From an uncultured Aquimarina sp. (GTDB lineage: Bacteria > Bacteroidota > Bacteroidia > Flavobacteriales > Flavobacteriaceae): a stretch of DNA of 64,000 bases. The DNA is taken from the NCBI GenBank assembly GCA_947495425.1, contig CANLYR010000008.1, positions 62,001-126,000 on the forward strand, in the 5' to 3' direction. Under the pieces are notes generated by a model that ran no database searches, was not told the origin of the DNA, and saw nothing but the letters and a program-made list of their open reading frames with translations. Position 1 is the stretch's first letter, and every line of letters starts with the position of its first letter. Positions 1 to 64,000 of this stretch are shown here, piece by piece. Made by a program: the position numbers and the translations under genes.

Positions 1-2054
1 TCGACCTGTTCAAGGATTTTAATTTTAACCTTTTGCCTACAAGTATTTCTGTAAGCTCTAATATCAACAGGCAATACAATGAACAATCTTTTAGGGATAT
101 CACACTTGGGCCGGATGATATAAGATCGCCAACATTGTTTCAGCGTAATTTTCTTTTTGATTGGCAATATGGTGTTAATTATAATTTGACAAAATCATTA
201 AATCTAAACTTTACTTCATCCAACAACCGTATTGTCAAAAATTTTATTGATGAAAATAATGTCGTCGATAATACTATTGATGTATGGAGTGGTTTTTTCG
301 AAATAGGTGATCCCAATACATTAAATCAACAACTTCAGGTTAATTATGAAATCCCATTTAAGAAAATACCTGTATTTAAATTTATGCGGGCCACGTATTC
401 TTACAATGCAGACTTTCAGTGGGTAAAAGGGAGTGAAGCATTAAAAACACTTGAAGGTATCCCTGATTTAGGAAATACAATTCAGAACGCTAACGTACAT
501 ACTATAAATGGTTCATTGGATATGAATACGTTGTATAAATATGTAGGATTGACCAAAAAGAAGCCAGGACGTAAAAACGTAAAAAGAGAAAAGAAGTCAA
601 AAGGAAAAGAAGGAAAAGAAGGAAAAGGAAAAGATGGAGTAACAAGTGTTAGTGAAAATAAGACCACTCCAAAAAATGCCACCAAAACGCGTAGAGGAAA
701 ACTAAGTGTTGGGGATAAGGTATTTAATACAGTAGTCGGATTAGCTACTGCTGTAAAAAAGGTAAACATAAATTATCAACAGGATAACGGAATTTTTCTA
801 CCAGGATACACCAGAGAGCCTGGTTTTGTAGGAACTTTAAAACCTACAGTTGGTTTTACTTTTGGTAGTCAGGCAGAAATAAGAGATATAGCAGCACGCA
901 ATGGCTGGCTTACCCTATATGACGATTTTAACGAGCAATATCAAGAGGTAGAAGGAAGGCAACTTAATATTCAGGCCTCTTTAGGATTATTAAAAGACCT
1001 TAAGATTGATATAAGTGCAACTAGAAATTATTCTGAAACCTATACCGAAAATTACCGTGTAAATAGCGATTTAGAGTATCAATCACTTACACCAAATACA
1101 TTTGGGAACTTTACAGTTTCTACCTTGCTTATCAAAACAGCATTTAGTACAAGTGATGAATTTAATTCTGAAGCTTTTGATGAGTTCAGAGAGAATAGAT
1201 TGATTGTAGCAAGGCGTTTGGCAATAGAGCGTGGTGATAACCCAAATAATACTGATGAAGAAGGTTTTCCGGTTGGCTACGGCAAAACCAACCAAGCTGT
1301 TTTATTACCTGCGTTTTTGGCAGCATATTCTGGATCAGATGCCTCCAAAGTTCAAAAAGGAGCGTTTAGAGATATTCCGCTACCAAACTGGGATTTGAAG
1401 TACACCGGGTTGATGAACCTAAAATGGTTTAAGAAGCGATTCAAGCGTTTTTCTGTAGCACACGGATATCGTGCAAATTATACAATTAATCAGTTTCAAA
1501 CCAATCTTGAATTTGAGGGCAGTGAATTTGATGAAGGGGGGAATTATAGAAATCCCATATTATACTCTAATATTAACCTAACAGAACAGTTCAGTCCGTT
1601 AGTACGATTAGATATGGAAATGAAAAGTTCAATAAAAATTCTGGCAGAATGGAAGAAAGATCGTGCTTTGTCCTTAAGTTTTGATAATAATCTCCTCACA
1701 GAAATTCAAGGTAATGAATATATCATCGGTTTGGGGTACAGATTACAAGACCTAACTTTTGCCACCAGAATTTCGGGAAGAAAACAGATTATAAAAAGTG
1801 ATCTTAATCTTAGGGCAGATTTATCATTACGCCAAAATGAGACGCTAATACGATATTTAGACCTAGAGAACAGTCAGGTTACAGCTGGTCAGGATATCTA
1901 TGGATTGAAACTTACTGCTGATTATGCGTTGAGTAAAAACCTAACGGCGTTATTCTTTTATGATCACACATTCTCAGAGTATTCTATATCTACTGCTTTT
2001 CCTCAAACTACTATACGAGGTGGGTTTACATTGCGTTATAATTTTGGAAATTAA
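1..2054 (+). CDS. sprA: Cell-surface gliding/T9SS translocon protein SprA, C-terminal part (5' truncated by window edge)
   Basis: This is the C-terminal third or less of SprA, the very large outer-membrane beta-barrel that forms the type IX secretion channel and is needed for gliding in Flavobacteriia. The listed start at 33 is only an internal TTG; the frame is open to the window edge (DLFKDFNFNLLP precedes it), so the gene begins outside. The residues show many alternating amphipathic strands and end on a barrel-like FTLRYNFGN. A lysine/glycine-rich low-complexity loop (KSKGKEGKEGKGKDG) interrupts the barrel around residues 175-225 of the visible part. Neighbours gcvH and vanZ downstream match the order usual for sprA in Flavobacteriaceae. 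The family call rests on recognised sequence and context; the N-terminal repeats cannot be seen. Confidence 0.9.
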   Translation, partial: DLFKDFNFNLLPTSISVSSNINRQYNEQSFRDITLGPDDIRSPTLFQRNFLFDWQYGVNYNLTKSLNLNFTSSNNRIVKNFIDENNVVDNTIDVWSGFFEIGDPNTLNQQLQVNYEIPFKKIPVFKFMRATYSYNADFQWVKGSEALKTLEGIPDLGNTIQNANVHTINGSLDMNTLYKYVGLTKKKPGRKNVKREKKSKGKEGKEGKGKDGVTSVSENKTTPKNATKTRRGKLSVGDKVFNTVVGLATAVKKVNINYQQDNGIFLPGYTREPGFVGTLKPTVGFTFGSQAEIRDIAARNGWLTLYDDFNEQYQEVEGRQLNIQASLGLLKDLKIDISATRNYSETYTENYRVNSDLEYQSLTPNTFGNFTVSTLLIKTAFSTSDEFNSEAFDEFRENRLIVARRLAIERGDNPNNTDEEGFPVGYGKTNQAVLLPAFLAAYSGSDASKVQKGAFRDIPLPNWDLKYTGLMNLKWFKKRFKRFSVAHGYRANYTINQFQTNLEFEGSEFDEGGNYRNPILYSNINLTEQFSPLVRLDMEMKSSIKILAEWKKDRALSLSFDNNLLTEIQGNEYIIGLGYRLQDLTFATRISGRKQIIKSDLNLRADLSLRQNETLIRYLDLENSQVTAGQDIYGLKLTADYALSKNLTALFFYDHTFSEYSISTAFPQTTIRGGFTLRYNFGN

Positions 2055-2194
2055 AATGTATAGACAGTTTTTCTGGAACACAGGGTCAATACTTAATTTT
2101 TGATATTTTTTTGGCTAGTTTTCTTAATATCTAACAAAATAGATTTATTTTCGTCTTCAAAAATTAATAAGAACTTAATAAATACATTTTTCGG

Positions 2195-2575
2195 ATGAAT
2201 ATTCCTTCAGAATTAAAGTATACTAAAGATCACGAATGGATCAAAATTGATGGAGAGGTTGCAACAGTTGGGATAACTGATTTTGCACAGGGCGAGTTAG
2301 GAGATATCGTTTATGTAGAAGTAGAAACCGTTGGTGAAGAACTTGATCAAGAAGAAGTTTTTGGTACAGTAGAAGCTGTGAAAACTGTTTCGGATTTATT
2401 TCTTCCGTTAACCGGTGAGATCATCGAATTCAATGAGGCCTTGGAAAGCGACCCAGAATTAGTAAATAGTGATCCTTATGGAGCAGGGTGGATGGTAAAA
2501 ATTAAGATTTCAGATCCATCACAAGTTGATGACTTATTATCCTCAGATGGTTATAAAGAGATTATTGCTGCATAA
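2195..2575 (+). CDS. gcvH: Glycine cleavage system H protein
   Basis: Lipoyl carrier protein of the glycine cleavage complex, which shuttles the aminomethyl group from the P protein to the T protein in the cytoplasm. The protein is 126 aa, the normal length. It has the usual N-terminal YTKDHEWI block and the lipoylation loop [11 protein letters not shown], with the modified lysine at about residue 63. Its ATG lies 140 nt after the sprA stop. The 3' end overlaps the following VanZ-like gene by about 29 nt, suggesting co-transcription. The other gcv genes are not in this window, which is common in Bacteroidota. Confidence 0.96.
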
Positions 2576-2969
2576 ATATCCTTTGCCATTAGTTATTTTA
2601 ACTACAGGTATAATAACATGGGCATCCTTGGCACGATTTTCAAATCCAATTGATTTTAACGTACAGGGAAGTGATAAAATCGCACACTGTATCGCATATT
2701 TTGTTTTTGCCATGGTATGGTTCTCTTTTTTCTTTTTTGCTAAAAGAGGAGAGCGCTATTTCAAGCAAAGTATAATTAAAACCTCAATGGTTTGCTTTTT
2801 ATATGGTCTGCTCATGGAGGTACTTCAATTTCTTTTGACGAGTTACCGTAGTTTAGAGCTATATGATGTATTTGCAAATACAAGTGGTATAATTTTTGCT
2901 GTTCTTTTATTGAAAGCGTTTGAAAATAAACTAATTAGGTTTAAAGAAGATAAGCACAAAATAAAGTAA
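2547..2969 (+). CDS. VanZ-like family membrane protein
   Basis: A small membrane protein of about 140 aa with four predicted hydrophobic segments and a VanZ-like pattern: the short [13 protein letters not shown] segment and a second charged motif, [27 protein letters not shown]. VanZ-like proteins are widespread; the founding member gives low-level teicoplanin resistance, but the biochemical role in Bacteroidota is unknown. I place the start at the ATG at 2547 ([11 protein letters not shown]) rather than the track's 2526, because it gives a shorter overlap with gcvH and a better N-terminus. No terminator is evident before tonB. Confidence 0.8.
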
Positions 2970-3114
2970 ACAAGGATTTTATAGTTAATTTTCATGTCAA
3001 AAATAAAGTAAGGTAAACGTTAAAAAATTTATTTTTTGTCTTACATTTCTATCTTTAGTTGGAAAATACAAAAGAAATTAGCTATTTTAGCAATCCTATA
3101 ACATAATATATAAT

Positions 3115-3840
3115 ATGGAACCAAAGAAAAATCCTAAAGCAGATTTAACTAGAAGAAGTACCCTTTTCCTTCAATTGGGGCTTATTGTAGTTCTTTTGAT
3201 AACATGGCAAGGTATAGAGTGGAAAACTTACGATAGAAGTAATATTGATATAGGTCAAGTTAATCTTGATGAGTTAGAAGAAGAAGATGTTCCGATTACT
3301 CAGAATCTAAATACACCACCTCCACCTCCACCACCTCCACCTGCTCCAGAAATAATTGATGTAGTTGAAGATGAAGAAGAAGTAGAGGAGACGATTATAG
3401 AATCTACAGAAACAAATCAGGAAGAAGAAATAGTTGAAGTAGAAGAAGTTGAGGATGTTTCTGACGATGAAGAAATTGCTGATGTTCCATTTGCAGTTAT
3501 CGAAAATGTGCCAATTTTCCCAGGTTGTGAAAAAGCTGGTGGTAATGCTGCAAAAAAGAAATGTATGAGTGATAAGGTTAAGAAATTTGTTAACCGTAAG
3601 TTTAATACAGAACTTGGTAGTGAGTTGGGTCTTTCTGGTGTAAATAGAATTTATGTTAGATTCAAAATAGACCGATCAGGTAATATAGTAGGTGTTCAGG
3701 CTAGAGGGCCGCATCCAAGATTAGAAAAAGAAGCACAACGTGTAATTAAGCTATTGCCTAAAATGACTCCAGGTAAGCAAAGAGGAAAAGCAGTAGGGGT
3801 ATTATATTCGTTACCGATAGTTTTTCAAGTACAAGACTAA
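3115..3840 (+). CDS. tonB: Energy transducer TonB (proline-rich type)
   Basis: An inner-membrane-anchored periplasm-spanning protein that transmits proton-motive force from ExbB/ExbD to outer-membrane TonB-dependent receptors. It has a short cytoplasmic N-terminus, one membrane segment (about residues 18-35), a run of nine prolines near residue 70, a very acidic Glu/Asp-rich spacer, and a C-terminal TonB domain (about 126-241) starting VPIFPGCEKAGG and ending SLPIVFQVQD. The paired cysteines in the FPGC...KKC part are typical of Bacteroidota TonB. A rho-independent terminator follows, and a paralogue lies immediately downstream. exbB/exbD are not in the window, so partner specificity is unknown. 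Confidence 0.88.
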   Translation: MEPKKNPKADLTRRSTLFLQLGLIVVLLITWQGIEWKTYDRSNIDIGQVNLDELEEEDVPITQNLNTPPPPPPPPPAPEIIDVVEDEEEVEETIIESTETNQEEEIVEVEEVEDVSDDEEIADVPFAVIENVPIFPGCEKAGGNAAKKKCMSDKVKKFVNRKFNTELGSELGLSGVNRIYVRFKIDRSGNIVGVQARGPHPRLEKEAQRVIKLLPKMTPGKQRGKAVGVLYSLPIVFQVQD

Positions 3841-3864
3841 AAAGAAAATACGTTTTAAAATATT

Positions 3865-3902
3865 AGAATCCCGTCACAGTTATGTAGACGGGATTCTTTT
3901 TT
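3865..3902 (+). terminator. Rho-independent terminator after tonB
   Basis: An 11-bp perfect stem AGAATCCCGTC / GACGGGATTCT with an 11-nt loop runs straight into a T run, 24 nt after the tonB stop. It separates the first tonB from its paralogue. Confidence 0.9.
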
Positions 3903-3950
3903 GGTATGCTTGTTGATTTAGAATTAATTGTAACGTTAAAACTAAATATT

Positions 3951-4691
3951 ATGAGTAACAAGCACGATGCTAATGTACGAAAAAGTACATTGGTGAATTT
4001 TCAGATTGGACTTATAGCAAGTCTATTATTTACCTATTTAATGTTTGAGGTGTACACGGCTAAAAAAAGTATTGTCGTAAATGCGGAGCCTCCTAATACT
4101 TTTGAGAACACCACATTTACAATGGGCGAATTCGAAGTTGAAAAAGTACCTAAAAAAGAATTGGCAATCAAGAAAGAGCCAGTAGTACACCCAACGAAGT
4201 TTATTGTAAAAGATGATGATGAAAAATTATCAGAATTAGAAAAAGAGTTTGTAACCGATGAGCCTTCGAATGTTGAAGTAGCGCCTAGTATAGGCTCTAT
4301 TATTGATATCGATAGCGATGAAGATAACATTTCTGTTGATTTTAGAGTAGTAGAAGATGTTCCTGTGTTCCCAGGATGTGAAAAAATGGGGACAAATGAA
4401 GAAAAGGCAGCCTGTTTTTCTGAAAAGATAGGAAAAATTGTTTCAAAAAGGTTTAATACAGATCTAGGAGAAAGGTATGGCTTGAGCGGACTTCAGCGAA
4501 TTTATACTTTGTTTGAAGTGTCATCAGATGGAACAATTCAGAATATTAGAATAAGAGCTCCACATCCTAAGCTCAAAAAAGAAGCCGAAAGAGTAATTAA
4601 TCTCTTTCCCGAAATGACTCCTGGTAAACAGCGAGGTAGACCGGTTACCGTAACATACCAATTACCCATTGTTTTTAAAATTCAAGATTAG
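3951..4691 (+). CDS. TonB-family paralogue without the polyproline stretch
   Basis: Second TonB-like protein (246 aa from the ATG at 3951; the track start at 3906 adds an unlikely 15-residue leader lying against the terminator). It has one membrane segment (about residues 15-31), a charged spacer of about 90 residues with almost no proline, and a C-terminal domain closely related to the upstream protein (VPVFPGCEKMG, GLSGLQRIYTLFEV, MTPGKQRGRPVTVTYQLPIVFKIQD). The spacer lacks the rigid Pro-rich stretch that normally lets TonB span the periplasm. It is probably a tandem duplicate of tonB that has diverged. Whether it still energises receptors is unclear. Confidence 0.8.
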   Translation: MSNKHDANVRKSTLVNFQIGLIASLLFTYLMFEVYTAKKSIVVNAEPPNTFENTTFTMGEFEVEKVPKKELAIKKEPVVHPTKFIVKDDDEKLSELEKEFVTDEPSNVEVAPSIGSIIDIDSDEDNISVDFRVVEDVPVFPGCEKMGTNEEKAACFSEKIGKIVSKRFNTDLGERYGLSGLQRIYTLFEVSSDGTIQNIRIRAPHPKLKKEAERVINLFPEMTPGKQRGRPVTVTYQLPIVFKIQD

Positions 4692-4713
4692 GATAATCTA
4701 GTTGATGATATGT

Positions 4714-4766
4714 TATACTAAACAGCGTCGAGAAAAATGTACCTTTCTCGACGCTGCTTAGTATAT
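4714..4766. terminator. Bidirectional terminator between the tonB paralogue and the MBL hydrolase
   Basis: A long near-perfect inverted repeat with core AGCGTCGAGAAA / TTTCTCGACGCT, extended by flanking TATACTAA / TTAGTATA, lies between two convergent genes. The stem could end transcription from both sides. Confidence 0.8.
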
Positions 4767-4777
4767 TAGAAATGAAA

Positions 4778-5656
4778 TCATTTCTCTTGGTTTGTGAGAC
4801 TCTGATAGACGGTTTTTCGCATGTTTTCAGCATTAATGTAACCATTACCATATCCTTTTACGTCATAAGTCGCGGTTAATGATGTGTTTTTTACGACATC
4901 TTCTTCAGATTTTCCTTTATCAATTTCTTTTTGAATGGTAGCAGTTATTTCTTTTAGCATTTTTAAAAATGCCTCCAAATCTTTTTTGTTAGCTAACTTC
5001 CCGTGTCCCGGGATGATTTTGGTGTCTTCATTTATAATCATTAATGCTTTTTCCGAGGCTTTTATGTAACCTCTAATACTTCCGCCTGATTTTAAGTCTA
5101 TATATGGATATCGACCATTAAAAAATGTATCTCCCATATGTAATACATTTCCATTAACAAAATACACCATGGTATCACCATCTGTATGTGCATTATGTAT
5201 ATGAAAAGCATGTATATCCTCGTCTTTAAAATACAGCTGTATCCCCTCATCAAATGTTATCACCGGCAAAGATTCAGAAACTACACCTCCGTTTTTGTCC
5301 TGTTTACTTATTATTCTAGATCTTACATTCTTCTGAGCAAAAATAGTAGCTCCTTGATTCGCCATATTTTTATTGCCTCCAGTATGATCTCCATGAAAGT
5401 GGGTGTTTATGACCATAGTAACAGGCTGGTCGCTTATCGCTTTCAAGCTCTCAAAAATTTTATCCGACAAGCGAGCAAACTGATCATCAATAATAAATAA
5501 CCCTTTTTCGTTATTAAAAACACCAATATTACCTCCTTGACCAGTAAGCATATAAATATTTTCTGATATTTGATCCGTTATCATAGTAACTTCCTTTCTT
5601 TGTGCGCTAGTAGTGATCCAGAATAACGATAACCCCAAAATAAATAGTCTTTTCAT
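4778..5656 (-). CDS. Exported MBL-fold metallohydrolase (B3/SoxH-like)
   Basis: A periplasmic metallo-beta-lactamase-fold hydrolase of 292 aa with a Sec signal peptide (residues 1-18, cleavage after TTSA). The zinc motif THFHGDHTGG sits at residues 85-94, a later HNAHTDGD supplies the H196-type ligand, and PGHGKL the H263-type ligand. The HxHxDH pattern without the B1 cysteine resembles subclass B3 and the wider group of periplasmic hydrolases such as SoxH/quinoprotein-relay proteins. The substrate cannot be read from sequence, and I would not call it an antibiotic-resistance gene. It is monocistronic, convergent with the tonB paralogue and divergent from the heme O synthase gene. Confidence 0.82.
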   Translation of the reverse strand: MKRLFILGLSLFWITTSAQRKEVTMITDQISENIYMLTGQGGNIGVFNNEKGLFIIDDQFARLSDKIFESLKAISDQPVTMVINTHFHGDHTGGNKNMANQGATIFAQKNVRSRIISKQDKNGGVVSESLPVITFDEGIQLYFKDEDIHAFHIHNAHTDGDTMVYFVNGNVLHMGDTFFNGRYPYIDLKSGGSIRGYIKASEKALMIINEDTKIIPGHGKLANKKDLEAFLKMLKEITATIQKEIDKGKSEEDVVKNTSLTATYDVKGYGNGYINAENMRKTVYQSLTNQEK

Positions 5657-5845
5657 AAAAAGTGAGTGTGCTTTTGTATTGTATTTTTTGTCAAATTTAA
5701 TTTACAAAAATTACTGCTTTTACATGAGTATTGAAATTTAAATACTTCTATACAGTTTGCTAACCATCAAAGTGTTCTAAAAGCCTTGCCTATGGTGATT
5801 AATTATCTTAGACAGTTGTTAAAAGATGAATTATAAATAAGCATA

Positions 5846-5878
5846 AGTTGTCTAAAAGTCTTTTAAGATATATCTTTG
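5846..5878 (+). promoter_or_regulatory. Bacteroidota-type promoter for ctaB/cytochrome oxidase genes
   Basis: An exact -7 element TATCTTTG (5871-5878, consensus TAnnTTTG) is preceded at about 20 nt by AGTTG (-33 element). The predicted start near 5885 gives a leader of about 25 nt before the GTG codon at 5909, which supports that non-ATG start. Confidence 0.65.
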
Positions 5879-5908
5879 CACAACTTTTAAAGAAGCTAAT
5901 AAGATAAC

Positions 5909-6820
5909 GTGCAAAATTTGAGCATATCCCAAATTAATACTGCTAAAGTTTCTGTTATTCAGGATTTTAAAGAAATTACAAAAATGCGTTTGGCATTGAG
6001 TGTTGTTTTTTCCTCTGTAGCAGGATACTTATTGGGTGTCGAAACTATTTCATGGAGTACGCTTCTGCTTTTGTCTGTCGGGGGGTATTTTATGGTTGGT
6101 GCATCGAATGCATTTAATCAGATTATCGAAAGAGATTTAGATAAGTTGATGGATCGCACCAAGAACAGACCTATTCCATCAGGGAGAATGTCGGTGAATA
6201 CTGCTTTTGCGATTGCAACTCTTTTTACAATTGCAGGGATCACAGTGCTGTATACCATAAACCCACAAACTGCAATGTTTGGTGCAATTTCGATATTCAT
6301 TTATGTGAGCTTGTATACACCTTTGAAAACAAAGACACCTTTGTCTGTATTTGTAGGAGCAATTCCTGGTGCAATTCCATTTATGCTGGGGTGGGTAGCT
6401 GCTACGAATGATTTTGGAATAGAACCGGGAACCTTGTTTATGGTTCAGTTTTTTTGGCAGTTTCCACATTTTTGGGCAATAGGTTGGTTTTTGTACGACG
6501 ACTATAAAAAAGGAGGGTTTTTTATGCTTCCTACAGGAAAAAGAGATAAAGGAACCGCTACTCAGGTTTTGATTTATACCGTTTGGACTATAGTAACATC
6601 ACTAGTTCCTGTATTTGGAGTTACTGGTAAACTTTACATTACTCCAGTTTCTGGAGTGATTATTTTAATTTTAGGGTTAGTTTTATTAAGATCTGCTATT
6701 CGTTTATATAAAATTAAAGATGCAAAAACTGCAAAACAATTAATGATCATGAGTGTATTGTATATCACAATATTGCAAGTTATATATGTAGCGGATAAAT
6801 ATATTCGAATATGGATTTAA
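5909..6820 (+). CDS. ctaB: Protoheme IX farnesyltransferase (heme O synthase)
   Basis: A polytopic membrane prenyltransferase of the UbiA superfamily that adds farnesyl to heme b, giving heme O for heme-copper oxidases. The protein is 303 aa. The first Asp-rich catalytic motif NAFNQIIERDLDKLMDRTKNRP lies at about residues 67-88, and a second conserved patch YDDYKKGGFFMLP follows near 195-210. The GTG start at 5909 fits a promoter 30 nt upstream and includes the conserved FKEITKMRLALS. The gene overlaps the next oxidase subunit gene by 10 nt, so they are co-translated. The heme A synthase partner is not in this window. Confidence 0.95.
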   Translation: MQNLSISQINTAKVSVIQDFKEITKMRLALSVVFSSVAGYLLGVETISWSTLLLLSVGGYFMVGASNAFNQIIERDLDKLMDRTKNRPIPSGRMSVNTAFAIATLFTIAGITVLYTINPQTAMFGAISIFIYVSLYTPLKTKTPLSVFVGAIPGAIPFMLGWVAATNDFGIEPGTLFMVQFFWQFPHFWAIGWFLYDDYKKGGFFMLPTGKRDKGTATQVLIYTVWTIVTSLVPVFGVTGKLYITPVSGVIILILGLVLLRSAIRLYKIKDAKTAKQLMIMSVLYITILQVIYVADKYIRIWI

Positions 6821-7392
6821 CACAAGGAACAACACAAGAAAAAGTAAATAGATCTAAGAAAACCATGATGTGGTTTGCTATGGTAAGTATGGCTATGGTA
6901 TTTGCAGGACTTACGAGTGCATATGTAGTGAGTAAGAGTAGAAAAGATTGGTCAACCGACCTCGTTTTCCCTGAGGCCTTCATATACAGCATACTCGTTA
7001 TTGTAGCTAGTAGTATCACTTTTTACATGGTTAAAAAAGCAATTGAAAATGAGAATAGACAATTAGCTACGATCTTATTACTTTTAACTCTTACACTGGG
7101 AATCTCGTTCGTATTTCTTCAGTTTGAAGGTTTTTCTGATATAATAAGTCAAGGATATCATTTCACTGGACCAACATCAAATATCGTTACAACATTTATG
7201 TTTATCATTGTTGTAACACACCTAGCGCACATCATTGGAGGGCTTTTGGTGCTTTTGGTTGTAATTTATAATCATTTTAAACAAAAATATAAAAAAGGTA
7301 AGACTCTGGGATTAGAACTGGGTGCGATGTATTGGCATTTTGTTGATTTTCTGTGGGTTTATCTCTTTTTGTTTTTATATTTCGTAAAATAA
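6811..7392 (+). CDS. Heme-copper oxidase subunit III, short form
   Basis: A 193-aa membrane protein of the cytochrome c oxidase subunit III family with about five helices. The family signature is visible at the C-terminus as YWHFVDFLWVYLFLFLYF and in the middle as FTGPTSNIVTTFMFIIVVTHLAHIIGGL. It lacks the large soluble loop found in the next gene. The start overlaps the ctaB stop by 10 nt. Bacteroidota often carry two tandem subunit III genes here. It acts in the inner membrane with the catalytic subunit I, which is not in the window. Confidence 0.9.
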   Translation: MDLTQGTTQEKVNRSKKTMMWFAMVSMAMVFAGLTSAYVVSKSRKDWSTDLVFPEAFIYSILVIVASSITFYMVKKAIENENRQLATILLLLTLTLGISFVFLQFEGFSDIISQGYHFTGPTSNIVTTFMFIIVVTHLAHIIGGLLVLLVVIYNHFKQKYKKGKTLGLELGAMYWHFVDFLWVYLFLFLYFVK

Positions 7393-7532
7393 CTATTCGT
7401 TATTGATCAAAGATCAAAGAAATAGATTGCTTCATTGAATCCTAGTCAATTTAATTAAAAAATAAATTTGAGTAGATGAAATGATAAAATTGATTATTTT
7501 TGTGGAAAATTTAACAACACCAAATTCTTTAT

Positions 7533-8516
7533 ATGGAAACAACTGTTAATAAAACAGGTACAGAGGATAAAATCTGGGGAGGTGGCAATCAGCCACTAAA
7601 GGTGAGTTACGGAAAGATGATGATGTGGTTTTTTATCCTTTCGGATGCACTTACATTCTCAGGGTTTCTTGCCGCGTATGGATTTTCAAGATTTAAATTT
7701 ATTGATTCCTGGCCTATTGCCGATGAAGTGTTTAACCACTTTCCGTTTTTGCATGGCGTAGATGCACCTATGTATTATGTGGCTTTAATGACTTTTATAT
7801 TAATCTTTTCTTCTGTAACCATGGTACTAGCTGTAGATGCCGGGCACCACATGAAACAGAAAAAAGTAATTTTGTACATGTTTCTTACCATTATTGGTGG
7901 TGCTATTTTTGTTGGATCACAAGCGTGGGAGTGGAAAAACTTTATCAAAGGAGAGTATGGTGCTGTTGAAACAAAAGCAGGTCAGATATTACAATTTGTA
8001 GACGCTGAAGGGCATCGAGTAAAACTTGAAGAAATTGCGATCCTTAATACGAATAAAGAAAGAGTACAACACGAAGCAAAGAATGGTATTTGGTATCAGG
8101 GTGAAGCTACACTTCCTACATATACAATAGAGGAGATAAGAACGGGTTTTGCTAAACAAAATGATTTGTTGATAAGAATGCAAACGCTTACCGAAGATGG
8201 GCAGAAAACCGTTTTATCAAGGGAAGAATCATTAAAAAGATTAAATAACGATGCCATTGGTATCGTAGAGGGAGCTAATCTCTTACATAATGAGTACGGG
8301 ACTCCATTATTTGCCAATTTCTTTTTCTTTATCACAGGCTTTCACGGTTTTCACGTATTGTCAGGTGTACTTATTAATATTATTATCTTTATTAATGTAA
8401 TTCTAGGTACTTATGAAAGAAGAAAGAACTATGAAATGGTAGAAAAAGTTGGTTTGTACTGGCACTTTGTAGATTTGGTTTGGGTATTTGTATTTACATT
8501 CTTTTACCTGGTTTAA
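7533..8516 (+). CDS. Cytochrome c oxidase subunit III with large soluble insertion
   Basis: A 327-aa subunit III homologue. Hydrophobic segments occur near residues 28-50, 80-100, 112-130, 259-290 and 305-327, and the signature YWHFVDLVWVFVFTFFYLV ends the protein. Between the third and fourth helices is a hydrophilic stretch of about 120 residues (roughly 137-255, VETKAGQILQFVDAEGHRVKLEE...) that explains the extra length compared with the 190-aa paralogue upstream. A TATTTTTG -7 element at 7495-7502 may give an internal promoter. It probably forms part of the aerobic terminal oxidase. Confidence 0.92.
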   Translation: METTVNKTGTEDKIWGGGNQPLKVSYGKMMMWFFILSDALTFSGFLAAYGFSRFKFIDSWPIADEVFNHFPFLHGVDAPMYYVALMTFILIFSSVTMVLAVDAGHHMKQKKVILYMFLTIIGGAIFVGSQAWEWKNFIKGEYGAVETKAGQILQFVDAEGHRVKLEEIAILNTNKERVQHEAKNGIWYQGEATLPTYTIEEIRTGFAKQNDLLIRMQTLTEDGQKTVLSREESLKRLNNDAIGIVEGANLLHNEYGTPLFANFFFFITGFHGFHVLSGVLINIIIFINVILGTYERRKNYEMVEKVGLYWHFVDLVWVFVFTFFYLV

Positions 8517-8538
8517 TAAAAAATAGCAGATATATAAC

Positions 8539-8898
8539 ATGGCACACGATACAGCACATCACGAATCAAACATAGGAAAAATTTGGAAAGTATTCTTTTT
8601 ACTTTCTGTAATTACTATTGTAGAAGTAATTTTGGGTATTATTAAGCCCCCGTTTTTGGTTGAGACTACAGTGATTAGCATGAAATTACTGAACTGGATT
8701 TTTATTATCCTTACAATTTGGAAAGCTTATTACATTACATGGGCATTTATGCATATGGATGGTGAAACAAAAGGTCTTAGAAGATCTGTTGTTTGGACAG
8801 CAATTTTTCTTATCTGTTATTTGATTTTTATTCTCCTTACCGAAGGAGATTATATATATGAAGTATTTAAAGGAGGGTATAAAGCCTGGGACTTTTAA
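8539..8898 (+). CDS. Cytochrome c oxidase subunit IV family protein
   Basis: A small (119 aa) membrane subunit of the prokaryotic COX4 family that accompanies subunit III in aerobic oxidases. A His-rich N-terminus (MAHDTAHHESN) precedes about three hydrophobic helices, with the conserved WKAYYITWAFMHMDGETKGLRRSV loop in the middle. It starts 22 nt after subunit III and is followed by a strong terminator, so it closes the oxidase operon. Confidence 0.88.
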   Translation: MAHDTAHHESNIGKIWKVFFLLSVITIVEVILGIIKPPFLVETTVISMKLLNWIFIILTIWKAYYITWAFMHMDGETKGLRRSVVWTAIFLICYLIFILLTEGDYIYEVFKGGYKAWDF

Positions 8899-8928
8899 AT
8901 ACTATAATAGTATAGTTAAAAGCATTAT

Positions 8929-8959
8929 AAAAGACGGTTTTTTAAACCGTCTTTTTTTA
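8929..8959 (+). terminator. Rho-independent terminator after oxidase operon
   Basis: A 10-bp stem AAGACGGTTT / AAACCGTCTT with a short T-rich loop is followed by a run of T, about 30 nt after the subunit IV stop. Confidence 0.9.
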
Positions 8960-9019
8960 TTTTTGTATGCGATTAGAATCCAATATTTGGGATGATAAAA
9001 GCCAAATCTAATTTGTAAA

Positions 9020-9673
9020 ATGAAAAAATTTCTTGTCCTTGGTGTTCTATTTGTATTACCATTAGTCGCTTATTTATTTTTTGCTTCTGGGGTTCATAAT
9101 TTTGCTAAACTTCCTGTATTAAATAACACTGTAGGTAGTGTCGAACAATTTGAAAGTCTTACCAAAGAAGAAATAACTTTTAAGAATAAAATTACGATAC
9201 TCGGCTTTTTGGGGGAAAATATATATAATAAGCAAGGAAACGCTTTTAACCTAAATCAAAAGATTTATAAAAAAAATCACGGTTTTCAGGATTTCCAGTT
9301 TGTAATGGTTTTGCCTTATGGTAGTGAAGATGCTGCAAAAAAGCTACTAGATGAGCTGGGTAATATTGCTGATGTATCTGGGTGGAAATTTGTTTTCGGC
9401 ACACCAGAAAGCATTACAAGGCTATTTAGAACTTTAAAAACCCCTCACCAATTAGATGAGAATCTATCTACGCATTATGTTTATGTAATAGACAAAGAAG
9501 GAAATTTAAGAGGTAGAGACGGTACGTTAAAAGAGAATGAAGCAAAAGTATATGGCTACGATGCAAGTTCGGTAGCAGATTTGTCAAACGTTATGGGTGA
9601 CGACATAAAGGTAATTCTTGCAGAATACCGTTTGGCGCTAAAAAAGTATAAAGCAAATCGTAAAGAGCAATAA
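9020..9673 (+). CDS. Membrane-anchored Sco-like thioredoxin-fold protein lacking the CxxxC copper site
   Basis: A 217-aa protein with an N-terminal membrane anchor (residues 4-23) and a soluble domain. I do not recognise it as a named family, but by eye it follows the same plan as the Sco protein encoded next. GWKFVFGTPESI resembles DWHFLTGDREDI of the neighbour, and STHYVYVIDKEGNLRGRDG resembles EHNGYFALIDQEGYIRSRYD, keeping the copper-ligand-type His (about residue 152). The segment where Sco has CPTICP reads FLGENIYNK, with no cysteine at all. A thiol or Cu(I) role like that of Sco is therefore unlikely. It sits between the oxidase operon and sco, suggesting an assembly or accessory role in respiration. 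The function is inferred from context only. Confidence 0.75.
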   Translation: MKKFLVLGVLFVLPLVAYLFFASGVHNFAKLPVLNNTVGSVEQFESLTKEEITFKNKITILGFLGENIYNKQGNAFNLNQKIYKKNHGFQDFQFVMVLPYGSEDAAKKLLDELGNIADVSGWKFVFGTPESITRLFRTLKTPHQLDENLSTHYVYVIDKEGNLRGRDGTLKENEAKVYGYDASSVADLSNVMGDDIKVILAEYRLALKKYKANRKEQ

Positions 9674-9704
9674 CAACGAACACTTTAAAACTATAATAAA
9701 ACTC

Positions 9705-10442
9705 ATGAAAAAGTATTCATACGTTGGTATATCATTCATTGTTCTGCTATTTGGAATCATTTTTATTCCCAGAATAGTAAATAGAGTAAAAAGCACTTCT
9801 ATTATAAAAAATGATAGAATGAGTGCTAATAACCCAATTGCAAATGAAAAGTTGTCGTACATAAAAATTAATGGTGAACCCAAAAAAGTACCTGATTTTG
9901 CTTTTTTTAATCAAGACAGCATATTAATCACGAATCATGATTATAAAGGGAAAGTATATATTGTTGATTTTTTCTTTACAAGTTGCCCTACCATTTGTCC
10001 TAAGATGAGTAAAAATTTGGTGCATTTACAAAACCAATTAAAAGAGTATCCAAACTTTGGGATTGCTTCTTTTACTATAAATCCTAAAATGGACACCCCT
10101 TCTAGACTTAAGAAATATGCTGAAAGATATAAAGTAACGGATCCAGATTGGCATTTTTTAACTGGTGATAGAGAAGATATTTATGAATTGGCTAACGCAG
10201 GATTTAATATCTATGCAGCAGAGAACGCAGATGTTCCTGGGGGATTTGAGCATAATGGTTATTTCGCACTTATTGATCAAGAAGGATATATAAGATCACG
10301 ATATGACGCATCGGGTAATCCCATAATTTACTATCGGGGTACAATCGCAGTAGATGAAAAAGTTGATGAAAATGGAGAAGAAGAACAAATTACAGTTTTA
10401 GAAGAAGATATTAAAAAACTATTAAAAAAAGATGAGTACTAA
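9705..10442 (+). CDS. SCO1/SenC family copper-delivery protein
   Basis: A Sco protein that inserts copper into, or reduces, the CuA centre of cytochrome oxidase. It is 245 aa with an N-terminal membrane anchor (about 5-24) and a thioredoxin-fold domain facing the periplasm. The CxxxC motif FFFTSCPTICPKMS places cysteines at about residues 94 and 98, and the third ligand His is in GGFEHNGYFALID (about 183). It starts 31 nt after the cysteine-less paralogue and its last codons overlap the DUF420 gene by 11 nt, indicating one operon. Confidence 0.93.
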   Translation: MKKYSYVGISFIVLLFGIIFIPRIVNRVKSTSIIKNDRMSANNPIANEKLSYIKINGEPKKVPDFAFFNQDSILITNHDYKGKVYIVDFFFTSCPTICPKMSKNLVHLQNQLKEYPNFGIASFTINPKMDTPSRLKKYAERYKVTDPDWHFLTGDREDIYELANAGFNIYAAENADVPGGFEHNGYFALIDQEGYIRSRYDASGNPIIYYRGTIAVDEKVDENGEEEQITVLEEDIKKLLKKDEY

Positions 10443-10977
10443 TACCACTACTGTAGAGAAAAAATATAATAAATGGATTATTATTTTATCGATAGTTATC
10501 CCGCTAGCGGTAGCTGCACTATTTGGCGTCAATTTAAGAAAATTAGGTTTTGAAGTTGAACCTCTTACTTTTTTACCACCAATCTATGCCTCAATAAATG
10601 GTTTGACAGCGATTGTTCTACTAGCGGCATTATGGGCTATTAAAAATAAAAAAGTAAAATTGCATGAAGCACTAATGAAGATCGCAATTTTATGTTCAGT
10701 TTTATTTCTGATCATGTATATAGGGTATCACATGACTAGTGATTCCACCAAATTTGGAGGAGAAGGTGCTGTGCGCTATGTATATTACTTCATCCTCATT
10801 ACACATATTATTTTGTCTATTGTAGTTATACCTTTTGTATTAACTACTTATGTTCGTGCTTTGGCACAACGATTTGATAAACATCGTAAGATTGCAAGAT
10901 TTACATTTCCGATTTGGTTATATGTTGCTATCACTGGGGTAATCGTGTATCTAATGATTTCACCATATTATGTCTAA
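10432..10977 (+). CDS. DUF420 family membrane protein
   Basis: A 181-aa polytopic membrane protein with about five hydrophobic segments. It carries the DUF420 features: HEALMKIAILCSVLFLIMYIGYHMTS with conserved His residues, and LAQRFDKHRKIARFTFPIWLYVAITGVIVYLM near the C-terminus. DUF420 (CtaM-like) proteins are encoded beside sco and cytochrome oxidase genes in many bacteria and are linked to oxidase assembly, though the mechanism is not settled. The start codon lies inside the end of sco (ATGAGTACTAA overlap), so translation is coupled. Confidence 0.88.
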   Translation: MSTNTTTVEKKYNKWIIILSIVIPLAVAALFGVNLRKLGFEVEPLTFLPPIYASINGLTAIVLLAALWAIKNKKVKLHEALMKIAILCSVLFLIMYIGYHMTSDSTKFGGEGAVRYVYYFILITHIILSIVVIPFVLTTYVRALAQRFDKHRKIARFTFPIWLYVAITGVIVYLMISPYYV

Positions 10978-11057
10978 TAAGTAAACACAAATAGTATATG
11001 CCTTACGATTAGTTTGAAATTCATAAATCAAAGGGTCATATATTAATTTTTTCTGAA

Positions 11058-11291
11058 ATGAAAATAAGAATATTCTATATATCAATTCTTCTTATATTGG
11101 TCTTTATTCCGGTTGAAGCTCAATGTGCGATGTGTAGGGCAGTTCTCGAAAGTGAAGAAGGTCAAAAAACCGCAAAAGGAATTAATAATGGAATCATCTA
11201 TTTGATGATTATTCCATATATCCTAATTGGAGTTGTAGGATATTTTATATATAGAAACAAGAAAAAATCAAATGACTCGACTAAACTTTAA
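11058..11291 (+). CDS. Small membrane protein with a CxxC motif, oxidase-linked
   Basis: A 77-aa protein with a signal-like N-terminal helix (residues 1-20, ending VEAQC), an immediate CAMC pair, a short charged loop (ESEEGQKTAKGINNG), and a C-terminal membrane helix (about 46-66) followed by a lysine-rich tail. I do not recognise a named family. The position after sco and DUF420, and a periplasmic CxxC just after the signal cleavage point, suggest a metal- or thiol-handling role in oxidase assembly. That is inference. It is short, but the signal/TM architecture supports it being real. Confidence 0.7.
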   Translation: MKIRIFYISILLILVFIPVEAQCAMCRAVLESEEGQKTAKGINNGIIYLMIIPYILIGVVGYFIYRNKKKSNDSTKL

Positions 11292-11443
11292 CATTTTCAT
11301 AACAAATTGCAGTGTAACAAAAACGATTAATACTTAGTCTTATCTATCAAGACGACACTAGCCAAATAAAAAAATCTTCGTGGGGAAACTAGAGGATTAT
11401 TAACAAAGTATTTGCATACATCAGTTGGTGAGTTGTGATTTAA

Positions 11444-11467
11444 TTAAGGCGCAATGTTGTGCCTTAA
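11444..11467. promoter_or_regulatory. Palindromic element upstream of the ABC exporter operon
   Basis: TTAAGGCGCA-ATGT-TGTGCCTTAA, an inverted repeat of 10-bp arms with one mismatch, ends 18 nt before the ATG of the ATPase gene. With no T run it is more likely an operator or leader hairpin than a terminator. Confidence 0.5.
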
Positions 11468-11485
11468 CAATCTTAATCAAGTAGT

Positions 11486-12187
11486 ATGATTGAAATTAAA
11501 GACTTGCATAAATCATATCAAATGGGGAGCAATTCGCTCCATGTGCTCAAAGGAATAGATTTTAATGTAAAAGAAGGAGAACTAGTGGCTATTATGGGGT
11601 CATCGGGTTCTGGAAAGTCTACATTGCTCAATATTTTAGGAATGCTTGATGAAGCCGATAGTGGAAGCTATTTTTTGGATAATGTTCCCATTAAAGGTTT
11701 AAATGAGACCAAAGCAGCACAATACCGCAATAAATTCTTAGGTTTTGTTTTTCAGTCTTTTAATCTTATTAATTATAAAACTGCACTAGAGAATGTTGCG
11801 CTGCCACTATATTATCAACGTAAAAAACGAAAAGAAAGAATCGAAACTGCGATAAGTTATCTAGGTAAAGTGGGCTTGGCAGATTGGGCAACACATTTGC
11901 CGAGTGAACTTTCTGGAGGACAAAAACAGCGTGTTGCTATTGCCAGAGCATTAGCTGCAGATCCCAAAGTACTTTTGGCAGATGAACCAACAGGAGCACT
12001 GGATAGTACAACTTCTTATGAAGTTATGGACATCATTCAGAGTATAAATGATGAAGGAAAAACAATATTAGTCGTTACACACGAGCCCGATATTGCTGAT
12101 ATGTGTAAACGTATAGTGCATCTTAAAGATGGCGTAATTGTAGAAGATAAAAAAGTAGAACAAGTAAGAGCTTCTCAATATGTTTGA
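11486..12187 (+). CDS. MacB/LolD-type ABC transporter ATP-binding protein
   Basis: The cytoplasmic ATPase of an exporter of the MacB/LolCDE/FtsE superfamily, 233 aa. All nucleotide-binding motifs are visible: Walker A GSSGSGKST (about 38-46), Q-loop VFQSFNL, signature LSGGQKQRV, Walker B VLLADEPTGALD, and H-loop VVTHEPD. It overlaps the first permease gene by 8 nt and begins a five-gene operon ending in a TolC-type channel, so the whole is a tripartite efflux or secretion machine. The substrate is not deducible. Confidence 0.95.
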   Translation: MIEIKDLHKSYQMGSNSLHVLKGIDFNVKEGELVAIMGSSGSGKSTLLNILGMLDEADSGSYFLDNVPIKGLNETKAAQYRNKFLGFVFQSFNLINYKTALENVALPLYYQRKKRKERIETAISYLGKVGLADWATHLPSELSGGQKQRVAIARALAADPKVLLADEPTGALDSTTSYEVMDIIQSINDEGKTILVVTHEPDIADMCKRIVHLKDGVIVEDKKVEQVRASQYV

Positions 12188-13409
12188 TAGAGATCGATGG
12201 CAAGAAATATTTGAAGCCATAGGAAAGAATAAGTTACGTACATTTCTTTCTGGGTTTACTGTAGCATTAGGGATTTTGATTTTCACTGTATTATTGGGAC
12301 TAGGTAATGGGCTGCTCAATAGTTTTTTAAACGGTTTTGTGGATGATGCTCAAAATGTAATTTTTATTAATTCGGGGAATACTTCTAAAGCATATAAGGG
12401 ATTTCAGGAGAATCGTAAAATTCAATTCAAAAATGAAGATTTTGACTTTGTAAAAGACAATTATAAAGGTAAAATAGAATTTGCAACACCAAGAGTATAC
12501 CGCGAAGGGCAAGCAAAGTATAAAAAAGAATCGGGGCTCTATAGTTTGCGAGGGGTGAATCAAGATCACCAATATCTCGAAAAAACAATTATGATGAAAG
12601 GCAGATATCTAAATGCAGTAGATATCGCAGAGCGCACCAAAAATATCGTAATCGGAAGATTGGTAGAGAAAGACCTGTTCAAGAACGAGAATGCTCTCGG
12701 AAAAATGTTAGATATGGATGGGATCGCGTATAAGATCGTAGGGGTCTTTCAGGATAGTGGAGGCGATAACGAAGAACGCATAATTTATATCCCATTCTCA
12801 ACAGTACAGCTTCTTTTTGGCAACAATGATCTTCTTGATCAGATCAATATAACCTACAATATGGCCATGAGTGCAGAGCAAGCGATTGCCTTTGCAGAAC
12901 AGATAGAAAAAGATCTTAAAGAAAAATTTAAAGTCGACCCGACGGATCAAAGTGCTATCCGAACAAGAAGTTTTGCCGAAGGGATCAAAGAAACTATGGT
13001 TATTCTGGGAGGGATTTATTTCATAATCTTTATCGTAGGGATAGGAACGCTTATTTCGGGAGTCATTGGGATTGGTAATATTATGACATTTAGTATCAAA
13101 GAAAGAACCAAAGAATTAGGAATTAGAAAAGCGTTAGGCGCATCTCCCAAATCAATAATAGCAATGGTACTTCAGGAGTCAATTTTGATTACTTCTGTAG
13201 CAGGATATGTAGGTTTGTTGCTAGGAATTTTTGTATTAAAACTAATCGGGAATAATCTGGAGAAGTTTTTTATTCTTAATCCAAAAGTAGATACAGGTGT
13301 GATTATGGTTGCTACAATCACCCTAATTTTAGCAGGGCTATTTGCAGGATATATACCAGCCAGAAGAGCTGCCAGAATAAAACCTATTATCGCATTAAGA
13401 GATGAATAA
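12180..13409 (+). CDS. MacB-like ABC transporter permease (first)
   Basis: A 409-aa permease with the MacB topology: one N-terminal membrane helix (about 20-42), a periplasmic MacB_PCD domain of roughly 230 residues, and three C-terminal helices in an FtsX-type domain (ISGVIGIGNIMTFSIKERTKELGIRKALGASPKSI, then two more helices). The cytoplasmic coupling segment KERTKELGIRKALGA and the terminal PARRAARIKPIIALRDE are characteristic. It pairs with the next permease as a heterodimer powered by the ATPase encoded upstream. Confidence 0.93.
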   Translation: MFDRDRWQEIFEAIGKNKLRTFLSGFTVALGILIFTVLLGLGNGLLNSFLNGFVDDAQNVIFINSGNTSKAYKGFQENRKIQFKNEDFDFVKDNYKGKIEFATPRVYREGQAKYKKESGLYSLRGVNQDHQYLEKTIMMKGRYLNAVDIAERTKNIVIGRLVEKDLFKNENALGKMLDMDGIAYKIVGVFQDSGGDNEERIIYIPFSTVQLLFGNNDLLDQINITYNMAMSAEQAIAFAEQIEKDLKEKFKVDPTDQSAIRTRSFAEGIKETMVILGGIYFIIFIVGIGTLISGVIGIGNIMTFSIKERTKELGIRKALGASPKSIIAMVLQESILITSVAGYVGLLLGIFVLKLIGNNLEKFFILNPKVDTGVIMVATITLILAGLFAGYIPARRAARIKPIIALRDE

Positions 13410-13425
13410 TTAAAATCAAGTTGAG

Positions 13426-14688
13426 ATGAAGTTTATATTTGAAAGAGATACTTGGCAAGAAATTTACGGAACAATTCGTAAGAATAAAATACGAACAGTG
13501 ATCACTGTTATAGGAGTGACTTGGGGCGTATTTTTATTTGTAATCCTATTAGGAATGGCCAAAGGTCTCGATAATAGCTTCAGGAGTCAGTTTAATGATT
13601 TTGCTACTAACACTATGTTTGTGTGGGGGCAGCAAACCAGTATCCCTCATGACGGTTTTAAACGAGGAAGAAGAATGCAGCTTACGCTGGATGATGTAGA
13701 TGCTCTAAAATCTCAGGTAGATGATATCGAATATATCACACCTCGCAACGTTACAGGGCAATGGGGAACACCTCCTGGTCAATTTGTAAGAGGTGCAAAA
13801 TCTGGCGCTTTCAAAGTATTTGGAGATTATCCGACTATAGATAAAGTTTCGAAGAAAAAGATTTTTGATGGAGGTCGATTTATTAATGAAGAAGATATCA
13901 AATATGAGCGCAAAGTCTGTGTGATAGGAGAGGATATCTATAAACAGTTTTATAATAAAGATGAAGAGGCTATCGGGGATTTTGTAAAAATAAACGGAAT
14001 CTACTTTAAAGTGATTGGAGTATATAAACCAACGCAGTCTGGATTTGAGGGTGATGATTCTATTTTTTTACCGTTTACAACATTTCAAACTATTTTTAAT
14101 CAAGGAAAAGATATATCCTGGATGGTGATCACCGCAAAAGAAAATAAAAACATAGTAAACACAGAGACTACCATAAAAACCATGCTCAAAAGAATGCATG
14201 ATGTGCACCCAGATGATACGCAGGCTTTTGGTAGTTTTAATCTGGGAGAAGAAGTAGCAAAAGTAAATGGATTTTTATCCGGGATGCGTTTAATAACTTA
14301 TATCGTTGGTATAGCCACATTAATTGCGGGTGTGATAGCCATAGGAAATGTGCTTTTAATTACAGTAAAAGAAAGAACCCGAGAGATTGGAGTTCGCAGA
14401 GCACTAGGGGCAACGCCAGCAGAGGTAAGAGGTCAGATCATGTTAGAATCTATTTTACTTACATTTGTAGCAGGTCTTATAGGGTTTGTTTTTGGTACTC
14501 TCGTTCTTTGGGGAATTAATAAAGCAATCGGTAATAACGACGACATTCCTATCCTAAATCCATCAGTAGATTTCTTTGCAGCAGTTGGCGCACTGTTGTC
14601 TATTGCACTATTAGGTACACTTATAGGTCTCATCCCTGCACAAAAAGCGGTTAGTATAAAGCCTATAGAAGCATTAAGAGAAGAATAA
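13426..14688 (+). CDS. MacB-like ABC transporter permease (second)
   Basis: A 420-aa paralogue of the preceding permease with the same one-plus-three helix plan. The N-terminus FERDTWQEIYGTIRKNKIRTVITVIGVTWGVFLFVILLG matches the start of the first permease (DRDRWQEIFEAIGKNKLRTFLSG), and it has the same coupling motif KERTREIGVRRALGATPAEV and end PAQKAVSIKPIEALREE. It starts 16 nt after its partner. Two separate permease genes imply a heterodimeric transporter, rather than the homodimer of E. coli MacB with fused ATPase. Confidence 0.93.
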   Translation: MKFIFERDTWQEIYGTIRKNKIRTVITVIGVTWGVFLFVILLGMAKGLDNSFRSQFNDFATNTMFVWGQQTSIPHDGFKRGRRMQLTLDDVDALKSQVDDIEYITPRNVTGQWGTPPGQFVRGAKSGAFKVFGDYPTIDKVSKKKIFDGGRFINEEDIKYERKVCVIGEDIYKQFYNKDEEAIGDFVKINGIYFKVIGVYKPTQSGFEGDDSIFLPFTTFQTIFNQGKDISWMVITAKENKNIVNTETTIKTMLKRMHDVHPDDTQAFGSFNLGEEVAKVNGFLSGMRLITYIVGIATLIAGVIAIGNVLLITVKERTREIGVRRALGATPAEVRGQIMLESILLTFVAGLIGFVFGTLVLWGINKAIGNNDDIPILNPSVDFFAAVGALLSIALLGTLIGLIPAQKAVSIKPIEALREE

Positions 14689-14721
14689 TAATCAGAATAG
14701 AACAATCAATCAGAAACAAAA

Positions 14722-15843
14722 ATGAAAAAGTTTATTAAAATCCTATTAATAGTCGTATTTGTAGCTTTACTTGGTTTTTCAGGTAAATACTTAATAGATT
14801 CTAATAGTAAATCACCAATAGTATTCACTACCGAAAAGGCCTTTAAAACCTCTATAGAAGAAAAAACAGTAGCAACAGGTAAAGTAGTTCCAGAAGAAGA
14901 AATAGAAATCAAACCACAGGTTTCTGGGATTATAGAAAAAATTTATGTAGAAGAAGGTAAAGCGATTAAAACAGGAGAATTAATCGCAAAAGTGAAAGTA
15001 GTTCCAAATGAGCAATCGTTAAATGCTGCAAGGGGTCGTGTAAAAAATGCAGAAATAAGTCTTAAAAATGCAAAGCAGGATTATGATCGTAATAAAGCAC
15101 TTTTTGATAAGGGAGTTATAGCTACTCAGGATTTTCAGAACATACAACTTAGTTTTGATCAGGCAAAACAAGAAGTTATTAATGCAAAAAATGATCTTCA
15201 GATTATTCGTCAGGGATCAACAGGTGGAGCACAAGCCATAACCAATATTAGAGCTTCTGTAGCAGGAACTATTTTAGAAATTCCAGTAGAAGAAGGGGAT
15301 CAGGTGATCCAAAGTAATAACTTTAACGACGGAACAACAGTTGCTACTATCGCTGATCTGGGGAAAATGATTTTTGAAGGGAAAGTAGATGAAGCTGAAG
15401 TTAATAAGCTGAAAATTGATATGCCTCTAAAAGTAAGTCTGGGTGCTATAAGAGACAAAGAGTTTGAAGCCAAATTAAAATTTATAGCACCAAAGGGAAC
15501 TGAAGAACAAGGTGCTGTACAGTTTAAAATTGAAGGAGAAGTGTTCTTGGATGAATCTCATTTTATAAGAGCGGGATATAGTGCCAATGCCTCTATAGTC
15601 TTAGACACCAAAGAAGATGTTTTGGCAATCAGAGAAGCCTTATTACAATTTGATACTGAAACAGAACAGCCATATGTTGAAATTAAAGTGGGGGATCAAG
15701 AATTTGAGCGTAAAGATATCGAAATAGGGCTTTCAGACGGGATAAATGTCGAAATAGTATCTGGAGTCACCCAAGAAGATGATATTAAGGTTTGGAGTAA
15801 AACAGAACCGATTAAAAAAGAAGGTGAAGAGAATCAGGATTAA
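14722..15843 (+). CDS. HlyD/MacA-type periplasmic adaptor protein
   Basis: A membrane-anchored adaptor (373 aa) that bridges the ABC permeases and the outer-membrane channel. An N-terminal helix (about 5-24) is followed by a biotinyl-lipoyl half-domain (EIKPQVSGIIEKIYVEEGKAIKTGELIAKV), an alpha-helical hairpin (about 95-150, NAARGRVKNAEISLKNAKQDYDRNKALFDKG) and the second lipoyl half (NIRASVAGTILEIPVEEGDQV), then beta-barrel and membrane-proximal domains. Position 34 nt after the second permease and directly before a TolC-family gene supports a tripartite system. Confidence 0.93.
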   Translation: MKKFIKILLIVVFVALLGFSGKYLIDSNSKSPIVFTTEKAFKTSIEEKTVATGKVVPEEEIEIKPQVSGIIEKIYVEEGKAIKTGELIAKVKVVPNEQSLNAARGRVKNAEISLKNAKQDYDRNKALFDKGVIATQDFQNIQLSFDQAKQEVINAKNDLQIIRQGSTGGAQAITNIRASVAGTILEIPVEEGDQVIQSNNFNDGTTVATIADLGKMIFEGKVDEAEVNKLKIDMPLKVSLGAIRDKEFEAKLKFIAPKGTEEQGAVQFKIEGEVFLDESHFIRAGYSANASIVLDTKEDVLAIREALLQFDTETEQPYVEIKVGDQEFERKDIEIGLSDGINVEIVSGVTQEDDIKVWSKTEPIKKEGEENQD

Positions 15844-15910
15844 GAAGAAGACACATATCTTCATAATAAAAAATACAGAGGGAATATTACAACAATACAG
15901 TTTACATACT

Positions 15911-17365
15911 ATGAAAATTAAGATTTTAACGCTATTTATCATTTGTTCTTGCACTTTTATCACACAGGCGCAAGACGATGACAAGAAATGGACACTGCGC
16001 GAATGCGTTGAGTATGCACTAGAAAATAATATTACAATAAAACAGTCTGAGCTTGATTATGAGGCTTCAAAAATTGATAAGAGTGATGCTGTTGGTAATT
16101 TTTTACCTACGTTAAATTTATCAGCAGGGAACACTTGGAGTTCTGGTTTGAGTCCCGATCCTATAACCGGTACAAATAGAACACAAACATTTAGAAGTTC
16201 TAATTATGGAGCCGGAGTTGGAATATCAATTTTTACGGGGCTTAGAAATTTGAGACGATTTCAAAGAGCAAAGCTCAACAGACTTTTAAACCAATATAAC
16301 CTTGGGAAATCCAAGGATGATATTGCCTTATTTATTGCCAATGGTTATTTGCAAGTACTGTTAAATAGGGAGTCCCTAAAAGTGATAGAAAAACAACATG
16401 AGATTACATTAGAACAATTACAGAGGACCAAAGATCTCGTAGATGCAGGGGTTTTGCCTCAAGGTGATCTTCTTGAGATTCAGGCTACCTCTGCAGACGA
16501 ATTAACGCGTATCGTGCAAGCACAGAATGCCGTACAAATTTCTTTAATTGCTTTAGCGCAGGCGCTATTAATAAAAGACTATGAGCGTTTTGATATTGCA
16601 GAGCAGGAGTATTTAGTGCCCGTTGCCGAAATTTTAGAAAAACCTATAGATCAAATAATAGCTAAGGCTCGAGAATCTAGATACGAAGTGCAAATCGCAG
16701 AACAAAATAAAAGCATAGCAGAAAAAGACCTTCAGATTGCGAGAGGTGCATACTATCCATCACTTAATGGATCTTTCGGCTATAATACCGCAGAAACAAA
16801 TGCAGCATCTTTTGAGCAGGTTATTGATCCAGATAACCCGATTGTCACAAGCAGTATAGGTAGAGTAGAAGGTACGGGTCAAAATGTAATAGGCGAATTT
16901 CCTAATAGCACATTAGTAGAACGAGGTGCTGATCCCTTCATCAATCAATTATATCGAAATGATGGTATTAGTTATGGATTGTCTCTTTCTGTTCCTGTTT
17001 TTAATGGTTTTTCTGTTAGAAATTCAGTGAAAAGAAGTAAAGTAAATGTAAAGAGAACTGAATTTCAGCTAGAGCAAGCACAATTAGATTTAGATAGTAA
17101 TGTATATCAGGCGTATCTTGATGCCAAAGGTTCGGCAGAAGCCTATGAAGCCTCGCTGGTATCGGTTAAAGCTCAAGAAAGAGCCTATGAATATGCAAAA
17201 AACAGATATGATGTGGGATTAACCAATGCTTTTGATTTTAGTCAATCAAAATTTAGATTAGAAAATGCCCAAAGTCAAGAAGTACAAAATAAATTTGATT
17301 ATATTTTTAAACTTAAAGTACTCGAACTTTTTTTCGGAATAAAGATTGCCGAAATAAAATTGTAA
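15911..17365 (+). CDS. TolC family outer membrane efflux protein
   Basis: An outer-membrane channel, 484 aa from the ATG at 15911. The track start at 15779 overlaps the adaptor and adds 44 basic residues before an obvious signal peptide (MKIKILTLFIICSCTFITQAQ). The mature part begins with the OEP-family WTLRECVEYALENNITIKQSELDYE and shows two repeats of long coiled-coil helices, the second around LDSNVYQAYLDAKGSAEAYEASLVSVKAQERAYEYAKNRYDVGLTNAFDFSQSK. It is the last gene of the exporter operon; a short hairpin lies right after its stop. Confidence 0.93.
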   Translation: MKIKILTLFIICSCTFITQAQDDDKKWTLRECVEYALENNITIKQSELDYEASKIDKSDAVGNFLPTLNLSAGNTWSSGLSPDPITGTNRTQTFRSSNYGAGVGISIFTGLRNLRRFQRAKLNRLLNQYNLGKSKDDIALFIANGYLQVLLNRESLKVIEKQHEITLEQLQRTKDLVDAGVLPQGDLLEIQATSADELTRIVQAQNAVQISLIALAQALLIKDYERFDIAEQEYLVPVAEILEKPIDQIIAKARESRYEVQIAEQNKSIAEKDLQIARGAYYPSLNGSFGYNTAETNAASFEQVIDPDNPIVTSSIGRVEGTGQNVIGEFPNSTLVERGADPFINQLYRNDGISYGLSLSVPVFNGFSVRNSVKRSKVNVKRTEFQLEQAQLDLDSNVYQAYLDAKGSAEAYEASLVSVKAQERAYEYAKNRYDVGLTNAFDFSQSKFRLENAQSQEVQNKFDYIFKLKVLELFFGIKIAEIKL

Positions 17366-17366
17366 T

Positions 17367-17384
17367 ACCATGGCTAACCATGGT
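17367..17384. other. Short perfect hairpin after the tolC-type gene
   Basis: ACCATGG-CTAA-CCATGGT, a 7-bp stem with 4-nt loop, begins 2 nt after the stop codon. It lacks a T tract, so it may be a weak terminator or an mRNA 3'-end stabiliser; its role is open. Confidence 0.45.
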
Positions 17385-17421
17385 CTAAATAAGGCGAGAA
17401 CGATAGTTTAGGTATTTAAGT

Positions 17422-17429
17422 TATCTTTG
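17422..17429 (+). promoter_or_regulatory. -7 promoter element for tsaB
   Basis: TATCTTTG matches TAnnTTTG exactly, 15 nt before the ATG at 17445. Transcription would start near 17436, inside the track's longer ORF, which argues against the TTG start at 17427. No clear -33 TTTG is present. Confidence 0.5.
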
Positions 17430-17444
17430 CTCAAATTTTTTAAA

Positions 17445-18107
17445 ATGACCTATATTCTTTGTATAGAAACTTCAACAACCAATTGTTCTGTATCGTTGTC
17501 TAAAGATGGTGAATTACTGTTGTTAGAAGAAGATTATGATACAACGTATTCTCATGCAGAGCGATTACATAATTTTATAGATAAAATTGTAAAAAATGCA
17601 GGCTTGTCTTTTGATATGTTATCTGCGGTTTCTATAAGTAAAGGTCCTGGTTCATATACAGGATTAAGGATCGGTGTCTCTGCAGCTAAAGGTCTGTGTT
17701 TTGCCCTTGATATCCCACTAATATCGGTGCCAACCTTAGATTCATTGGCGATGCAGGTAAACAAAGAAGCAGAGGTTTGCATTGTTCCGATGATTGATGC
17801 AAGAAGAATGGAAGTGTATTCTGCTATTTTTTCAGGAGAATATTACCAGATAAGAGAGACTAAAGCAGAGATTTTAACAGAAACCTCTTATGCTGACTAT
17901 TTACAGAAAGGCAAAGTATATTTTATTGGTAATGGTGTAGAAAAATTTTCGATGCTCTGCAATCACGATAATGCAGTTTTTATTCAAAATAAGTTACCAT
18001 CTGCAAAGGAGATGGTAACTTATAGTTATCATAAATTTTTGAAAAAAGACACTGAAGATGTTAGTTATTTTGATCCCTATTATTTAAAAGATTTTGTAAC
18101 AGGATAA
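17445..18107 (+). CDS. tsaB: tRNA threonylcarbamoyladenosine biosynthesis protein TsaB
   Basis: A non-catalytic partner of TsaD in the complex that installs N6-threonylcarbamoyl on A37 of ANN-reading tRNAs. It is 220 aa with the ASKHA-fold start ILCIETSTTNCSVSLSKDG and the TsaB-specific motif SKGPGSYTGLRIGVSAAKGLCFALDIPLISVPTLDSLA at about 62-98. I use the ATG at 17445 because the family N-terminus begins with TYILCIE and a -7 element lies just upstream. It is transcribed separately from the efflux operon and converges on a hypothetical gene. Confidence 0.95.
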   Translation: MTYILCIETSTTNCSVSLSKDGELLLLEEDYDTTYSHAERLHNFIDKIVKNAGLSFDMLSAVSISKGPGSYTGLRIGVSAAKGLCFALDIPLISVPTLDSLAMQVNKEAEVCIVPMIDARRMEVYSAIFSGEYYQIRETKAEILTETSYADYLQKGKVYFIGNGVEKFSMLCNHDNAVFIQNKLPSAKEMVTYSYHKFLKKDTEDVSYFDPYYLKDFVTG

Positions 18108-18182
18108 TAGTAATCACATCGTATTGGCATGGCAATATCTTAATTCTATTTTTTAATAAATAAAGGGTTTTATTAAGAAAGA

Positions 18183-18881
18183 TCAATTTCTACTCGAATT
18201 ACTCAATAAGCTTTGTGTAGGACTAGCATCCGAACTTTTTAAAGCATTATATCGAGATACTAATCGAATCAAATCCTCTTCTTTTTTCAAGCGAATCTTT
18301 TCTTTTTTCAAATATTCTCGTAGCTCAGTTTCTTTATCACTAAATGTTGCTAGCATATCTTTCTTGTTCATAGGCAATTCCATTATCATCCCTGCTTCCT
18401 CTATGTAGTATGTTGTAACCATTTTGAGCTCTCCTGGCTCAGAGACTTGTGTTAATGTACTTGGTGGAGGATCCTTTATATCTAGAGTAAATCTTTTGTA
18501 GATTCTATATCTATCATTTAGTTCTACCAAAACATAGTATCCCTCTCTTTTGCGCCCTCTTTGATTTTTAAAATCACAGAAGTAAAAATAATCACCATCA
18601 ATTCTTGCATGAATAGTCGCACTCTTGATTACTTCAAATAGTTTTGATCCCTGATTATACTCCAAGGCATCAGTAAATATGTTATATTTTAATTTTGCAT
18701 CAAAAGTTCCTGCCTTTTCATCAATTACACTTGATTCTTTGTATCTTGATTTTGCATATACAGAACCATTGTATTCGTCATAAGTTGAAACTCTTTCTGT
18801 AGATCTCAATAAACTCTTTGGTAATTGTGCCCATAATGTAGGTGTTATTATCAGCAATAATAGAAGTAGTATTTTTTTCAT
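18183..18881 (-). CDS. Hypothetical secreted protein
   Basis: A 232-aa protein with a clear Sec signal peptide (MKKILLLLLLIITPTLWAQ). The mature part is mixed alpha/beta with a basic, aromatic centre (GDYFYFCDFKNQRGRKREGYYVLVELNDRYRIYKRF), then a charged helical segment near residues 185-215 (KETELREYLKKEKIRLKKEEDLIRLVSRYNALK). I recognise no domain; it is probably periplasmic. Its upstream region holds a hairpin GGGTGTT/AACACCC, a 19-nt leader sequence also found before an ompH gene, and a 17-bp palindrome shared with another secreted-protein gene (49386-49724). Confidence 0.75.
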   Translation of the reverse strand: MKKILLLLLLIITPTLWAQLPKSLLRSTERVSTYDEYNGSVYAKSRYKESSVIDEKAGTFDAKLKYNIFTDALEYNQGSKLFEVIKSATIHARIDGDYFYFCDFKNQRGRKREGYYVLVELNDRYRIYKRFTLDIKDPPPSTLTQVSEPGELKMVTTYYIEEAGMIMELPMNKKDMLATFSDKETELREYLKKEKIRLKKEEDLIRLVSRYNALKSSDASPTQSLLSNSSRN

Positions 18882-18895
18882 AATTTATAGGTTTT

Positions 18896-18924
18896 GGGTG
18901 TTATAAATTTAAAAAAAAACACCC
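18896..18924 (-). promoter_or_regulatory. Leader element/hairpin before the hypothetical secreted-protein gene
   Basis: GGGTGTT...AACACCC forms a 7-bp stem around TATAAATTTAAAAAA. On the minus strand it contains TAAATTTA, one base from the -7 consensus, 15 nt or more before the ATG. The first 19 nt are identical to 34039-34057 in front of an ompH gene. Confidence 0.45.
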
Positions 18925-19045
18925 ACTATAATATAATATTTAGATTTTTTAATATTTTTTTTACGAATAATTTAATAGTATTCTAGAATGCGTTAAATTA
19001 TTCTGAAGAAAAACAGCTTTTTTTAATCAAATTCACATAAATTTT

Positions 19046-19062
19046 TTATGGTTTAACCGTAA
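19046..19062. promoter_or_regulatory. Palindromic putative operator, copy A
   Basis: TTATGGTT-T-AACCGTAA is a near-perfect 17-bp palindrome (one mismatch). The same sequence, perfect, occurs at 49883-49899. Outer half-sites ACATAA (left) and TTATGT (right) extend the symmetry to over 30 bp. It lies about 170 nt upstream of the gene ending at 18881. Confidence 0.5.
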
Positions 19063-19261
19063 ATTATGTAAGATTTAGATTACTAAAGACTTGTAATTTG
19101 ATGTTTTTTGAAGTTATTTAAGTTGTTCATCATGTATTTTTTGCATTACATTTTTTAACTTAGGTATTTGAATTTCGGATTTAAAATGGTTGTAATTTTA
19201 TTTATGGAAAACATAATCATGCACATAAAAACAAGTACATGGTTTTAAAGCAGCAGAACTA

Positions 19262-21367
19262 TTATTTTAACATTTTAGTGGCTTCACCTACATCCTCTAC
19301 CGGATATTTGCAGGAGTTATTTACACATACATATAGTAATGTTTTACCCTGCACAAATCTGTTTTTTAATAATACGGCTTCAGAATCTAATAAACTCCCG
19401 GCTATAAGCTTGTTTGGAATGTAGGTTTTGTTGAGTTGTTCTGCTTTAGTTCTTGATTCTATACCCGTAATGGCTACTTCATAAAAATCGAATGAAAAAT
19501 TGAGCATTAAATCAAGCCAATTAGAATATCCAGAAGCATGCGACTGAATTTGTGGTTTTATATTATGCAACATCTGTTCACTAATTTCCTTATAATCTGG
19601 TCGATCATAATAATGAGATAATAGAAACAGATTTTTGGCCATAATAGAATTGGATGCAGGGATTACATTATCACTAGATTCTATAGTACGCGTTATAAGT
19701 TGTGGGTCTTGATCAGAGGTAAAGTAAAATATGCTCTTTTCTCTATCAAAAAAATGTGCCAACGCATACTCAGTAAGTTGTTTTGAAATTGTTATCCATT
19801 CTGAATCGAATGTACTTTGATATAAGGCTATAAAGGCTTCAATAACGGTGGCATAATCCTCTAGATACCCATTCACACTACTTTTTCCATTTTTATAAGT
19901 ATGAAATAATGAATTGTCATCTTTTAACTGATTATTTTTAATGAAAATAGCATTTTTTATAGCAGCATCCAGAAATTCCTTGTCTCCAAAAACGTTATAC
20001 GCATCCAGATATCCTTTTAGCATAAGTGCATTCCATGAGGTTAGGGTTTTATCGTCTAATCTAGGTCGGGGTCGTTTTTCGCGATGTTGTCGTAACACTT
20101 TTTTCCACCGCGCACGTTTTTTATTCAAGACTTCAATAGTGACATTATTATCTTTACAAAATTCAAGATCATCATCTTTTTTGATTAAAACATAGTTGTC
20201 CTTTTCCCAAAAGCCATATTCGTTTATGTTGTAATATTTAGAAAAAAGATCATAGTCATTCTCTAAAAGTATTTTAAGTTCTTCCTTAGTCCAAACATAA
20301 TAAGCACCTTCTTCTAATTCATTTTCCTCAGTCATACTATCGGCATCTAGAGAAGAGTAAAAAGCATGTTGTGAGTTAGTAAGTTCTTTTGAAGTAAAGG
20401 CTAATGTTTGATATACTACATCTTTGAGCCAAGGATCTTTTGTGACTAAATACGCGTTAGCATACAGACTTACTAATTGGGCATTATCATATAACATTTT
20501 TTCAAAATGGGGGATATGCCATTTTCCATCTGTAGAATACCGAGAAAAACCGCCACCAATATGATCGTATATACCTCCGAAGGATATGCTTTTTAGTGTA
20601 TTTATAACGTATTCTTTTAATTCTTTATCTCTGGTTTGGTGTGCATAGCGAAGTAGGAATTGATAATTATTAGGCATCATAAATTTTGGAACTCGCTTTG
20701 TACCACCTTGCTTGTGGTCAAAATGGATACTCCATTCTTTTACTGCAGAAGCAATAAAATCTTTGTGAAAATTTCGTTCATCAGTATTTATTTCAATAAG
20801 GTCGATGGCTTTGATACCTTGTTCTAGTTTTTCGGCGTATTCTAATAATGTATCAGGTTGTTTCTTGTATAAATTTGCAATTTGCTGCAAAGCTTGAATC
20901 CAATTTCCTTTTGGAAAATAAGTGCCTCCCCATACAGGTCTCCCATCGGGCAATGTGACTACATTAAGGGGCCACCCACCACTACCGGTCATCAATTGCA
21001 CGGCATTCATATATACCTGATCTATGTCTGGGCGTTCTTCTCTATCTACCTTAATATTAATAAAATCAGCATTCATTGTCGCTGCAACCTCTGGGTCTTC
21101 AAAACTTTCATGCTCCATCACGTGACACCAATGGCAGGCAGCATAGCCAATACTAACGATGATGAGCTTATTTTCTTTTTTTGCTTGATCTAATGCTTTC
21201 TCTCCCCAAGGCTTCCAGTCTACAGGGTTGTGAGCGTGCTGAAGTAAATAGGGACTAGTCTCCTGAGCGAGTTCATTGGTATAGGTATGTTTCATAGCTT
21301 GTTGATTTTGATGTCTACAGGAGATTGTTATAATGAATAAGAAAATAGGCCAATACTTCATGATCAT
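19262..21367 (-). CDS. DUF255/YyaL-family thioredoxin-fold protein (predicted lipoprotein)
   Basis: A 701-aa member of the YyaL/SPATA20 family: an N-terminal thioredoxin-like DUF255 domain followed by an (alpha/alpha)6 glycosidase-like domain. The DUF255 start [29 protein letters not shown] and redox motif [20 protein letters not shown] are intact. The N-terminus [20 protein letters not shown] looks like a lipoprotein signal with the lipobox Cys near residue 17, unusual because most family members start near MKHTYTNEL and look cytoplasmic; both starts are possible. The biochemical function of the family is not established. Confidence 0.88.
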
Positions 21368-21387
21368 TAGTTTAGATACTGTCTAAA

Positions 21388-21420
21388 ATATAAAAAGCAT
21401 TCTGAAGATTTCAGAATGCT
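21388..21420 (-). terminator. Rho-independent terminator after dodecin
   Basis: Read on the minus strand, AGCATTCTGA-AATC-TCAGAATGCT forms a 10-bp perfect stem followed by TTTTTATATTTT, about 25 nt after the dodecin stop. Confidence 0.85.
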
Positions 21421-21443
21421 CTTAACAAAGAAAATATATATTT

Positions 21444-21644
21444 TTATTTTATTTCAAAAGAAACCTTAAGATTTACTCTATATTCATCGATCTCATTATT
21501 TTTAACGGTAACTTTCTGATCTGATACCCAAGCAGATTTAATGTTTTTTACAGTTTTTGCTGCTTCTTTAATACCAGTTTTTGTAGCATCTTCCCAGCCT
21601 TTTTCTGAGCTCGCGATTATTTCTATAGTTTTAACAATTGCCAT
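21444..21644 (-). CDS. Dodecin family flavin-binding protein
   Basis: A 66-aa protein of normal dodecin length. Dodecins form dodecameric shells that bind and buffer flavins in the cytoplasm. The sequence follows the family throughout: VKTIEIIASSEKGWEDATKTGIKEAAKTVKNIKSAWVSDQKVTVKNNEIDEYRVNLKVSFEI, with a conserved Trp in KSAWV that stacks on the isoalloxazine ring in characterised members. It is monocistronic, with its own terminator downstream. Confidence 0.94.
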   Translation of the reverse strand: MAIVKTIEIIASSEKGWEDATKTGIKEAAKTVKNIKSAWVSDQKVTVKNNEIDEYRVNLKVSFEIK

Positions 21645-21768
21645 TTTAATGATTTTTTTAATTAATATTTCAAAAGAATCTCTAAGATACGGGATACTTT
21701 GTTCTTTTGGAATAAAAGCAAGTAATCTTTTAACAGTTTTTCGTTATAACGAATTGTTTTTCGTTAAA

Positions 21769-22674
21769 CTACCCATTAATGGCTTCAACAGATTCGATTT
21801 TGTCTTTTAGCATCTCTTTTAGCATATTTTCAATTCCATTTTTTAAAGTAAAAGTAGAAGAAGGGCATCCACTACATGCTCCTTGTAAAATCACTTTTAC
21901 AACTTTGCTTTGTGGATCATAAGAGTCAAATAATATATTACCTCCGTCACTGGCAACTGCAGGTTTGATGTATTCCTCAATAATATTTACAATATCTTTA
22001 GATACATCATCAAGTTGTTCAAAATTAGCATCTACATGTTTTTCTACTTCGCTCTTCACGACTGCGGCATTTGCTGATAAAACTTCTTTTCCTTGCTCTA
22101 AATAATTACGTAAAAACTCTCGTATCTCTACAGTTACATCATTCCAATCAGACATGTCATATTTATTGATAGAGATATAGTTCTCATCTATATATACTTC
22201 TTTTACAAAAGGGAAATGAAATAATTCTTGTGCTAAAGGAGCTTCTTTGGCATCATCAATATTTTTAAATTCATGACCGGCAGTTACTAATTTTTTATTC
22301 GCAACAAATTTTAATACCGCAGGATTAGGAGTACTTTCAGCATATATGGTAATCGCTACCTTTTTGCTGGTTTCTGTTTCTGTGACTACTGCTTTGCCAC
22401 TGTTGAGGTAATTTTTGATCTGTTCGGCTACTTCTTCCTGTACATCTGGCCATGCTACAATATCATATTTATCGATGGCTACAAAGTTTTGGGCAATAAA
22501 CACTCTTTTAACAAAGGGTAAGTAAAATAATTCTTGTGCAAGAGGAGAGTTTTTGGCTTGATCTATATTCTCAAACTCGTAACTGGTATGTTCTGTTAAA
22601 AAATAATTGGCTTCAAACTTAATAATGCCCGGATTAGATGTAGTCTCTATCTTTATTTCAAAATTCTTTTCCAT
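21769..22674 (-). CDS. Nfu-type Fe-S scaffold protein with duplicated N-terminal domain
   Basis: A 301-aa iron-sulfur carrier. Two tandem Nfu N-terminal domains are visible: FVKRVFIAQNFVAIDKYDIVAWPDVQEEV and FVKEVYIDENYISINKYDMSDWNDVTVEI, each preceded by a (S/T)NPGI/AV(I/L)KF strand. A C-terminal NifU-like domain carries the cluster-binding CSGCPSSTFTLKNG. It probably transfers 4Fe-4S clusters to apo-enzymes. The start is set at MEKNFEIK (22674) because a -7 element (TAAATTTG on the minus strand) sits at 22689-22696, inside the longer track ORF. Confidence 0.92.
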   Translation of the reverse strand: MEKNFEIKIETTSNPGIIKFEANYFLTEHTSYEFENIDQAKNSPLAQELFYLPFVKRVFIAQNFVAIDKYDIVAWPDVQEEVAEQIKNYLNSGKAVVTETETSKKVAITIYAESTPNPAVLKFVANKKLVTAGHEFKNIDDAKEAPLAQELFHFPFVKEVYIDENYISINKYDMSDWNDVTVEIREFLRNYLEQGKEVLSANAAVVKSEVEKHVDANFEQLDDVSKDIVNIIEEYIKPAVASDGGNILFDSYDPQSKVVKVILQGACSGCPSSTFTLKNGIENMLKEMLKDKIESVEAING

Positions 22675-22688
22675 GTACTGATTTTTGG

Positions 22689-22696
22689 CAAATTTA
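22689..22696 (-). promoter_or_regulatory. -7 promoter element for the nfu gene
   Basis: On the minus strand TAAATTTG matches TAnnTTTG and lies 15 nt before the ATG at 22674, giving a very short leader. No clear -33 element. Confidence 0.45.
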
Positions 22697-22796
22697 CTAA
22701 AAAGCAATGCGATATCATCATAGTATCTATCATGCTAACAATTTTTAACGAATTGTACTTAAAAAACGTAAAGACTTAGATTCTAACAAAAATTTA

Positions 22797-22804
22797 TATC
22801 TTTG
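22797..22804 (+). promoter_or_regulatory. -7 promoter element for porP/sprF
   Basis: TATCTTTG matches the consensus. The predicted start near 22811 leaves a leader of nearly 120 nt before the ATG at 22928, longer than for other genes here, and containing two hairpins. Confidence 0.5.
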
Positions 22805-22855
22805 AAACCATCATATTATTATGATTTTATTTTTATTAGTAATGTGAAGCCCAAC

Positions 22856-22899
22856 AATCTAAACTATTTTTAGTAGTTTAGATTAGAATCGAAAATTCT
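22856..22899 (+). promoter_or_regulatory. Structured 5' leader of the porP/sprF gene
   Basis: An 11-bp perfect stem AATCTAAACTA / TAGTTTAGATT (22856-22884, 7-nt loop) is directly followed by TAGAAT-CGAA-ATTCTA-type pairing. No T run follows, so a structural or regulatory leader is more likely than a terminator. No known riboswitch is recognised. Confidence 0.4.
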
Positions 22900-22927
22900 A
22901 TTCAGCCCCTTAAAAGATAGAACCCAA

Positions 22928-23947
22928 ATGAACTTGAAAACGTATTATGTATTAGTATTGGTATTATTTTCCAAAATTGTATTTTCACAAGAAGGAGTTC
23001 CTATCTATGCAGATTATTTATCAGATAATTTATATCTGGTTCATCCAGCCATGGCTGGTGCAGCAAATGCCAATAAAATTAGACTTACAGCAAGAAAACA
23101 ATGGTTTGATGTTGATAATGCGCCCAATACGCAATCAGCGAATGTTAATTTTAGAATTGGAGAAAAAACAGGGCTAGGAGGAATTATATATCAAGATGAA
23201 AACGGAAGATTTTCTCAAACAGGCGTGTACGTTTCTTTTGCATATCATTTATTATTTTCTAGAGATAGAACGGATTTGAATATGTTATCCTTTGGAGTAA
23301 GTGGAGGATTTATTCAATCTAATTTAGATCTAGTTGGTTTGGATGATTTTGCAGATCCTGATCCAGTAATTTTGGATAGGGTGCAAAAGGATGCTTATTA
23401 TAATGTAGATGTAGGGGTATCCTATAATTTTTTAGAATGGTATGCACATTTTACCGTAAAAAATCTGTTACCTACTACCAGAGATACTTTTAACAATGGT
23501 ACACCAATACAAGAATCAAATAATCAGCGTAGGTATGTTTTTTCTTTTGGATATCTTTTTGGTGTAGGTAATTCTTGGAGTCTGGAACCATCAATGATGT
23601 ATCAGGCAACTGAGCAAACACAAGAGAGTAGTGTTGATGGTAATATGAAAGTATATAGAGATCTAGGAGAAGTCACAACATTATGGGGAGGATTATCATA
23701 CAGGCGTAGTCTGGATGGAGCACAGTTTACCCAGGATGGAGTTGCTGTAAAAACTCAAAATTTACAATATTTTACCCCGTTTTTGGGCGTTAACTACAAA
23801 AACTGGATGGTAGGATATACCTACAGTTATCAATCTAACGATGTGGTACTAAGTGATGGTGGTTTTCATCAAATTACATTAGGATACGATTTCGGAAAGC
23901 GTAAGGAACGTTGGAACTGTAAATGTCCGGCAATTAATGTGAAGTAG
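22928..23947 (+). CDS. PorP/SprF family type IX secretion system membrane protein
   Basis: A 339-aa outer-membrane protein with signal peptide (MNLKTYYVLVLVLFSKIVFSQEG). It carries the family opening PIYADYLSDNLYLVHPAMAGAANANKIRLTARKQWFDVDNAPNTQSANVNFRIGEKTGLGGI and the usual run of beta strands, and ends in GYDFGKRKERWNCKCPAINVK. PorP/SprF proteins act with particular T9SS substrates, often large adhesins with type B C-terminal domains encoded just upstream; no such gene is next to it here, so its client is unknown. Confidence 0.93.
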   Translation: MNLKTYYVLVLVLFSKIVFSQEGVPIYADYLSDNLYLVHPAMAGAANANKIRLTARKQWFDVDNAPNTQSANVNFRIGEKTGLGGIIYQDENGRFSQTGVYVSFAYHLLFSRDRTDLNMLSFGVSGGFIQSNLDLVGLDDFADPDPVILDRVQKDAYYNVDVGVSYNFLEWYAHFTVKNLLPTTRDTFNNGTPIQESNNQRRYVFSFGYLFGVGNSWSLEPSMMYQATEQTQESSVDGNMKVYRDLGEVTTLWGGLSYRRSLDGAQFTQDGVAVKTQNLQYFTPFLGVNYKNWMVGYTYSYQSNDVVLSDGGFHQITLGYDFGKRKERWNCKCPAINVK

Positions 23948-24102
23948 TATTAAATTTAGTTTTTAACTATCCTTCGCACATTTAATACTGTTTTAATTTG
24001 AATCTAAAGAACTATCTTCTGATTTCTAAATTACAGTCAAAAATGATCTGGTTTTCAATTCATATTAAATTTCCGAAGTATAAAATTTAGTGACAATACC
24101 AC

Positions 24103-24110
24103 TAACTTTG
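24103..24110 (+). promoter_or_regulatory. -7 promoter element for the crp-type gene
   Basis: TAACTTTG fits TAnnTTTG and lies 26 nt before the GTG start at 24136, supporting that start. No good -33 element is visible. Confidence 0.45.
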
Positions 24111-24135
24111 TAGCTCATCTTTTATCTTCTAATAC

Positions 24136-24699
24136 GTGCAGAAAAAACTAAGAAATCATATAGAAGAAATAGTATCGTTGACCAATCATGAGTTTTCATT
24201 TGTACTTTCTCATTTTACTACTAATAAAGCTAAAAAGCACGAATTATTGATTCAAGAAGGTAAAAGTGTACCCTATATTTACTTTGTTGTCTCTGGGCTT
24301 TTGAAATTGATATTTACAGATGAATCAGGAAAAGAACATATTATTTCTTTTGCGATGGAAGATTGGTGGGAAAGTGATTTTCAAGCTTTTTATACCCAAA
24401 CTAAAGCAACAATGTCATTGCAATGCATTGAAGATACTGATGTTTTCTGCCTTTCATTGAAAGAGTATCACAAGTTATGTGCAGGTCTTCAGAAAATGGA
24501 GCATTTTTTTCTAAAAAAAGCAAATGGAGGTCACATAGGGTCGCAGCAACAGATACTGTCATTTTTAACATTGAATGCTAAAGATCGATACGAACATTTA
24601 CTTAAACGATACCCTTCATTGCTACAACGCGTATCCAAAACTCAACTTGCTTCTTACCTGGGAGTTTCTCGTGAAACTCTAAGCCGACTTATTACTTAA
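24136..24699 (+). CDS. Crp/Fnr family transcriptional regulator with CRP-like recognition helix
   Basis: A 187-aa regulator: N-terminal cyclic-nucleotide-binding-type beta roll (EGKSVPYIYFVVSGLLKLIFTDESGKEHIISFAMEDWWESDFQAF, about 40-85), a dimerisation helix, and a C-terminal winged helix. There are no Fnr-type cysteine clusters, so it is not an obvious 4Fe-4S sensor. The recognition helix reads VSRETLSRL (about 177-185), matching the SRETxxR that E. coli CRP uses to read TGTGA. An exact TGTGA-N6-TCACA site lies 24 nt after the stop. The GTG start follows a -7 element. The effector is unknown; the cAMP-contact residues are not obviously conserved. Confidence 0.9.
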   Translation: MQKKLRNHIEEIVSLTNHEFSFVLSHFTTNKAKKHELLIQEGKSVPYIYFVVSGLLKLIFTDESGKEHIISFAMEDWWESDFQAFYTQTKATMSLQCIEDTDVFCLSLKEYHKLCAGLQKMEHFFLKKANGGHIGSQQQILSFLTLNAKDRYEHLLKRYPSLLQRVSKTQLASYLGVSRETLSRLIT

Positions 24700-24722
24700 T
24701 TTTTTCTGTAGTCATTCAAAAT

Positions 24723-24738
24723 TGTGAGGTTTATCACA
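24723..24738. promoter_or_regulatory. CRP-like operator TGTGA-N6-TCACA upstream of ridA-like gene
   Basis: TGTGAGGTTTATCACA is an exact match to the classic CRP half-site arrangement. It lies between the Crp-family gene and the exported RidA-like gene. A near-consensus -7 (CATCTTTG, 24760-24767) places the palindrome centre about 40-45 nt before the likely start of transcription, the position used by class II activators. Confidence 0.65.
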
Positions 24739-24792
24739 CTCAAATATATGTGCTGTTATCATCTTTGTAAGCTATGAATTAAAACTATAATC

Positions 24793-25263
24793 ATGATGAA
24801 AATCGCAAAGATTTTAGTAATCACAGTATTAACATTTGCGTCATCGATGGCACAAAATAAAAAAGAAAAACAGATGGAAAAACGAGTAATAAATCCATGG
24901 AAATGGCAGGACGCGCGTAACTACGTACAAGCTGTAGAGGCAAAAAACGTAGAAAGTACGCTTTACATTTCTGGGCAGACAGCAATTAGTGCAGAAGGAG
25001 CGTCAAGCACTGCCGATATGAAAACCCAATTAATTGAAGCAATACAAAATTTGGAACAAGTAGTCAATGAGGCAGGCTACGAATGCAAAAATATCGTACG
25101 GTTAAATATCTATACCACCTCTAATGATGAGCTTTTGCGATGTTTTGAGGTATTTCAGGATTGGGTTGCAAAACACGATATGAAACAAGCACTTACATTG
25201 ATAGAGGTACAAAGTCTCTTTGAGACCTTGACAATAGAATTGGAAGCTACTGTTGTCAAATAA
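24793..25263 (+). CDS. Exported RidA/YjgF-family protein without the catalytic arginine
   Basis: A 156-aa RidA-fold protein with an N-terminal signal peptide (MMKIAKILVITVLTFASSMAQ), so probably periplasmic, unlike the cytoplasmic imine deaminase RidA. The fold is recognisable from STLYISGQTAISAEGASSTADMKTQLIEAIQNLEQVVNEAGYECKNIVRLNIYTT. The stretch that in RidA reads pARsxv and holds the catalytic Arg is here QALTLIEVQSL, with no arginine, so imine deaminase activity is doubtful. An internal ATG (MEKRVINPWKW) would give a cytoplasmic form. A CRP-like site precedes it. Confidence 0.85.
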   Translation: MMKIAKILVITVLTFASSMAQNKKEKQMEKRVINPWKWQDARNYVQAVEAKNVESTLYISGQTAISAEGASSTADMKTQLIEAIQNLEQVVNEAGYECKNIVRLNIYTTSNDELLRCFEVFQDWVAKHDMKQALTLIEVQSLFETLTIELEATVVK

Positions 25264-25294
25264 CATGAATTTTATAAACGGATACTAAAACACG

Positions 25295-25352
25295 AAGTGT
25301 GTAATTAAAAATATCGAGGATTGCAACCCTCGATATTTTTAATTACACACTT
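25295..25352. terminator. 25-bp perfect inverted repeat (bidirectional terminator)
   Basis: AAGTGTGTAATTAAAAATATCGAGG and its exact complement are separated by an 8-nt loop (ATTGCAAC) between the convergent ridA-like and DUF4349 genes. The AT-rich lower stem gives T tracts within the arms on both strands. The stem is much longer than other terminators in the window. Confidence 0.75.
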
Positions 25353-25379
25353 TATGGGATAGAATAGTGTCTGTTAGGG

Positions 25380-26249
25380 TTATTCTTTTTTATTGATAAC
25401 TCGTTCAAGAATTTTTAACTTCTCTATACTTAGCAAAAGGAGATAAGCAAACAATGTCAAGAAAAATAGGGTTATCATTATTTTTAAGTATATTTTTATA
25501 GTCCACTCTAATGCTACTTTTACTCTTTGCAGTGTTCCAATCTCAACTTCTTTTCCCTCAATTAATGAGAATTGAACGGTACAAAATTCATTTTCGTCAT
25601 CAAAATCACCTAAGCTTACACCAAGACCTTGAAGTTGTTGTTCGATCTCGAGAATACGATTTTCTAAATCCATATACTCTTCTATTTTGCCTCCTTTGGA
25701 TTTAAGATCAATAAGAGATGTTCTGATTTTTTCTAAAGATTGCTTTTTTGCGTTTAATTCTTTGTATTCGTTGGTTTTGTCTTTCTTGGTTATTTGTTTT
25801 GCTTGTACTTTTCCGATCGTTATTAGTTGGATATACAAAGCATCGAAATTTTTTGGAGGCACTCCTATGAGTACATTTAGTTTTCGAGATCCTTTATTTC
25901 CACTTTTCTGTTCAAATTGGATTAACGCATCAAATTTTTCAATGGTATTGCGGGTTAATTGTTCTTCTTTTTCAAATGTTGAAGATGTTGTCTTTATCTC
26001 TGCAATTTTTTCATATTTCTGATCAACTTTAACAACAGATTGATTTCCAGCATTTGATTTTACCTTATATTTTTTTGAAGTATAATTTTTTCTAGAGTTA
26101 GAAATACTTTCAAAAAACTGAGTTTGATTATAGGTATTATCATGTGTTTTTGTGTATCCATATATCAATCTGAAAATGAATAGTATTAAAAACGGAAAGA
26201 GTAACCATACTATTAGTTTTTTAAATCTTTTCTTAAAGGTTTGTTTCAT
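25380..26249 (-). CDS. DUF4349 domain-containing membrane protein
   Basis: A 289-aa protein with an N-terminal membrane helix (about 12-29) and a C-terminal helix (about 251-272), with a periplasmic-side region between. It shows the DUF4349 pattern: a beta segment (EEQLTRNTIEKFDALIQ...KLNVLIGVPPKNFDALYIQLITIGKV), then a coiled coil (YKELNAKKQSLEKIRTSLIDLKSKGGKIEEYMDLENRILEIEQQLQGLGVSLGDFDDENEFCTVQFSL). The biochemical function of the family is unknown. It is transcribed alone, 66 nt from a GNAT gene on the same strand. Confidence 0.82.
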   Translation of the reverse strand: MKQTFKKRFKKLIVWLLFPFLILFIFRLIYGYTKTHDNTYNQTQFFESISNSRKNYTSKKYKVKSNAGNQSVVKVDQKYEKIAEIKTTSSTFEKEEQLTRNTIEKFDALIQFEQKSGNKGSRKLNVLIGVPPKNFDALYIQLITIGKVQAKQITKKDKTNEYKELNAKKQSLEKIRTSLIDLKSKGGKIEEYMDLENRILEIEQQLQGLGVSLGDFDDENEFCTVQFSLIEGKEVEIGTLQRVKVALEWTIKIYLKIMITLFFLTLFAYLLLLSIEKLKILERVINKKE

Positions 26250-26315
26250 CTATTCGATTGTTTTATTTTTTCTAGCACTTTTATTTCTATAGGTAGGCTA
26301 TTAACATTAATTTTT

Positions 26316-26900
26316 CTATTTCAGTACTGATTTTTTCATATCAAAGGCTAATCCGATATAATTGTTATTATTAAATTCAAATGCATCAATAATAGTCCAG
26401 CCCAGTTTTTTGGTATGTGCTTTTTCAGAGATTACATTCACTTTATTTATGAATGTTATTGAAATAGGATACTTTTTAAGAAACTCAATTCTCATTTCCT
26501 CAAATATTAGATGTAATACTCCTTTTCCTCGGTATCGCTTATCGATACATACCGGCCCATATTGAAAACTATTTTTTACAGTTATTTTTTTGTTATTAAA
26601 TGATAATTCTGGAAAACGAGACACCATAACATTAAATATCTCCCATTGCTTAAAATATTCCCAATTTGCGGCAAAAGCATAGGCAATAATTGTATGATCT
26701 TCATTTTCTGCAACAAATATCCCGTTTTGTTTAAAGATTTCCTCGATTTGAAGCGATGTAAACGGGGTAGTTACAAATCCATTTTTTAGCTCCTTCTGAC
26801 CAAGATTTTTGTACAAATTTCTTTCTTGAAGTGACAAAATTCCATCGATGTCTTTCTTATTTCCAATTCGTGTTTTTATCATTAACATTTTATCTAGCAT
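26316..26900 (-). CDS. GNAT family N-acetyltransferase
   Basis: A 194-aa GNAT-fold acetyltransferase. The acetyl-CoA-binding motif A is visible as VCIDKRYRGKGVLHLIFEEMRIEF (R-x-x-G-x-G), with an N-terminal IRNKKDIDGILSLQ-type opening and a late strand FNNNNYIGLAFDM. The likely start is MIKTRIGNKKD; the six residues before it could also be translated. The substrate is unknown, and the context (DUF4349, VWA gene) does not suggest one. Confidence 0.82.
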   Translation of the reverse strand: MLDKMLMIKTRIGNKKDIDGILSLQERNLYKNLGQKELKNGFVTTPFTSLQIEEIFKQNGIFVAENEDHTIIAYAFAANWEYFKQWEIFNVMVSRFPELSFNNKKITVKNSFQYGPVCIDKRYRGKGVLHLIFEEMRIEFLKKYPISITFINKVNVISEKAHTKKLGWTIIDAFEFNNNNYIGLAFDMKKSVLK

Positions 26901-27161
26901 TTCATATTCACTATAATTATCTCTTACTAAAGCTACGCAAAAATGTTTAGGATGCTTATAAAAGGATAATACAATATATGTTTTGCTATCTTTTCTGCTT
27001 AAGAAAATATATAGTAATTCAAGAATGACTATCTCACGCTTCTCAAAGAATTTTCAGCAAAAAAGCCTAAATGCATGAAGATCTAATAGCGTTGGAGTAC
27101 ATTTTTAAGCTAATGGACAAAGACTATTTGCTGATTGCTAAAAATCATGCAACTCCCATCT

Positions 27162-28334
27162 TTATTCCTCCCAGCTAAAAGATTTTTTTCTTCCTTGTTT
27201 TTTAATAGCATTTAGTAAGGCAGCTTCAAGATTTGAATCTTCCTTTTTACGATTATTCTTGATATAGGTAATACGTTTTTTATTCAATTCCTGTATTTTT
27301 TGCTGTATTTTTTTTCGTTCATCGCTTTTCTCAGCAATGTATTGCTTTAATTCTCCTTTAGATTTTTTCTGAAGCGCTTCTGGTAATTCTTCTACGACTA
27401 CTTCTTCTAATTCAAAATCTTTATCATCTGCTGCATCGACCAAATCCCAGCTTTTGTTTTTATAGAAGCCAGAGCTTTTGCTAATGGTTCTACTTACTGC
27501 ATTGGCTGCACTGTAGGACTCAGCATTTTTATCTTGTGCTCTTTGTTGCATTCTCTTTTGTGCCCCTCTGTTTCCGTAGTAAATATAGGTGTCATTGAGT
27601 TGGTTGTTTAATTTCAAGATTACATCATCATAAGGAGTTACAATATGAATCGTCTCGCGATTATGATCTATTGCAGTATATTCTCCCTGGGTAATATCTG
27701 CTCCATGTTTCCACTTTGTGCTTATACCTTGCTTGTAACTGCCACAAAAAATAGTATTGATGGTAATATCTTTTTCTAAGGCGTCAGTTGCGGCATGGGT
27801 ATAATCAACAGGGCCTTGAGTAAAAGGCTCGTTTCCGGCTATAAAAACCAGTTTAAGATGATCGTCATTCTTTTTCCAGTCTAGTTGATTAATTGAAGTA
27901 TTGATTACTTTTCCGCAGTATTCGTTTCCACCGTTGGTAGTGAGTGCAAAGAGTTCTTTTGATATTTCATCCAAGTCTTCAGAAAAAGGTAATACCTGTC
28001 TTATAAATCCTTCTGTAGCAGGTAAACCATCATTACCATATTCATATAATGCGATCTGAAGTTGTATCGGATGATGCCCGCATTTGGCATATGATAGTTC
28101 ATTAACAATTTCCCATAATTGCGCTTTGGCTTGATCAATTAACCCATCCATACTATTACTTGTGTCTAATAATAATGCCACTTGTATGTTGCGCGCATCA
28201 GGATCAGTTTTGGTGGTTAAAATCTCATGTGTAGTTTCTTTTTTGAATGCTAGTTTTGCATCTGATTTGTGATTTGCAGTACAAGAAGTGTATGTAAATA
28301 GACTCAAAATGCTCCATATATACAATGTTTTCAT
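27162..28334 (-). CDS. VWA domain-containing lipoprotein
   Basis: A 390-aa predicted lipoprotein (MKTLYIWSILSLFTYTSCTANHK, lipobox Cys near residue 19) with one von Willebrand factor A domain. The MIDAS motif is intact: VALLLDTSNSMDGLIDQAKAQLW (DxSxS), with a later threonine/aspartate region (FALTTNGGNEYCGKVI). The C-terminal third is highly charged and helical (EALQKKSKGELKQYIAEKSDERKKIQQKIQELNKKRITYIKNNRKKEDSNLE), probably a coiled coil. Proteins of this kind mediate protein interactions at the envelope; the partner is unknown. It is divergent from the sensor kinase gene. Confidence 0.82.
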   Translation of the reverse strand: MKTLYIWSILSLFTYTSCTANHKSDAKLAFKKETTHEILTTKTDPDARNIQVALLLDTSNSMDGLIDQAKAQLWEIVNELSYAKCGHHPIQLQIALYEYGNDGLPATEGFIRQVLPFSEDLDEISKELFALTTNGGNEYCGKVINTSINQLDWKKNDDHLKLVFIAGNEPFTQGPVDYTHAATDALEKDITINTIFCGSYKQGISTKWKHGADITQGEYTAIDHNRETIHIVTPYDDVILKLNNQLNDTYIYYGNRGAQKRMQQRAQDKNAESYSAANAVSRTISKSSGFYKNKSWDLVDAADDKDFELEEVVVEELPEALQKKSKGELKQYIAEKSDERKKIQQKIQELNKKRITYIKNNRKKEDSNLEAALLNAIKKQGRKKSFSWEE

Positions 28335-28650
28335 GGCTTTCTTTTTTTAAATTAAATGAAACTCTATTTGAAAAACTGCTTTGGCAGAATATTCAAAATA
28401 GTAAGCTGAATTATCCCGCTGTAGAACGGGATCTTTTTACTGTTTTTACTGCTGTAAAACTATTGCTAACTATTTTTATTAAAAACCTGAAATGAGGGAA
28501 CGGTCACTATCGTTGAGTAGATGTTTCTTTTTATCTAGGGAAGTTTACTTTGTTTGTCCTAAAAGAACCACAAAACGCCGTAATTACCAGAATGGGATTT
28601 TATTATCCCGTATAAATGGATTAAGTTTATCCTGTTTAAATGCACATTAT
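28335..28650. promoter_or_regulatory. Divergent intergenic region between VWA and sensor kinase genes
   Basis: The gap is 316 nt if the kinase starts at 28651. A hairpin ATCCCG-CTGTAGAA-CGGGAT followed by CTTTTT lies at 28413-28437 and resembles a small plus-strand terminator, although no plus-strand gene precedes it. The track ORF runs through part of this gap, but its residues (RERSLSLSRCFFLSREVYF...) look non-coding. I see no convincing promoter pair. Confidence 0.5.
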
Positions 28651-30861
28651 ATGAAGAAGATAGGTTTGATAATGGTATTTTTCTGGATCCTGCCTGTGTT
28701 GGTTTTTGGACAAGAAGGTGCTGGGATTAAACGCTCAAAACCCATGATTATCAAGGGTTCTGTAAAGGAAAAAGAAACACGCAAACCCATCAAAGACGCA
28801 GAAGTAACTGTAGTTGGGAGAAATTCTGTAAAAACAGATGTGTTTGGCAATTTCAAAATTGAAGCTAGGATTGGAGACGAAATTACGGTAAGTCATGATA
28901 GTTTTAATTTTGTACAGTATACCATTAAAGACGGTCAGAGAATCGATATTTTGGTAGAAGATAATCCACGCGTTTCAAGTTCGAGTAAAATAAGCGAAAA
29001 AAGAAGAGCGGTAAAGTATAGTGAAAATCTAAAAGCAGCAAAAATTACCTTAAAAAAAGATGCTGCTACCAGTATTGAATACATTACAAAGGCTTTAGAA
29101 ACCATACGGGATGATGATCCTGATGGCGACGTTAAAAAGTCTGAGCTGTTCGAAACCTTAGCAGATATTTACAGCCACTGGAAACAGCCTGATCTTGCCG
29201 AAAGTAATTATTTTACTAGTCTTACTAATAGATACAGTACTGGTGTAAAAATAAAACTAGGAAATTCTCAACTCGAAAACAAAAAGTATCAGGCAGCACT
29301 TAATACCTTTACTCAATTACTTAGATCAAGAATAAATCAAACTCAAAAAATTTTAGTTTATGAGGGATTAGGAGATAGTTACAAAGGATTACAGAAGTAT
29401 TCAGCTGCTATTAGTAACTACAATAAAGGATTATCGATTAGTCAAGAAAATGGAGAGGAAAGTAAAGTAATCGTCCTGAATTCTAAGCTAGCCGAAGTAT
29501 TACAACAGCAAGGAAATATCGCCACTGCGGAGCAATATCTCGATAATTCTGTGCAACTAGCTGAAAAAAAGGATAAAAAAACAGCGGCAAGACAACGCAG
29601 TGTAGCTGCCGATTTTTATAGTAAGAATAATAGCTATAAGAAAGAAATAAAATTACGACAAGAAGCATTACAGGATATCCAAAGTATCGAAGAAGAAATT
29701 GACGTTGTAGCACCTCTAGAACAGGACAAATCCTTAACGCCGCAAGTGCAAAACTATAAGATAGCAAGTGCCTTTGCAGCTCAAGAAGAATACGATGAAG
29801 CCATACCATATTTAAAAGAAAGTATTAAAGAAGCCGAATCAAAAAATGATCTTATCGTTCAAAAAGATGCTACCAGAAAATTAGGAGAAGTATATAGAGA
29901 AAAAGGAGAATTGAAAAAAGCATCTGAAGCTTTCGAAGAATACGAAGTAATTATTGATAAACTTTACATTCAAAAAGATCAGGAAATATCACAGGCAGCA
30001 CGTTTTAGTCGAGAGCTTACCAAAAGTGCAAACCGTATTACTACATTAGAAAAAGACAGAGAGCTTAATGAAACCAGATATGAATTGGCTTTTGCTTCTA
30101 AAGAATTGGTAAAACAACAGAGTTTGCGACAACAAATTATAATTTATTTTTTAGTTGGCCTAACTGTTTTACTGCTTTTGGCAGCATATCTTATGTATCG
30201 CAATATCAGGCAGCAACGGTATGCTAATAATCTTTTGGCATTAAAGTCGCTTCGGTCTCAAATGAATCCGCACTTTATTTTTAATGCCTTAAATTCTGTA
30301 AATACATTTATTGCTACAAGTGATGAACGCACAGCAAATCGATATCTCACCGATTTCTCTTTATTGATGAGAGCAGTTCTAGAAAATAGTGAAGAAGATT
30401 TTATTCCTTTGGAGAAAGAAATAGAGCTTCTTCGGTTATATGTGCAATTAGAACATTTTAGATTTCAGGATAAGTTTGAGTATACGATCGAGGTGGATCC
30501 AGAAATTGATAGGAGTGAGTTTATGATTCCCCCCATGCTGCTTCAGCCCTATGTTGAAAATGCGGTATGGCACGGATTACGGTATAAATCTGAAAAAGGA
30601 ATACTAGCTATACATTTTCAAAAAATCACTTCGGAGTGTATAGAAATTACAATTACTGACAATGGAATTGGACGTAAGAAATCCAGAGATTTAAAAACAC
30701 AAAACCAAAAATTACAACAATCAAGAGGAATGGGTAACATCACAAAGAGAGTTGCCATTCTTAATAAAATGTATAAAGATAAAGTAGATGTTGTTATAAC
30801 AGATTTAGAAGAAAATTCTGAAGGTACCCGCGTAAAATTAACACTCAAAAAAGAACAATGA
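28651..30861 (+). CDS. TPR-containing LytS-type sensor histidine kinase
   Basis: A 736-aa sensor kinase from the ATG at 28651, chosen because it starts a signal peptide (MKKIGLIMVFFWILPVLVFGQ); the track's extra 53 residues are implausible. Domains in order: signal peptide, a carboxypeptidase-regulatory-like beta domain (IKGSVKEKETRKPIKDAEVTVVG), several TPR repeats (about 100-450), coiled coil, one membrane helix (QQIIIYFLVGLTVLLLLAAYLMY), then a His_kinase/HATPase domain with the phospho-acceptor block LRSQMNPHFIFNALNSVNTFI, N-box LLQPYVENAVWHG and G-box ITDNGIGRKK. It overlaps its response regulator gene by 4 nt. Confidence 0.93.
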   Translation: MKKIGLIMVFFWILPVLVFGQEGAGIKRSKPMIIKGSVKEKETRKPIKDAEVTVVGRNSVKTDVFGNFKIEARIGDEITVSHDSFNFVQYTIKDGQRIDILVEDNPRVSSSSKISEKRRAVKYSENLKAAKITLKKDAATSIEYITKALETIRDDDPDGDVKKSELFETLADIYSHWKQPDLAESNYFTSLTNRYSTGVKIKLGNSQLENKKYQAALNTFTQLLRSRINQTQKILVYEGLGDSYKGLQKYSAAISNYNKGLSISQENGEESKVIVLNSKLAEVLQQQGNIATAEQYLDNSVQLAEKKDKKTAARQRSVAADFYSKNNSYKKEIKLRQEALQDIQSIEEEIDVVAPLEQDKSLTPQVQNYKIASAFAAQEEYDEAIPYLKESIKEAESKNDLIVQKDATRKLGEVYREKGELKKASEAFEEYEVIIDKLYIQKDQEISQAARFSRELTKSANRITTLEKDRELNETRYELAFASKELVKQQSLRQQIIIYFLVGLTVLLLLAAYLMYRNIRQQRYANNLLALKSLRSQMNPHFIFNALNSVNTFIATSDERTANRYLTDFSLLMRAVLENSEEDFIPLEKEIELLRLYVQLEHFRFQDKFEYTIEVDPEIDRSEFMIPPMLLQPYVENAVWHGLRYKSEKGILAIHFQKITSECIEITITDNGIGRKKSRDLKTQNQKLQQSRGMGNITKRVAILNKMYKDKVDVVITDLEENSEGTRVKLTLKKEQ

Positions 30862-31589
30862 ACTTAACTTCGATTATAGTAGATGATGAAGCGAATAGCA
30901 GAGCTATTTTAAGAAATTATTTGGGGAAATACTGTCCTTCGGTTCGCATTTTAGGAGAGGCAGCAAGTGTAAAAGAAACCTTAGTATTGTTACAATCAAA
31001 CACTCCCGATGTATTATTTCTAGATGTAGAAATGCCCTACGGAAATGCATTTGACCTTTTAGAAGAGGTACCTGACCGAACATTCGAAATTATTTTTGTT
31101 ACTGCATATGATCATTATGCGGTTGATGCATTGAATGCACAGGCTACATATTATTTATTAAAACCCATCGCTATTGATAATCTGATTAAGGCTGTTGATC
31201 ATGTGAGTCATATCAAAAATCGTGAAAAAGAATTACAAGACACCGTTTTGGTTCCCAAAGTAGCTACAGCAGCCGGTAAAATAACGATTCCGCAACAAGA
31301 TGGTTTTGAAGTATTAAAGATTTCTGAGATTCTATATTGTGAAGCAGATGATAACTACACCAAAATATACCTAGATAAAGGACAAAAATTAGTAAGTAAA
31401 ACGCTTAAATATTTTGAAGAATCTTTACACATTCATGGGTTTGCCAGAATACATAAAAGCCATTTGGTTAATGTAAGCAAAATAATAAGATATAGAAAAG
31501 GTAAGGGCGGGAGTGTGGTACTTTGTTCGGGAAAAGAATTGTCGGTATCTTCTTCTAAGAAAGGGACTCTTTTGGATTATTTTAAGTAA
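30858..31589 (+). CDS. LytTR family response regulator
   Basis: The 243-aa partner of the upstream kinase. It has a receiver domain with acidic pocket VDDEANS and phospho-acceptor Asp in VLFLDVEMPYGNAF (about residue 55), conserved Thr/Ser in IIFVTAYDHYA and Lys in YYLLKPI, then a LytTR DNA-binding domain (EILYCEADDNYTKIYLDKGQKLVSKTLKYFEESL...FARIHKSHLVNVSKIIRYRKGKGGSVVL). The ATGA overlap with the kinase couples translation. Targets cannot be read from the sequence; the beta-barrel gene downstream is a candidate by position. Confidence 0.95.
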   Translation: MNLTSIIVDDEANSRAILRNYLGKYCPSVRILGEAASVKETLVLLQSNTPDVLFLDVEMPYGNAFDLLEEVPDRTFEIIFVTAYDHYAVDALNAQATYYLLKPIAIDNLIKAVDHVSHIKNREKELQDTVLVPKVATAAGKITIPQQDGFEVLKISEILYCEADDNYTKIYLDKGQKLVSKTLKYFEESLHIHGFARIHKSHLVNVSKIIRYRKGKGGSVVLCSGKELSVSSSKKGTLLDYFK

Positions 31590-31753
31590 TTTTTAAATTG
31601 TAGTAGTCAAAAGAATTCCAGACAACACTTCAAGAACAGCTCGATATATTTCTTTTTTTTTCAAAACTTTTTCTCTCAGTCTTAAAAAATGAAACTGGGA
31701 TGTATTATCATTGCTGCTAAATTATTAATCATGTATTCTTTATAGTGGAGAAT

Positions 31754-32461
31754 ATGAAAACAATAGTAAAAATGATAAAAAGCTTAGTTTTTTTAGGGTT
31801 ATTTTTTGCACTTCATTTAGGTTTTGCTCAGAGCAATAGTAACGATTACAGTAAATTTAGAATAGGAGTACAAGGTGGATATAGTTATCGATTGGGATCT
31901 CTGGATAATATCCCCTCGGATTTTAAAGCCTATACAAAAAAACTAAAATCTGGTTTTAATATAGGTGTAGAAGGCGCTTATTTTTTTAAACCAAAATGGG
32001 GCCTAGGGCTAAAATATAATTCTTTTATGACAAAAGAATCTCTAGGGGGCGTAATTGTAGAGTTTAATGATGGTTCTTCAGCTACAGGATCTATATCCGA
32101 TGATATTCGTATCACATTCATTGGGGCGATTTATATTGTTAATTTTATTCCAAATAATGAAGAACATGCTTTTTATGGAAGTTTTGGAGCTGGATACTTA
32201 GCTTATAGAGATGATGCTGTAATCGTTGATAGAGAGGTAGAAATCACAGGAAATACTTTCGGGTCTACAGTAGATTTTGCTTATGATTATAAATTATCAG
32301 ATTCTATAGCCATAGGTGCACAAGTTTCTTTGATGTTAGGAAAACTTTCAGAAATCACTGTTAAAGATGAATTTTCAGAGCAAACCCAACGATTAGATGG
32401 TGATAATCAAGATGATTTGGCAAGGCTTGACTTTTCTGTAGGGATTCGATTTTATTTATAA
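31754..32461 (+). CDS. Small outer-membrane beta-barrel protein
   Basis: A 235-aa protein with signal peptide (MKTIVKMIKSLVFLGLFFALHLGFAQ) and an OmpA-like eight-strand barrel pattern (RIGVQGGYSYRLG..., GFNIGVEGAYFFKPKWGLGLKYN, AFYGSFGAGYLAYR, ending LARLDFSVGIRFYL with terminal aromatic-Tyr-Leu). I use the ATG at 31754 rather than the GTG at 31745. It follows the LytTR regulator by 165 nt and may be a target gene. The function is unknown. Confidence 0.82.
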   Translation: MKTIVKMIKSLVFLGLFFALHLGFAQSNSNDYSKFRIGVQGGYSYRLGSLDNIPSDFKAYTKKLKSGFNIGVEGAYFFKPKWGLGLKYNSFMTKESLGGVIVEFNDGSSATGSISDDIRITFIGAIYIVNFIPNNEEHAFYGSFGAGYLAYRDDAVIVDREVEITGNTFGSTVDFAYDYKLSDSIAIGAQVSLMLGKLSEITVKDEFSEQTQRLDGDNQDDLARLDFSVGIRFYL

Positions 32462-32575
32462 AACTGTTTTATAAATAAAATAATCAATGCACTCGATAAT
32501 CTTGCTTTAGGCAAATATAGCGAGATTTAGATGCTCCGAGGCTTGCCTCAAAATCAAAAGTCGGTTTCATATAAA

Positions 32576-32606
32576 AACCTTGGGGCTTGCCCCGAGGTTC
32601 TTTATT
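32576..32606. terminator. Terminator between beta-barrel gene and murI
   Basis: AACCTTGGGG-CTTG-CCCCGAGGTT is a 10-bp stem with one wobble pair, then TCTTTATTT on the plus strand and ATTTTTATATG on the minus strand. It lies between convergent genes. A smaller related hairpin, GAGGC-TTGCCTC, sits 40 nt upstream. Confidence 0.75.
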
Positions 32607-32633
32607 TAAATTGGCTTGATGCTAATAAAATAA

Positions 32634-33422
32634 TCAAAACTCAATCCTCTTAACCGTATAATCAACACGTGTTTGTTTGAGTATTTCTGTAAGAACAGTA
32701 ACATTTTTATTGGTAAATAATTGATGTTTACCGAGATCAGGTTTTGGATTTAAAAACCAAAGATTAGTTAACACTGCTTTTGTTTGTTTGGCTACTGCTT
32801 CGCCAGAATCTATTATGGTTACTTTATTAGAGAGCATTTTTTTTAAAATGGGGATAAGGTATGGATAATGGCTGCATCCTAAAACCAGATAATCAATATC
32901 TTTCTTAATCATAGGTTCTATGTAGGAATTGAGCAGTGTGTACATTTCAGGACTATTGATTTTTCCTTCTTCTATAAGTTCCACCAATCCAGTTCCAATG
33001 ATCTCTATAGTTTCTATATTACGGGTGTATAACTCTGATGTTTTCGTAAATAATTCACTAGATAATGTGCCCTTGGTAGCTAAAACGCCTACTTTTTTAG
33101 TTTTTGTACGAATCGCTGCTGGTTTTATAGCAGGTTCAATGCCTATAAAAGGGATATCGTAAGTGGATCTGAGTGTTTTTATAGCATTAGTTGTTGCAGT
33201 ATTGCAAGCGACTACAATAATTTTGCAATTAAGTTCTAAAAGTTTTTCTGTATTTTTTATACTTAATGCAATGATATCTTCTTTACTTTTTTTTCCGTAA
33301 GGTGCATATTTGCTGTCGGCTAAATATATGGTGTTCTCATGTGGGAGTATACGAGAAATTTCTTTCCATATGGAAGTGCCTCCTACGCCAGAATCAAATA
33401 TACCAATCGCTCTACTTTGCAT
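32634..33422 (-). CDS. murI: Glutamate racemase
   Basis: Makes D-glutamate for peptidoglycan by racemising L-glutamate in the cytoplasm. The protein is 262 aa, normal length, with both catalytic cysteine motifs: VVACNTATTNAIKTLR and LVLGCSHYPYLIP, plus the substrate-binding start IGIFDSGVGGTSIWKEI. It ends the minus-strand envelope cluster (uppS-bamA-ompH-ompH-murI), separated from the ompH gene by a palindromic terminator. Confidence 0.96.
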   Translation of the reverse strand: MQSRAIGIFDSGVGGTSIWKEISRILPHENTIYLADSKYAPYGKKSKEDIIALSIKNTEKLLELNCKIIVVACNTATTNAIKTLRSTYDIPFIGIEPAIKPAAIRTKTKKVGVLATKGTLSSELFTKTSELYTRNIETIEIIGTGLVELIEEGKINSPEMYTLLNSYIEPMIKKDIDYLVLGCSHYPYLIPILKKMLSNKVTIIDSGEAVAKQTKAVLTNLWFLNPKPDLGKHQLFTNKNVTVLTEILKQTRVDYTVKRIEF

Positions 33423-33451
33423 TATATTGTATATAGAAATATGTCAAAAAT

Positions 33452-33483
33452 AAAAAACAGTAAGTTCGAACTTACTGTTTTTT
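33452..33483 (-). terminator. Perfect 32-bp palindromic terminator after ompH
   Basis: AAAAAACAGTAAGTTC and its complement GAACTTACTGTTTTTT adjoin with no spacer, 30 nt after the ompH stop on the minus strand. The terminal T run fits intrinsic termination. Confidence 0.85.
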
Positions 33484-33511
33484 GAAATTTTTATTTTGAA
33501 AGAAAGTACTG

Positions 33512-34021
33512 TTAGATTCCCAAATCTTTCTTTACATCTGCCATAAGGTCTTTACCATCTGCCATAATCACGCCAGTACCGGTGGTAGAATCTAATACAT
33601 ATTGAAAGCCTTGAGCTCTAGCTACTTTTTGTATTGAAGTACGTGCTTTTTCATAGATAGGCTTCATTAATTCGATTTCCTTTTTTTGAAGATCTTTTAA
33701 TGCATTTTGTCTGTAATCACCAATACTTTTTTCGGTAGCTTGTATTTCTTGCTGTCTTTTTAAGTTTTCTTCGTCAGTTTTTGTTTCAGCTTCTTGAGAA
33801 TACTTTTTGATTGTATTTTGTAATTCTAAAACCATATTTCTGATTTCAGCATCATATGTCTTATTAAGTTTTTCAATCTCACTTTTTGCTGCTTTAAAAG
33901 CTGGCATAGCTTCTACAAGTTCTTGCGATGCTACATGTGCTACTTTTGATTGCGCGTTTACAAATCCTGATGTTCCTATAGCAAGTGCAAAAGCTACTAG
34001 TAATGTTCTAAATTGTTTCAT
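33512..34021 (-). CDS. OmpH/Skp family periplasmic chaperone
   Basis: A 169-aa Skp-type chaperone that shields unfolded outer-membrane proteins on the way to BamA. It has a signal peptide (MKQFRTLLVAFALAIGTSGFVNAQ), the Skp beta-core start SKVAHVASQELVEAMPAFKAAKSEIEKL, a long charged coiled coil (YDAEIRNMVLELQNTIKKYSQEAETKTDEENLKRQQEIQ), and the closing strands GFQYVLDSTTGTGVIMADGKDLM. It is of standard length, 45 nt downstream of a larger OmpH paralogue in the same operon. Confidence 0.93.
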   Translation of the reverse strand: MKQFRTLLVAFALAIGTSGFVNAQSKVAHVASQELVEAMPAFKAAKSEIEKLNKTYDAEIRNMVLELQNTIKKYSQEAETKTDEENLKRQQEIQATEKSIGDYRQNALKDLQKKEIELMKPIYEKARTSIQKVARAQGFQYVLDSTTGTGVIMADGKDLMADVKKDLGI

Positions 34022-34038
34022 TTGTAAGTAATATTAAT

Positions 34039-34057
34039 GGGTGTTATAAATTTAAAA
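34039..34057 (-). promoter_or_regulatory. 19-nt leader element shared with 18896-18914
   Basis: GGGTGTTATAAATTTAAAA is identical to the sequence just upstream of the gene ending at 18881, and in both cases lies 15-18 nt before a minus-strand start codon. It contains TAAATTTA, close to a -7 element, so it may be an intra-operon promoter for the short ompH. Confidence 0.4.
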
Positions 34058-34065
34058 TTAATGGT

Positions 34066-34926
34066 TTAGTTATTTTTTTCTTCACTATCATTAGAATCCG
34101 AAGAATTCTCGTCTTTTTTTAGTTGTTCTCTTTTAGCCTTTAAGACATCAATAGAGTCTTTTTTTCTTTTTTGTATCTCTAATAATTTAGCTCTTCGTTC
34201 TTCAAATTCCTTTTTCTTAGCAGCTCGTATAGAGTCTCTTTCTGCTTTTCGCTGTTCGAGAAGTTTTTCTCTATCATCGAGTTTTTTCTTTGCAGCTCTT
34301 TCTCTATCGGTTACTTCTTTTTCTTGCTCTGCATTTCTTTCTTCATCTCTTTCCAAAGATTTCTTTTCTTTTTTGGTATTAAGTTGCTTTCTTTTTGAAG
34401 CTCTATTTATTCTCAATAATACCTGATCGCTAATATCATATCGATCTGCAGAATATAACATAACGAGGTCTGCCGATTTATCAAAAACAAAATCATACTT
34501 TTTGTTCTTAGCAATTTCCTGAACAGCTACAAAAACTTGATCTTGTACAGGTTGTACTAATCTCTTTTTTTGAATAAATAGATCGCCGTTAGGACCAAAT
34601 CGTTTTTGCTGGTATTCTAATATTTCCTTTTCTTTAAAAAAGATATCTTCTTCTTTTTCTTCAATCAATTCTTTTGTAAGTAAGACTCTTTCATTATTTA
34701 AATCTTTCCGCATTTCTTCTACAGCCTTTAATTCTGCTTCAATCTCTACTTTCCATTTTTGAACTTTGGTTTCGAGATCTGAAGAAGCCTCGTTATATTC
34801 AGGGACATTTTCCAAAATATAATCCATGTCGATATAACCGATTCTTATTCCTTTTTGTGCTTGCGCTGTTTGTATAAAGAATAAGCAACTAATTGTTGCG
34901 AATACTAAGAGACCCTTTGTTTTCAT
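34066..34926 (-). CDS. OmpH family protein with long charged C-terminal extension
   Basis: A second Skp/OmpH homologue, 286 aa from the ATG at 34926 (MKTKGLLVFATISCLFFIQTAQAQ is a signal peptide; the track's 11 extra residues precede it). Residues 25-170 follow the OmpH plan (IRIGYIDMDYILENVPEYNEASSDLETKVQKWKVEIEAEL... and YDFVFDKSADLVMLYSADRYDISDQVL). The last 110 residues are an extreme Lys/Glu/Arg coiled coil (RERAAKKKLDDREKLLEQRKAERDSIRAAKKKEFEERRAKLLEIQKRKKDS) ending in an acidic Ser/Asp tail. It probably assists BamA, encoded directly upstream. Confidence 0.9.
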   Translation of the reverse strand: MKTKGLLVFATISCLFFIQTAQAQKGIRIGYIDMDYILENVPEYNEASSDLETKVQKWKVEIEAELKAVEEMRKDLNNERVLLTKELIEEKEEDIFFKEKEILEYQQKRFGPNGDLFIQKKRLVQPVQDQVFVAVQEIAKNKKYDFVFDKSADLVMLYSADRYDISDQVLLRINRASKRKQLNTKKEKKSLERDEERNAEQEKEVTDRERAAKKKLDDREKLLEQRKAERDSIRAAKKKEFEERRAKLLEIQKRKKDSIDVLKAKREQLKKDENSSDSNDSEEKNN

Positions 34927-34961
34927 GATATAGTGTGTATGTTGAAATAATCGTGCCAAAA

Positions 34962-37592
34962 TTAAAACTGCTGCCCTATTATGAAATGGATCTCTTGCCC
35001 GTGTGGCTCATTAGAGCCAGGGATAGGATCTAACCCATATCCTACATCTATACCAAGTAATCCAAAAGCCGGCATAAATATACGTAAACCTACTCCAGCA
35101 GAACGATTTAATTGAAAAGGATTAAAACTTTTAAAACTATCATATGCTGCTCCTCCTTCTAAGAATGCAAGCATATAGATAGATGCTGCAGGTTTTAGTG
35201 TTAAAGGGTAACGAAGCTCTAACGAGTATTTGTTATAAATTGTTGCCCCATCTGCATCAAAATTCTCACTATTCACTCTACTTTGCGGTACAAGGGATTG
35301 ATCTGGATACCCTCTCAAGGATACGAGCTCACGACCATCGAGAGCTGCAGCGCCCAGAGGAACTCCTCCTAAGAAAAATCGCTCGAATGGTATATTACCT
35401 CTATCGTTATTATATGCACCTAAAAATCCATACTCTGCATTAGTTTTTAAGACCAAAGGTTTGGTTCCTATATTAAAAAGGCTAGTATACCAGGTACCAT
35501 CAAATTTGATTTTATAATACTCTAACCATTTAAAACGTTCTTGATCTATTTGACCTATTTCATCACTGATCTCTCTGCTTCTAACAACATCTCTGGTGTC
35601 TGTAGCATCAAGATTATTTCTCTCTGTTTCCAGATTATCTTTTCGTTGTGCTAAATCACTGTAATCTACACCATCAAAAAGAGAGTAGGGGAGCGAAAAT
35701 TTACCGACAAGATTAAATTCTGAACCTGCAATAGGGAAAATCGGGTTTACTGTGGTGTTGTTTCTGCTTATTCCAATCGTGTAGGCTAGATCATTAGATG
35801 ATCCATTACCAAAGGTAAATAAACGAGTATTATAGTTTTTAAGGTTATAATGCCGAATACTTGCTGCTTGTGATAAGGTAAAATAGTTATCTGGCCAATT
35901 CAATCGTTTTGCAATACCGACAGAACCCCCTGTGATGAGAAATTTACTGTCTCTATCTACTCGATTTCTTCCCGTAAATAAAAATTGTTCTGTATGAGAG
36001 AATGAAGTAGACAATTGATATGGTCTTTTTCCTCCGAGCCATGGCTCAATAAAGGAAAGACTATAAGTTCGGAATGCTCTACTGGCCTGGGCTCTTAATC
36101 TAAGCGTTTGACCATCTCCCATAGGCAAAGGACTATATGATTCTCCGTTAAAGATATTTCGTATAGAGAAATTATTAAAAGCCAGGCCCAAAGTACCTAC
36201 AAAACCACCACCTCCGAAACCACCCTGAAGTTCAATTTGACTAGACCCTTTTTCTACTAATGGGTAATTAATGTCAATTGTTCCTGACTGTGGATTAGCA
36301 TTCTGAAATTGTGGTTCTAATTGTTCAGGGTCAAAAAAGCCTAACTGACCAATCTCTCGCACTGTTCTTACTACAAGTTCTTTGCTATATCTTTGTCCGG
36401 GTTTTGTTCTTAATATTCTGTAGACCACATGGTCATTAGTTTTATCATTTCCTGAAACGCTGATATGATCAAAATAGGTTAATTTTCCTTCACGAATTCT
36501 AATTTCAAAATCAATGGTATCATTATACACATTGGTTTCTACTGCATCAATTGATGAGAATAAATATCCATTGTTTTGGTATAAATTCGTGAGATCGTTT
36601 GCATCTGGCTTGGTGTTATCTGAAATTTGCTTTTCAAGCAAAACACCATTATAGACATCTCCTTTTTTAATGACTAATTGCCGTGCTAGTTGTCGATCTG
36701 TGTATACACTATTTCCTAAAAAAGTAATATTTCCAAAGTAATACTTGTTTCCTTCTTCTACAGTAAGGTTTAAGGATACACTATCGTCATCTTCTACAAT
36801 AAGGGAGTCAGATACGATTCGGGCATCTCTATATCCTTTTTCTTTGTATTTTTTTCTAATATTATCTTTGTCTTCGAGATAATCTGCCCTTATATATTTA
36901 GAACGTTTCCAGAATCTTAACGGTTTTTTTTGCTTTGTGTTTTTCATTGCCTTGCGTACTTTGGCATCACTAAGCTGTTCATTTCCGAAGATATTAATTT
37001 TATCGACTTTAACACGATCACCTTTGTCTATTCGAACCAACATATTAACCTTGTTGTTGGCTACGGTATCCTTTACCGCTACTGTGTTGATAGCAACTTT
37101 GGTATTTAGAAATCCTTCTTTTCTATATTTATTTGTAATATAATTACGAGTAGTTGTAATAAGGTTTTCTGTGACTTTGGTTCCCTTGGTTAAGCCATTA
37201 TCTTTAACAATCTCTTCAGCTTTACGTTTTTTGATGCCTTCAACACGAGCTTCATTAAGTTCAGAGACTTCTTGAATGCTAATTTCTAAATCGGCAATAT
37301 TTCCTTCTACTTTGGTTACATAGAAATTGATATCACTAAATAATTCTAGATCCCATAATTTTTTGATTACCTGGCTTATTTTATCCCCCGGGAGAAAAAT
37401 TTTATCTCCCTTTTTTAATCCAGTAAAAGTAATTACAGTATTTTCATTATAACTTGTTGTTCCGGTGACTTTAATTTTTCCGATAATATACTCTTTCCCG
37501 TTGGCACTAGCTAAATTCTGTGCTGAAAGTGATATAGAGTTTATTAATAAGGCGAGTAACGTAATATACGTAATTGGTAATTTTTTTGCCAT
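34962..37592 (-). CDS. bamA: Outer membrane protein assembly factor BamA
   Basis: The central subunit of the machinery that folds barrels into the outer membrane. It has a signal peptide (KLPITYITLLALLINSISLSAQ), five POTRA-type repeats (for example IIGKIKVTGTTSYNENTVITFTGLKKGDKI and KINIFGNEQLSDAKVRKAMKNTK) and a 16-strand Omp85 barrel with GSEFNLVGKFSLPYS, FFLGG and the terminal HFIIGQQF. A DKDNIRKKYKEKGYRDARI segment is typical of Bacteroidota BamA. I place the start at the ATG at 37592 (876 aa), just after the uppS stop; the track's TTG start lies inside uppS. Confidence 0.95.
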   Translation of the reverse strand: MAKKLPITYITLLALLINSISLSAQNLASANGKEYIIGKIKVTGTTSYNENTVITFTGLKKGDKIFLPGDKISQVIKKLWDLELFSDINFYVTKVEGNIADLEISIQEVSELNEARVEGIKKRKAEEIVKDNGLTKGTKVTENLITTTRNYITNKYRKEGFLNTKVAINTVAVKDTVANNKVNMLVRIDKGDRVKVDKINIFGNEQLSDAKVRKAMKNTKQKKPLRFWKRSKYIRADYLEDKDNIRKKYKEKGYRDARIVSDSLIVEDDDSVSLNLTVEEGNKYYFGNITFLGNSVYTDRQLARQLVIKKGDVYNGVLLEKQISDNTKPDANDLTNLYQNNGYLFSSIDAVETNVYNDTIDFEIRIREGKLTYFDHISVSGNDKTNDHVVYRILRTKPGQRYSKELVVRTVREIGQLGFFDPEQLEPQFQNANPQSGTIDINYPLVEKGSSQIELQGGFGGGGFVGTLGLAFNNFSIRNIFNGESYSPLPMGDGQTLRLRAQASRAFRTYSLSFIEPWLGGKRPYQLSTSFSHTEQFLFTGRNRVDRDSKFLITGGSVGIAKRLNWPDNYFTLSQAASIRHYNLKNYNTRLFTFGNGSSNDLAYTIGISRNNTTVNPIFPIAGSEFNLVGKFSLPYSLFDGVDYSDLAQRKDNLETERNNLDATDTRDVVRSREISDEIGQIDQERFKWLEYYKIKFDGTWYTSLFNIGTKPLVLKTNAEYGFLGAYNNDRGNIPFERFFLGGVPLGAAALDGRELVSLRGYPDQSLVPQSRVNSENFDADGATIYNKYSLELRYPLTLKPAASIYMLAFLEGGAAYDSFKSFNPFQLNRSAGVGLRIFMPAFGLLGIDVGYGLDPIPGSNEPHGQEIHFIIGQQF

Positions 37593-37596
37593 TCCT

Positions 37597-38334
37597 TTAA
37601 CTGAGCTGCTCACTAGTTTTTCCAAATCTTCTTTCTCTTTTTTGATAATTTAATATGGCTTCGAATAAGTCGGCTCTTTTAAAATCCGGCCATAAAATCT
37701 CTGTAAAATATAATTCTGCGTACGCAATCTGCCATAATAGAAAATTACTGATACGTTGTTCTCCACTGGTACGTATCAATAAATCAACATCTGGCAGATC
37801 TTTAGTGTACAAATGCTCATTAATGACTGATTCATTTATAAGATGTGGCGAAATTACACCATTTTTAACTTTAATACTTATTTCTTCGATAGTTTTTATA
37901 AGCTCTTCTCGACTTCCGTAGCTAAGTGCGAGAGTTAGTACCATATGATCATTAGATTTGGTCTTTTCTATGACTTCTAAAAGTTCTATTCTTGCCTTAT
38001 CAGGTAATGTTTGCAAGTTTCCAATGGCGTTAAGCCTTATGTTATTGTCTTGTAAGGTTTTGATCTCTTTTTTTAAAGAGCTTACCAGAAGTTTCATTAA
38101 GATGTCTACTTCAAGTTTTGGTCTGTTCCAATTCTCAGTAGAAAAGGCGTATAATGTAAGATGTTTTATTCCTATTTCGGCACTGCCTTCTACAGCTTCG
38201 CGCACTGCTTTTGTTCCTTTTTCGTGGCCAACAGCTCTAAATAGGCCTTTCTTTTTAGCCCATCGACCATTGCCGTCCATAATTATGGCAACGTGCTTAG
38301 GAATATTAGCGTTTAATTGTTTTTTATCAATCAT
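37597..38334 (-). CDS. uppS: Isoprenyl transferase (undecaprenyl diphosphate synthase)
   Basis: A cis-prenyltransferase that makes the C55 lipid carrier for peptidoglycan and polysaccharide export. It is 245 aa with the signature block PKHVAIIMDGNGRWAKKKGLFRAVGHEKGTKAVREAVE (catalytic Asp in MDGNGRW), LTLYAFSTENWNRPKLEV, and the late DLLIRTSGEQRISNFLLWQIAYAELYFTEILWPDF. It is cytoplasmic and membrane-associated. It is followed within a few nucleotides by bamA and preceded 3 nt by the DUF6089 gene. Confidence 0.97.
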   Translation of the reverse strand: MIDKKQLNANIPKHVAIIMDGNGRWAKKKGLFRAVGHEKGTKAVREAVEGSAEIGIKHLTLYAFSTENWNRPKLEVDILMKLLVSSLKKEIKTLQDNNIRLNAIGNLQTLPDKARIELLEVIEKTKSNDHMVLTLALSYGSREELIKTIEEISIKVKNGVISPHLINESVINEHLYTKDLPDVDLLIRTSGEQRISNFLLWQIAYAELYFTEILWPDFKRADLFEAILNYQKRERRFGKTSEQLS

Positions 38335-38337
38335 TTT

Positions 38338-39015
38338 TCAAAAAGCACAATGACAAGGTATCCTACCCCAAGTGTAGGATAACGTAATCCCGGTAAACAT
38401 GTACCAGTCATTGTTGTTTAAATTACCAAATCCAGTGCCAAATCTATCATCTGGATTACTACCATCCAGGTTATCTGAGAATGTATAACGAGCACCAATT
38501 TCTGCTCCAATCACAAAATCCCTGCCTAATGTTTTTTTAATCCCTAAAATCATAGGGATGGCAAAACTCCATTTGTCACTATAAGCTTCAATCTCATTGT
38601 TTGCATTTATAGCTAATGCACCGTAATTAAATGCAGTAATTCCGCTATAAAGATAAGGGGTGAATTGTGATTCTCCATCATACAAAAACCAATCCCAGAA
38701 ATTGAATTCCATCCCAAGTGATAGTTCTTTTACAGAACTATCAAAACGTAATCCCCTTTCTTGCCTTCTATCATCACCTTTACTATCATCGGCACTAAGC
38801 GATGCATATAAGAATGAAGCTCTAAAAGCATGTCGCTTACTGCGGTTCCATTTTCCTATGACGCCAAGTGCGATGTCATTAGGGGAAATATAAGACGTTG
38901 ATCCTACATCGCCTATAAAATTAGACCCCCCTGCCATCAGCCCTACTTCATAGGTTTGTGATGTGATAGTTTGTATAAAAAACAGACTAATTACGAATGA
39001 TGCTAAGTATCTCAT
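38338..39015 (-). CDS. DUF6089 family outer-membrane beta-barrel protein
   Basis: A 225-aa protein with signal peptide (MRYLASFVISLFFIQTITSQ) and barrel-like strands: YEVGLMAGGSNFIGDVGSTSYISPNDIALGVIGKWNRSKRHAFRASFLYASLSADDSKGDD, FGMEFNFWDW, PYLYSGITAFNYG, ending LSYTWGRIPCHCAF. The family almost always sits between nadK and uppS-bamA in Bacteroidota, but its role is not established; outer-membrane biogenesis is an inference from location. Its stop is 3 nt from the uppS start. Confidence 0.85.
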   Translation of the reverse strand: MRYLASFVISLFFIQTITSQTYEVGLMAGGSNFIGDVGSTSYISPNDIALGVIGKWNRSKRHAFRASFLYASLSADDSKGDDRRQERGLRFDSSVKELSLGMEFNFWDWFLYDGESQFTPYLYSGITAFNYGALAINANNEIEAYSDKWSFAIPMILGIKKTLGRDFVIGAEIGARYTFSDNLDGSNPDDRFGTGFGNLNNNDWYMFTGITLSYTWGRIPCHCAF

Positions 39016-39032
39016 AGATTTTCAAAAGTTTG

Positions 39033-39061
39033 CAAATATAACAATTAACTTTAGTACACAA
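39033..39061 (-). promoter_or_regulatory. Promoter of the DUF6089-uppS-bamA-ompH operon
   Basis: On the minus strand TTG-N18-TATATTTG fits the Bacteroidota TTTG/TAnnTTTG layout; the -7 element (39033-39040 on plus) is 18 nt before the DUF6089 ATG. Confidence 0.55.
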
Positions 39062-39115
39062 GAATTTGAGTAAAATAGTATGAAATTAAAAACACTTTTT
39101 AGTAGATTTTATTGT

Positions 39116-40000
39116 TTAATTACGTTTATCTTCTCCCCAAAGCATCTTTTTGCGTAATGTTTTTAGGAAACTATCATTTTGTAAAACTACCATATTGATT
39201 TCAAAAGGAGCTCTTTTTATAAGTACAGTTGTATCATTTGGTAAGGTATGAATTCTAGAGTCTAAAGAAACCAAATAGGAATCTTCTCTACCTGAAACTT
39301 GTAATTTAATTTCTTGATTGTCTGGGATTACAAGAGGCCTAGCATTGAGATTATGTGGTGCAATAGGGGTGAGTACCATGCTTTTTGCTTCAGGCATTAT
39401 TACGGGTCCTCCGCAACTTAATGAATATCCTGTAGAGCCTGTGGGCGTTGACACAATAAGTCCATCGGCCCAATACGAAGTAAGGAACTCATCATTAAGA
39501 CTAGTATGTACTGTGACCATCGAGGTGGTGTTTCTTCTACTAACAGCAATTTCATTCATAGCAAAATTTAATACCCCAAATTCTTTATTTTCGGAAAGCG
39601 TTTCTATAGTAACAAGACTTCTGGGGGATATGTAGAATTTTTTCTGAAGGATGAGATCGATACTATCCTGAATTTCTTCTTTTTGAATCGTTGCCAAAAA
39701 ACCAAGCCTTCCTGTATTTATACCTGCAATAGGAATGCCTAAATCTCTTACATAAGTTATGGTTCTTAAGATTGTACCATCTCCGCCTATACTGAAAAAA
39801 AGATCATATGATGTGTCTAATTCTTCAAAAGTGCTGAAATGTGAGTAGGTTTTATCTATGTCATCATGAAGATTTATTAATTCTAAAAAATTCTTTTCGA
39901 TGACGACTTCAACATCATTTTTATCGAGGTTCTCTAGAAGTTGCTGAATGTAAACTCCAGAATTTTTATGGTAGAACTGCCCATATATGCCGATCTTCAT
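39116..40000 (-). CDS. nadK: NAD kinase
   Basis: Phosphorylates NAD to NADP in the cytoplasm. It is 294 aa with the nucleotide-binding motif FFSIGGDGTILRTITYV (catalytic Asp in GGDG), IAGINTGRLGFLATI, the NE/S motif LNFAMNEIAVSRR, and the substrate-binding loop WADGLIVSTPTGSTGYSLSCGGPVI. The start MKIGIYGQFYHKNSGVYIQQLL is the family N-terminus. It is 39 nt downstream of the CBS-domain gene and about 100 nt upstream of DUF6089. Confidence 0.96.
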   Translation of the reverse strand: MKIGIYGQFYHKNSGVYIQQLLENLDKNDVEVVIEKNFLELINLHDDIDKTYSHFSTFEELDTSYDLFFSIGGDGTILRTITYVRDLGIPIAGINTGRLGFLATIQKEEIQDSIDLILQKKFYISPRSLVTIETLSENKEFGVLNFAMNEIAVSRRNTTSMVTVHTSLNDEFLTSYWADGLIVSTPTGSTGYSLSCGGPVIMPEAKSMVLTPIAPHNLNARPLVIPDNQEIKLQVSGREDSYLVSLDSRIHTLPNDTTVLIKRAPFEINMVVLQNDSFLKTLRKKMLWGEDKRN

Positions 40001-40039
40001 TATAATTTGGTTATGTTATTTGGTTACGCTAAAGGATCG

Positions 40040-40696
40040 TCAAATATTAAGGTATTTTTCAAGGTATTGTGATCGTTCCTTTAAGTTTGTTAAAAATGAA
40101 TCATCATGGTGCTTAGAAACAATATTGTAACTGTATCTTCTAAAGGTCTGCACGATATTATTAATATCGCTATCATTAATTTTAATAGTAATCTGAGCTA
40201 CGTCATTTTCCATATTGGAGATAAATAATCCGAGAACCTTAGCGTTGTTAGATTCTACGATTTGTGCAATTTCACTAAATGAATAATCTAGAACTCCCTT
40301 TTCTACAATTAAAACATTTCCTGGTTCACTAAGAAATGGCGTTTTATTAAACAGCGTCATGATATCACCAAGTTCAAAAAACCCCAAATAATCATTGTTA
40401 TCATCCAAAACAGGCATGATATTGGATTGGTTTTGGGCAAAAGACTCTAAAATATCAATCCAGTTATTATCTTTTCTTACAGAAAACCCTTCGAGCGCAT
40501 ATTGATAGGCTGTGAGTGTTTTGTCAGTTTCAAAACATCTAATATCGGCTTCAGAAATACATCCCAGGTATATTTTTTCTTTTATAACCGGGAAATGTGT
40601 GTAGGTAAGTTCATTGAACAACAATTGCGCATCAGTAACCTTTGCATTGATGTCAAGCGGCGCTATCTCATTAACAATATACAAGTTTGTCTTCAT
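40040..40696 (-). CDS. CBS domain-containing protein
   Basis: A 218-aa cytoplasmic protein with a pair of CBS motifs in the first half (LNIVNEIAPLDINAKVTDAQLLFNELTYTHFPVIKEKIYLGCISEADIR; NWIDILESFAQNQSNIMPVLDDNNDYLGFFELGDIMTLF) and an ACT-like beta-alpha-beta region in the second (NVLIVEKGVLDYSFSEIAQIVESNNAKVLGLFIS). CBS pairs commonly bind adenosine nucleotides. Adjacency to nadK on the same strand hints at sensing adenylate or NAD(P) state, an inference. It is divergent from pdxJ. Confidence 0.85.
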   Translation of the reverse strand: MKTNLYIVNEIAPLDINAKVTDAQLLFNELTYTHFPVIKEKIYLGCISEADIRCFETDKTLTAYQYALEGFSVRKDNNWIDILESFAQNQSNIMPVLDDNNDYLGFFELGDIMTLFNKTPFLSEPGNVLIVEKGVLDYSFSEIAQIVESNNAKVLGLFISNMENDVAQITIKINDSDINNIVQTFRRYSYNIVSKHHDDSFLTNLKERSQYLEKYLNI

Positions 40697-40762
40697 AATT
40701 AAATAGGAGCTATATTATGCAAAATAATCAAAAAATATACAATCAAGGCGTTCTCAACTTTG

Positions 40763-40770
40763 TATTTTTG
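40763..40770 (+). promoter_or_regulatory. -7 promoter element for pdxJ
   Basis: TATTTTTG fits TAnnTTTG, 27 nt before the pdxJ ATG; no clear -33 TTTG is seen. Confidence 0.45.
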
Positions 40771-40797
40771 CTTTTTTAGTAAAAGAGATCAAAAACT

Positions 40798-41511
40798 ATG
40801 ACAAAGTTAAGTGTAAACATCAATAAAATTGCTACACTACGAAATTCAAGAGGAGGAAACACTCCAGATTTGTTAAAAGTGGCTATAGATATTCAGAATT
40901 TTGGAGGACAGGGCATAACAATACACCCAAGGCCCGACGAGCGACACATAAGATATCAAGATGCCTATGATTTACAGCCTGTGGTGCATACCGAGTATAA
41001 TATAGAGGGAAATCCGATTCCTAAATTTATGGCATTGGTTTTGGCTATAAAGCCTACTCAGGTAACTTTAGTTCCTGATGCAGAGGATGCAATAACAAGT
41101 AATGCCGGTTGGGATACAAAAAAGCATCACGGTTTTTTGAAAGAAGCATTATCAGAGTTTGCTCGCAACGGTATACGAACATCAATTTTTACAGATCCTG
41201 TTGTCGATATCATTGAAGGTGCTGCAGAAGTAGGGGCTGATCGAATAGAATTATATACAGAAGAATACGCTTCAGCATATGCTAAAGGAAATGAAAAGGC
41301 CATACAGCCTTATGCTCAATGTGCTCAATTAGCTGTTGATCTTGGATTAGGTGTTAATGCTGGGCATGATCTTTCTTTGGATAATATTAAGTTTTTCAAA
41401 GAAAATATCCCAGGGCTACTAGAGGTTTCAATTGGTCATGCTTTGATAAGTGAATCTCTCTATCTTGGATTAGAGAATGTCGTTAATATGTATCTACATC
41501 GCCTTAAATAA
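40798..41511 (+). CDS. pdxJ: Pyridoxine 5'-phosphate synthase
   Basis: Condenses deoxyxylulose 5-phosphate and 3-amino-2-oxopropyl phosphate to pyridoxine 5'-phosphate, the last ring-closing step of the DXP-dependent vitamin B6 route. It is 237 aa with the family start LSVNINKIATLRNSRGGNTPDLLKVA, the RPDERHIRYQD loop, TLVPD, and the late GLGVNAGHDLSLDNIKFF and SIGHALISESLYLGLE. It is a TIM barrel, cytoplasmic. It starts a plus-strand run with the hydrolase gene 9 nt later. Confidence 0.96.
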   Translation: MTKLSVNINKIATLRNSRGGNTPDLLKVAIDIQNFGGQGITIHPRPDERHIRYQDAYDLQPVVHTEYNIEGNPIPKFMALVLAIKPTQVTLVPDAEDAITSNAGWDTKKHHGFLKEALSEFARNGIRTSIFTDPVVDIIEGAAEVGADRIELYTEEYASAYAKGNEKAIQPYAQCAQLAVDLGLGVNAGHDLSLDNIKFFKENIPGLLEVSIGHALISESLYLGLENVVNMYLHRLK

Positions 41512-41520
41512 TCACTATCT

Positions 41521-42288
41521 ATGAATTTACATGCTAATATTTTTGGTCAAGGCGCTCCCTTTTTAATTCTTCATGGTTTTTTAGGAATGGGGGATAATTG
41601 GAAAACACTTGGAAAAAAGATTGCTATTGAGGGTTTCGAAGTTCATTTGTTGGATCAACGAAATCATGGCAGAAGTTTCCATAGTGATGATTTCAGTTAT
41701 GACTTAATGGTTCAAGATCTAAAGGAGTATTGCGAAGCGCATGATTTGAAAAAAGTAAATCTTCTTGGGCATTCAATGGGAGGTAAAACTGCGATGCTTT
41801 TTGCTTCAAAGTATTCAGAACTTATGGATAACCTAATTGTTGCCGATATAGGACCAAAACATTATCCACTACATCATCAGGATATTTTGGATGGATTAGC
41901 TTCGTTAGATTTTGAAACGCTAAAATCAAGAGGCGAAGTTGATCAAGAATTAAGTGCCTATGTTTCAGATGTAGGGGTGAGGATGTTTTTACTTAAAAAT
42001 TTGTATTGGGTAGATAAAGGAGTTTTAGGATTACGAATGCATCTGGATGCTCTCATCAAAAATGCTTCAGAAATAGGAGTAGCACTCCCAGAAAACAAAG
42101 GTTTTGATGGGAATACCCTCTTCTTAAAAGGGGAAAAATCTAACTACATTCTTACAGATGATCTGGTTCGTATTAGAAAGCAATTTCCTAACTTAATAAT
42201 CAAAGAAATTTCTAATTCGGGGCATTGGTTACATGCCGAAAATCCCGACAAATTTTTATCCGAAGTATTAGAATTTGTTAAAAATTAA
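41521..42288 (+). CDS. Alpha/beta-fold hydrolase (YbfF-like esterase)
   Basis: A 255-aa alpha/beta hydrolase with the oxyanion-hole motif LHGFLGMGDNWKTLG, LLDQRNHGRSFHS, nucleophile elbow VNLLGHSMGGKTAML (Ser about residue 88), and the catalytic His in SGHWLHAENP. It resembles the YbfF/PldB-type acyl-esterases that follow pdxJ in Bacteroidota. The substrate is unknown. It is 9 nt downstream of pdxJ, so co-transcribed. Confidence 0.9.
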   Translation: MNLHANIFGQGAPFLILHGFLGMGDNWKTLGKKIAIEGFEVHLLDQRNHGRSFHSDDFSYDLMVQDLKEYCEAHDLKKVNLLGHSMGGKTAMLFASKYSELMDNLIVADIGPKHYPLHHQDILDGLASLDFETLKSRGEVDQELSAYVSDVGVRMFLLKNLYWVDKGVLGLRMHLDALIKNASEIGVALPENKGFDGNTLFLKGEKSNYILTDDLVRIRKQFPNLIIKEISNSGHWLHAENPDKFLSEVLEFVKN

Positions 42289-42328
42289 ACGAAAAATGCT
42301 ATGTATGCATAATATTTTGACGATTACG

Positions 42329-42358
42329 TTGGATAATTGGTATTTTCTGCTAAATTTG
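42329..42358 (+). promoter_or_regulatory. Promoter of the fadL-SGNH hydrolase operon
   Basis: TTG-N19-TAAATTTG, a full match to the Bacteroidota promoter layout, with the -7 at 42351-42358. The leader would be about 40 nt. Confidence 0.65.
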
Positions 42359-42405
42359 GAAAACAATTTTTACAAAATCCTAAAAACAAACAATTCTAAT
42401 TAATT

Positions 42406-43647
42406 ATGAAAAAACTTTTATTATTAGTTCTATTCATCACAGTGACAGCAGTCACCTATGCCGGTGGATATAGAGTTAGTGTACAAGGACAGAGAGCTAT
42501 GGCTATGGGTCATACAGGTGTTGCCGTTGTGAATAGTGCAGAACTTGTATTTTTTAACCCGGCTGGTCTAGTATACTTAGAAAATAAGTTAAATGTGAGT
42601 GTTGGTGCTAGTGGTATTTTTACCGATGTGATTTATCAAAACTCAGAAACAGGAATCTCAGCAGAAACAGATAACTCTGTGGGGACACCTCTTAATTTGT
42701 ATGCATCGTATAGAGTTAATGATTGGATGTCTGTTGGTCTTGGGGTATACACACCTTATGGTAGTGAGGTAACCTGGCCTACCGATTGGGCAGGATCTCA
42801 CTTAGTAAATAATATTGATTTATCAGCAATTTTTATTCAGCCCACGGTATCGTTTAAAATTTCAGACTATTTCAGTATCGGTGGTGGACCCATTTATGCT
42901 ATAGGTTCAGTTAACTTTAATCGTAATGCAGATCGATTTGCTACTGATTTTGATGGGAATCGTTCTAATATCACTATCGATGATGGTGGGATTACAAATT
43001 GGGGATGGACTATTGGAGCCATGTTTAATCCAACAGAGAATTTAAGACTAGGATTTAATTATCGTAGCGAGATTGATATTAAAGCAGAAGGAGGAGATGC
43101 AACCTTTGCTAATTTTCCGAATTCAACAAATCCTTTGGTGCCGCCAAATGGAGCAACTACTTTTGATGCAGAATTACCATTGCCGGCAGAGCTAACTTTG
43201 GGAGTGTCTTATGAGCATAAGAAATGGCTATTTGCATTTGATTATAACAGACAATTTTGGAATGCTTATGAGTCCTTAAATCTAAGTTTTGCAAATGGTG
43301 TTTCTTCTATAAATCCACGCCAGTACAAGAATTCTTCGGTATACCGATTTGGACTGCAGTATCAAGCAACAGAGAAAATTGCATTAAGAGCAGGATATTA
43401 TAGAGACGAGTCTCCTGTACAACCTGGATTTTTTGCGCCAGAAACACCGCGTAATGATTCTGATGGATTTTCAGGAGGGGTAAGTTATGCAATCACTTCA
43501 AGATTGGCTATCGATGCTTCTTTCTTTTACTTAAAATTTCAAGAAGTTGATGCTTCTTATGACTTTGCTTCAGATGGTGTTTCTTTTGGAGGAACGTATG
43601 AATCAAGTGCTTTTGGACCAGGTCTAGGTTTAACTTATAAAATGTAA
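42406..43647 (+). CDS. OmpP1/FadL family outer-membrane transporter
   Basis: A 413-aa outer-membrane channel of the FadL type, which in characterised members imports hydrophobic compounds such as long-chain fatty acids. It has a signal peptide (MKKLLLLVLFITVTAVTYAGG), the conserved hatch start GGYRVSVQGQRAMAMGHTGVAVVNSAELVFFNPAGLVYLENKLNVSVGAS, YGSEVTWPTDWAGSHLVNNIDLSAIFIQPTVSFKI, and beta-strands to the terminal SAFGPGLGLTYKM. The next gene, a secreted SGNH hydrolase, begins 6 nt after, suggesting that lipid hydrolysis and uptake are coupled. Confidence 0.93.
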   Translation: MKKLLLLVLFITVTAVTYAGGYRVSVQGQRAMAMGHTGVAVVNSAELVFFNPAGLVYLENKLNVSVGASGIFTDVIYQNSETGISAETDNSVGTPLNLYASYRVNDWMSVGLGVYTPYGSEVTWPTDWAGSHLVNNIDLSAIFIQPTVSFKISDYFSIGGGPIYAIGSVNFNRNADRFATDFDGNRSNITIDDGGITNWGWTIGAMFNPTENLRLGFNYRSEIDIKAEGGDATFANFPNSTNPLVPPNGATTFDAELPLPAELTLGVSYEHKKWLFAFDYNRQFWNAYESLNLSFANGVSSINPRQYKNSSVYRFGLQYQATEKIALRAGYYRDESPVQPGFFAPETPRNDSDGFSGGVSYAITSRLAIDASFFYLKFQEVDASYDFASDGVSFGGTYESSAFGPGLGLTYKM

Positions 43648-43653
43648 TTCACG

Positions 43654-45249
43654 ATGATAAAGAATACTATAAAATATGTGGCGATTCTGGCATTAGGTTT
43701 AGTTGCTTGTGAGCCAGAATTTGATAATCCAATAGAAGAATCAGGTACGTTTACTAGTGGCGATTTAGATCTAAGTACGTATGTAGCTTTAGGAAACTCA
43801 CTTACTGCAGGTTTTGCAGATGGAGCCTTGTATATTACAGGTCAGGAAAACTCATATCCAAACATATTGGCGCAACAATTCGCTTTAGTCGGTGGTGGAG
43901 AGTTTACACAACCTCTAATGGCAGATAATGCTGGAGGTGCTTTGCTAGGCGGAACTCAGATTTTAGATAATAGAAGAGTTTTAGTTTTTGATGCTGATGG
44001 AGAGCCTGTAGGGCCTCAAATTTATACAGGTGCAGCCCCAACTACTGAAATATCTAACAAATTAGAGGGTTCTTTTAATAATATGGGTGTGCCAGGAGCA
44101 AAAAGTTATCATTTGGCAGCAGAAGGTTATGGTAATGTAGCCGATGTAGCAGATGAATTGGCAAATCCATATTTTGCAAGATTTGCATCGACGGCTAATG
44201 CTAGTATTATAGCAGATGCACTTGCACAAAATCCAACATTTTTTAGTTTATGGATCGGTAATAATGATATTTTAGGATATGCAACTTCTGGAGGTACAGG
44301 AGAGGATCATAATCAAACCGGAAACTTAGATCCAAGAACTTATGGAAGTGATGATATTACGAATAATGGAGTATTTGCTCAAACTTACACAGGTTTGATT
44401 GAAGCACTTGCTGCAGGAGGTAGAAAAGGGATAGTGTTAAATTTACCTAGTGTAACTTCTCTTCCATTTTTTACTACGGTGCCGTTTACACCGCTAAGTC
44501 CTTTGAATCCTGATTTCGCGGCTCAAATCCCTACTCTTAATGAAACTTACGATAAATTGAATCAAGCTTTTGCATTTTTAGGATTTCCTGAAAGGGCGAT
44601 TCAATTCTCAACTACTGCTGCTAGTGCTGTTGTTATTAAGGATGAATCACTTACTGATATTACTTCTAATCTTACTATGGTATTGGCTGGAGATCCCGTT
44701 TTTGGTCCGATTGCGCCAATTATTGCGGCTCAATACGGTCAAGCAAGACAAGCTACTGCAAACGATTTATTGATTCTTACGAGTTCTGCTATTATTGGTC
44801 AACCAGATACTGATAGAATACAAGATCTTATTGGCTTAGGAATTCCTGAAGATTTAGCGGCACAATTATCTGTTAAAGGTGTCAGTCTTCCATTAGAAGA
44901 CCAATGGGTGTTAATTCCTGCTGAGCAAACTGCAATAGAAAATGCGCGTAACGCATTCAATGCTACCATCGCAGGTCTTGCTGAGGCAAATGGGTTAGCA
45001 CTTTATGATGTTGCTAGTGATTTGACACAAGCTGCAAACGGTGGAATTCCTTTTGATGGAGGAATAATTACCTCAGAATTTGTAAGAGGAGGAGGGTTTT
45101 CTCTAGATGGAGTACATCCTACCCCTAGAGCACATGCATTGGTTGCCAATGGAATTTTGAGCGCTCTAAAAAGTACATACAATGCAAATATTCCAAAAGT
45201 TGATCCGGGGGTGTACGGTACGGTTACCGTAAGTAATGATGTGAATTAA
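43654..45249 (+). CDS. SGNH/GDSL hydrolase lipoprotein
   Basis: A 531-aa surface or periplasmic hydrolase. The lipoprotein signal is MIKNTIKYVAILALGLVACEPEFDN (Cys about 19). SGNH blocks: block I YVALGNSLTAGFADGAL (nucleophile Ser), Gly in NNMGVPGAKS, block III FFSLWIGNNDILGYATSGG, and block V DGVHPTPRAHALVANG with the Asp/His pair. The usual GDS is GNS here. It is likely an esterase or lipase acting on lipids whose products the upstream FadL would import, which is an inference from the 6-nt spacing. A terminator follows. Confidence 0.9.
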   Translation: MIKNTIKYVAILALGLVACEPEFDNPIEESGTFTSGDLDLSTYVALGNSLTAGFADGALYITGQENSYPNILAQQFALVGGGEFTQPLMADNAGGALLGGTQILDNRRVLVFDADGEPVGPQIYTGAAPTTEISNKLEGSFNNMGVPGAKSYHLAAEGYGNVADVADELANPYFARFASTANASIIADALAQNPTFFSLWIGNNDILGYATSGGTGEDHNQTGNLDPRTYGSDDITNNGVFAQTYTGLIEALAAGGRKGIVLNLPSVTSLPFFTTVPFTPLSPLNPDFAAQIPTLNETYDKLNQAFAFLGFPERAIQFSTTAASAVVIKDESLTDITSNLTMVLAGDPVFGPIAPIIAAQYGQARQATANDLLILTSSAIIGQPDTDRIQDLIGLGIPEDLAAQLSVKGVSLPLEDQWVLIPAEQTAIENARNAFNATIAGLAEANGLALYDVASDLTQAANGGIPFDGGIITSEFVRGGGFSLDGVHPTPRAHALVANGILSALKSTYNANIPKVDPGVYGTVTVSNDVN

Positions 45250-45271
45250 TATAGACTTTATTAAAATATAT

Positions 45272-45304
45272 AACCTGCTGGCGAAAGTTGGCAGGTTTTT
45301 TTTA
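45272..45304 (+). terminator. Rho-independent terminator after the SGNH hydrolase
   Basis: AACCTGC...GCAGGTT (7-bp stem, loop TGGCGAAAGTTG that can pair further) followed by eight or more T. Confidence 0.85.
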
Positions 45305-45346
45305 TTCAAGTTTTATTTTACTTTTACGATCATAAAACAAAAATGC

Positions 45347-45688
45347 ATGAAATTCGTATTAAAATTATTACTAAGCGCAGTTGCTGTTCTGGTGCTGGCA
45401 GAGATACTTCCTGGTGTGGGTATCAACAGTTACGTTAGCGCTTTGATCGTAGCTATTGTTTTGGCACTTTTGAATGCTATAGTAAAGCCAATTCTGGTGT
45501 TTTTAACTTTGCCTGCTACGTTGATAACATTAGGACTATTTCTTTTAGTTATTAATGCAGCCATCATTTTATTAGCAGATTATTTCATCACTGGTTTTAG
45601 TGTTAGTGGTTGGCTTTGGGCATTGATATTTAGTGTTTTGTTATCCATATTTCAATCGATACTACATTCTATTTTAAAGAAAGACTAA
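45347..45688 (+). CDS. Phage-holin-4-like family membrane protein
   Basis: A 113-aa, very hydrophobic protein with four membrane helices (for example ALIVAIVLALLNAIVKPILVFLTLPATLITLGLFLLVINAAIILLADYF). The pattern is that of the phage_holin_4_2/YvlD family. Despite the name, chromosomal members are not phage holins; no phage gene is nearby. The function is unknown. It lies between the SGNH hydrolase terminator and the tig promoter, so it is transcribed alone. Confidence 0.85.
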   Translation: MKFVLKLLLSAVAVLVLAEILPGVGINSYVSALIVAIVLALLNAIVKPILVFLTLPATLITLGLFLLVINAAIILLADYFITGFSVSGWLWALIFSVLLSIFQSILHSILKKD

Positions 45689-45716
45689 TGTGAACTGTTT
45701 TTCAGAAGGTTAAAAA

Positions 45717-45747
45717 TTTGTTGTGTTACAAAAAAATAGTACTTTTG
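45717..45747 (+). promoter_or_regulatory. Strong Bacteroidota promoter for tig
   Basis: TTTG-N19-TACTTTTG matches both elements of the flavobacterial consensus exactly. The predicted start near 45754 gives a 27-nt leader. This is the clearest promoter in the window. Confidence 0.8.
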
Positions 45748-45780
45748 CAACCCAATTTTTAGTAGTAAATCGAAGAGATA

Positions 45781-47103
45781 ATGAACATTTCAAAAGAGCA
45801 ATTAGACGAATTAAATGCTGTTGTAACAGTAGATATCGCTAAAGCAGATTATAGTGATAAGGTAGATCAAATTCTTAAAGACTACCGCAAGAACGCAAAC
45901 ATTCCTGGCTTTAGAAAAGGTCACGTTCCTATGGGTCTTGTAAAAAAGCAGTACGGAAAAGCGGTGTTGGTTGATGAGGTCAATAAACTGCTACAAGATG
46001 CATTGAATAAATATTTAACCGAAGAAAAGCTTGACGTTTTAGGAAACCCATTGCCTAAAGAACAAGAAAGTTTTGATTGGGATGCAGGGGATTACTCTTT
46101 TGAATTTGAGCTTGGATTAGCTCCAAAATTTGAAGTAAAGCTAAACGGTAAAAAAGCCATTACACACTATAAAATTATAGCTACAGATGAAATGATCGAT
46201 AATCAGATCAAAACCATCCAGAAACAATATGGTAAACTTATTTCTAAGGATACAGTAGAGAAAGATGACCTGGTAGCGGGTACTTTTGTCAATGAAGAAA
46301 AAGAAATTGATCATGCGACTACTGTTGCTCTAGAAAAAATCAAAGGCAAGAAAAATCTTGATAAATTTATCGGGGCCAAGGTTGGAGATGTTATCAAACT
46401 TAAAACTAAAGGCCTGTTTAGCGATGAGAAGGATCTAAGTAGTGCTCTAAAAATAGATAATGACCAGGCTAACGGCTTAGATATAGAAGTTTCTTTTACT
46501 ATTTCTGAAATTAACTCACAAGAACTTGCAGAATTAGATCAAGATTTATTCGATAAACTTTATGGTCCAGGTAATTTGAAAACAGTTACAGAGCTAAAAG
46601 AAAAGATTAAAGAAGATGCAGAACGTCAATTCGAGCAGCAGTCAGATCAGCGATTACTTAATGATATTACAGAAAACGCATTAGAAAATACTAAATTTGA
46701 ATTGCCAGTAGACTTTTTACAAAAATGGATTCGTACTACCGGAGAAGAACCATTAACAGAAGATCAGGCTAAAGATGAGTATGAAAAAAGTGAAAAAGGA
46801 TTGCGTTATCAGTTAATTGAAGGTAAGATCATTAATGATAACAACCTTCAGGTTACTTTTGAGGAGCTAAAAAGTTTTGCAAAAGATTTAATCAAAGGTC
46901 AAATGGCTCAGTTTGGGCAGACTTCACCAGAAGATAAAGAGCTAGAAGATATCGCTGCCAGAATCTTATCAAATCAAGAAGAAGTAAAGCGAATTTCTGA
47001 ACAATTAATGAGTCAAAAATTGCTTACTTACTTTAAAGAAAACGCAAAGCTTAAAACAAAAGAAGTTAGCTTTGACGAATTTATAAAAGAAGTTTACAAA
47101 TAG
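45781..47103 (+). CDS. tig: Trigger factor (ribosome-associated chaperone)
   Basis: A ribosome-bound chaperone for nascent chains, 440 aa. The N-terminal ribosome-binding domain has the signature loop NIPGFRKGHVPMGLVKKQYG (about 38-57). The central PPIase-like part (about 150-245) is weakly conserved, as in other Bacteroidota trigger factors, and the C-terminal chaperone arms are long charged helices (LDQDLFDKLYGPGNLKTVTELKEKIKEDAERQFEQQSDQRLLNDI). It is followed by clpP and clpX, the usual order. A bulged terminator hairpin follows. Confidence 0.94.
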   Translation: MNISKEQLDELNAVVTVDIAKADYSDKVDQILKDYRKNANIPGFRKGHVPMGLVKKQYGKAVLVDEVNKLLQDALNKYLTEEKLDVLGNPLPKEQESFDWDAGDYSFEFELGLAPKFEVKLNGKKAITHYKIIATDEMIDNQIKTIQKQYGKLISKDTVEKDDLVAGTFVNEEKEIDHATTVALEKIKGKKNLDKFIGAKVGDVIKLKTKGLFSDEKDLSSALKIDNDQANGLDIEVSFTISEINSQELAELDQDLFDKLYGPGNLKTVTELKEKIKEDAERQFEQQSDQRLLNDITENALENTKFELPVDFLQKWIRTTGEEPLTEDQAKDEYEKSEKGLRYQLIEGKIINDNNLQVTFEELKSFAKDLIKGQMAQFGQTSPEDKELEDIAARILSNQEEVKRISEQLMSQKLLTYFKENAKLKTKEVSFDEFIKEVYK

Positions 47104-47144
47104 TAAATCAGGCAATTTACTAAGGAATTTATACTTATATTTAG

Positions 47145-47179
47145 GGCGTTCAATCTATCTTTAGTTTGACGCCTTTTTT
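47145..47179 (+). terminator. Terminator between tig and clpP
   Basis: GGCGT(T)CAA...TTTGACGCC pairs with one bulge and runs into TTTTTT. The loop contains TATCTTTA, one base from the -7 consensus, so a promoter role for clpP cannot be excluded. Confidence 0.6.
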
Positions 47180-47207
47180 ATAAATAAAATTTTTCAGAAA
47201 TATACAT

Positions 47208-47882
47208 ATGGATTACGGAAAAGAATTCGAAAAATATGCAACGCAGCACCATGGTATTAATAGTAATTACTATGGTAAAATCATAAGCAGTATGTATCCC
47301 GCGGGTATGACTCCTAATATTATCGAAGAACGTCAAATGAATATAGCGATTTTTGATGTTTTTTCTCGATTGATGATGGATCGTATCATATTTATGGGTA
47401 CTGGGATTAATGATCAGGTTGCTAATATTATTCAAGCTCAATTATTATTTCTTGAGAGTGTAGATTCTTCAAAAGATATTCAAATATATATTAATTCTCC
47501 AGGAGGTAGTGTTTATGCAGGTCTCGGTATCTATGATACGATGCAGTTTATTAAGCCAGATGTAGCTACCATATGTACAGGTATGGCAGCCTCAATGGGC
47601 GCCGTATTGTTATGTGCTGGTCAGAAAGGAAAACGATCAGGTTTGCCGCATAGCCGTGTGATGATTCACCAACCACTTGGTGGAGCACAAGGACAAGCTA
47701 GTGATATAGAAATTACTGCTCGTGAGATATTAATATTAAAAGAAGAATTATACAGAATTATCTCTAAGCACTCTGGGCAGACTTATGAAAAAGTCTATGA
47801 AGATAGTGATAGAGATTACTGGATGAAAGCCGATAAAGCGCTCGAGTATGGGATGATCGACGAGATTTTAACTAGAGAATAA
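47208..47882 (+). CDS. clpP: ATP-dependent Clp protease proteolytic subunit
   Basis: A serine protease that forms the tetradecameric barrel used by ClpX. It is 224 aa. The catalytic triad is visible: Ser in CTGMAASMGAVLLCAG, His in RVMIHQPLGGAQGQASDIEI, Asp in YEDSDRDYWMKADKALEYGMID. INSPGGSVYAGLGIYDTMQ forms the substrate-binding strand region. It lies about 105 nt after tig and 172 nt before clpX. Confidence 0.97.
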   Translation: MDYGKEFEKYATQHHGINSNYYGKIISSMYPAGMTPNIIEERQMNIAIFDVFSRLMMDRIIFMGTGINDQVANIIQAQLLFLESVDSSKDIQIYINSPGGSVYAGLGIYDTMQFIKPDVATICTGMAASMGAVLLCAGQKGKRSGLPHSRVMIHQPLGGAQGQASDIEITAREILILKEELYRIISKHSGQTYEKVYEDSDRDYWMKADKALEYGMIDEILTRE

Positions 47883-48054
47883 TACAAACTTTTTGCAAAG
47901 AGGGGGGATTTGTGCCCCGAACTTGTTGTATAAGAAATTAAACGAAGTATGCGCATAATTAAAACTAACTATTCAACGTTATGATAATTATGCATATTCT
48001 ATCCGACTATTAAAACATAAAGATAGAATTAGACAAAACCGAAACTAAATAACT

Positions 48055-49287
48055 ATGGCCAAAGAAGACCTAGAATGCTCTTTTTGTGGAAGAAAAAAGC
48101 CTGAAACCAATTTGTTGATTGCTGGCTTGGATGCACATATTTGTGACCGATGTATTGTACAAGCGCATGGAATTGTTGTTGAAGAAGCCAAAGACGAAGA
48201 AACCGGAGAGCTAAGCAGCGAATTAATGTTGCGCAAACCTATGGCAATCAAGAATTTTTTGGATGAATATGTGATAGGGCAGGAGTTTACCAAAAAAATA
48301 ATGGCAGTTGCAGTATATAATCACTATAAGCGATTGCTTCAACCTCAAACAGAGGATGATATTGAGATCCAGAAAAGTAATATCATCATGGTAGGGCAAA
48401 CGGGTACAGGTAAGACATTAATGGCTAAAACCATTGCCAAAATGCTTAATGTTCCCCTTGCTATTGTTGATGCTACCGTGCTCACCGAGGCGGGATATGT
48501 AGGAGAAGATGTAGAAAGTATTCTTACCAGACTGTTACAAGCTGCAGATTACAATCTTGAAAAAGCACAGCGCGGTATTGTTTTTATCGATGAAATAGAT
48601 AAAATTGCACGCAAAAGTGATAATCCAAGTATTACCAGAGATGTATCTGGGGAAGGTGTTCAGCAAGCTTTGCTTAAGCTCTTAGAAGGCACTGTAGTTA
48701 ATGTTCCGCCAAAAGGTGGTAGAAAGCATCCAGATCAGAAATTTATCGAGGTGAATACCGAGAATATTCTTTTTATAGCTGGGGGTGCTTTTGATGGAAT
48801 AGAAAAAATGATTCAGAAGCGTTTAAATATGCAAGCTGTAGGGTATAGTGCTTCTAAAAGCGAAGATACTATAGAAAAAGACAATCTACTACAATATATC
48901 ATTCCTAAAGATTTAAAAGATTTTGGTTTGATTCCTGAAATAATAGGGCGCTTACCAGTGCTTTCTTATATGAATCCATTAGATAAAGAAACATTAAGAT
49001 CCATCTTAACAGCGCCTAAAAATGCTATAATCAAGCAATATATGAAGCTGTTCGAAATGGATAACATATCTTTTTCTATAACCGATGGAGCTTTAGACTA
49101 TATTGTTGAAAAAGCTATGGAATATAAATTAGGAGCCAGAGGTCTTAGATCATTATGTGAGGCCATCTTAACAGATGCAATGTTCGAATTGCCAGAAAGT
49201 GAAGAAATAGAATTTAGAGTGTCTAAAGATTATGCTGAGAAAAAGCTAAATAAATCTACGATCAAAAAATTAAAAGCAGTTTCATAA
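48055..49287 (+). CDS. clpX: ATP-dependent Clp protease ATP-binding subunit ClpX
   Basis: An AAA+ unfoldase that feeds substrates to ClpP. It is 410 aa with an N-terminal zinc-binding domain ([26 protein letters not shown]), Walker [18 protein letters not shown], pore loop [12 protein letters not shown], Walker [15 protein letters not shown], sensor 2 [14 protein letters not shown], and the [11 protein letters not shown] region. All catalytic parts look intact. It ends the tig-clpP-clpX group, with a strong terminator 30 nt after the stop. Confidence 0.97.
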
Positions 49288-49316
49288 CGTTATTATAGAT
49301 ACCGTTTAAAATACAT

Positions 49317-49348
49317 AAAACCGTTATACTATATATAACGGTTTTTTT
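49317..49348 (+). terminator. Rho-independent terminator after clpX
   Basis: AAAACCGTTATA / TATAACGGTTTT, a 12-bp perfect stem with a 5-nt loop, then TTTT. Confidence 0.9.
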
Positions 49349-49385
49349 GTTGGTTGATTAGTTAGGTTATTAATGATACTATACA

Positions 49386-49724
49386 TTATTCAGAATAGGA
49401 TACTCGCTCTCTATTATTAACTATGATTTCTTCAGTACTCTTTAGGGCAATATGATCCTCTTGTGTGTCTTCAACCTCTATATTAAATCCGTTTCGTTGG
49501 ATTAGAGCTTTATAGAATGTTATTTTAGATAACTCAGCATAACATGTGTCGTCTTTAATCGCATCATTATTTATTGATGTATTAAGGAGTGTACCAGTGT
49601 TATCGTCGATGTTTTCAATGTGGTGTAAAGTATCGCTTGTATTACTAGATGTAGTTTTACTTTCTTGCGCATTAACTCCAGTAATTAGTAATAAAAAAAT
49701 AAAGTAAGATATTGTCGTTTTCAT
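49386..49724 (-). CDS. Small hypothetical secreted protein
   Basis: About 112 aa from the ATG at 49724 (MKTTISYFIFLLLITGVNAQ is a signal peptide). The mature part is short, acidic and Asn/Thr/Asp-rich (ESKTTSSNTSDTLHHIENIDDNTGTLLNTSINNDAIKDDTCYAELSK), ending VNNRERVSYSE. I recognise no domain. A TAAATTTG -7-like element on the minus strand lies in its leader, and a perfect 17-bp palindrome sits about 170 nt upstream, the same arrangement as at the 18183-18881 gene. Confidence 0.65.
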   Translation of the reverse strand: MKTTISYFIFLLLITGVNAQESKTTSSNTSDTLHHIENIDDNTGTLLNTSINNDAIKDDTCYAELSKITFYKALIQRNGFNIEVEDTQEDHIALKSTEEIIVNNRERVSYSE

Positions 49725-49882
49725 AATCAAGGGGCTTAGATAAATTTATAACTATCTGTTAACAAATTTAATACGAAAAAAAGAAGCCAAAAAATGATTT
49801 TGTAATTTTTAGATCAAACGCTTTTTTTGAGCGATGAAATACAGATTTTTTTGTTAAAAATAACAATTCTTACATATATGTT

Positions 49883-49899
49883 TTACGGTTTAACCGTAA
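49883..49899. promoter_or_regulatory. Palindromic putative operator, copy B
   Basis: TTACGGTT-T-AACCGTAA is a perfect 17-bp palindrome in the gap between two minus-strand genes, about 165 nt upstream of the start at 49724. Copy A at 19046-19062 differs by one base. CATAT and ATATG-type sequence flanks the core. Confidence 0.55.
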
Positions 49900-49959
49900 T
49901 TTTTTATGATCTCAAAATGTTTTTATTAGGAAATTAGACAGATTTAGTGTCTTTTAGTT

Positions 49960-51495
49960 TTAATTAGGAGAATAAGTACCAACAGTATTTAATACTAGTA
50001 ACTCTTCTACATAAGCACGTGTATTTGATAATCTTGGGATCTTATGTTGCCCTCCTAATTTATTATTCTTTTTTAACCAGTCATAAAACAATCCTTTTCG
50101 AGCTTCTCGTATCTGTAATATATTCAATGTAGTATTGTTATGTCTCTTCGCCTCATAATCACTATTCACTTGTTGTACATTATGATCTAGAATATGTGAA
50201 AATTCCTCAAGGCTTTCTGGTCGTTTTTTAAATTCAATAACCCATTCATGAGCTCCTTTTTCTTTTCCTTCCATAAAAATTGGAGCTACGGTATAGTCTA
50301 CGATTTCACTATGTGTACTTTTAGCTGTTTTTTTAAGTGCTTCTTCAGCATTTTCAATAATTAATTCCTCACCAAAAACATTGATATGATGTTTAGTTCT
50401 TCCTGAAACCCTGATTTTATAGGGGTTGGTGGATGTAAAGCGAACGGTGTCTCCTATCTTATATCTCCATAATCCAGCGTTGGTAGTTATGACCACAGCA
50501 TAGTTTTTTCCTACTTCGACGTCACTTAAGGGGATTACTTTTTGGTCTTTGGTGCTATAGGTATCCATCGGAATAAACTCATAAAATATTCCGTAATCCA
50601 GCATTAACAATAATTCTGATGAGTCATTGCTATCCTGTATAGCAAAAAAGCCTTCAGAAGCATTATAAATTTCATAATATTTGAATGAATTTTTGGGCAA
50701 GATCTTTTTGTATTGATCTTTATAGGGGTCAAAGCTTACGCCGCCATGAAAATAAACTTCGAGGTTATTCCAGATCTCTAAAAGATTTTCTTTTCCTGTG
50801 GTTTCCAATACTTGGTTTAACAAAACAAGCATCCACGAGGGTACACCGGCCAAACTGGTTACGTTTTCCTGAATAGTTTCTTGTACTATAGCTTTCATCT
50901 TAAATTCCCAATCACTCATTAGAGACACTTCGCTGCTGGGTGTAGAGCTAAAATCTGCCCAAAAAGGCATGTTTGCAATCATAATAGCCGATAAATCACC
51001 AAAGGAAGTCCCATTTTCTTTATACAATTCTTTACTGCCGCCTAGCCTAAGGCTTTTGCCAGTAAATAATTGAGAATCTTCATTGTTGTTGAGGTACATA
51101 CATAAAAGATCTTTTGTCGCTGCATAATGACAATCTTCTAGTGACTCCTGGCTTACCGGGATAAACTTACTTTTAGCATTAGTAGTTCCACTAGATTTGG
51201 CAAACCATTTGATCGAAGTAGGCCAAAAAATATTGTTGATACCCTGACGACTTCTTTCAATCATCGATTCATATTCTTCGTATCCTCTGATTGGGACACG
51301 TTCTGCAAATGTTTTATAATTGTATATCGAGGCAAAATCGTATTCTTTTCCTACTTCGGTATGCTTGGCTGTTTCCAATAGTGTATTTAATAATTCAAGC
51401 TGAACTTCATTAGGGTACTTAAGAAATAGTTCCATTTGGTGAAACCTCTTTTTTAAGAACCAGCTGGCAATAGAATTAACTAATGGTATTGGCAT
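49960..51495 (-). CDS. GH3 auxin-responsive promoter family protein (acyl-adenylating enzyme)
   Basis: A 511-aa protein of the GH3 family, a branch of the ANL adenylating enzymes. In plants GH3 joins amino acids to jasmonate or auxin; bacterial substrates are unknown. The ATP-binding P-loop-like KWFAKSSGTTNAKSKFIPVS (about 100-120), YNASEGFFAIQD, LWRYKIGDTVRFTS and the C-terminal INVFGEELIIENAEEAL are visible and appear intact. It is monocistronic, and divergent from the DUF2797 gene. Confidence 0.9.
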   Translation of the reverse strand: MPIPLVNSIASWFLKKRFHQMELFLKYPNEVQLELLNTLLETAKHTEVGKEYDFASIYNYKTFAERVPIRGYEEYESMIERSRQGINNIFWPTSIKWFAKSSGTTNAKSKFIPVSQESLEDCHYAATKDLLCMYLNNNEDSQLFTGKSLRLGGSKELYKENGTSFGDLSAIMIANMPFWADFSSTPSSEVSLMSDWEFKMKAIVQETIQENVTSLAGVPSWMLVLLNQVLETTGKENLLEIWNNLEVYFHGGVSFDPYKDQYKKILPKNSFKYYEIYNASEGFFAIQDSNDSSELLLMLDYGIFYEFIPMDTYSTKDQKVIPLSDVEVGKNYAVVITTNAGLWRYKIGDTVRFTSTNPYKIRVSGRTKHHINVFGEELIIENAEEALKKTAKSTHSEIVDYTVAPIFMEGKEKGAHEWVIEFKKRPESLEEFSHILDHNVQQVNSDYEAKRHNNTTLNILQIREARKGLFYDWLKKNNKLGGQHKIPRLSNTRAYVEELLVLNTVGTYSPN

Positions 51496-51514
51496 TTTTT
51501 GATGTATATTTAGG

Positions 51515-51522
51515 CAAAAATA
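51515..51522 (-). promoter_or_regulatory. -7 promoter element for the GH3 gene
   Basis: On the minus strand TATTTTTG lies 20 nt before the GH3 ATG at 51495; no clear -33. Confidence 0.4.
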
Positions 51523-51616
51523 ATGGTTAGTTTATTTTCTAAATGTTGTCATTTGAAAACTAAAATAGTAAAAATAATTTCATTCTTCATACAAGGGTAA
51601 TTTATAACATAATTTT

Positions 51617-52411
51617 ATGCAATATCAGGGGGTGCTTACAAAAATGAAAACTGAAATAGGTGATCCTATTCAATATTACTTGGTTTTTGAAACTGACTTT
51701 ATCCATATCAATCAGCTGTTGGATAAAAAAATAACGGTAGCATTTGTGGGATATCAGTGTTTGGCCTGTGGTAAGAACAAAAAGATATTCAGGCAAGGGT
51801 ATTGTTATGATGATTTTTATAATCAACCACAAGTAGGAGACTGGATTATGCGCCCAGAATTGAGTACGGCACATTTGGACATCGAAGACAGAGATTTAGA
51901 GTACGAAAAGAAAGTACAGCTTCAGCCACATATCGTGTATTTGGCAAATTCTAGTAATGTGAAGGTTGGAGTGACCAGAAAATCACAAGTGCCTACGCGA
52001 TGGATAGATCAAGGGGCACACGAAGCGATAGAAATCGTTGAGGTTCCTAATCGTTATTTGGCAGGTATTACTGAAGTTGCACTCAAAGATCATGTGGCAG
52101 ATAAAACAAATTGGCGTACGATGCTTAAAAATGAAATCGTTGATGAAAATTTAACTGATTTCAAAAATAAACTCAAAGACTTTATACCAGATGAAGTACA
52201 AGCGTATTTTATTGATAATGTAAAGGAGACAAATCTCAAATTTCCAGTATTACAATATCCGGATAAGCTAAAAAGCCTAAATCTAGAAAAAACCCCAGAG
52301 TTTTCTGGAATTTTAAAAGGGATAAAGGGGCAGTATCTCATTTTTGAAGATAATACCGTTTTTAATGTTCGTAATAATGAAGGATACGTAGTCAACTTGT
52401 CTGTACATTAA
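51617..52411 (+). CDS. DUF2797 domain-containing protein
   Basis: A 264-aa cytoplasmic protein of the DUF2797 family. An N-terminal zinc-type cluster appears as CLACGKNKKIFRQGYC (about 50-65). The core motif is LQPHIVYLANSSNVKVGVTRKSQVPTRWIDQGAHEAIEIVEVPNRYLAGITEVALKDHVADKTNWRTML, a GIY-YIG-like arrangement (VYLAN...VKVGVT), so nucleic-acid binding or cleavage is conceivable. The function is not established. It ends 4 nt from the end of a convergent decarboxylase gene, with no terminator between. Confidence 0.85.
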   Translation: MQYQGVLTKMKTEIGDPIQYYLVFETDFIHINQLLDKKITVAFVGYQCLACGKNKKIFRQGYCYDDFYNQPQVGDWIMRPELSTAHLDIEDRDLEYEKKVQLQPHIVYLANSSNVKVGVTRKSQVPTRWIDQGAHEAIEIVEVPNRYLAGITEVALKDHVADKTNWRTMLKNEIVDENLTDFKNKLKDFIPDEVQAYFIDNVKETNLKFPVLQYPDKLKSLNLEKTPEFSGILKGIKGQYLIFEDNTVFNVRNNEGYVVNLSVH

Positions 52412-52415
52412 TGTA

Positions 52416-53864
52416 TCAGTTGTTTTTTGCTAAAAGCTGTGCTTCTCCATACATTTCACATTGCTCAAGAGTACTTTTGATATCCTCGATAGTAGTTCTA
52501 GGATTTATCAAGCACATTCTAAGTACAATTTGACCTTGTAATACTGTAGTCGCCAAAAGCGCTTCTTTTGAAGCAATGATTTCTTTTGAAATATTTTGAT
52601 TAATGCGGTCTAAGATTTCTTCTGGCAGGTTTTGACTTATTGGGTTGTATCTAAAATTGATGATAGCTAATGTTGCCGGAGAAGTGATCTCCCACAGCGC
52701 ACTTTTTCGCAATAACGTTTCTGTTTGCTCTGCCAAATCAATGTTATAGGTGATTGCTTTTCTAAAAGATTCTAATCCAAAAGTTTTTAATGACATATAA
52801 AACTTTAGCGCTCTAAAACGACGCGTTAATTGAATGCCATGATCGTAAAAATTGATCTCAGATTCATTACCTTCGATATCTCGCAAATATTCTGGTTTTT
52901 CACTAAACGTGCTACTCAGCCAATTATGATCTTTTACTAATAAACATCCTATTTCGTAGGGTTGGAAAAACCATTTATGAGGATCAACAGTTAATGAGTC
53001 TGCTCTTTCAATTCCTTTTAGGAGATGTTGCCCATCTTTTGCCAAAATTGCCGCACCACCATAAGCGCCATCTATGTGAAACCACAAATTTTCATGTGCA
53101 CATATATCTGCAATTTCATCAAGTGGATCTACGGTTCCTGTGTTGGTAGTTCCTGCAGAAGCTATAATACAAAAAGGCTGTAACCCTTCTAATCGATCTC
53201 TGGCGATAATATTTTTTAATTTATTCAGTGATATTTTAAATTCCATATCCGTAGGAATAATACGAATCTGCTCTTTTTTGAAGCCAACTACTTTAATAGC
53301 TTTAATATTTGATGAGTGAGCCTGATCAGAAAGATAAATTGTAGCTTTAGAAAAATCACTTCCACATTTTATCCTTCGTGCGGTCACAAGTGCAGTTAAG
53401 TTGGCCATCGAACCACCACTTGTGAAAATTCCACCCCCTTTTTTTGTTGGAAATCCAAAAATCTCGAGCAACCAGTTCATTGTTACTATTTCTAGCTCGG
53501 CTGCAGCGGGTGATGCTGCCCAACCCCCAGAAAATATATTAAAACCAGTAGCTATAGTGTCTGCCATTGCACTTATATAGTTACTCGGTCCGGGAACAAA
53601 GGAATATGATTTTGGATGCGATACGATATTACTGTTTGGAATAACCTGATTCATTACAAAATCTAAAACCTCGTTTGCAGGTGTAGATTGTTCAGGAATT
53701 CTTTCGGTCAATAAAGAATCCATCTCTTCTCTAGAAGCCAAAGCAACAGGGTTCTTATGTTTTTGAGTTTCAAAATGATCGACAATGTGATCTATGATTT
53801 TATAGCCATAGTCCTGCATTTCTTCTTTTGATAAGGCTAATTTATAATTAGGGGTATCTTTCAT
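52416..53864 (-). CDS. PLP-dependent group II amino acid decarboxylase
   Basis: A 482-aa pyridoxal-phosphate enzyme of the group II decarboxylase family (aromatic amino acid, glutamate or diaminobutyrate decarboxylases). It has a large N-terminal region (VSHPKSYSFVPGPSNYISAMADTIATGFNIFSGGWAASPAAAELE), FTSGGSMANLTALVTARR, catalytic His/Asp HIDGAYGGAAILAK, and the PLP lysine in TVDPHKWFFQPYEIGCLLVKD. The substrate cannot be assigned. It is on the minus strand with a LysE-type exporter gene about 100 nt downstream in coordinate, encoded upstream. Confidence 0.9.
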   Translation of the reverse strand: MKDTPNYKLALSKEEMQDYGYKIIDHIVDHFETQKHKNPVALASREEMDSLLTERIPEQSTPANEVLDFVMNQVIPNSNIVSHPKSYSFVPGPSNYISAMADTIATGFNIFSGGWAASPAAAELEIVTMNWLLEIFGFPTKKGGGIFTSGGSMANLTALVTARRIKCGSDFSKATIYLSDQAHSSNIKAIKVVGFKKEQIRIIPTDMEFKISLNKLKNIIARDRLEGLQPFCIIASAGTTNTGTVDPLDEIADICAHENLWFHIDGAYGGAAILAKDGQHLLKGIERADSLTVDPHKWFFQPYEIGCLLVKDHNWLSSTFSEKPEYLRDIEGNESEINFYDHGIQLTRRFRALKFYMSLKTFGLESFRKAITYNIDLAEQTETLLRKSALWEITSPATLAIINFRYNPISQNLPEEILDRINQNISKEIIASKEALLATTVLQGQIVLRMCLINPRTTIEDIKSTLEQCEMYGEAQLLAKNN

Positions 53865-53968
53865 TACTATTCATACTTATTTGCGTTTACAAAAATAGCA
53901 GTAAGCATATTAATTTACTTGTAAAAACCTTTAAAAAAGCGGTATTCTAAATAAGTGGATAAATAATG

Positions 53969-54601
53969 TTATACTACGATAACCTTAATACTCTGAAAAA
54001 CAGAAATTACAACTAAAACTATTCCTACCACTTTCCATAGTTTGGTTGTAGCATCCTCTTTTTTATTTGCTATTTTACTTCCTAATCGACTATAAAAATA
54101 GAGTGTAGTGATCTTACCTAGATAGATGCCTAAAAAGAAAAGTAAAAGCTTTGCAATAGAACTTTGTGCAGTTAGTTCAAAAATATATTTGTTTGTAAGG
54201 GAGATGACAATAATCCAGTAAAGAATTACAGGAGGATTTAGTATAGCCAGAGAAAATCCGGTAAGAAATTTAGAGTTGAGTAGTTTTTTCTTTTTTGAAG
54301 TACTCCTATTGTTTGTTGTACTTTTAAAGGAAATAAAATAAATACCTGCTACAAAAAAAATAAATATAGAGATGATCTGTATCCACTGATTTTCTTGAAA
54401 AAAAGCGGAGAGCTCTAAACTACAATGTAATGCAAAAAATGCAAGCAAGACCTCTCCAATTCCTGCAGCTAATACGATATAAGTAGCTTTTTTTATATTT
54501 TCTTTTATAGACGTGTTAATTACTGCTAGGTTAACAGCGCCAAGAGGGATAGCGCCTAGTGTAGCAATGAACGTTCCTAATAAGAGATATAATAGTATCA
54601 T
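53969..54601 (-). CDS. LysE family translocator
   Basis: A 210-aa membrane protein with six hydrophobic helices. The LysE/RhtB start LLLGTFIATLGAIPLGAVNLAVINTSIKENIKKATYIVLAAGIGEVLLAFFA is clear, and the middle loop carries KSTTNNRSTSKKKKLLNSKFLTGFSLAILNPPVILYWIIV, typical of the family. These export amino acids or related small molecules. It lies 104 nt upstream of the decarboxylase gene on the same strand, so it could export that enzyme's amine product; this is inference. Confidence 0.88.
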   Translation of the reverse strand: MILLYLLLGTFIATLGAIPLGAVNLAVINTSIKENIKKATYIVLAAGIGEVLLAFFALHCSLELSAFFQENQWIQIISIFIFFVAGIYFISFKSTTNNRSTSKKKKLLNSKFLTGFSLAILNPPVILYWIIVISLTNKYIFELTAQSSIAKLLLFFLGIYLGKITTLYFYSRLGSKIANKKEDATTKLWKVVGIVLVVISVFQSIKVIVV

Positions 54602-54658
54602 TCTTGTTTAGTTGCAGCTAATGAAACATTCTTACAATAACACCTATATAAATAACAA

Positions 54659-54680
54659 AGAAGCAGCAATTGCTGCTTCT
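54659..54680 (-). terminator. Perfect 22-bp palindrome, likely terminator of the 54726 gene
   Basis: AGAAGCAGCAATTGCTGCTTCT is fully self-complementary. On the minus strand it lies 45 nt after the stop at 54726 and runs into TTTGTTATTTAT. Confidence 0.65.
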
Positions 54681-54725
54681 AACCTTAATTAGATATATAA
54701 TCTAAACAGACTTCTAAATTTGTGT

Positions 54726-55166
54726 TCAGAAACCACCATTAGCGCCAATTCTCATTTTCTTAATCGTATCCTCAAAATAGAGTATAGCCCATATAATTTT
54801 TTCGGTATCTGCATATGCTACTAGCTCCTGTATGGCGTCTTTGGTAGTTTCGAGACTCTTATCTATAGCATCTTTATTGTTTTTTAGAATCTTGAGATGA
54901 CGCGAATCTTCTTTAATACCTATATCCTTAAGTCTGACATTAGGTTCATTGGTTAGTGATAAAAAAGGTAATATGGTTACGATTTCTTCTACGCGCTCTT
55001 GATATAGGATAATAAGATCACCTTTTTTTAGCGCTTCGAGATCACTAATGGTATGAAATCGGTTAATTTGTTTCTTTTGTGAGAAAAATACAGCTTCGTT
55101 GATGTTTTGTGCAAAAATAGCGTTAACGGATAAAAAGAAAACGAAGCTTGATAATAATTTAAACAT
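54726..55166 (-). CDS. Hypothetical secreted protein
   Basis: A 146-aa protein with signal peptide (MFKLLSSFVFFLSVNAIFAQ). The mature part has a short beta segment (RFHTISDLEALKKGDLIILYQERVEEIVTILPFLSLTNEPNVRL) and a helical C-terminal half (HLKILKNNKDAIDKSLETTKDAIQELVAYADTEKIIWAILYFEDTIKKMRIG). I recognise no family. It is 67 nt downstream of the beta-helix gene on the same strand, so co-transcription is likely. Confidence 0.7.
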   Translation of the reverse strand: MFKLLSSFVFFLSVNAIFAQNINEAVFFSQKKQINRFHTISDLEALKKGDLIILYQERVEEIVTILPFLSLTNEPNVRLKDIGIKEDSRHLKILKNNKDAIDKSLETTKDAIQELVAYADTEKIIWAILYFEDTIKKMRIGANGGF

Positions 55167-55233
55167 AGTATGGTATACTTATTTTTGTGTGGACTAATTC
55201 TATTTTTTAAAAGAAGTTAATATACATTTCTAA

Positions 55234-56508
55234 TTACTGCATAACGGTATAATTGTTCAATGCCTGTTTTAGTTTAAACTTTGGGAAAACACTACTTAGA
55301 GGATCGCTAAATAAGTCATTTACCGCTGTAAAACCTTCTGTAAATCGATTATATTTCAAAACGTTTAATGCACCTTTAGAGATAGCTTCATTGTCAACAT
55401 CAACACCTTCTCCATGTATGTTAAAGAAACTATTATCCATCATAAAAGCTTTTTGTATTTTGAGTAAAGACGTGTATGATTCATCAAACTTTACAACATC
55501 AGAAAACCCTGATATTTTTGAATTATGGATATAGGTCATTGCTAAATTTGAGGCTGATACTGCTGAAGTAGTATGTTGATAATTAGATTTATCAGATAGA
55601 TTTACAAGCGTCGCATTAGATATGGTAATATCTGTTGCATCGCTTGGTTTCATGGCACCTAAGTCCTTATTATAACCATCAATTGCTATAGCGTATGAAG
55701 CCTGAGAACTTGTAATGTAAGGATGACGTATGGCTATAATATTGTTTAAATCTCCTTTAAAACCCTGAGAAATATGATAATCATTACCGTGTGACTTGAG
55801 AGAAACTAAATTTTGAAAATCATTTTTTCCTCCATGAATGTTAAAAGAATCTTGACCCGCATGACTGATCATTATATTTTCTAAGGTAGAGGATGTACCT
55901 AAACCATATAACGACAATCCACTAGAACCTGTTTTTCTTTTGATGGTATTTCCGGAGAATTCTATTCGTACATATTTTAGAACAGTAGTCTCTTCAAAAT
56001 CCTGATTACCTCCGTAAACAGAAAATTCAGGTTTAAAATCTCCTTCTATAATACCATTACCGGTTGCTGTATTCACTTTTCCAGATCCTGCAATAATAAT
56101 TCCTCCCCAATCTCCACTTTTTCTAGATTTTGCATCTTTATTAGATGTAAATACGATAGGGTAGGCCATAGATCCTGTTGCGACTAATTTAGAACCTTTG
56201 GTAACAATAAGGTTCGCAGGATTCACATGATCACATCTAATGATAGTTCCTTCTTCTATAATTAAAGATGCACCATTGGTCACATACACATCACCAGACA
56301 TTAGATAAACGACATCATTTTTTAAATACATAGTATTGACAATAATATTTGGTAAGTTCTCTTCGGCTTTTGGGTACTCTGTTTTGTTAGGCGAAAAATT
56401 TGTCCAGCCTTTGGTCCATTTGTTCGTTTCACTAAAATCTTGAGCGATACTTAAAACTGAAGAAAATAATACTATAAAAGTTGTAAGTAAAAAACATCTT
56501 TTTTTCAT
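55234..56508 (-). CDS. Secreted right-handed beta-helix protein of unknown function
   Basis: A 424-aa protein with a signal peptide (MKKRCFLLTTFIVLFSSVLSIAQ). The body shows beta-helix-like rungs: GDVYVTNGASLIIEEGTIIRCD, LIVTKGSKLVATGSMAYPIVFTSNKDAKSRKSGDWGGIIIAGSGKVNT, VLKYVRIEFSGNTIK, LYGLGTSSTLENIMISHAGQDSFNIHGGKNDFQNLVSL. No catalytic motif of pectinases or lyases is evident, and no T9SS C-terminal domain is visible, so it is probably periplasmic or outer-membrane-associated. Similar proteins are widespread in Flavobacteriia as hypothetical proteins. The large gap upstream (56509-57080) must hold its promoter. Confidence 0.8.
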   Translation of the reverse strand: MKKRCFLLTTFIVLFSSVLSIAQDFSETNKWTKGWTNFSPNKTEYPKAEENLPNIIVNTMYLKNDVVYLMSGDVYVTNGASLIIEEGTIIRCDHVNPANLIVTKGSKLVATGSMAYPIVFTSNKDAKSRKSGDWGGIIIAGSGKVNTATGNGIIEGDFKPEFSVYGGNQDFEETTVLKYVRIEFSGNTIKRKTGSSGLSLYGLGTSSTLENIMISHAGQDSFNIHGGKNDFQNLVSLKSHGNDYHISQGFKGDLNNIIAIRHPYITSSQASYAIAIDGYNKDLGAMKPSDATDITISNATLVNLSDKSNYQHTTSAVSASNLAMTYIHNSKISGFSDVVKFDESYTSLLKIQKAFMMDNSFFNIHGEGVDVDNEAISKGALNVLKYNRFTEGFTAVNDLFSDPLSSVFPKFKLKQALNNYTVMQ

Positions 56509-57080
56509 GATAAGTTTATTTGGGGTTAAAATTTTGGAAGAAATTTCTTTCTTCTGATTTAGGACTACTAAGATATGTTAGATTTGTTAAAATCAATTAC
56601 GTGTTTACCGCAAAATTTGTACGTTTAGCGTTGTTTTAGTATTAATTAACAAACAATTATTAGTATAAATCTTACAATCATCAATATATGTCACTGAGGA
56701 TCATAAAATTAACTACTGTTTATAGTTTAAGGGCTAGAGTTAAACAAAACATGATTTTTCTTATAAATTTTTACAGAAAAGCGTAAAAAGTGAAAAATTT
56801 TAATGTTTTATTATACGTTTTAGTGTTCGTTTTTATCGCTTAAATGCATAAAAGTGTAAAATAGAAGACTGGTTTTATACAATTGTGACCAAGATAATAC
56901 CACAAAATATTCGAGTATTACCAGTTATATATTTCGGATGTATACATTGAAAAATCCAAAATATATACGAGCTAAGTTCGTGTAAAAGTATACATTGGTT
57001 TGTACTCTATGTGGTTTAATTTTTTAATATGCAGTGCTACGTGGCTGCTCCATAATACGATGCATAGTGTTAAAATGGTA
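56509..57080. other. 572-nt non-coding gap
   Basis: No ORF on either strand looks real; the track ORF starting at 57034 is antisense to the AsmA gene. Close to the 56508 start the minus strand has TTG-N18-TATCTTAG, one base off a promoter. Further right are two copies of TATACATTG about 48 nt apart (56940 and 56988 area), a small ACGA...TCGT hairpin between them, and GCAG...CTGC near 57031. A small RNA is possible but I cannot support one. Confidence 0.5.
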
Positions 57081-59726
57081 TCAATTTCCTGCTTTTGTAG
57101 AATCTTTTTTCTTTTTCCTGCCAAGAAAACCACCTAGAATGTCTTTTGCTGTATTTTTTATGGTTTCTTCTGTGTTTTTAGAATTTTCTGATTGCGTAGC
57201 TGTAGTATCTTTTGATTTCCCCGACCCTAATAGGTCTGAAAGTACATCTTTCCCCTTTTCTTTAATCTTGTCTTTGGCTTTATTCTTTTGTTTGTCGACA
57301 ATTTGTTGTGAGATTTGCTTTACCGCTTGCCCAACACTCAAATCAATTTTAGGATTCGTAAAATTACCTGTAATTCCGATTGGTAAGGCCACTGTCATCT
57401 GCTCAGCTTCTTCTGCACTCAACTTTGAAAGTAATCCTCCGGCTTGACTACCCAAATATTTTGCCGGCACATCCAAAGTTACCTTGTAATTCATACTGCG
57501 ATCAAAGCTATGACTTCCGCCTGCGTTTACTTTAATTCCTTTGACATCAAACTGAAATGGTTTTACATTAATGTTCCCGTCGTCAAAAGTAAGATTGGTG
57601 GTAATATCACTCAGATTTAATTTATCCAATTCGACAAAATTAAGCTGATTGTTTAATTTGGATAACAACGGTGTTTTAGTTGTTGATACCTGAGCGTTTA
57701 GAATTTGTGCAAGCGCATTTCCTTTTAGTGAGGTAAGTACGGGCGTAAGATTATCATTTAGGCTACCATTCAATTTTAATTGGGTAGTAAGATTACCTGT
57801 TAATGCCTTGGCAATAGGCGCAAGACCTTTTAACAACTCTAGGTTGTTAAAAGATTTTACGATATTGATTTGGCTCAAATCCAAGGCCATTTCAAACGTG
57901 GGTACTTTGGATTTGGTCGACACACTGCCATCAAAAGCGAGCCCTCCATCAAAAATATTGGACGTGATGTTTTGCAAATATGCTGTTTCGTCCTTTATTC
58001 GTACGGTTCCTTTTGTGTTCTGCATTTCTATATTATCATACAGAACTTTCTTCGTATTAAAATTAAGTGTAGCATCCAGAAAAGAAGGAATCCTCATGGT
58101 TTCATCTTCTGTTGAAGTAGCTGCACTTTTATTTTGTTGGGCTTCTTCCTGGTTTTCATTCACCATAAAATCACTTACTGCAAACACCGTAGAGTTTACA
58201 TCAAAATTACCTTTCAGGTCTTGCTTAGCAAATAAGAACCCCATAAGATTGTCGATAGTACCTGTAGCATTCAGATCTGACTTGCCAGTCGAGGCTTGCA
58301 TTTGATCGAGTGTAATGGTTTGGGTATTAAAACTTACATTTGCCTTTTCAATACTAATCTCATTTGGTAATTCTGGTGAAGCGTAGGTGAATTCAGAAAT
58401 ACTTGCTGCCCCCGAACTTTTTACGTTTTGATATTGTTCTTTTTCCAAGGATAACATATCAAAATGAGTCTTGATATCAGCAGTCACAATACCATTTAAT
58501 TCTTGTTCGAGTTCTAAGGGATAGGCCTGATCAAGATTGGCAAGGTTTAGCGTTCCTTTTAATACCATATCTACAATCATATTTTTAGTTAGATTTCTCA
58601 AACTTCCTTGTGCAGCAAATGCATCCTCATCTATTTTAAAAGTAAGTTTATCAATGTTGATATAAGTATCATCGACCAAGCCGGTTTCATTCTTAATTTG
58701 GGTATCGATATTTATTTGCCTAATTCCTTTTGGTAAATCAGGATATTTAAAAGCGGCATTATGAGACATAATACTAATATCCATTTTAGGAATATAGGTG
58801 TCATCAGATTTACCTTTAATTGTACCATCAATAGTAAAGTCTCCGCTGGTTTGTACACCATCTAGATTTTTTGCATAGGTTTCAGGAATTACCGCAAGAA
58901 AATTCTTAAAGTCTGATGATGGAGTCTTAAAACTAAGGTCTACATCGGTATAGGCGTCTTGTAATTGAACAAATCCTGCAAATTCTAGTGGTAATCTGTT
59001 GATTAAGGCTTTATTCTCTTTAAAGGTATACTTTTGATTTTTGAGATCTAACTCAAAAATAGCATCGAGATCAATAGTGTTTTTATCTAAATAATTAATA
59101 TCCTCTAATGATAAAGAAGCTTTAGAAGAGGTCTTGGTAGTAAGCATCATAGTATCACCAGATAACGTTCCATCTCCACTATGGTTTATGTCGCTTAATT
59201 GAAGTGTTGTTTTGGTAATATCATCCCTAAAAAAAAACTTACTATCATTGATCTCGTAATGTTCTAAGTCAAAAGTGAAGCCACTGTTTTGATTTTCAGG
59301 AGTTTTATTATCCACATTGTCTGTTTTTTTAGCAATATCGAAATTTGAATTGCCTAGGGAATCTGTTTTGATAGCAATATTAGCCTGGTCGATTGTTATC
59401 TTTTGAACACGTATAGCTTCTGTTGCATCTTTAAATAATTCATTCACAGACATATCAAGTGCGATTCTATTAGAATAGGCTAATGTGTCTCCTTCAAATG
59501 GTGCATAAGTAAGAATGGAAAGCTCATCAATTACAACTGACGCATTGGGGAAACTACGTATCAAGCTAATGTCGATATTTGCGAAATCTACTTTTGCATT
59601 TAAATGTTCATTCACCAAATAACGAACTTTATCTTGTATTGTTCCTTTAAAAAGAAAAGGAATAGAAACTATTCCTATAATAAATAGGAGTAAAACGATA
59701 CCTATAATTTTAAGGGCTTTTTTCAT
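57081..59726 (-). CDS. AsmA-like family protein
   Basis: An 881-aa envelope protein with one N-terminal membrane helix (ALKIIGIVLLLFIIGIVSIPFLF) and a long repetitive beta-rich body, the pattern of the AsmA/TamB bridge-like proteins that conduct phospholipids between membranes. The N-terminal domain DKVRYLVNEHLNAKVDFANIDISLIRSFPNASVVIDELSIL is the AsmA signature, and the C-terminal region has GNLTTQLKLNGSLNDNLTPVLTSLKGNALAQILNAQVSTTKTP. It ends in a Lys-rich tail (LGRKKKKDSTKAGN). It is on the minus strand; no neighbour suggests a specific substrate. Confidence 0.9.
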   Translation of the reverse strand: MKKALKIIGIVLLLFIIGIVSIPFLFKGTIQDKVRYLVNEHLNAKVDFANIDISLIRSFPNASVVIDELSILTYAPFEGDTLAYSNRIALDMSVNELFKDATEAIRVQKITIDQANIAIKTDSLGNSNFDIAKKTDNVDNKTPENQNSGFTFDLEHYEINDSKFFFRDDITKTTLQLSDINHSGDGTLSGDTMMLTTKTSSKASLSLEDINYLDKNTIDLDAIFELDLKNQKYTFKENKALINRLPLEFAGFVQLQDAYTDVDLSFKTPSSDFKNFLAVIPETYAKNLDGVQTSGDFTIDGTIKGKSDDTYIPKMDISIMSHNAAFKYPDLPKGIRQINIDTQIKNETGLVDDTYINIDKLTFKIDEDAFAAQGSLRNLTKNMIVDMVLKGTLNLANLDQAYPLELEQELNGIVTADIKTHFDMLSLEKEQYQNVKSSGAASISEFTYASPELPNEISIEKANVSFNTQTITLDQMQASTGKSDLNATGTIDNLMGFLFAKQDLKGNFDVNSTVFAVSDFMVNENQEEAQQNKSAATSTEDETMRIPSFLDATLNFNTKKVLYDNIEMQNTKGTVRIKDETAYLQNITSNIFDGGLAFDGSVSTKSKVPTFEMALDLSQINIVKSFNNLELLKGLAPIAKALTGNLTTQLKLNGSLNDNLTPVLTSLKGNALAQILNAQVSTTKTPLLSKLNNQLNFVELDKLNLSDITTNLTFDDGNINVKPFQFDVKGIKVNAGGSHSFDRSMNYKVTLDVPAKYLGSQAGGLLSKLSAEEAEQMTVALPIGITGNFTNPKIDLSVGQAVKQISQQIVDKQKNKAKDKIKEKGKDVLSDLLGSGKSKDTTATQSENSKNTEETIKNTAKDILGGFLGRKKKKDSTKAGN

Positions 59727-59800
59727 TGTTAAGGCTTTTTTGTAAAATAAAGGAATATAAAGAGATATGTTATTTTTTTAAGTTAACTATTTGTTAGATT

Positions 59801-60508
59801 TTAAATTTCGAGTGCCAATTCATCACCTTGTTTTAAACGAAACCTCTTTCTTACAATATAAACACCCAAATATAATAATGGGGTATCCAATGCAGCTATA
59901 AGTACTTTAAATAAAAATCCATTTAGTAATAGTACTCCAAAACGATCCCAATTAATTATTCCTGTAGAGCAAAGCAGTAAAAGCACAGTTAGCGTATCTA
60001 AAAATTGAGAAGAAAATGTCGAAAAATTATTTCTAAGCCATAAATGCTTGCCTTTGGTAACACGTTTCCAGAAATGGAAAATCTGTATATCGATATATTG
60101 TGCAAAAAGATAGGCGATCATTGATGCAAAAACTGCGACGGCTGTGGCTCCAAAAACTTGATTAAATAGTTCGTCGTTTACAGGGGACCACGAAGTAGCA
60201 GGAACCGCAGCAGATGCAGATACTATGATCAACGAAAAAAATGACGCAAAAATACCGGCTGTAACAATCTGGTTTGCTTTTCTTTTTCCAAACACTTCAC
60301 TAATAATATCTGTAATCAAAAAGGTAATAGGATACGGTAGGATACCCACCGAAATTTCAAATGTATAGACTCCAAAAAAATCCCAATAAAAGAATTTTTG
60401 AAAAATTAAATTTGATGCAACTAAGGATGAAATAAATAATGCCCCCAGAATGAGATAAATTCTATATGCAGATTTTTTATCCTTTAGGGTAAGAGTAGAT
60501 TCGCTCAA
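59801..60508 (-). CDS. Queuosine precursor transporter (YhhQ/VUT family)
   Basis: A 235-aa inner-membrane protein with about six helices. Family features: ISSLVASNLIFQKFFYWDFFGVYTFEISVGILPYPITFLITDIISEVFGKRKANQIVTAGIFASF, SMIAYLFAQYIDIQIFHFWKRVTKGKHLWLRNNFSTFSSQFLDTLTVLLLL. Characterised members import preQ0/preQ1 for tRNA queuosine. The start is a TTG (TTGAGCGAATCT); no better ATG preserves the N-terminus. TATTTTTG on the minus strand at 60537-60544 may be its -7 element. No preQ1 riboswitch is recognisable. Confidence 0.9.
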   Translation of the reverse strand: MSESTLTLKDKKSAYRIYLILGALFISSLVASNLIFQKFFYWDFFGVYTFEISVGILPYPITFLITDIISEVFGKRKANQIVTAGIFASFFSLIIVSASAAVPATSWSPVNDELFNQVFGATAVAVFASMIAYLFAQYIDIQIFHFWKRVTKGKHLWLRNNFSTFSSQFLDTLTVLLLLCSTGIINWDRFGVLLLNGFLFKVLIAALDTPLLYLGVYIVRKRFRLKQGDELALEI

Positions 60509-60536
60509 AATAAATGTTAATTAATAATAGTTCACG

Positions 60537-60544
60537 CAAAAATA
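60537..60544 (-). promoter_or_regulatory. -7 promoter element for the queuosine precursor transporter
   Basis: On the minus strand TATTTTTG lies about 29 nt before the TTG start at 60508. No -33 TTTG at the usual distance. Confidence 0.4.
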
Positions 60545-60618
60545 AGGTGAAGTGGTTTTGTTTTATTTAATTTGCTGCTAAAAATAAGGACTTCTGATCA
60601 GAATATAATTAAGCAAGC

Positions 60619-61752
60619 TTGAAAACATTACATCACATACATATTTCACTGGGAAGCAATATGGGAGATCGCTTAGGTTTTCTTCAAAAGGCAGTTGATG
60701 CGTTATATCAAACGATAGGTGATGTGGTTCTAATTTCTAAAGTCTATCAAACTCCTGCCTGGGGTTTTGATAGTAATGATTTTTATAATGCCTGTGTTGC
60801 GATTCGTACATTTTATACTACAGAACAGGTTTTGGATATGCTTTTGCAAATCGAAAATGTACTTGGTAGAAATCGAAGTGATGCAACAGGATATCAAGCA
60901 AGAACAATCGATTTGGATATTATTTTTTCTTCGGAAGGGTGTATTGGAACAACAAAACTTATCGTGCCACATCCGGCTATGCAAGATCGAAAATTTGTGC
61001 TAAAACCACTAGTCGACATTGCTTCAGATCTAGAACACCCAAAGCTTAAGCAAACTGTTGCAGAATTATTAGAAGAGACTTCAGATGTGTCTGAAATACA
61101 TCAATTAGATAAAAGACTTACGAATCCAAAAAAAAAGTATAATGTATCAAGGATTCAGTATCTTACTATTGAGGGTAATATTGGTGCAGGTAAAACAAGC
61201 TTAGCAACATTAATTTCAAAAGAGTTTAATGCCAAGCTAATTTTGGAACGCTTTGCCGATAACCCATTTTTACCAAAATTTTATGAAGATATGGAGCGAT
61301 ATGCATTTCCTTTAGAAATGTCATTTCTTGCAGATCGTTATCAACGTTTGCAGGATGATATCGCACAGTTTGATTTGTTTAAAGAATTTGTGGTGAGTGA
61401 TTACGATGTATTTAAATCTCTGATTTTTGCAAAGGTCACATTGCAAGAAGAAGAGTACAGGTTGTATAAAAAAGTATTTGATCTAATGTATATCAACTTG
61501 CCCAAGCCTGATTTATATATTTATCTATATCAAAATACAGAGCGCCTTTTAGAAAACATCAAAGAGAGAGGACGGGAGTACGAACAGAAAATACCAGCCG
61601 ACTATCTCGATAAAATTAATAAAGGGTATCTACATTTTATTAAATCTCAATCCGAACTTAATGTAAAGGTTATTGATGTGTCTAATCATGATTTTATCGC
61701 TAACCGCGAGGATTATATTTTAGTTTTGGAAGCGATTAATAAAAAAATCTAA
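60619..61752 (+). CDS. folK: Bifunctional HPPK (FolK) - deoxynucleoside kinase fusion
   Basis: A 377-aa two-domain protein. Residues 1-160 are 6-hydroxymethyl-7,8-dihydropterin pyrophosphokinase of folate synthesis (HISLGSNMGDRLGFLQKAV, VYQTPAWGFDSNDFYNAC, RSDATGYQARTIDLDIIF, PHPAMQDRKFVLKPLVDI). Residues 178-377 are a deoxynucleoside kinase with Walker A IEGNIGAGKTSLA (186-194), FLADRYQRL, SDYDVFKSL and the lid RGREYEQKIPADYL. The TTG start at 60619 is needed, since the first ATG (60661) would remove the conserved IHISLGSN strand. Such fusions are known in Bacteroidota; the link between folate and dNTP salvage is plausible but indirect. Confidence 0.93.
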   Translation: MKTLHHIHISLGSNMGDRLGFLQKAVDALYQTIGDVVLISKVYQTPAWGFDSNDFYNACVAIRTFYTTEQVLDMLLQIENVLGRNRSDATGYQARTIDLDIIFSSEGCIGTTKLIVPHPAMQDRKFVLKPLVDIASDLEHPKLKQTVAELLEETSDVSEIHQLDKRLTNPKKKYNVSRIQYLTIEGNIGAGKTSLATLISKEFNAKLILERFADNPFLPKFYEDMERYAFPLEMSFLADRYQRLQDDIAQFDLFKEFVVSDYDVFKSLIFAKVTLQEEEYRLYKKVFDLMYINLPKPDLYIYLYQNTERLLENIKERGREYEQKIPADYLDKINKGYLHFIKSQSELNVKVIDVSNHDFIANREDYILVLEAINKKI

Positions 61753-61866
61753 GTACCTACTTATAAGCGTTTTTTAAATTACAAAATATCTAAATGCTAA
61801 TCTAAAGGAGTGTGTTGTATATAATATTTAACTTATAAAACAACTATAATTGATGAGCCATGAAAT

Positions 61867-63174
61867 TTATGATGTTTTTTGAAGCATAGTAGCCACCTTT
61901 TGTACTTCGTCTAGCACACGAAGCAGGTTACCGCTCCATAACTTTTCAATTTGTGCTTCGGTATAACCTCGTTTCACAAGTTCCACGGTTACATTAAAAG
62001 TTTCAGAAGCGTCGCTCCAGCCCTCGATCCCGCCACCACCATCAAAATCTGAGCTAATTCCTACGTGGTCGATGCCAATTTTATTCACTAAATAATCAAT
62101 ATGATTTACAAAGTCGGATACATCTACCGCTGGCGGTAGGTTGTCTATTTTCTTTATTTTTTCTTTCTTAATTGGGATCATTTTTGTGTAGAAGTCATAG
62201 TATTTTTCTTTTTCTTCAGCACTTAATTCAGCTATTTCTTTGCGATCACGCCATTGTATACCCATAGAGTCTGCAATCTGTTTGGCTATTTCTAACTCTT
62301 TTTCATTTCTTTTTTCAAATTTTTCAGTATTCAGATATGAAGTAAAAGCCACCGTTTGTACAACCCCACCATTTTCTTTTAACCATTGTAGTTGCTCATC
62401 GTCTAGGTTTCTACTGTGATCACATAATGCTCTTGCAGATGAATGAGAAGCGATTATCGGTGCTTTGGTGAGTTTGATCATCTGCCGCATGGATTCTTTT
62501 GATGGATGAGAAACATCAATCATCATCCCGTAGGTGTTCATCTCTACAATCACCTGTTTACCTAAATCACTTACACCATTATGAAGCCAAATTCCATCAG
62601 CTTCGCCTGTATTAGAATCACAAAGTTGACTATGGCCATTGTGTGACAATGACATATATCGAGCACCCAAGTCATAGAACTTTTTAACATTAGAAATATC
62701 AGTGCCTATAGGATAACCATTTTCGACACCGATCATAGCGACTTTCTTTCCTATTTTATGAATCCTACGTACATCATTAGAGGTCAATGCCAGTGCTATT
62801 TGATCTGGTGCAATATCATTGGTGAGTTTATGTATCGCTTCAAATTTTGACATTGCGTTTTTATAAGCATTCTCATATCCCTGTGGGGTTAGAGAATCCT
62901 GACCGGTATACACAATAAACCAGGCAACGTCTAATCCACCTTTTTTCATTTTTGGCAATGTAATTTGCGAAGTGAGATCCTGAGTATAATTAATTGAATC
63001 TGTAAAGTTTTTTACATTAATATCGCAGTGTGTATCTAGTGTAATGACATTATTATGAATTTTTTTGGCTATGGACATTAACTGATCTTCTGTCATAATT
63101 TCTTTTTTTGAATTTTCTTGTTTACAAGAGGTGAAAAATAAACTAAGAGTTAGAAATAATGCGAAATATTTCAT
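61867..63174 (-). CDS. Membrane dipeptidase family M19 (lipoprotein)
   Basis: A 435-aa zinc dipeptidase of the renal dipeptidase family. A lipoprotein signal MKYFALFLTLSLFFTSCKQENSKK (Cys 17) suggests a periplasmic or outer-membrane location. Zinc ligands are present: LDTHCDINV (HxD), GVENGYPIG (Glu), IDVSHPSKESMRQM and IIASHSSARALCDHSRNLDD, and VGISSDFDGGGG near the active site. It could cleave dipeptides, including D-amino-acid ones from peptidoglycan. It is transcribed on the minus strand; the gene upstream in transcription is separated by a terminator. Confidence 0.93.
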   Translation of the reverse strand: MKYFALFLTLSLFFTSCKQENSKKEIMTEDQLMSIAKKIHNNVITLDTHCDINVKNFTDSINYTQDLTSQITLPKMKKGGLDVAWFIVYTGQDSLTPQGYENAYKNAMSKFEAIHKLTNDIAPDQIALALTSNDVRRIHKIGKKVAMIGVENGYPIGTDISNVKKFYDLGARYMSLSHNGHSQLCDSNTGEADGIWLHNGVSDLGKQVIVEMNTYGMMIDVSHPSKESMRQMIKLTKAPIIASHSSARALCDHSRNLDDEQLQWLKENGGVVQTVAFTSYLNTEKFEKRNEKELEIAKQIADSMGIQWRDRKEIAELSAEEKEKYYDFYTKMIPIKKEKIKKIDNLPPAVDVSDFVNHIDYLVNKIGIDHVGISSDFDGGGGIEGWSDASETFNVTVELVKRGYTEAQIEKLWSGNLLRVLDEVQKVATMLQKTS

Positions 63175-63253
63175 GTGGTTTTGATTTTTGTTGTTGGTAT
63201 TCGGTAGTTAAACTTACAAAACAAATTTTAGATGAGATCTTAATAAAAATAAA

Positions 63254-63281
63254 ACTGCCCGAAAATTGGTTTTCGGGCAGT
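63254..63281 (-). terminator. Rho-independent terminator of the T9SS cargo gene
   Basis: ACTGCCCGAAAA / TTTTCGGGCAGT, a 12-bp perfect stem with 4-nt loop. On the minus strand it runs into TTTTATTTTTATT, about 25 nt after the stop at 63306. Confidence 0.9.
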
Positions 63282-63305
63282 ACACAAAAATTTATGAAAT
63301 AAATT

Positions 63306-64000
63306 TTAGTTTTTAATTAGCTTTTTATTTGTTGTGCCTTCATTTCCTTCAATAATAACGAAATACACTCCCTTACTTAGACGACTGGTGTCGTAGGTTG
63401 TCGTTTCGATATTAGTAGTTAAAGCATCCACTTTTTTTCCTAAGAAATCTGTTATGGTAATGGATACAGATTCGCCAGTTCTTGATGTTCTTGGGTAGTG
63501 TATACTTAATAATCCAGATGTTATCGGATTTGGAAAAATGCTAATATTTTCAGCAGGAATACTACTAATATTATTATCATCAAGATCATCAGCATCTACA
63601 TTGTCAGTACTTCCAGAGGTTATGTTAATATTATCGATTGCCATATCACTTCTGTAACTTGATCCTGTGGTGCCTTTGAGTTGTAATTTTATCGTAATGC
63701 CACTATATCCTGATAAGCTTACAGTTTGTGAATACCAGCTATTACCTTTGTCTCCGCTTTGATTCCAGATCGTAGTCCATGAACTACCGTCATCAATAGA
63801 AGCTCTCATTTCGAGAGTTCCCATGTTTGATCCATACATGTGGTAATCAAAACTAAGTTCGGCATTCGTTTCATTGATCAAATCAATACAAGGACTGGTT
63901 AATAAGGCTATTTTATTAGGAAACCCTGTTCCGTTACCTGAAGCTTCGGTGAATATATAATTATTTCCTTCAGTCGGAGCCGAAGGGCCAGTGCTTGATG
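63306..64000 (-). CDS. Secreted protein with MAM-like module and T9SS type A sorting domain (N-terminal part outside window)
   Basis: The frame is open from the right window edge (SSTGPSAPTEGNNYIFTEASGNGTGFPNKIALLTSPCIDL precedes the listed start, an internal TTG), so the gene begins beyond 64000. The visible part has a MAM/concanavalin-like module (ELSFDYHMYGSNMGTLEMRASIDDGSSWTTIWNQSGDKGNSWYSQTVSLSGYSGITIKLQLKGTTGSSYRSDMAIDNINI), then an Asp-rich linker and a type A T9SS C-terminal domain (ISIFPNPITSGLLSIHYP...ITDFLGKKVDAL...YDTSRLSKGVYFVIIEGNEGTTNKKLIKN). This end is shared by many flavobacterial secreted peptidases, but the catalytic part is not visible. Confidence 0.9.
   Translation of the reverse strand, partial: SSTGPSAPTEGNNYIFTEASGNGTGFPNKIALLTSPCIDLINETNAELSFDYHMYGSNMGTLEMRASIDDGSSWTTIWNQSGDKGNSWYSQTVSLSGYSGITIKLQLKGTTGSSYRSDMAIDNINITSGSTDNVDADDLDDNNISSIPAENISIFPNPITSGLLSIHYPRTSRTGESVSITITDFLGKKVDALTTNIETTTYDTSRLSKGVYFVIIEGNEGTTNKKLIKN

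Follow-up and report, generated by a model that had tools for sequence, protein, structure and literature searches.

A conserved CRP/FNR-type regulator and rid gene pair with a candidate class II-like operator in an uncultured Aquimarina sp. and other Bacteroidota

In a 64,000-nucleotide stretch of DNA from an uncultured Aquimarina sp. (hereafter the window, meaning the whole stretch analyzed), a gene for a CRP/FNR-type regulator is followed by an exact TGTGA-N6-TCACA palindrome and then by a gene for a Rid-family protein, which raises the question of whether the three form a local unit in which the regulator controls its neighbor through the palindrome. All features discussed lie on the forward strand. 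The regulator gene (24136..24699) begins with GTG and encodes 187 amino acids, described by Pfam, AlphaFold and PDB matches as a CRP/FNR-type protein in which the recognition helix comes last and no wing follows it. The reading frame ends in VSRETLSRLIT, so the VSRETLSRL helix named in a preliminary description of this DNA is indeed present at the C-terminus; its SRETLSR portion (24667..24687) aligns with S179-R185 of E. coli CRP. The candidate operator, TGTGAGGTTTATCACA, occupies 24723..24738 as had been described, with a distance of 23 nt from the regulator stop in place of the 24 nt given earlier. The Rid-family protein (24793..25263) has 156 amino acids.

The palindrome within its own genome says little. 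Near-matches to TGTGA-N6-TCACA with at most two mismatches occur in the window at chance level (29 seen vs. 28.6 expected), leaving the exact match alone to stand out there. The 4.77-Mb genome holds two exact palindromes, the second of them inside an ORF (L002), and 88 matches with at most one mismatch vs. 99 for the reversed control pattern; the scan for TGTGAN6TCACA beside other genes that had been proposed at the outset thus yielded no enrichment. A general CRP-like regulon was looked for in this genome by pattern and profile searches, from which all genome-wide counts derive, and was not found. Since a lone exact site beside a lone regulator is no proof, the case rests on comparison.

An orthologue scan in which each species was represented by one genome yielded 80 loci whose regulators are 64-78% identical (L033-L112), and a search within the genus added five extra orthologues at 66-68% identity (L004-L008), of which L004 equals L105 over the compared region; all were collected by sequence similarity to the window regulator, a procedure that favors the same clade. 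The orthologous loci span Flavobacteriaceae, Chitinophagaceae, Sphingobacteriaceae, Spirosomataceae, Fulvivirgaceae, Hymenobacteraceae and others. A Rid gene of the same kind lies downstream of the regulator in 79 loci, and 77 of these 79 pairs have an exact GTGA-N6-TCAC in the 250 bp that follow the regulator, the remaining two having one mismatch. Orthologous pairs lacking the palindrome had been named in advance as grounds for abandoning the idea, and the site passed that test. Three orthologues with no adjoining Rid gene (L044, L055, L070) also lack the site-plus-box arrangement, and in two Mucilaginibacter loci (L101, L102) the site and its spacing persist with a different Rid protein in place of the usual one. 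The regulator and the Rid protein have correlated pairwise identities (r 0.54), which fits co-inheritance but equally plain common descent, and was therefore given no weight. One locus (L049) has a further copy of the regulator (MSVNLREHIEKIVPLTDDEF...) 3' of the Rid gene. Autoregulation through the site was considered and is not supported, as none of the 85 regulator upstream regions (250 bp) contains an exact GTGA-N6-TCAC.

A promoter profile built from 29 one-site promoters gave one match in the Aquimarina genome (E 9e-11, the next at 0.2) and a single strong match in each of the six same-genus genomes that carry an orthologue (G000, G002, G004, G019, G026, G030), with no strong match in the other same-genus genomes searched, which have no orthologue. 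Run against 248 sampled genomes from the phylum, it returned six further matches past E 1e-4, five of them between a regulator and a Rid gene and the sixth, the weakest, in an unrelated ORF. By these searches the candidate site is present once per genome, and only where the regulator occurs.

The regulator itself belongs to the CRP/FNR superfamily by Pfam and NCBIfam, by its AlphaFold model and by Foldseek matches, having the cNMP-binding-like beta roll, dimer helix and C-terminal HTH of that superfamily. It matches cNMP_binding (PF00027) above the cut-off (E 2e-11) and HTH_Crp_2 just under it (E 3e-5), and it falls far short of the NCBIfam equivalog for CRP proper (PRK11753, 33 bits vs. a cut-off of 266). 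The AlphaFold model (pLDDT 93) ends in a helix at 179-186, and the best PDB fold matches found by Foldseek are 3dn7, FNR and CRP. The first of these, a cyclic nucleotide binding regulatory protein of Cytophaga hutchinsonii with a similarly short chain of 194 residues, is also the nearest solved structure by sequence (E 8e-27); unlike the window regulator it has the helix TPEYLSE, a helix of the kind seen in the paralogues that have no TGTGA site.

In E. coli CRP, which shares the fold and the TGTGA half-sites with an N6 spacer, residues R180, E181 and R185 contact the DNA. Their equivalents are invariant in all 99 regulators compared (86 orthologues and 13 members of a clade at 50% identity), vs. 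P, K or T at position 180 in 11 paralogues of 31-39% identity, eight of which have K at position 185; none of these 11 has a TGTGA site beside it. Helix and site thus co-vary across clades, which bears out the earlier suggestion that an SRETxxR helix and a TGTGA site fit each other, and the protein combines CRP-type DNA recognition residues with a putative CRP-type operator. The likeness would extend to DNA recognition, not to the signal, because the cAMP pocket is altered: the contacts G71, E72, R82 and S83 of CRP are S, D, A and T in the window regulator, unlike E. coli CRP in the changes of E72 to D and R82 to A, and A replaces R82 in 85 of 86 orthologues. The T127/S128 positions fall in alignment gaps, a placement that is uncertain. 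With the residues that hold the phosphate changed, cAMP is unlikely as the signal, and the regulator would respond to something else.

The promoter geometry was read by the rule from Flavobacterium psychrophilum, in which the TAnnTTTG box occupies -12 to -5 (PMC9723704). The degenerate -7 box of the rid promoter, CATCTTTG (24760..24767), has its TTTG at -8..-5 by this rule, which predicts a transcription start at 24772 rather than at 24774 as first proposed. The palindrome center then falls at a predicted -41.5, inside the earlier estimate of about -40 to -45, and, given that start, the site would lie over the upstream promoter element with the same center as in class II CRP-dependent promoters. 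When a site followed by TTTG was searched for with two mismatches allowed in all, the distance from site start to TTTG start was 41 or 42 in 82 of 86 loci, which share ancestry and are not independent counts, vs. 19 of 1720 when these stretches were Markov-shuffled; none of the 11 paralogue loci has such an arrangement at 41 or 42. Two adjacent spacings thus occur, not one, and by the flavobacterial rule the center would lie at -41.5 in the window and at -42.5 in most relatives, which have the spacing of 42.

The box is one base off consensus, as had been described, having C in place of T at -12, and the TTTG at -33 is absent. Both features recur among the related promoters: of 82, only three have T at -12, 80 have A at -11 and 79 have TTTG, with C at -12 in 57 overall and TTTG at the -33 distance in a single one. 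The -33 element is sometimes absent from flavobacterial promoters. In the predicted promoter of the regulator gene the -7 box is a full TAnnTTTG, TAACTTTG (24103..24110; consensus from PMC9723704). Such a uniformly weak promoter combined with a uniformly placed site has the look expected of an activator-dependent promoter.

Two GTGA-N6-TCAC sites are present in 37 loci, the additional one exactly 23 bp upstream. The one-site and two-site forms cluster strongly on the regulator tree (four changes vs. 27 in shuffles), and the window locus has the one-site form. In two-site loci (e.g., L086, L088 and L054) the upstream site tends to be similar, in its spacer as well, to the reverse-complemented downstream site, as in the pair GTGACAAACCTCAC / GTGAGGTTTGTCA at the constant 23 bp.

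Taken together, comparison of the sequences supports the pairing of regulator and Rid gene, the site, its fixed distance from TTTG, its co-variation with the recognition helix and its single occurrence per genome. Corrections aside, the preliminary reading holds wherever sequence alone could check it. We consider it very probable that the locus is a one-regulator, one-target switch, in which a CRP/FNR-type class II activator serves a dedicated rid promoter. The 187-residue regulator, whose own predicted promoter has a normal -7 box and lacks the site, would bind as a dimer at the TGTGA-N6-TCACA just 3' of its gene; bound at -41.5, it would recruit RNA polymerase carrying the housekeeping sigma factor, compensating for a rid promoter that lacks both the T at -12 and the TTTG at -33.

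Among other readings, the one that fares best, although we hold it improbable, is a repressor-operator pair in which the bound regulator obstructs polymerase at the rid promoter and comes off in response to a signal. Sites near -41.5 can repress too. The site does lie close to the rid promoter, CRP/FNR proteins are capable of repression, and BT4338, from the same phylum, acts both ways (PMC6989115). Repression, however, does not call for a site restricted to two neighboring spacings from the -7 box, and a repressor should face a good promoter, whereas the rid promoter lacks the -12 T and the -33 element; furthermore, the second site in 37 loci lies 23 bp upstream, not downstream over the start. 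A role for the inverted repeat in the regulator transcript, as a terminator or an RNA hairpin and not as a protein site, is considerably less probable still: the repeat comes just 3' of the regulator stop and a 5-bp stem is conceivable, but no terminator-like site was detected, the repeat folds no better than shuffles (z 0.63), and a stem accounts for neither the fixed TTTG distance, the conserved spacer bases nor the co-variation with the recognition helix. That the regulator acts elsewhere and the palindrome adjoins it fortuitously, as the chance frequency of CRP-like near-matches in window and genome might suggest, is refuted almost to certainty by the site in 77 of 79 pairs and the one profile match per genome, found only with the regulator.

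The presumed target of this putative class II activator was first described as an exported RidA-like protein, and each half of that description stands in part. Membership of the Rid family is clear (PF01042, E 4e-18, 65.9 bits vs. a cut-off of 27.3), whereas the score for the RidA subfamily of imine deaminases falls below its cut-off (TIGR00004, 58 bits vs. 106). In PDB alignments the Glu is present and the position of the RidA catalytic Arg105 is L; the Glu is invariant in 79 of 79 orthologues and the Arg position is T, L, S, V, A or M in all 79, so that the resemblance to RidA holds for the fold and not for the activity. Rid subfamilies without this residue are presumed to be inactive in imine hydrolysis (PMC4433059). 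In keeping the Glu and lacking the catalytic Arg, the target is like the Rid4-Rid7 group (PMC4433059), and with T, L or S at the Arg position it is unlike Rid4/Rid7, which have Trp, and nearer to the "variable" Rid5/Rid6.

As for export, a signal-peptide-like, hydrophobic N-terminus, MMKIAKILVITVLTFASSMA (24793..24852), is predicted here and also in relatives, but such an extension is found in just 23 of 78 loci, the window included, and its state changes about 13 times on the regulator tree. Most Rid proteins without the extension start at the methionine of the motif MEKR..NPW, which corresponds in the window to an internal ATG (24874..24876, MEKRVINPW). Of the 23 extended forms, 22 retain this methionine and one, L071, has lost it; with the internal start so retained it is possible that two Rid products arise, one from the upstream and one from the internal start. 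Some short forms have an apparent remnant of a signal peptide end in the 5' leader (NTVPALARTQ in L077, APVLARIQ in L062).

Within the genus the regulator is patchily distributed, with an orthologue in six of the 34 genomes listed. The window regulator has 78% identity to Chitinophaga proteins vs. 66-68% to those of five members of its own genus, and these five form a supported group on the tree, apart from it. The patchy occurrence and the closer similarity to Chitinophaga than to its own genus suggest horizontal transfer of the regulator-rid unit.

A local CRP/FNR-type regulator with a neighboring target and a class II-like site is an already known kind of system; for this conserved regulator-rid pair, no report was found in the open-access literature searched. 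Unlike E. coli CRP, the window regulator has no wing after its recognition helix, and it would be dedicated to one neighboring gene whose promoter has a box of the Bacteroidota sigma factor type. Closer in taxonomy is BT4338 (Cur) of Bacteroides thetaiotaomicron, also a CRP-family protein of this phylum, which is apparently not cAMP-responsive and has its site ahead of the -7 box (PMC6989115), two traits in which the window regulator would resemble it; BT4338 differs in having a global regulon and the motif wwwTATGTTnTAnAACATAwww (PMC3878776). The statement in the preliminary description that CRP-type operators are little described in this phylum needs correcting to the extent that those of BT4338, with a different motif, have been described.

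Related layouts occur with other targets. The 50%-identity clade (L009-L021) has the same RETLSR helix, and most of its loci carry GTGA-N6-TCAC ahead of another target, by inspection DoxX-like, tautomerase-like or dehydrogenase-like; here the full site lies mostly 56.5 bp from TTTG, and a two-site variant exists. In three further genomes (L152, L160, L161) a distant, winged CRP/FNR regulator of about 24% identity, with the helix TTREVISR, is followed right 3' of its stop by TGTGA-N6-TCACA and then by a TTTG box, ahead of a different gene with a signal-peptide-like start. The recurrence of this layout in both sets raises the prospect, to which we give an even chance, of a general Bacteroidota design in which many local CRP/FNR regulators each have, directly 3' of their own gene, a dedicated activator-dependent promoter that combines a site near -41.5 with an impaired TTTG box.

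Activator-dependent promoters that are well understood are few in Bacteroidota, and the pair offers some 80 natural variants of what is probably one. Because regulator, site and target adjoin one another, the pair allows class II activation by way of the Bacteroidota sigma factor to be tested directly. Moreover, the signal to which its regulator responds may give a clue to what Rid proteins without the catalytic arginine do.
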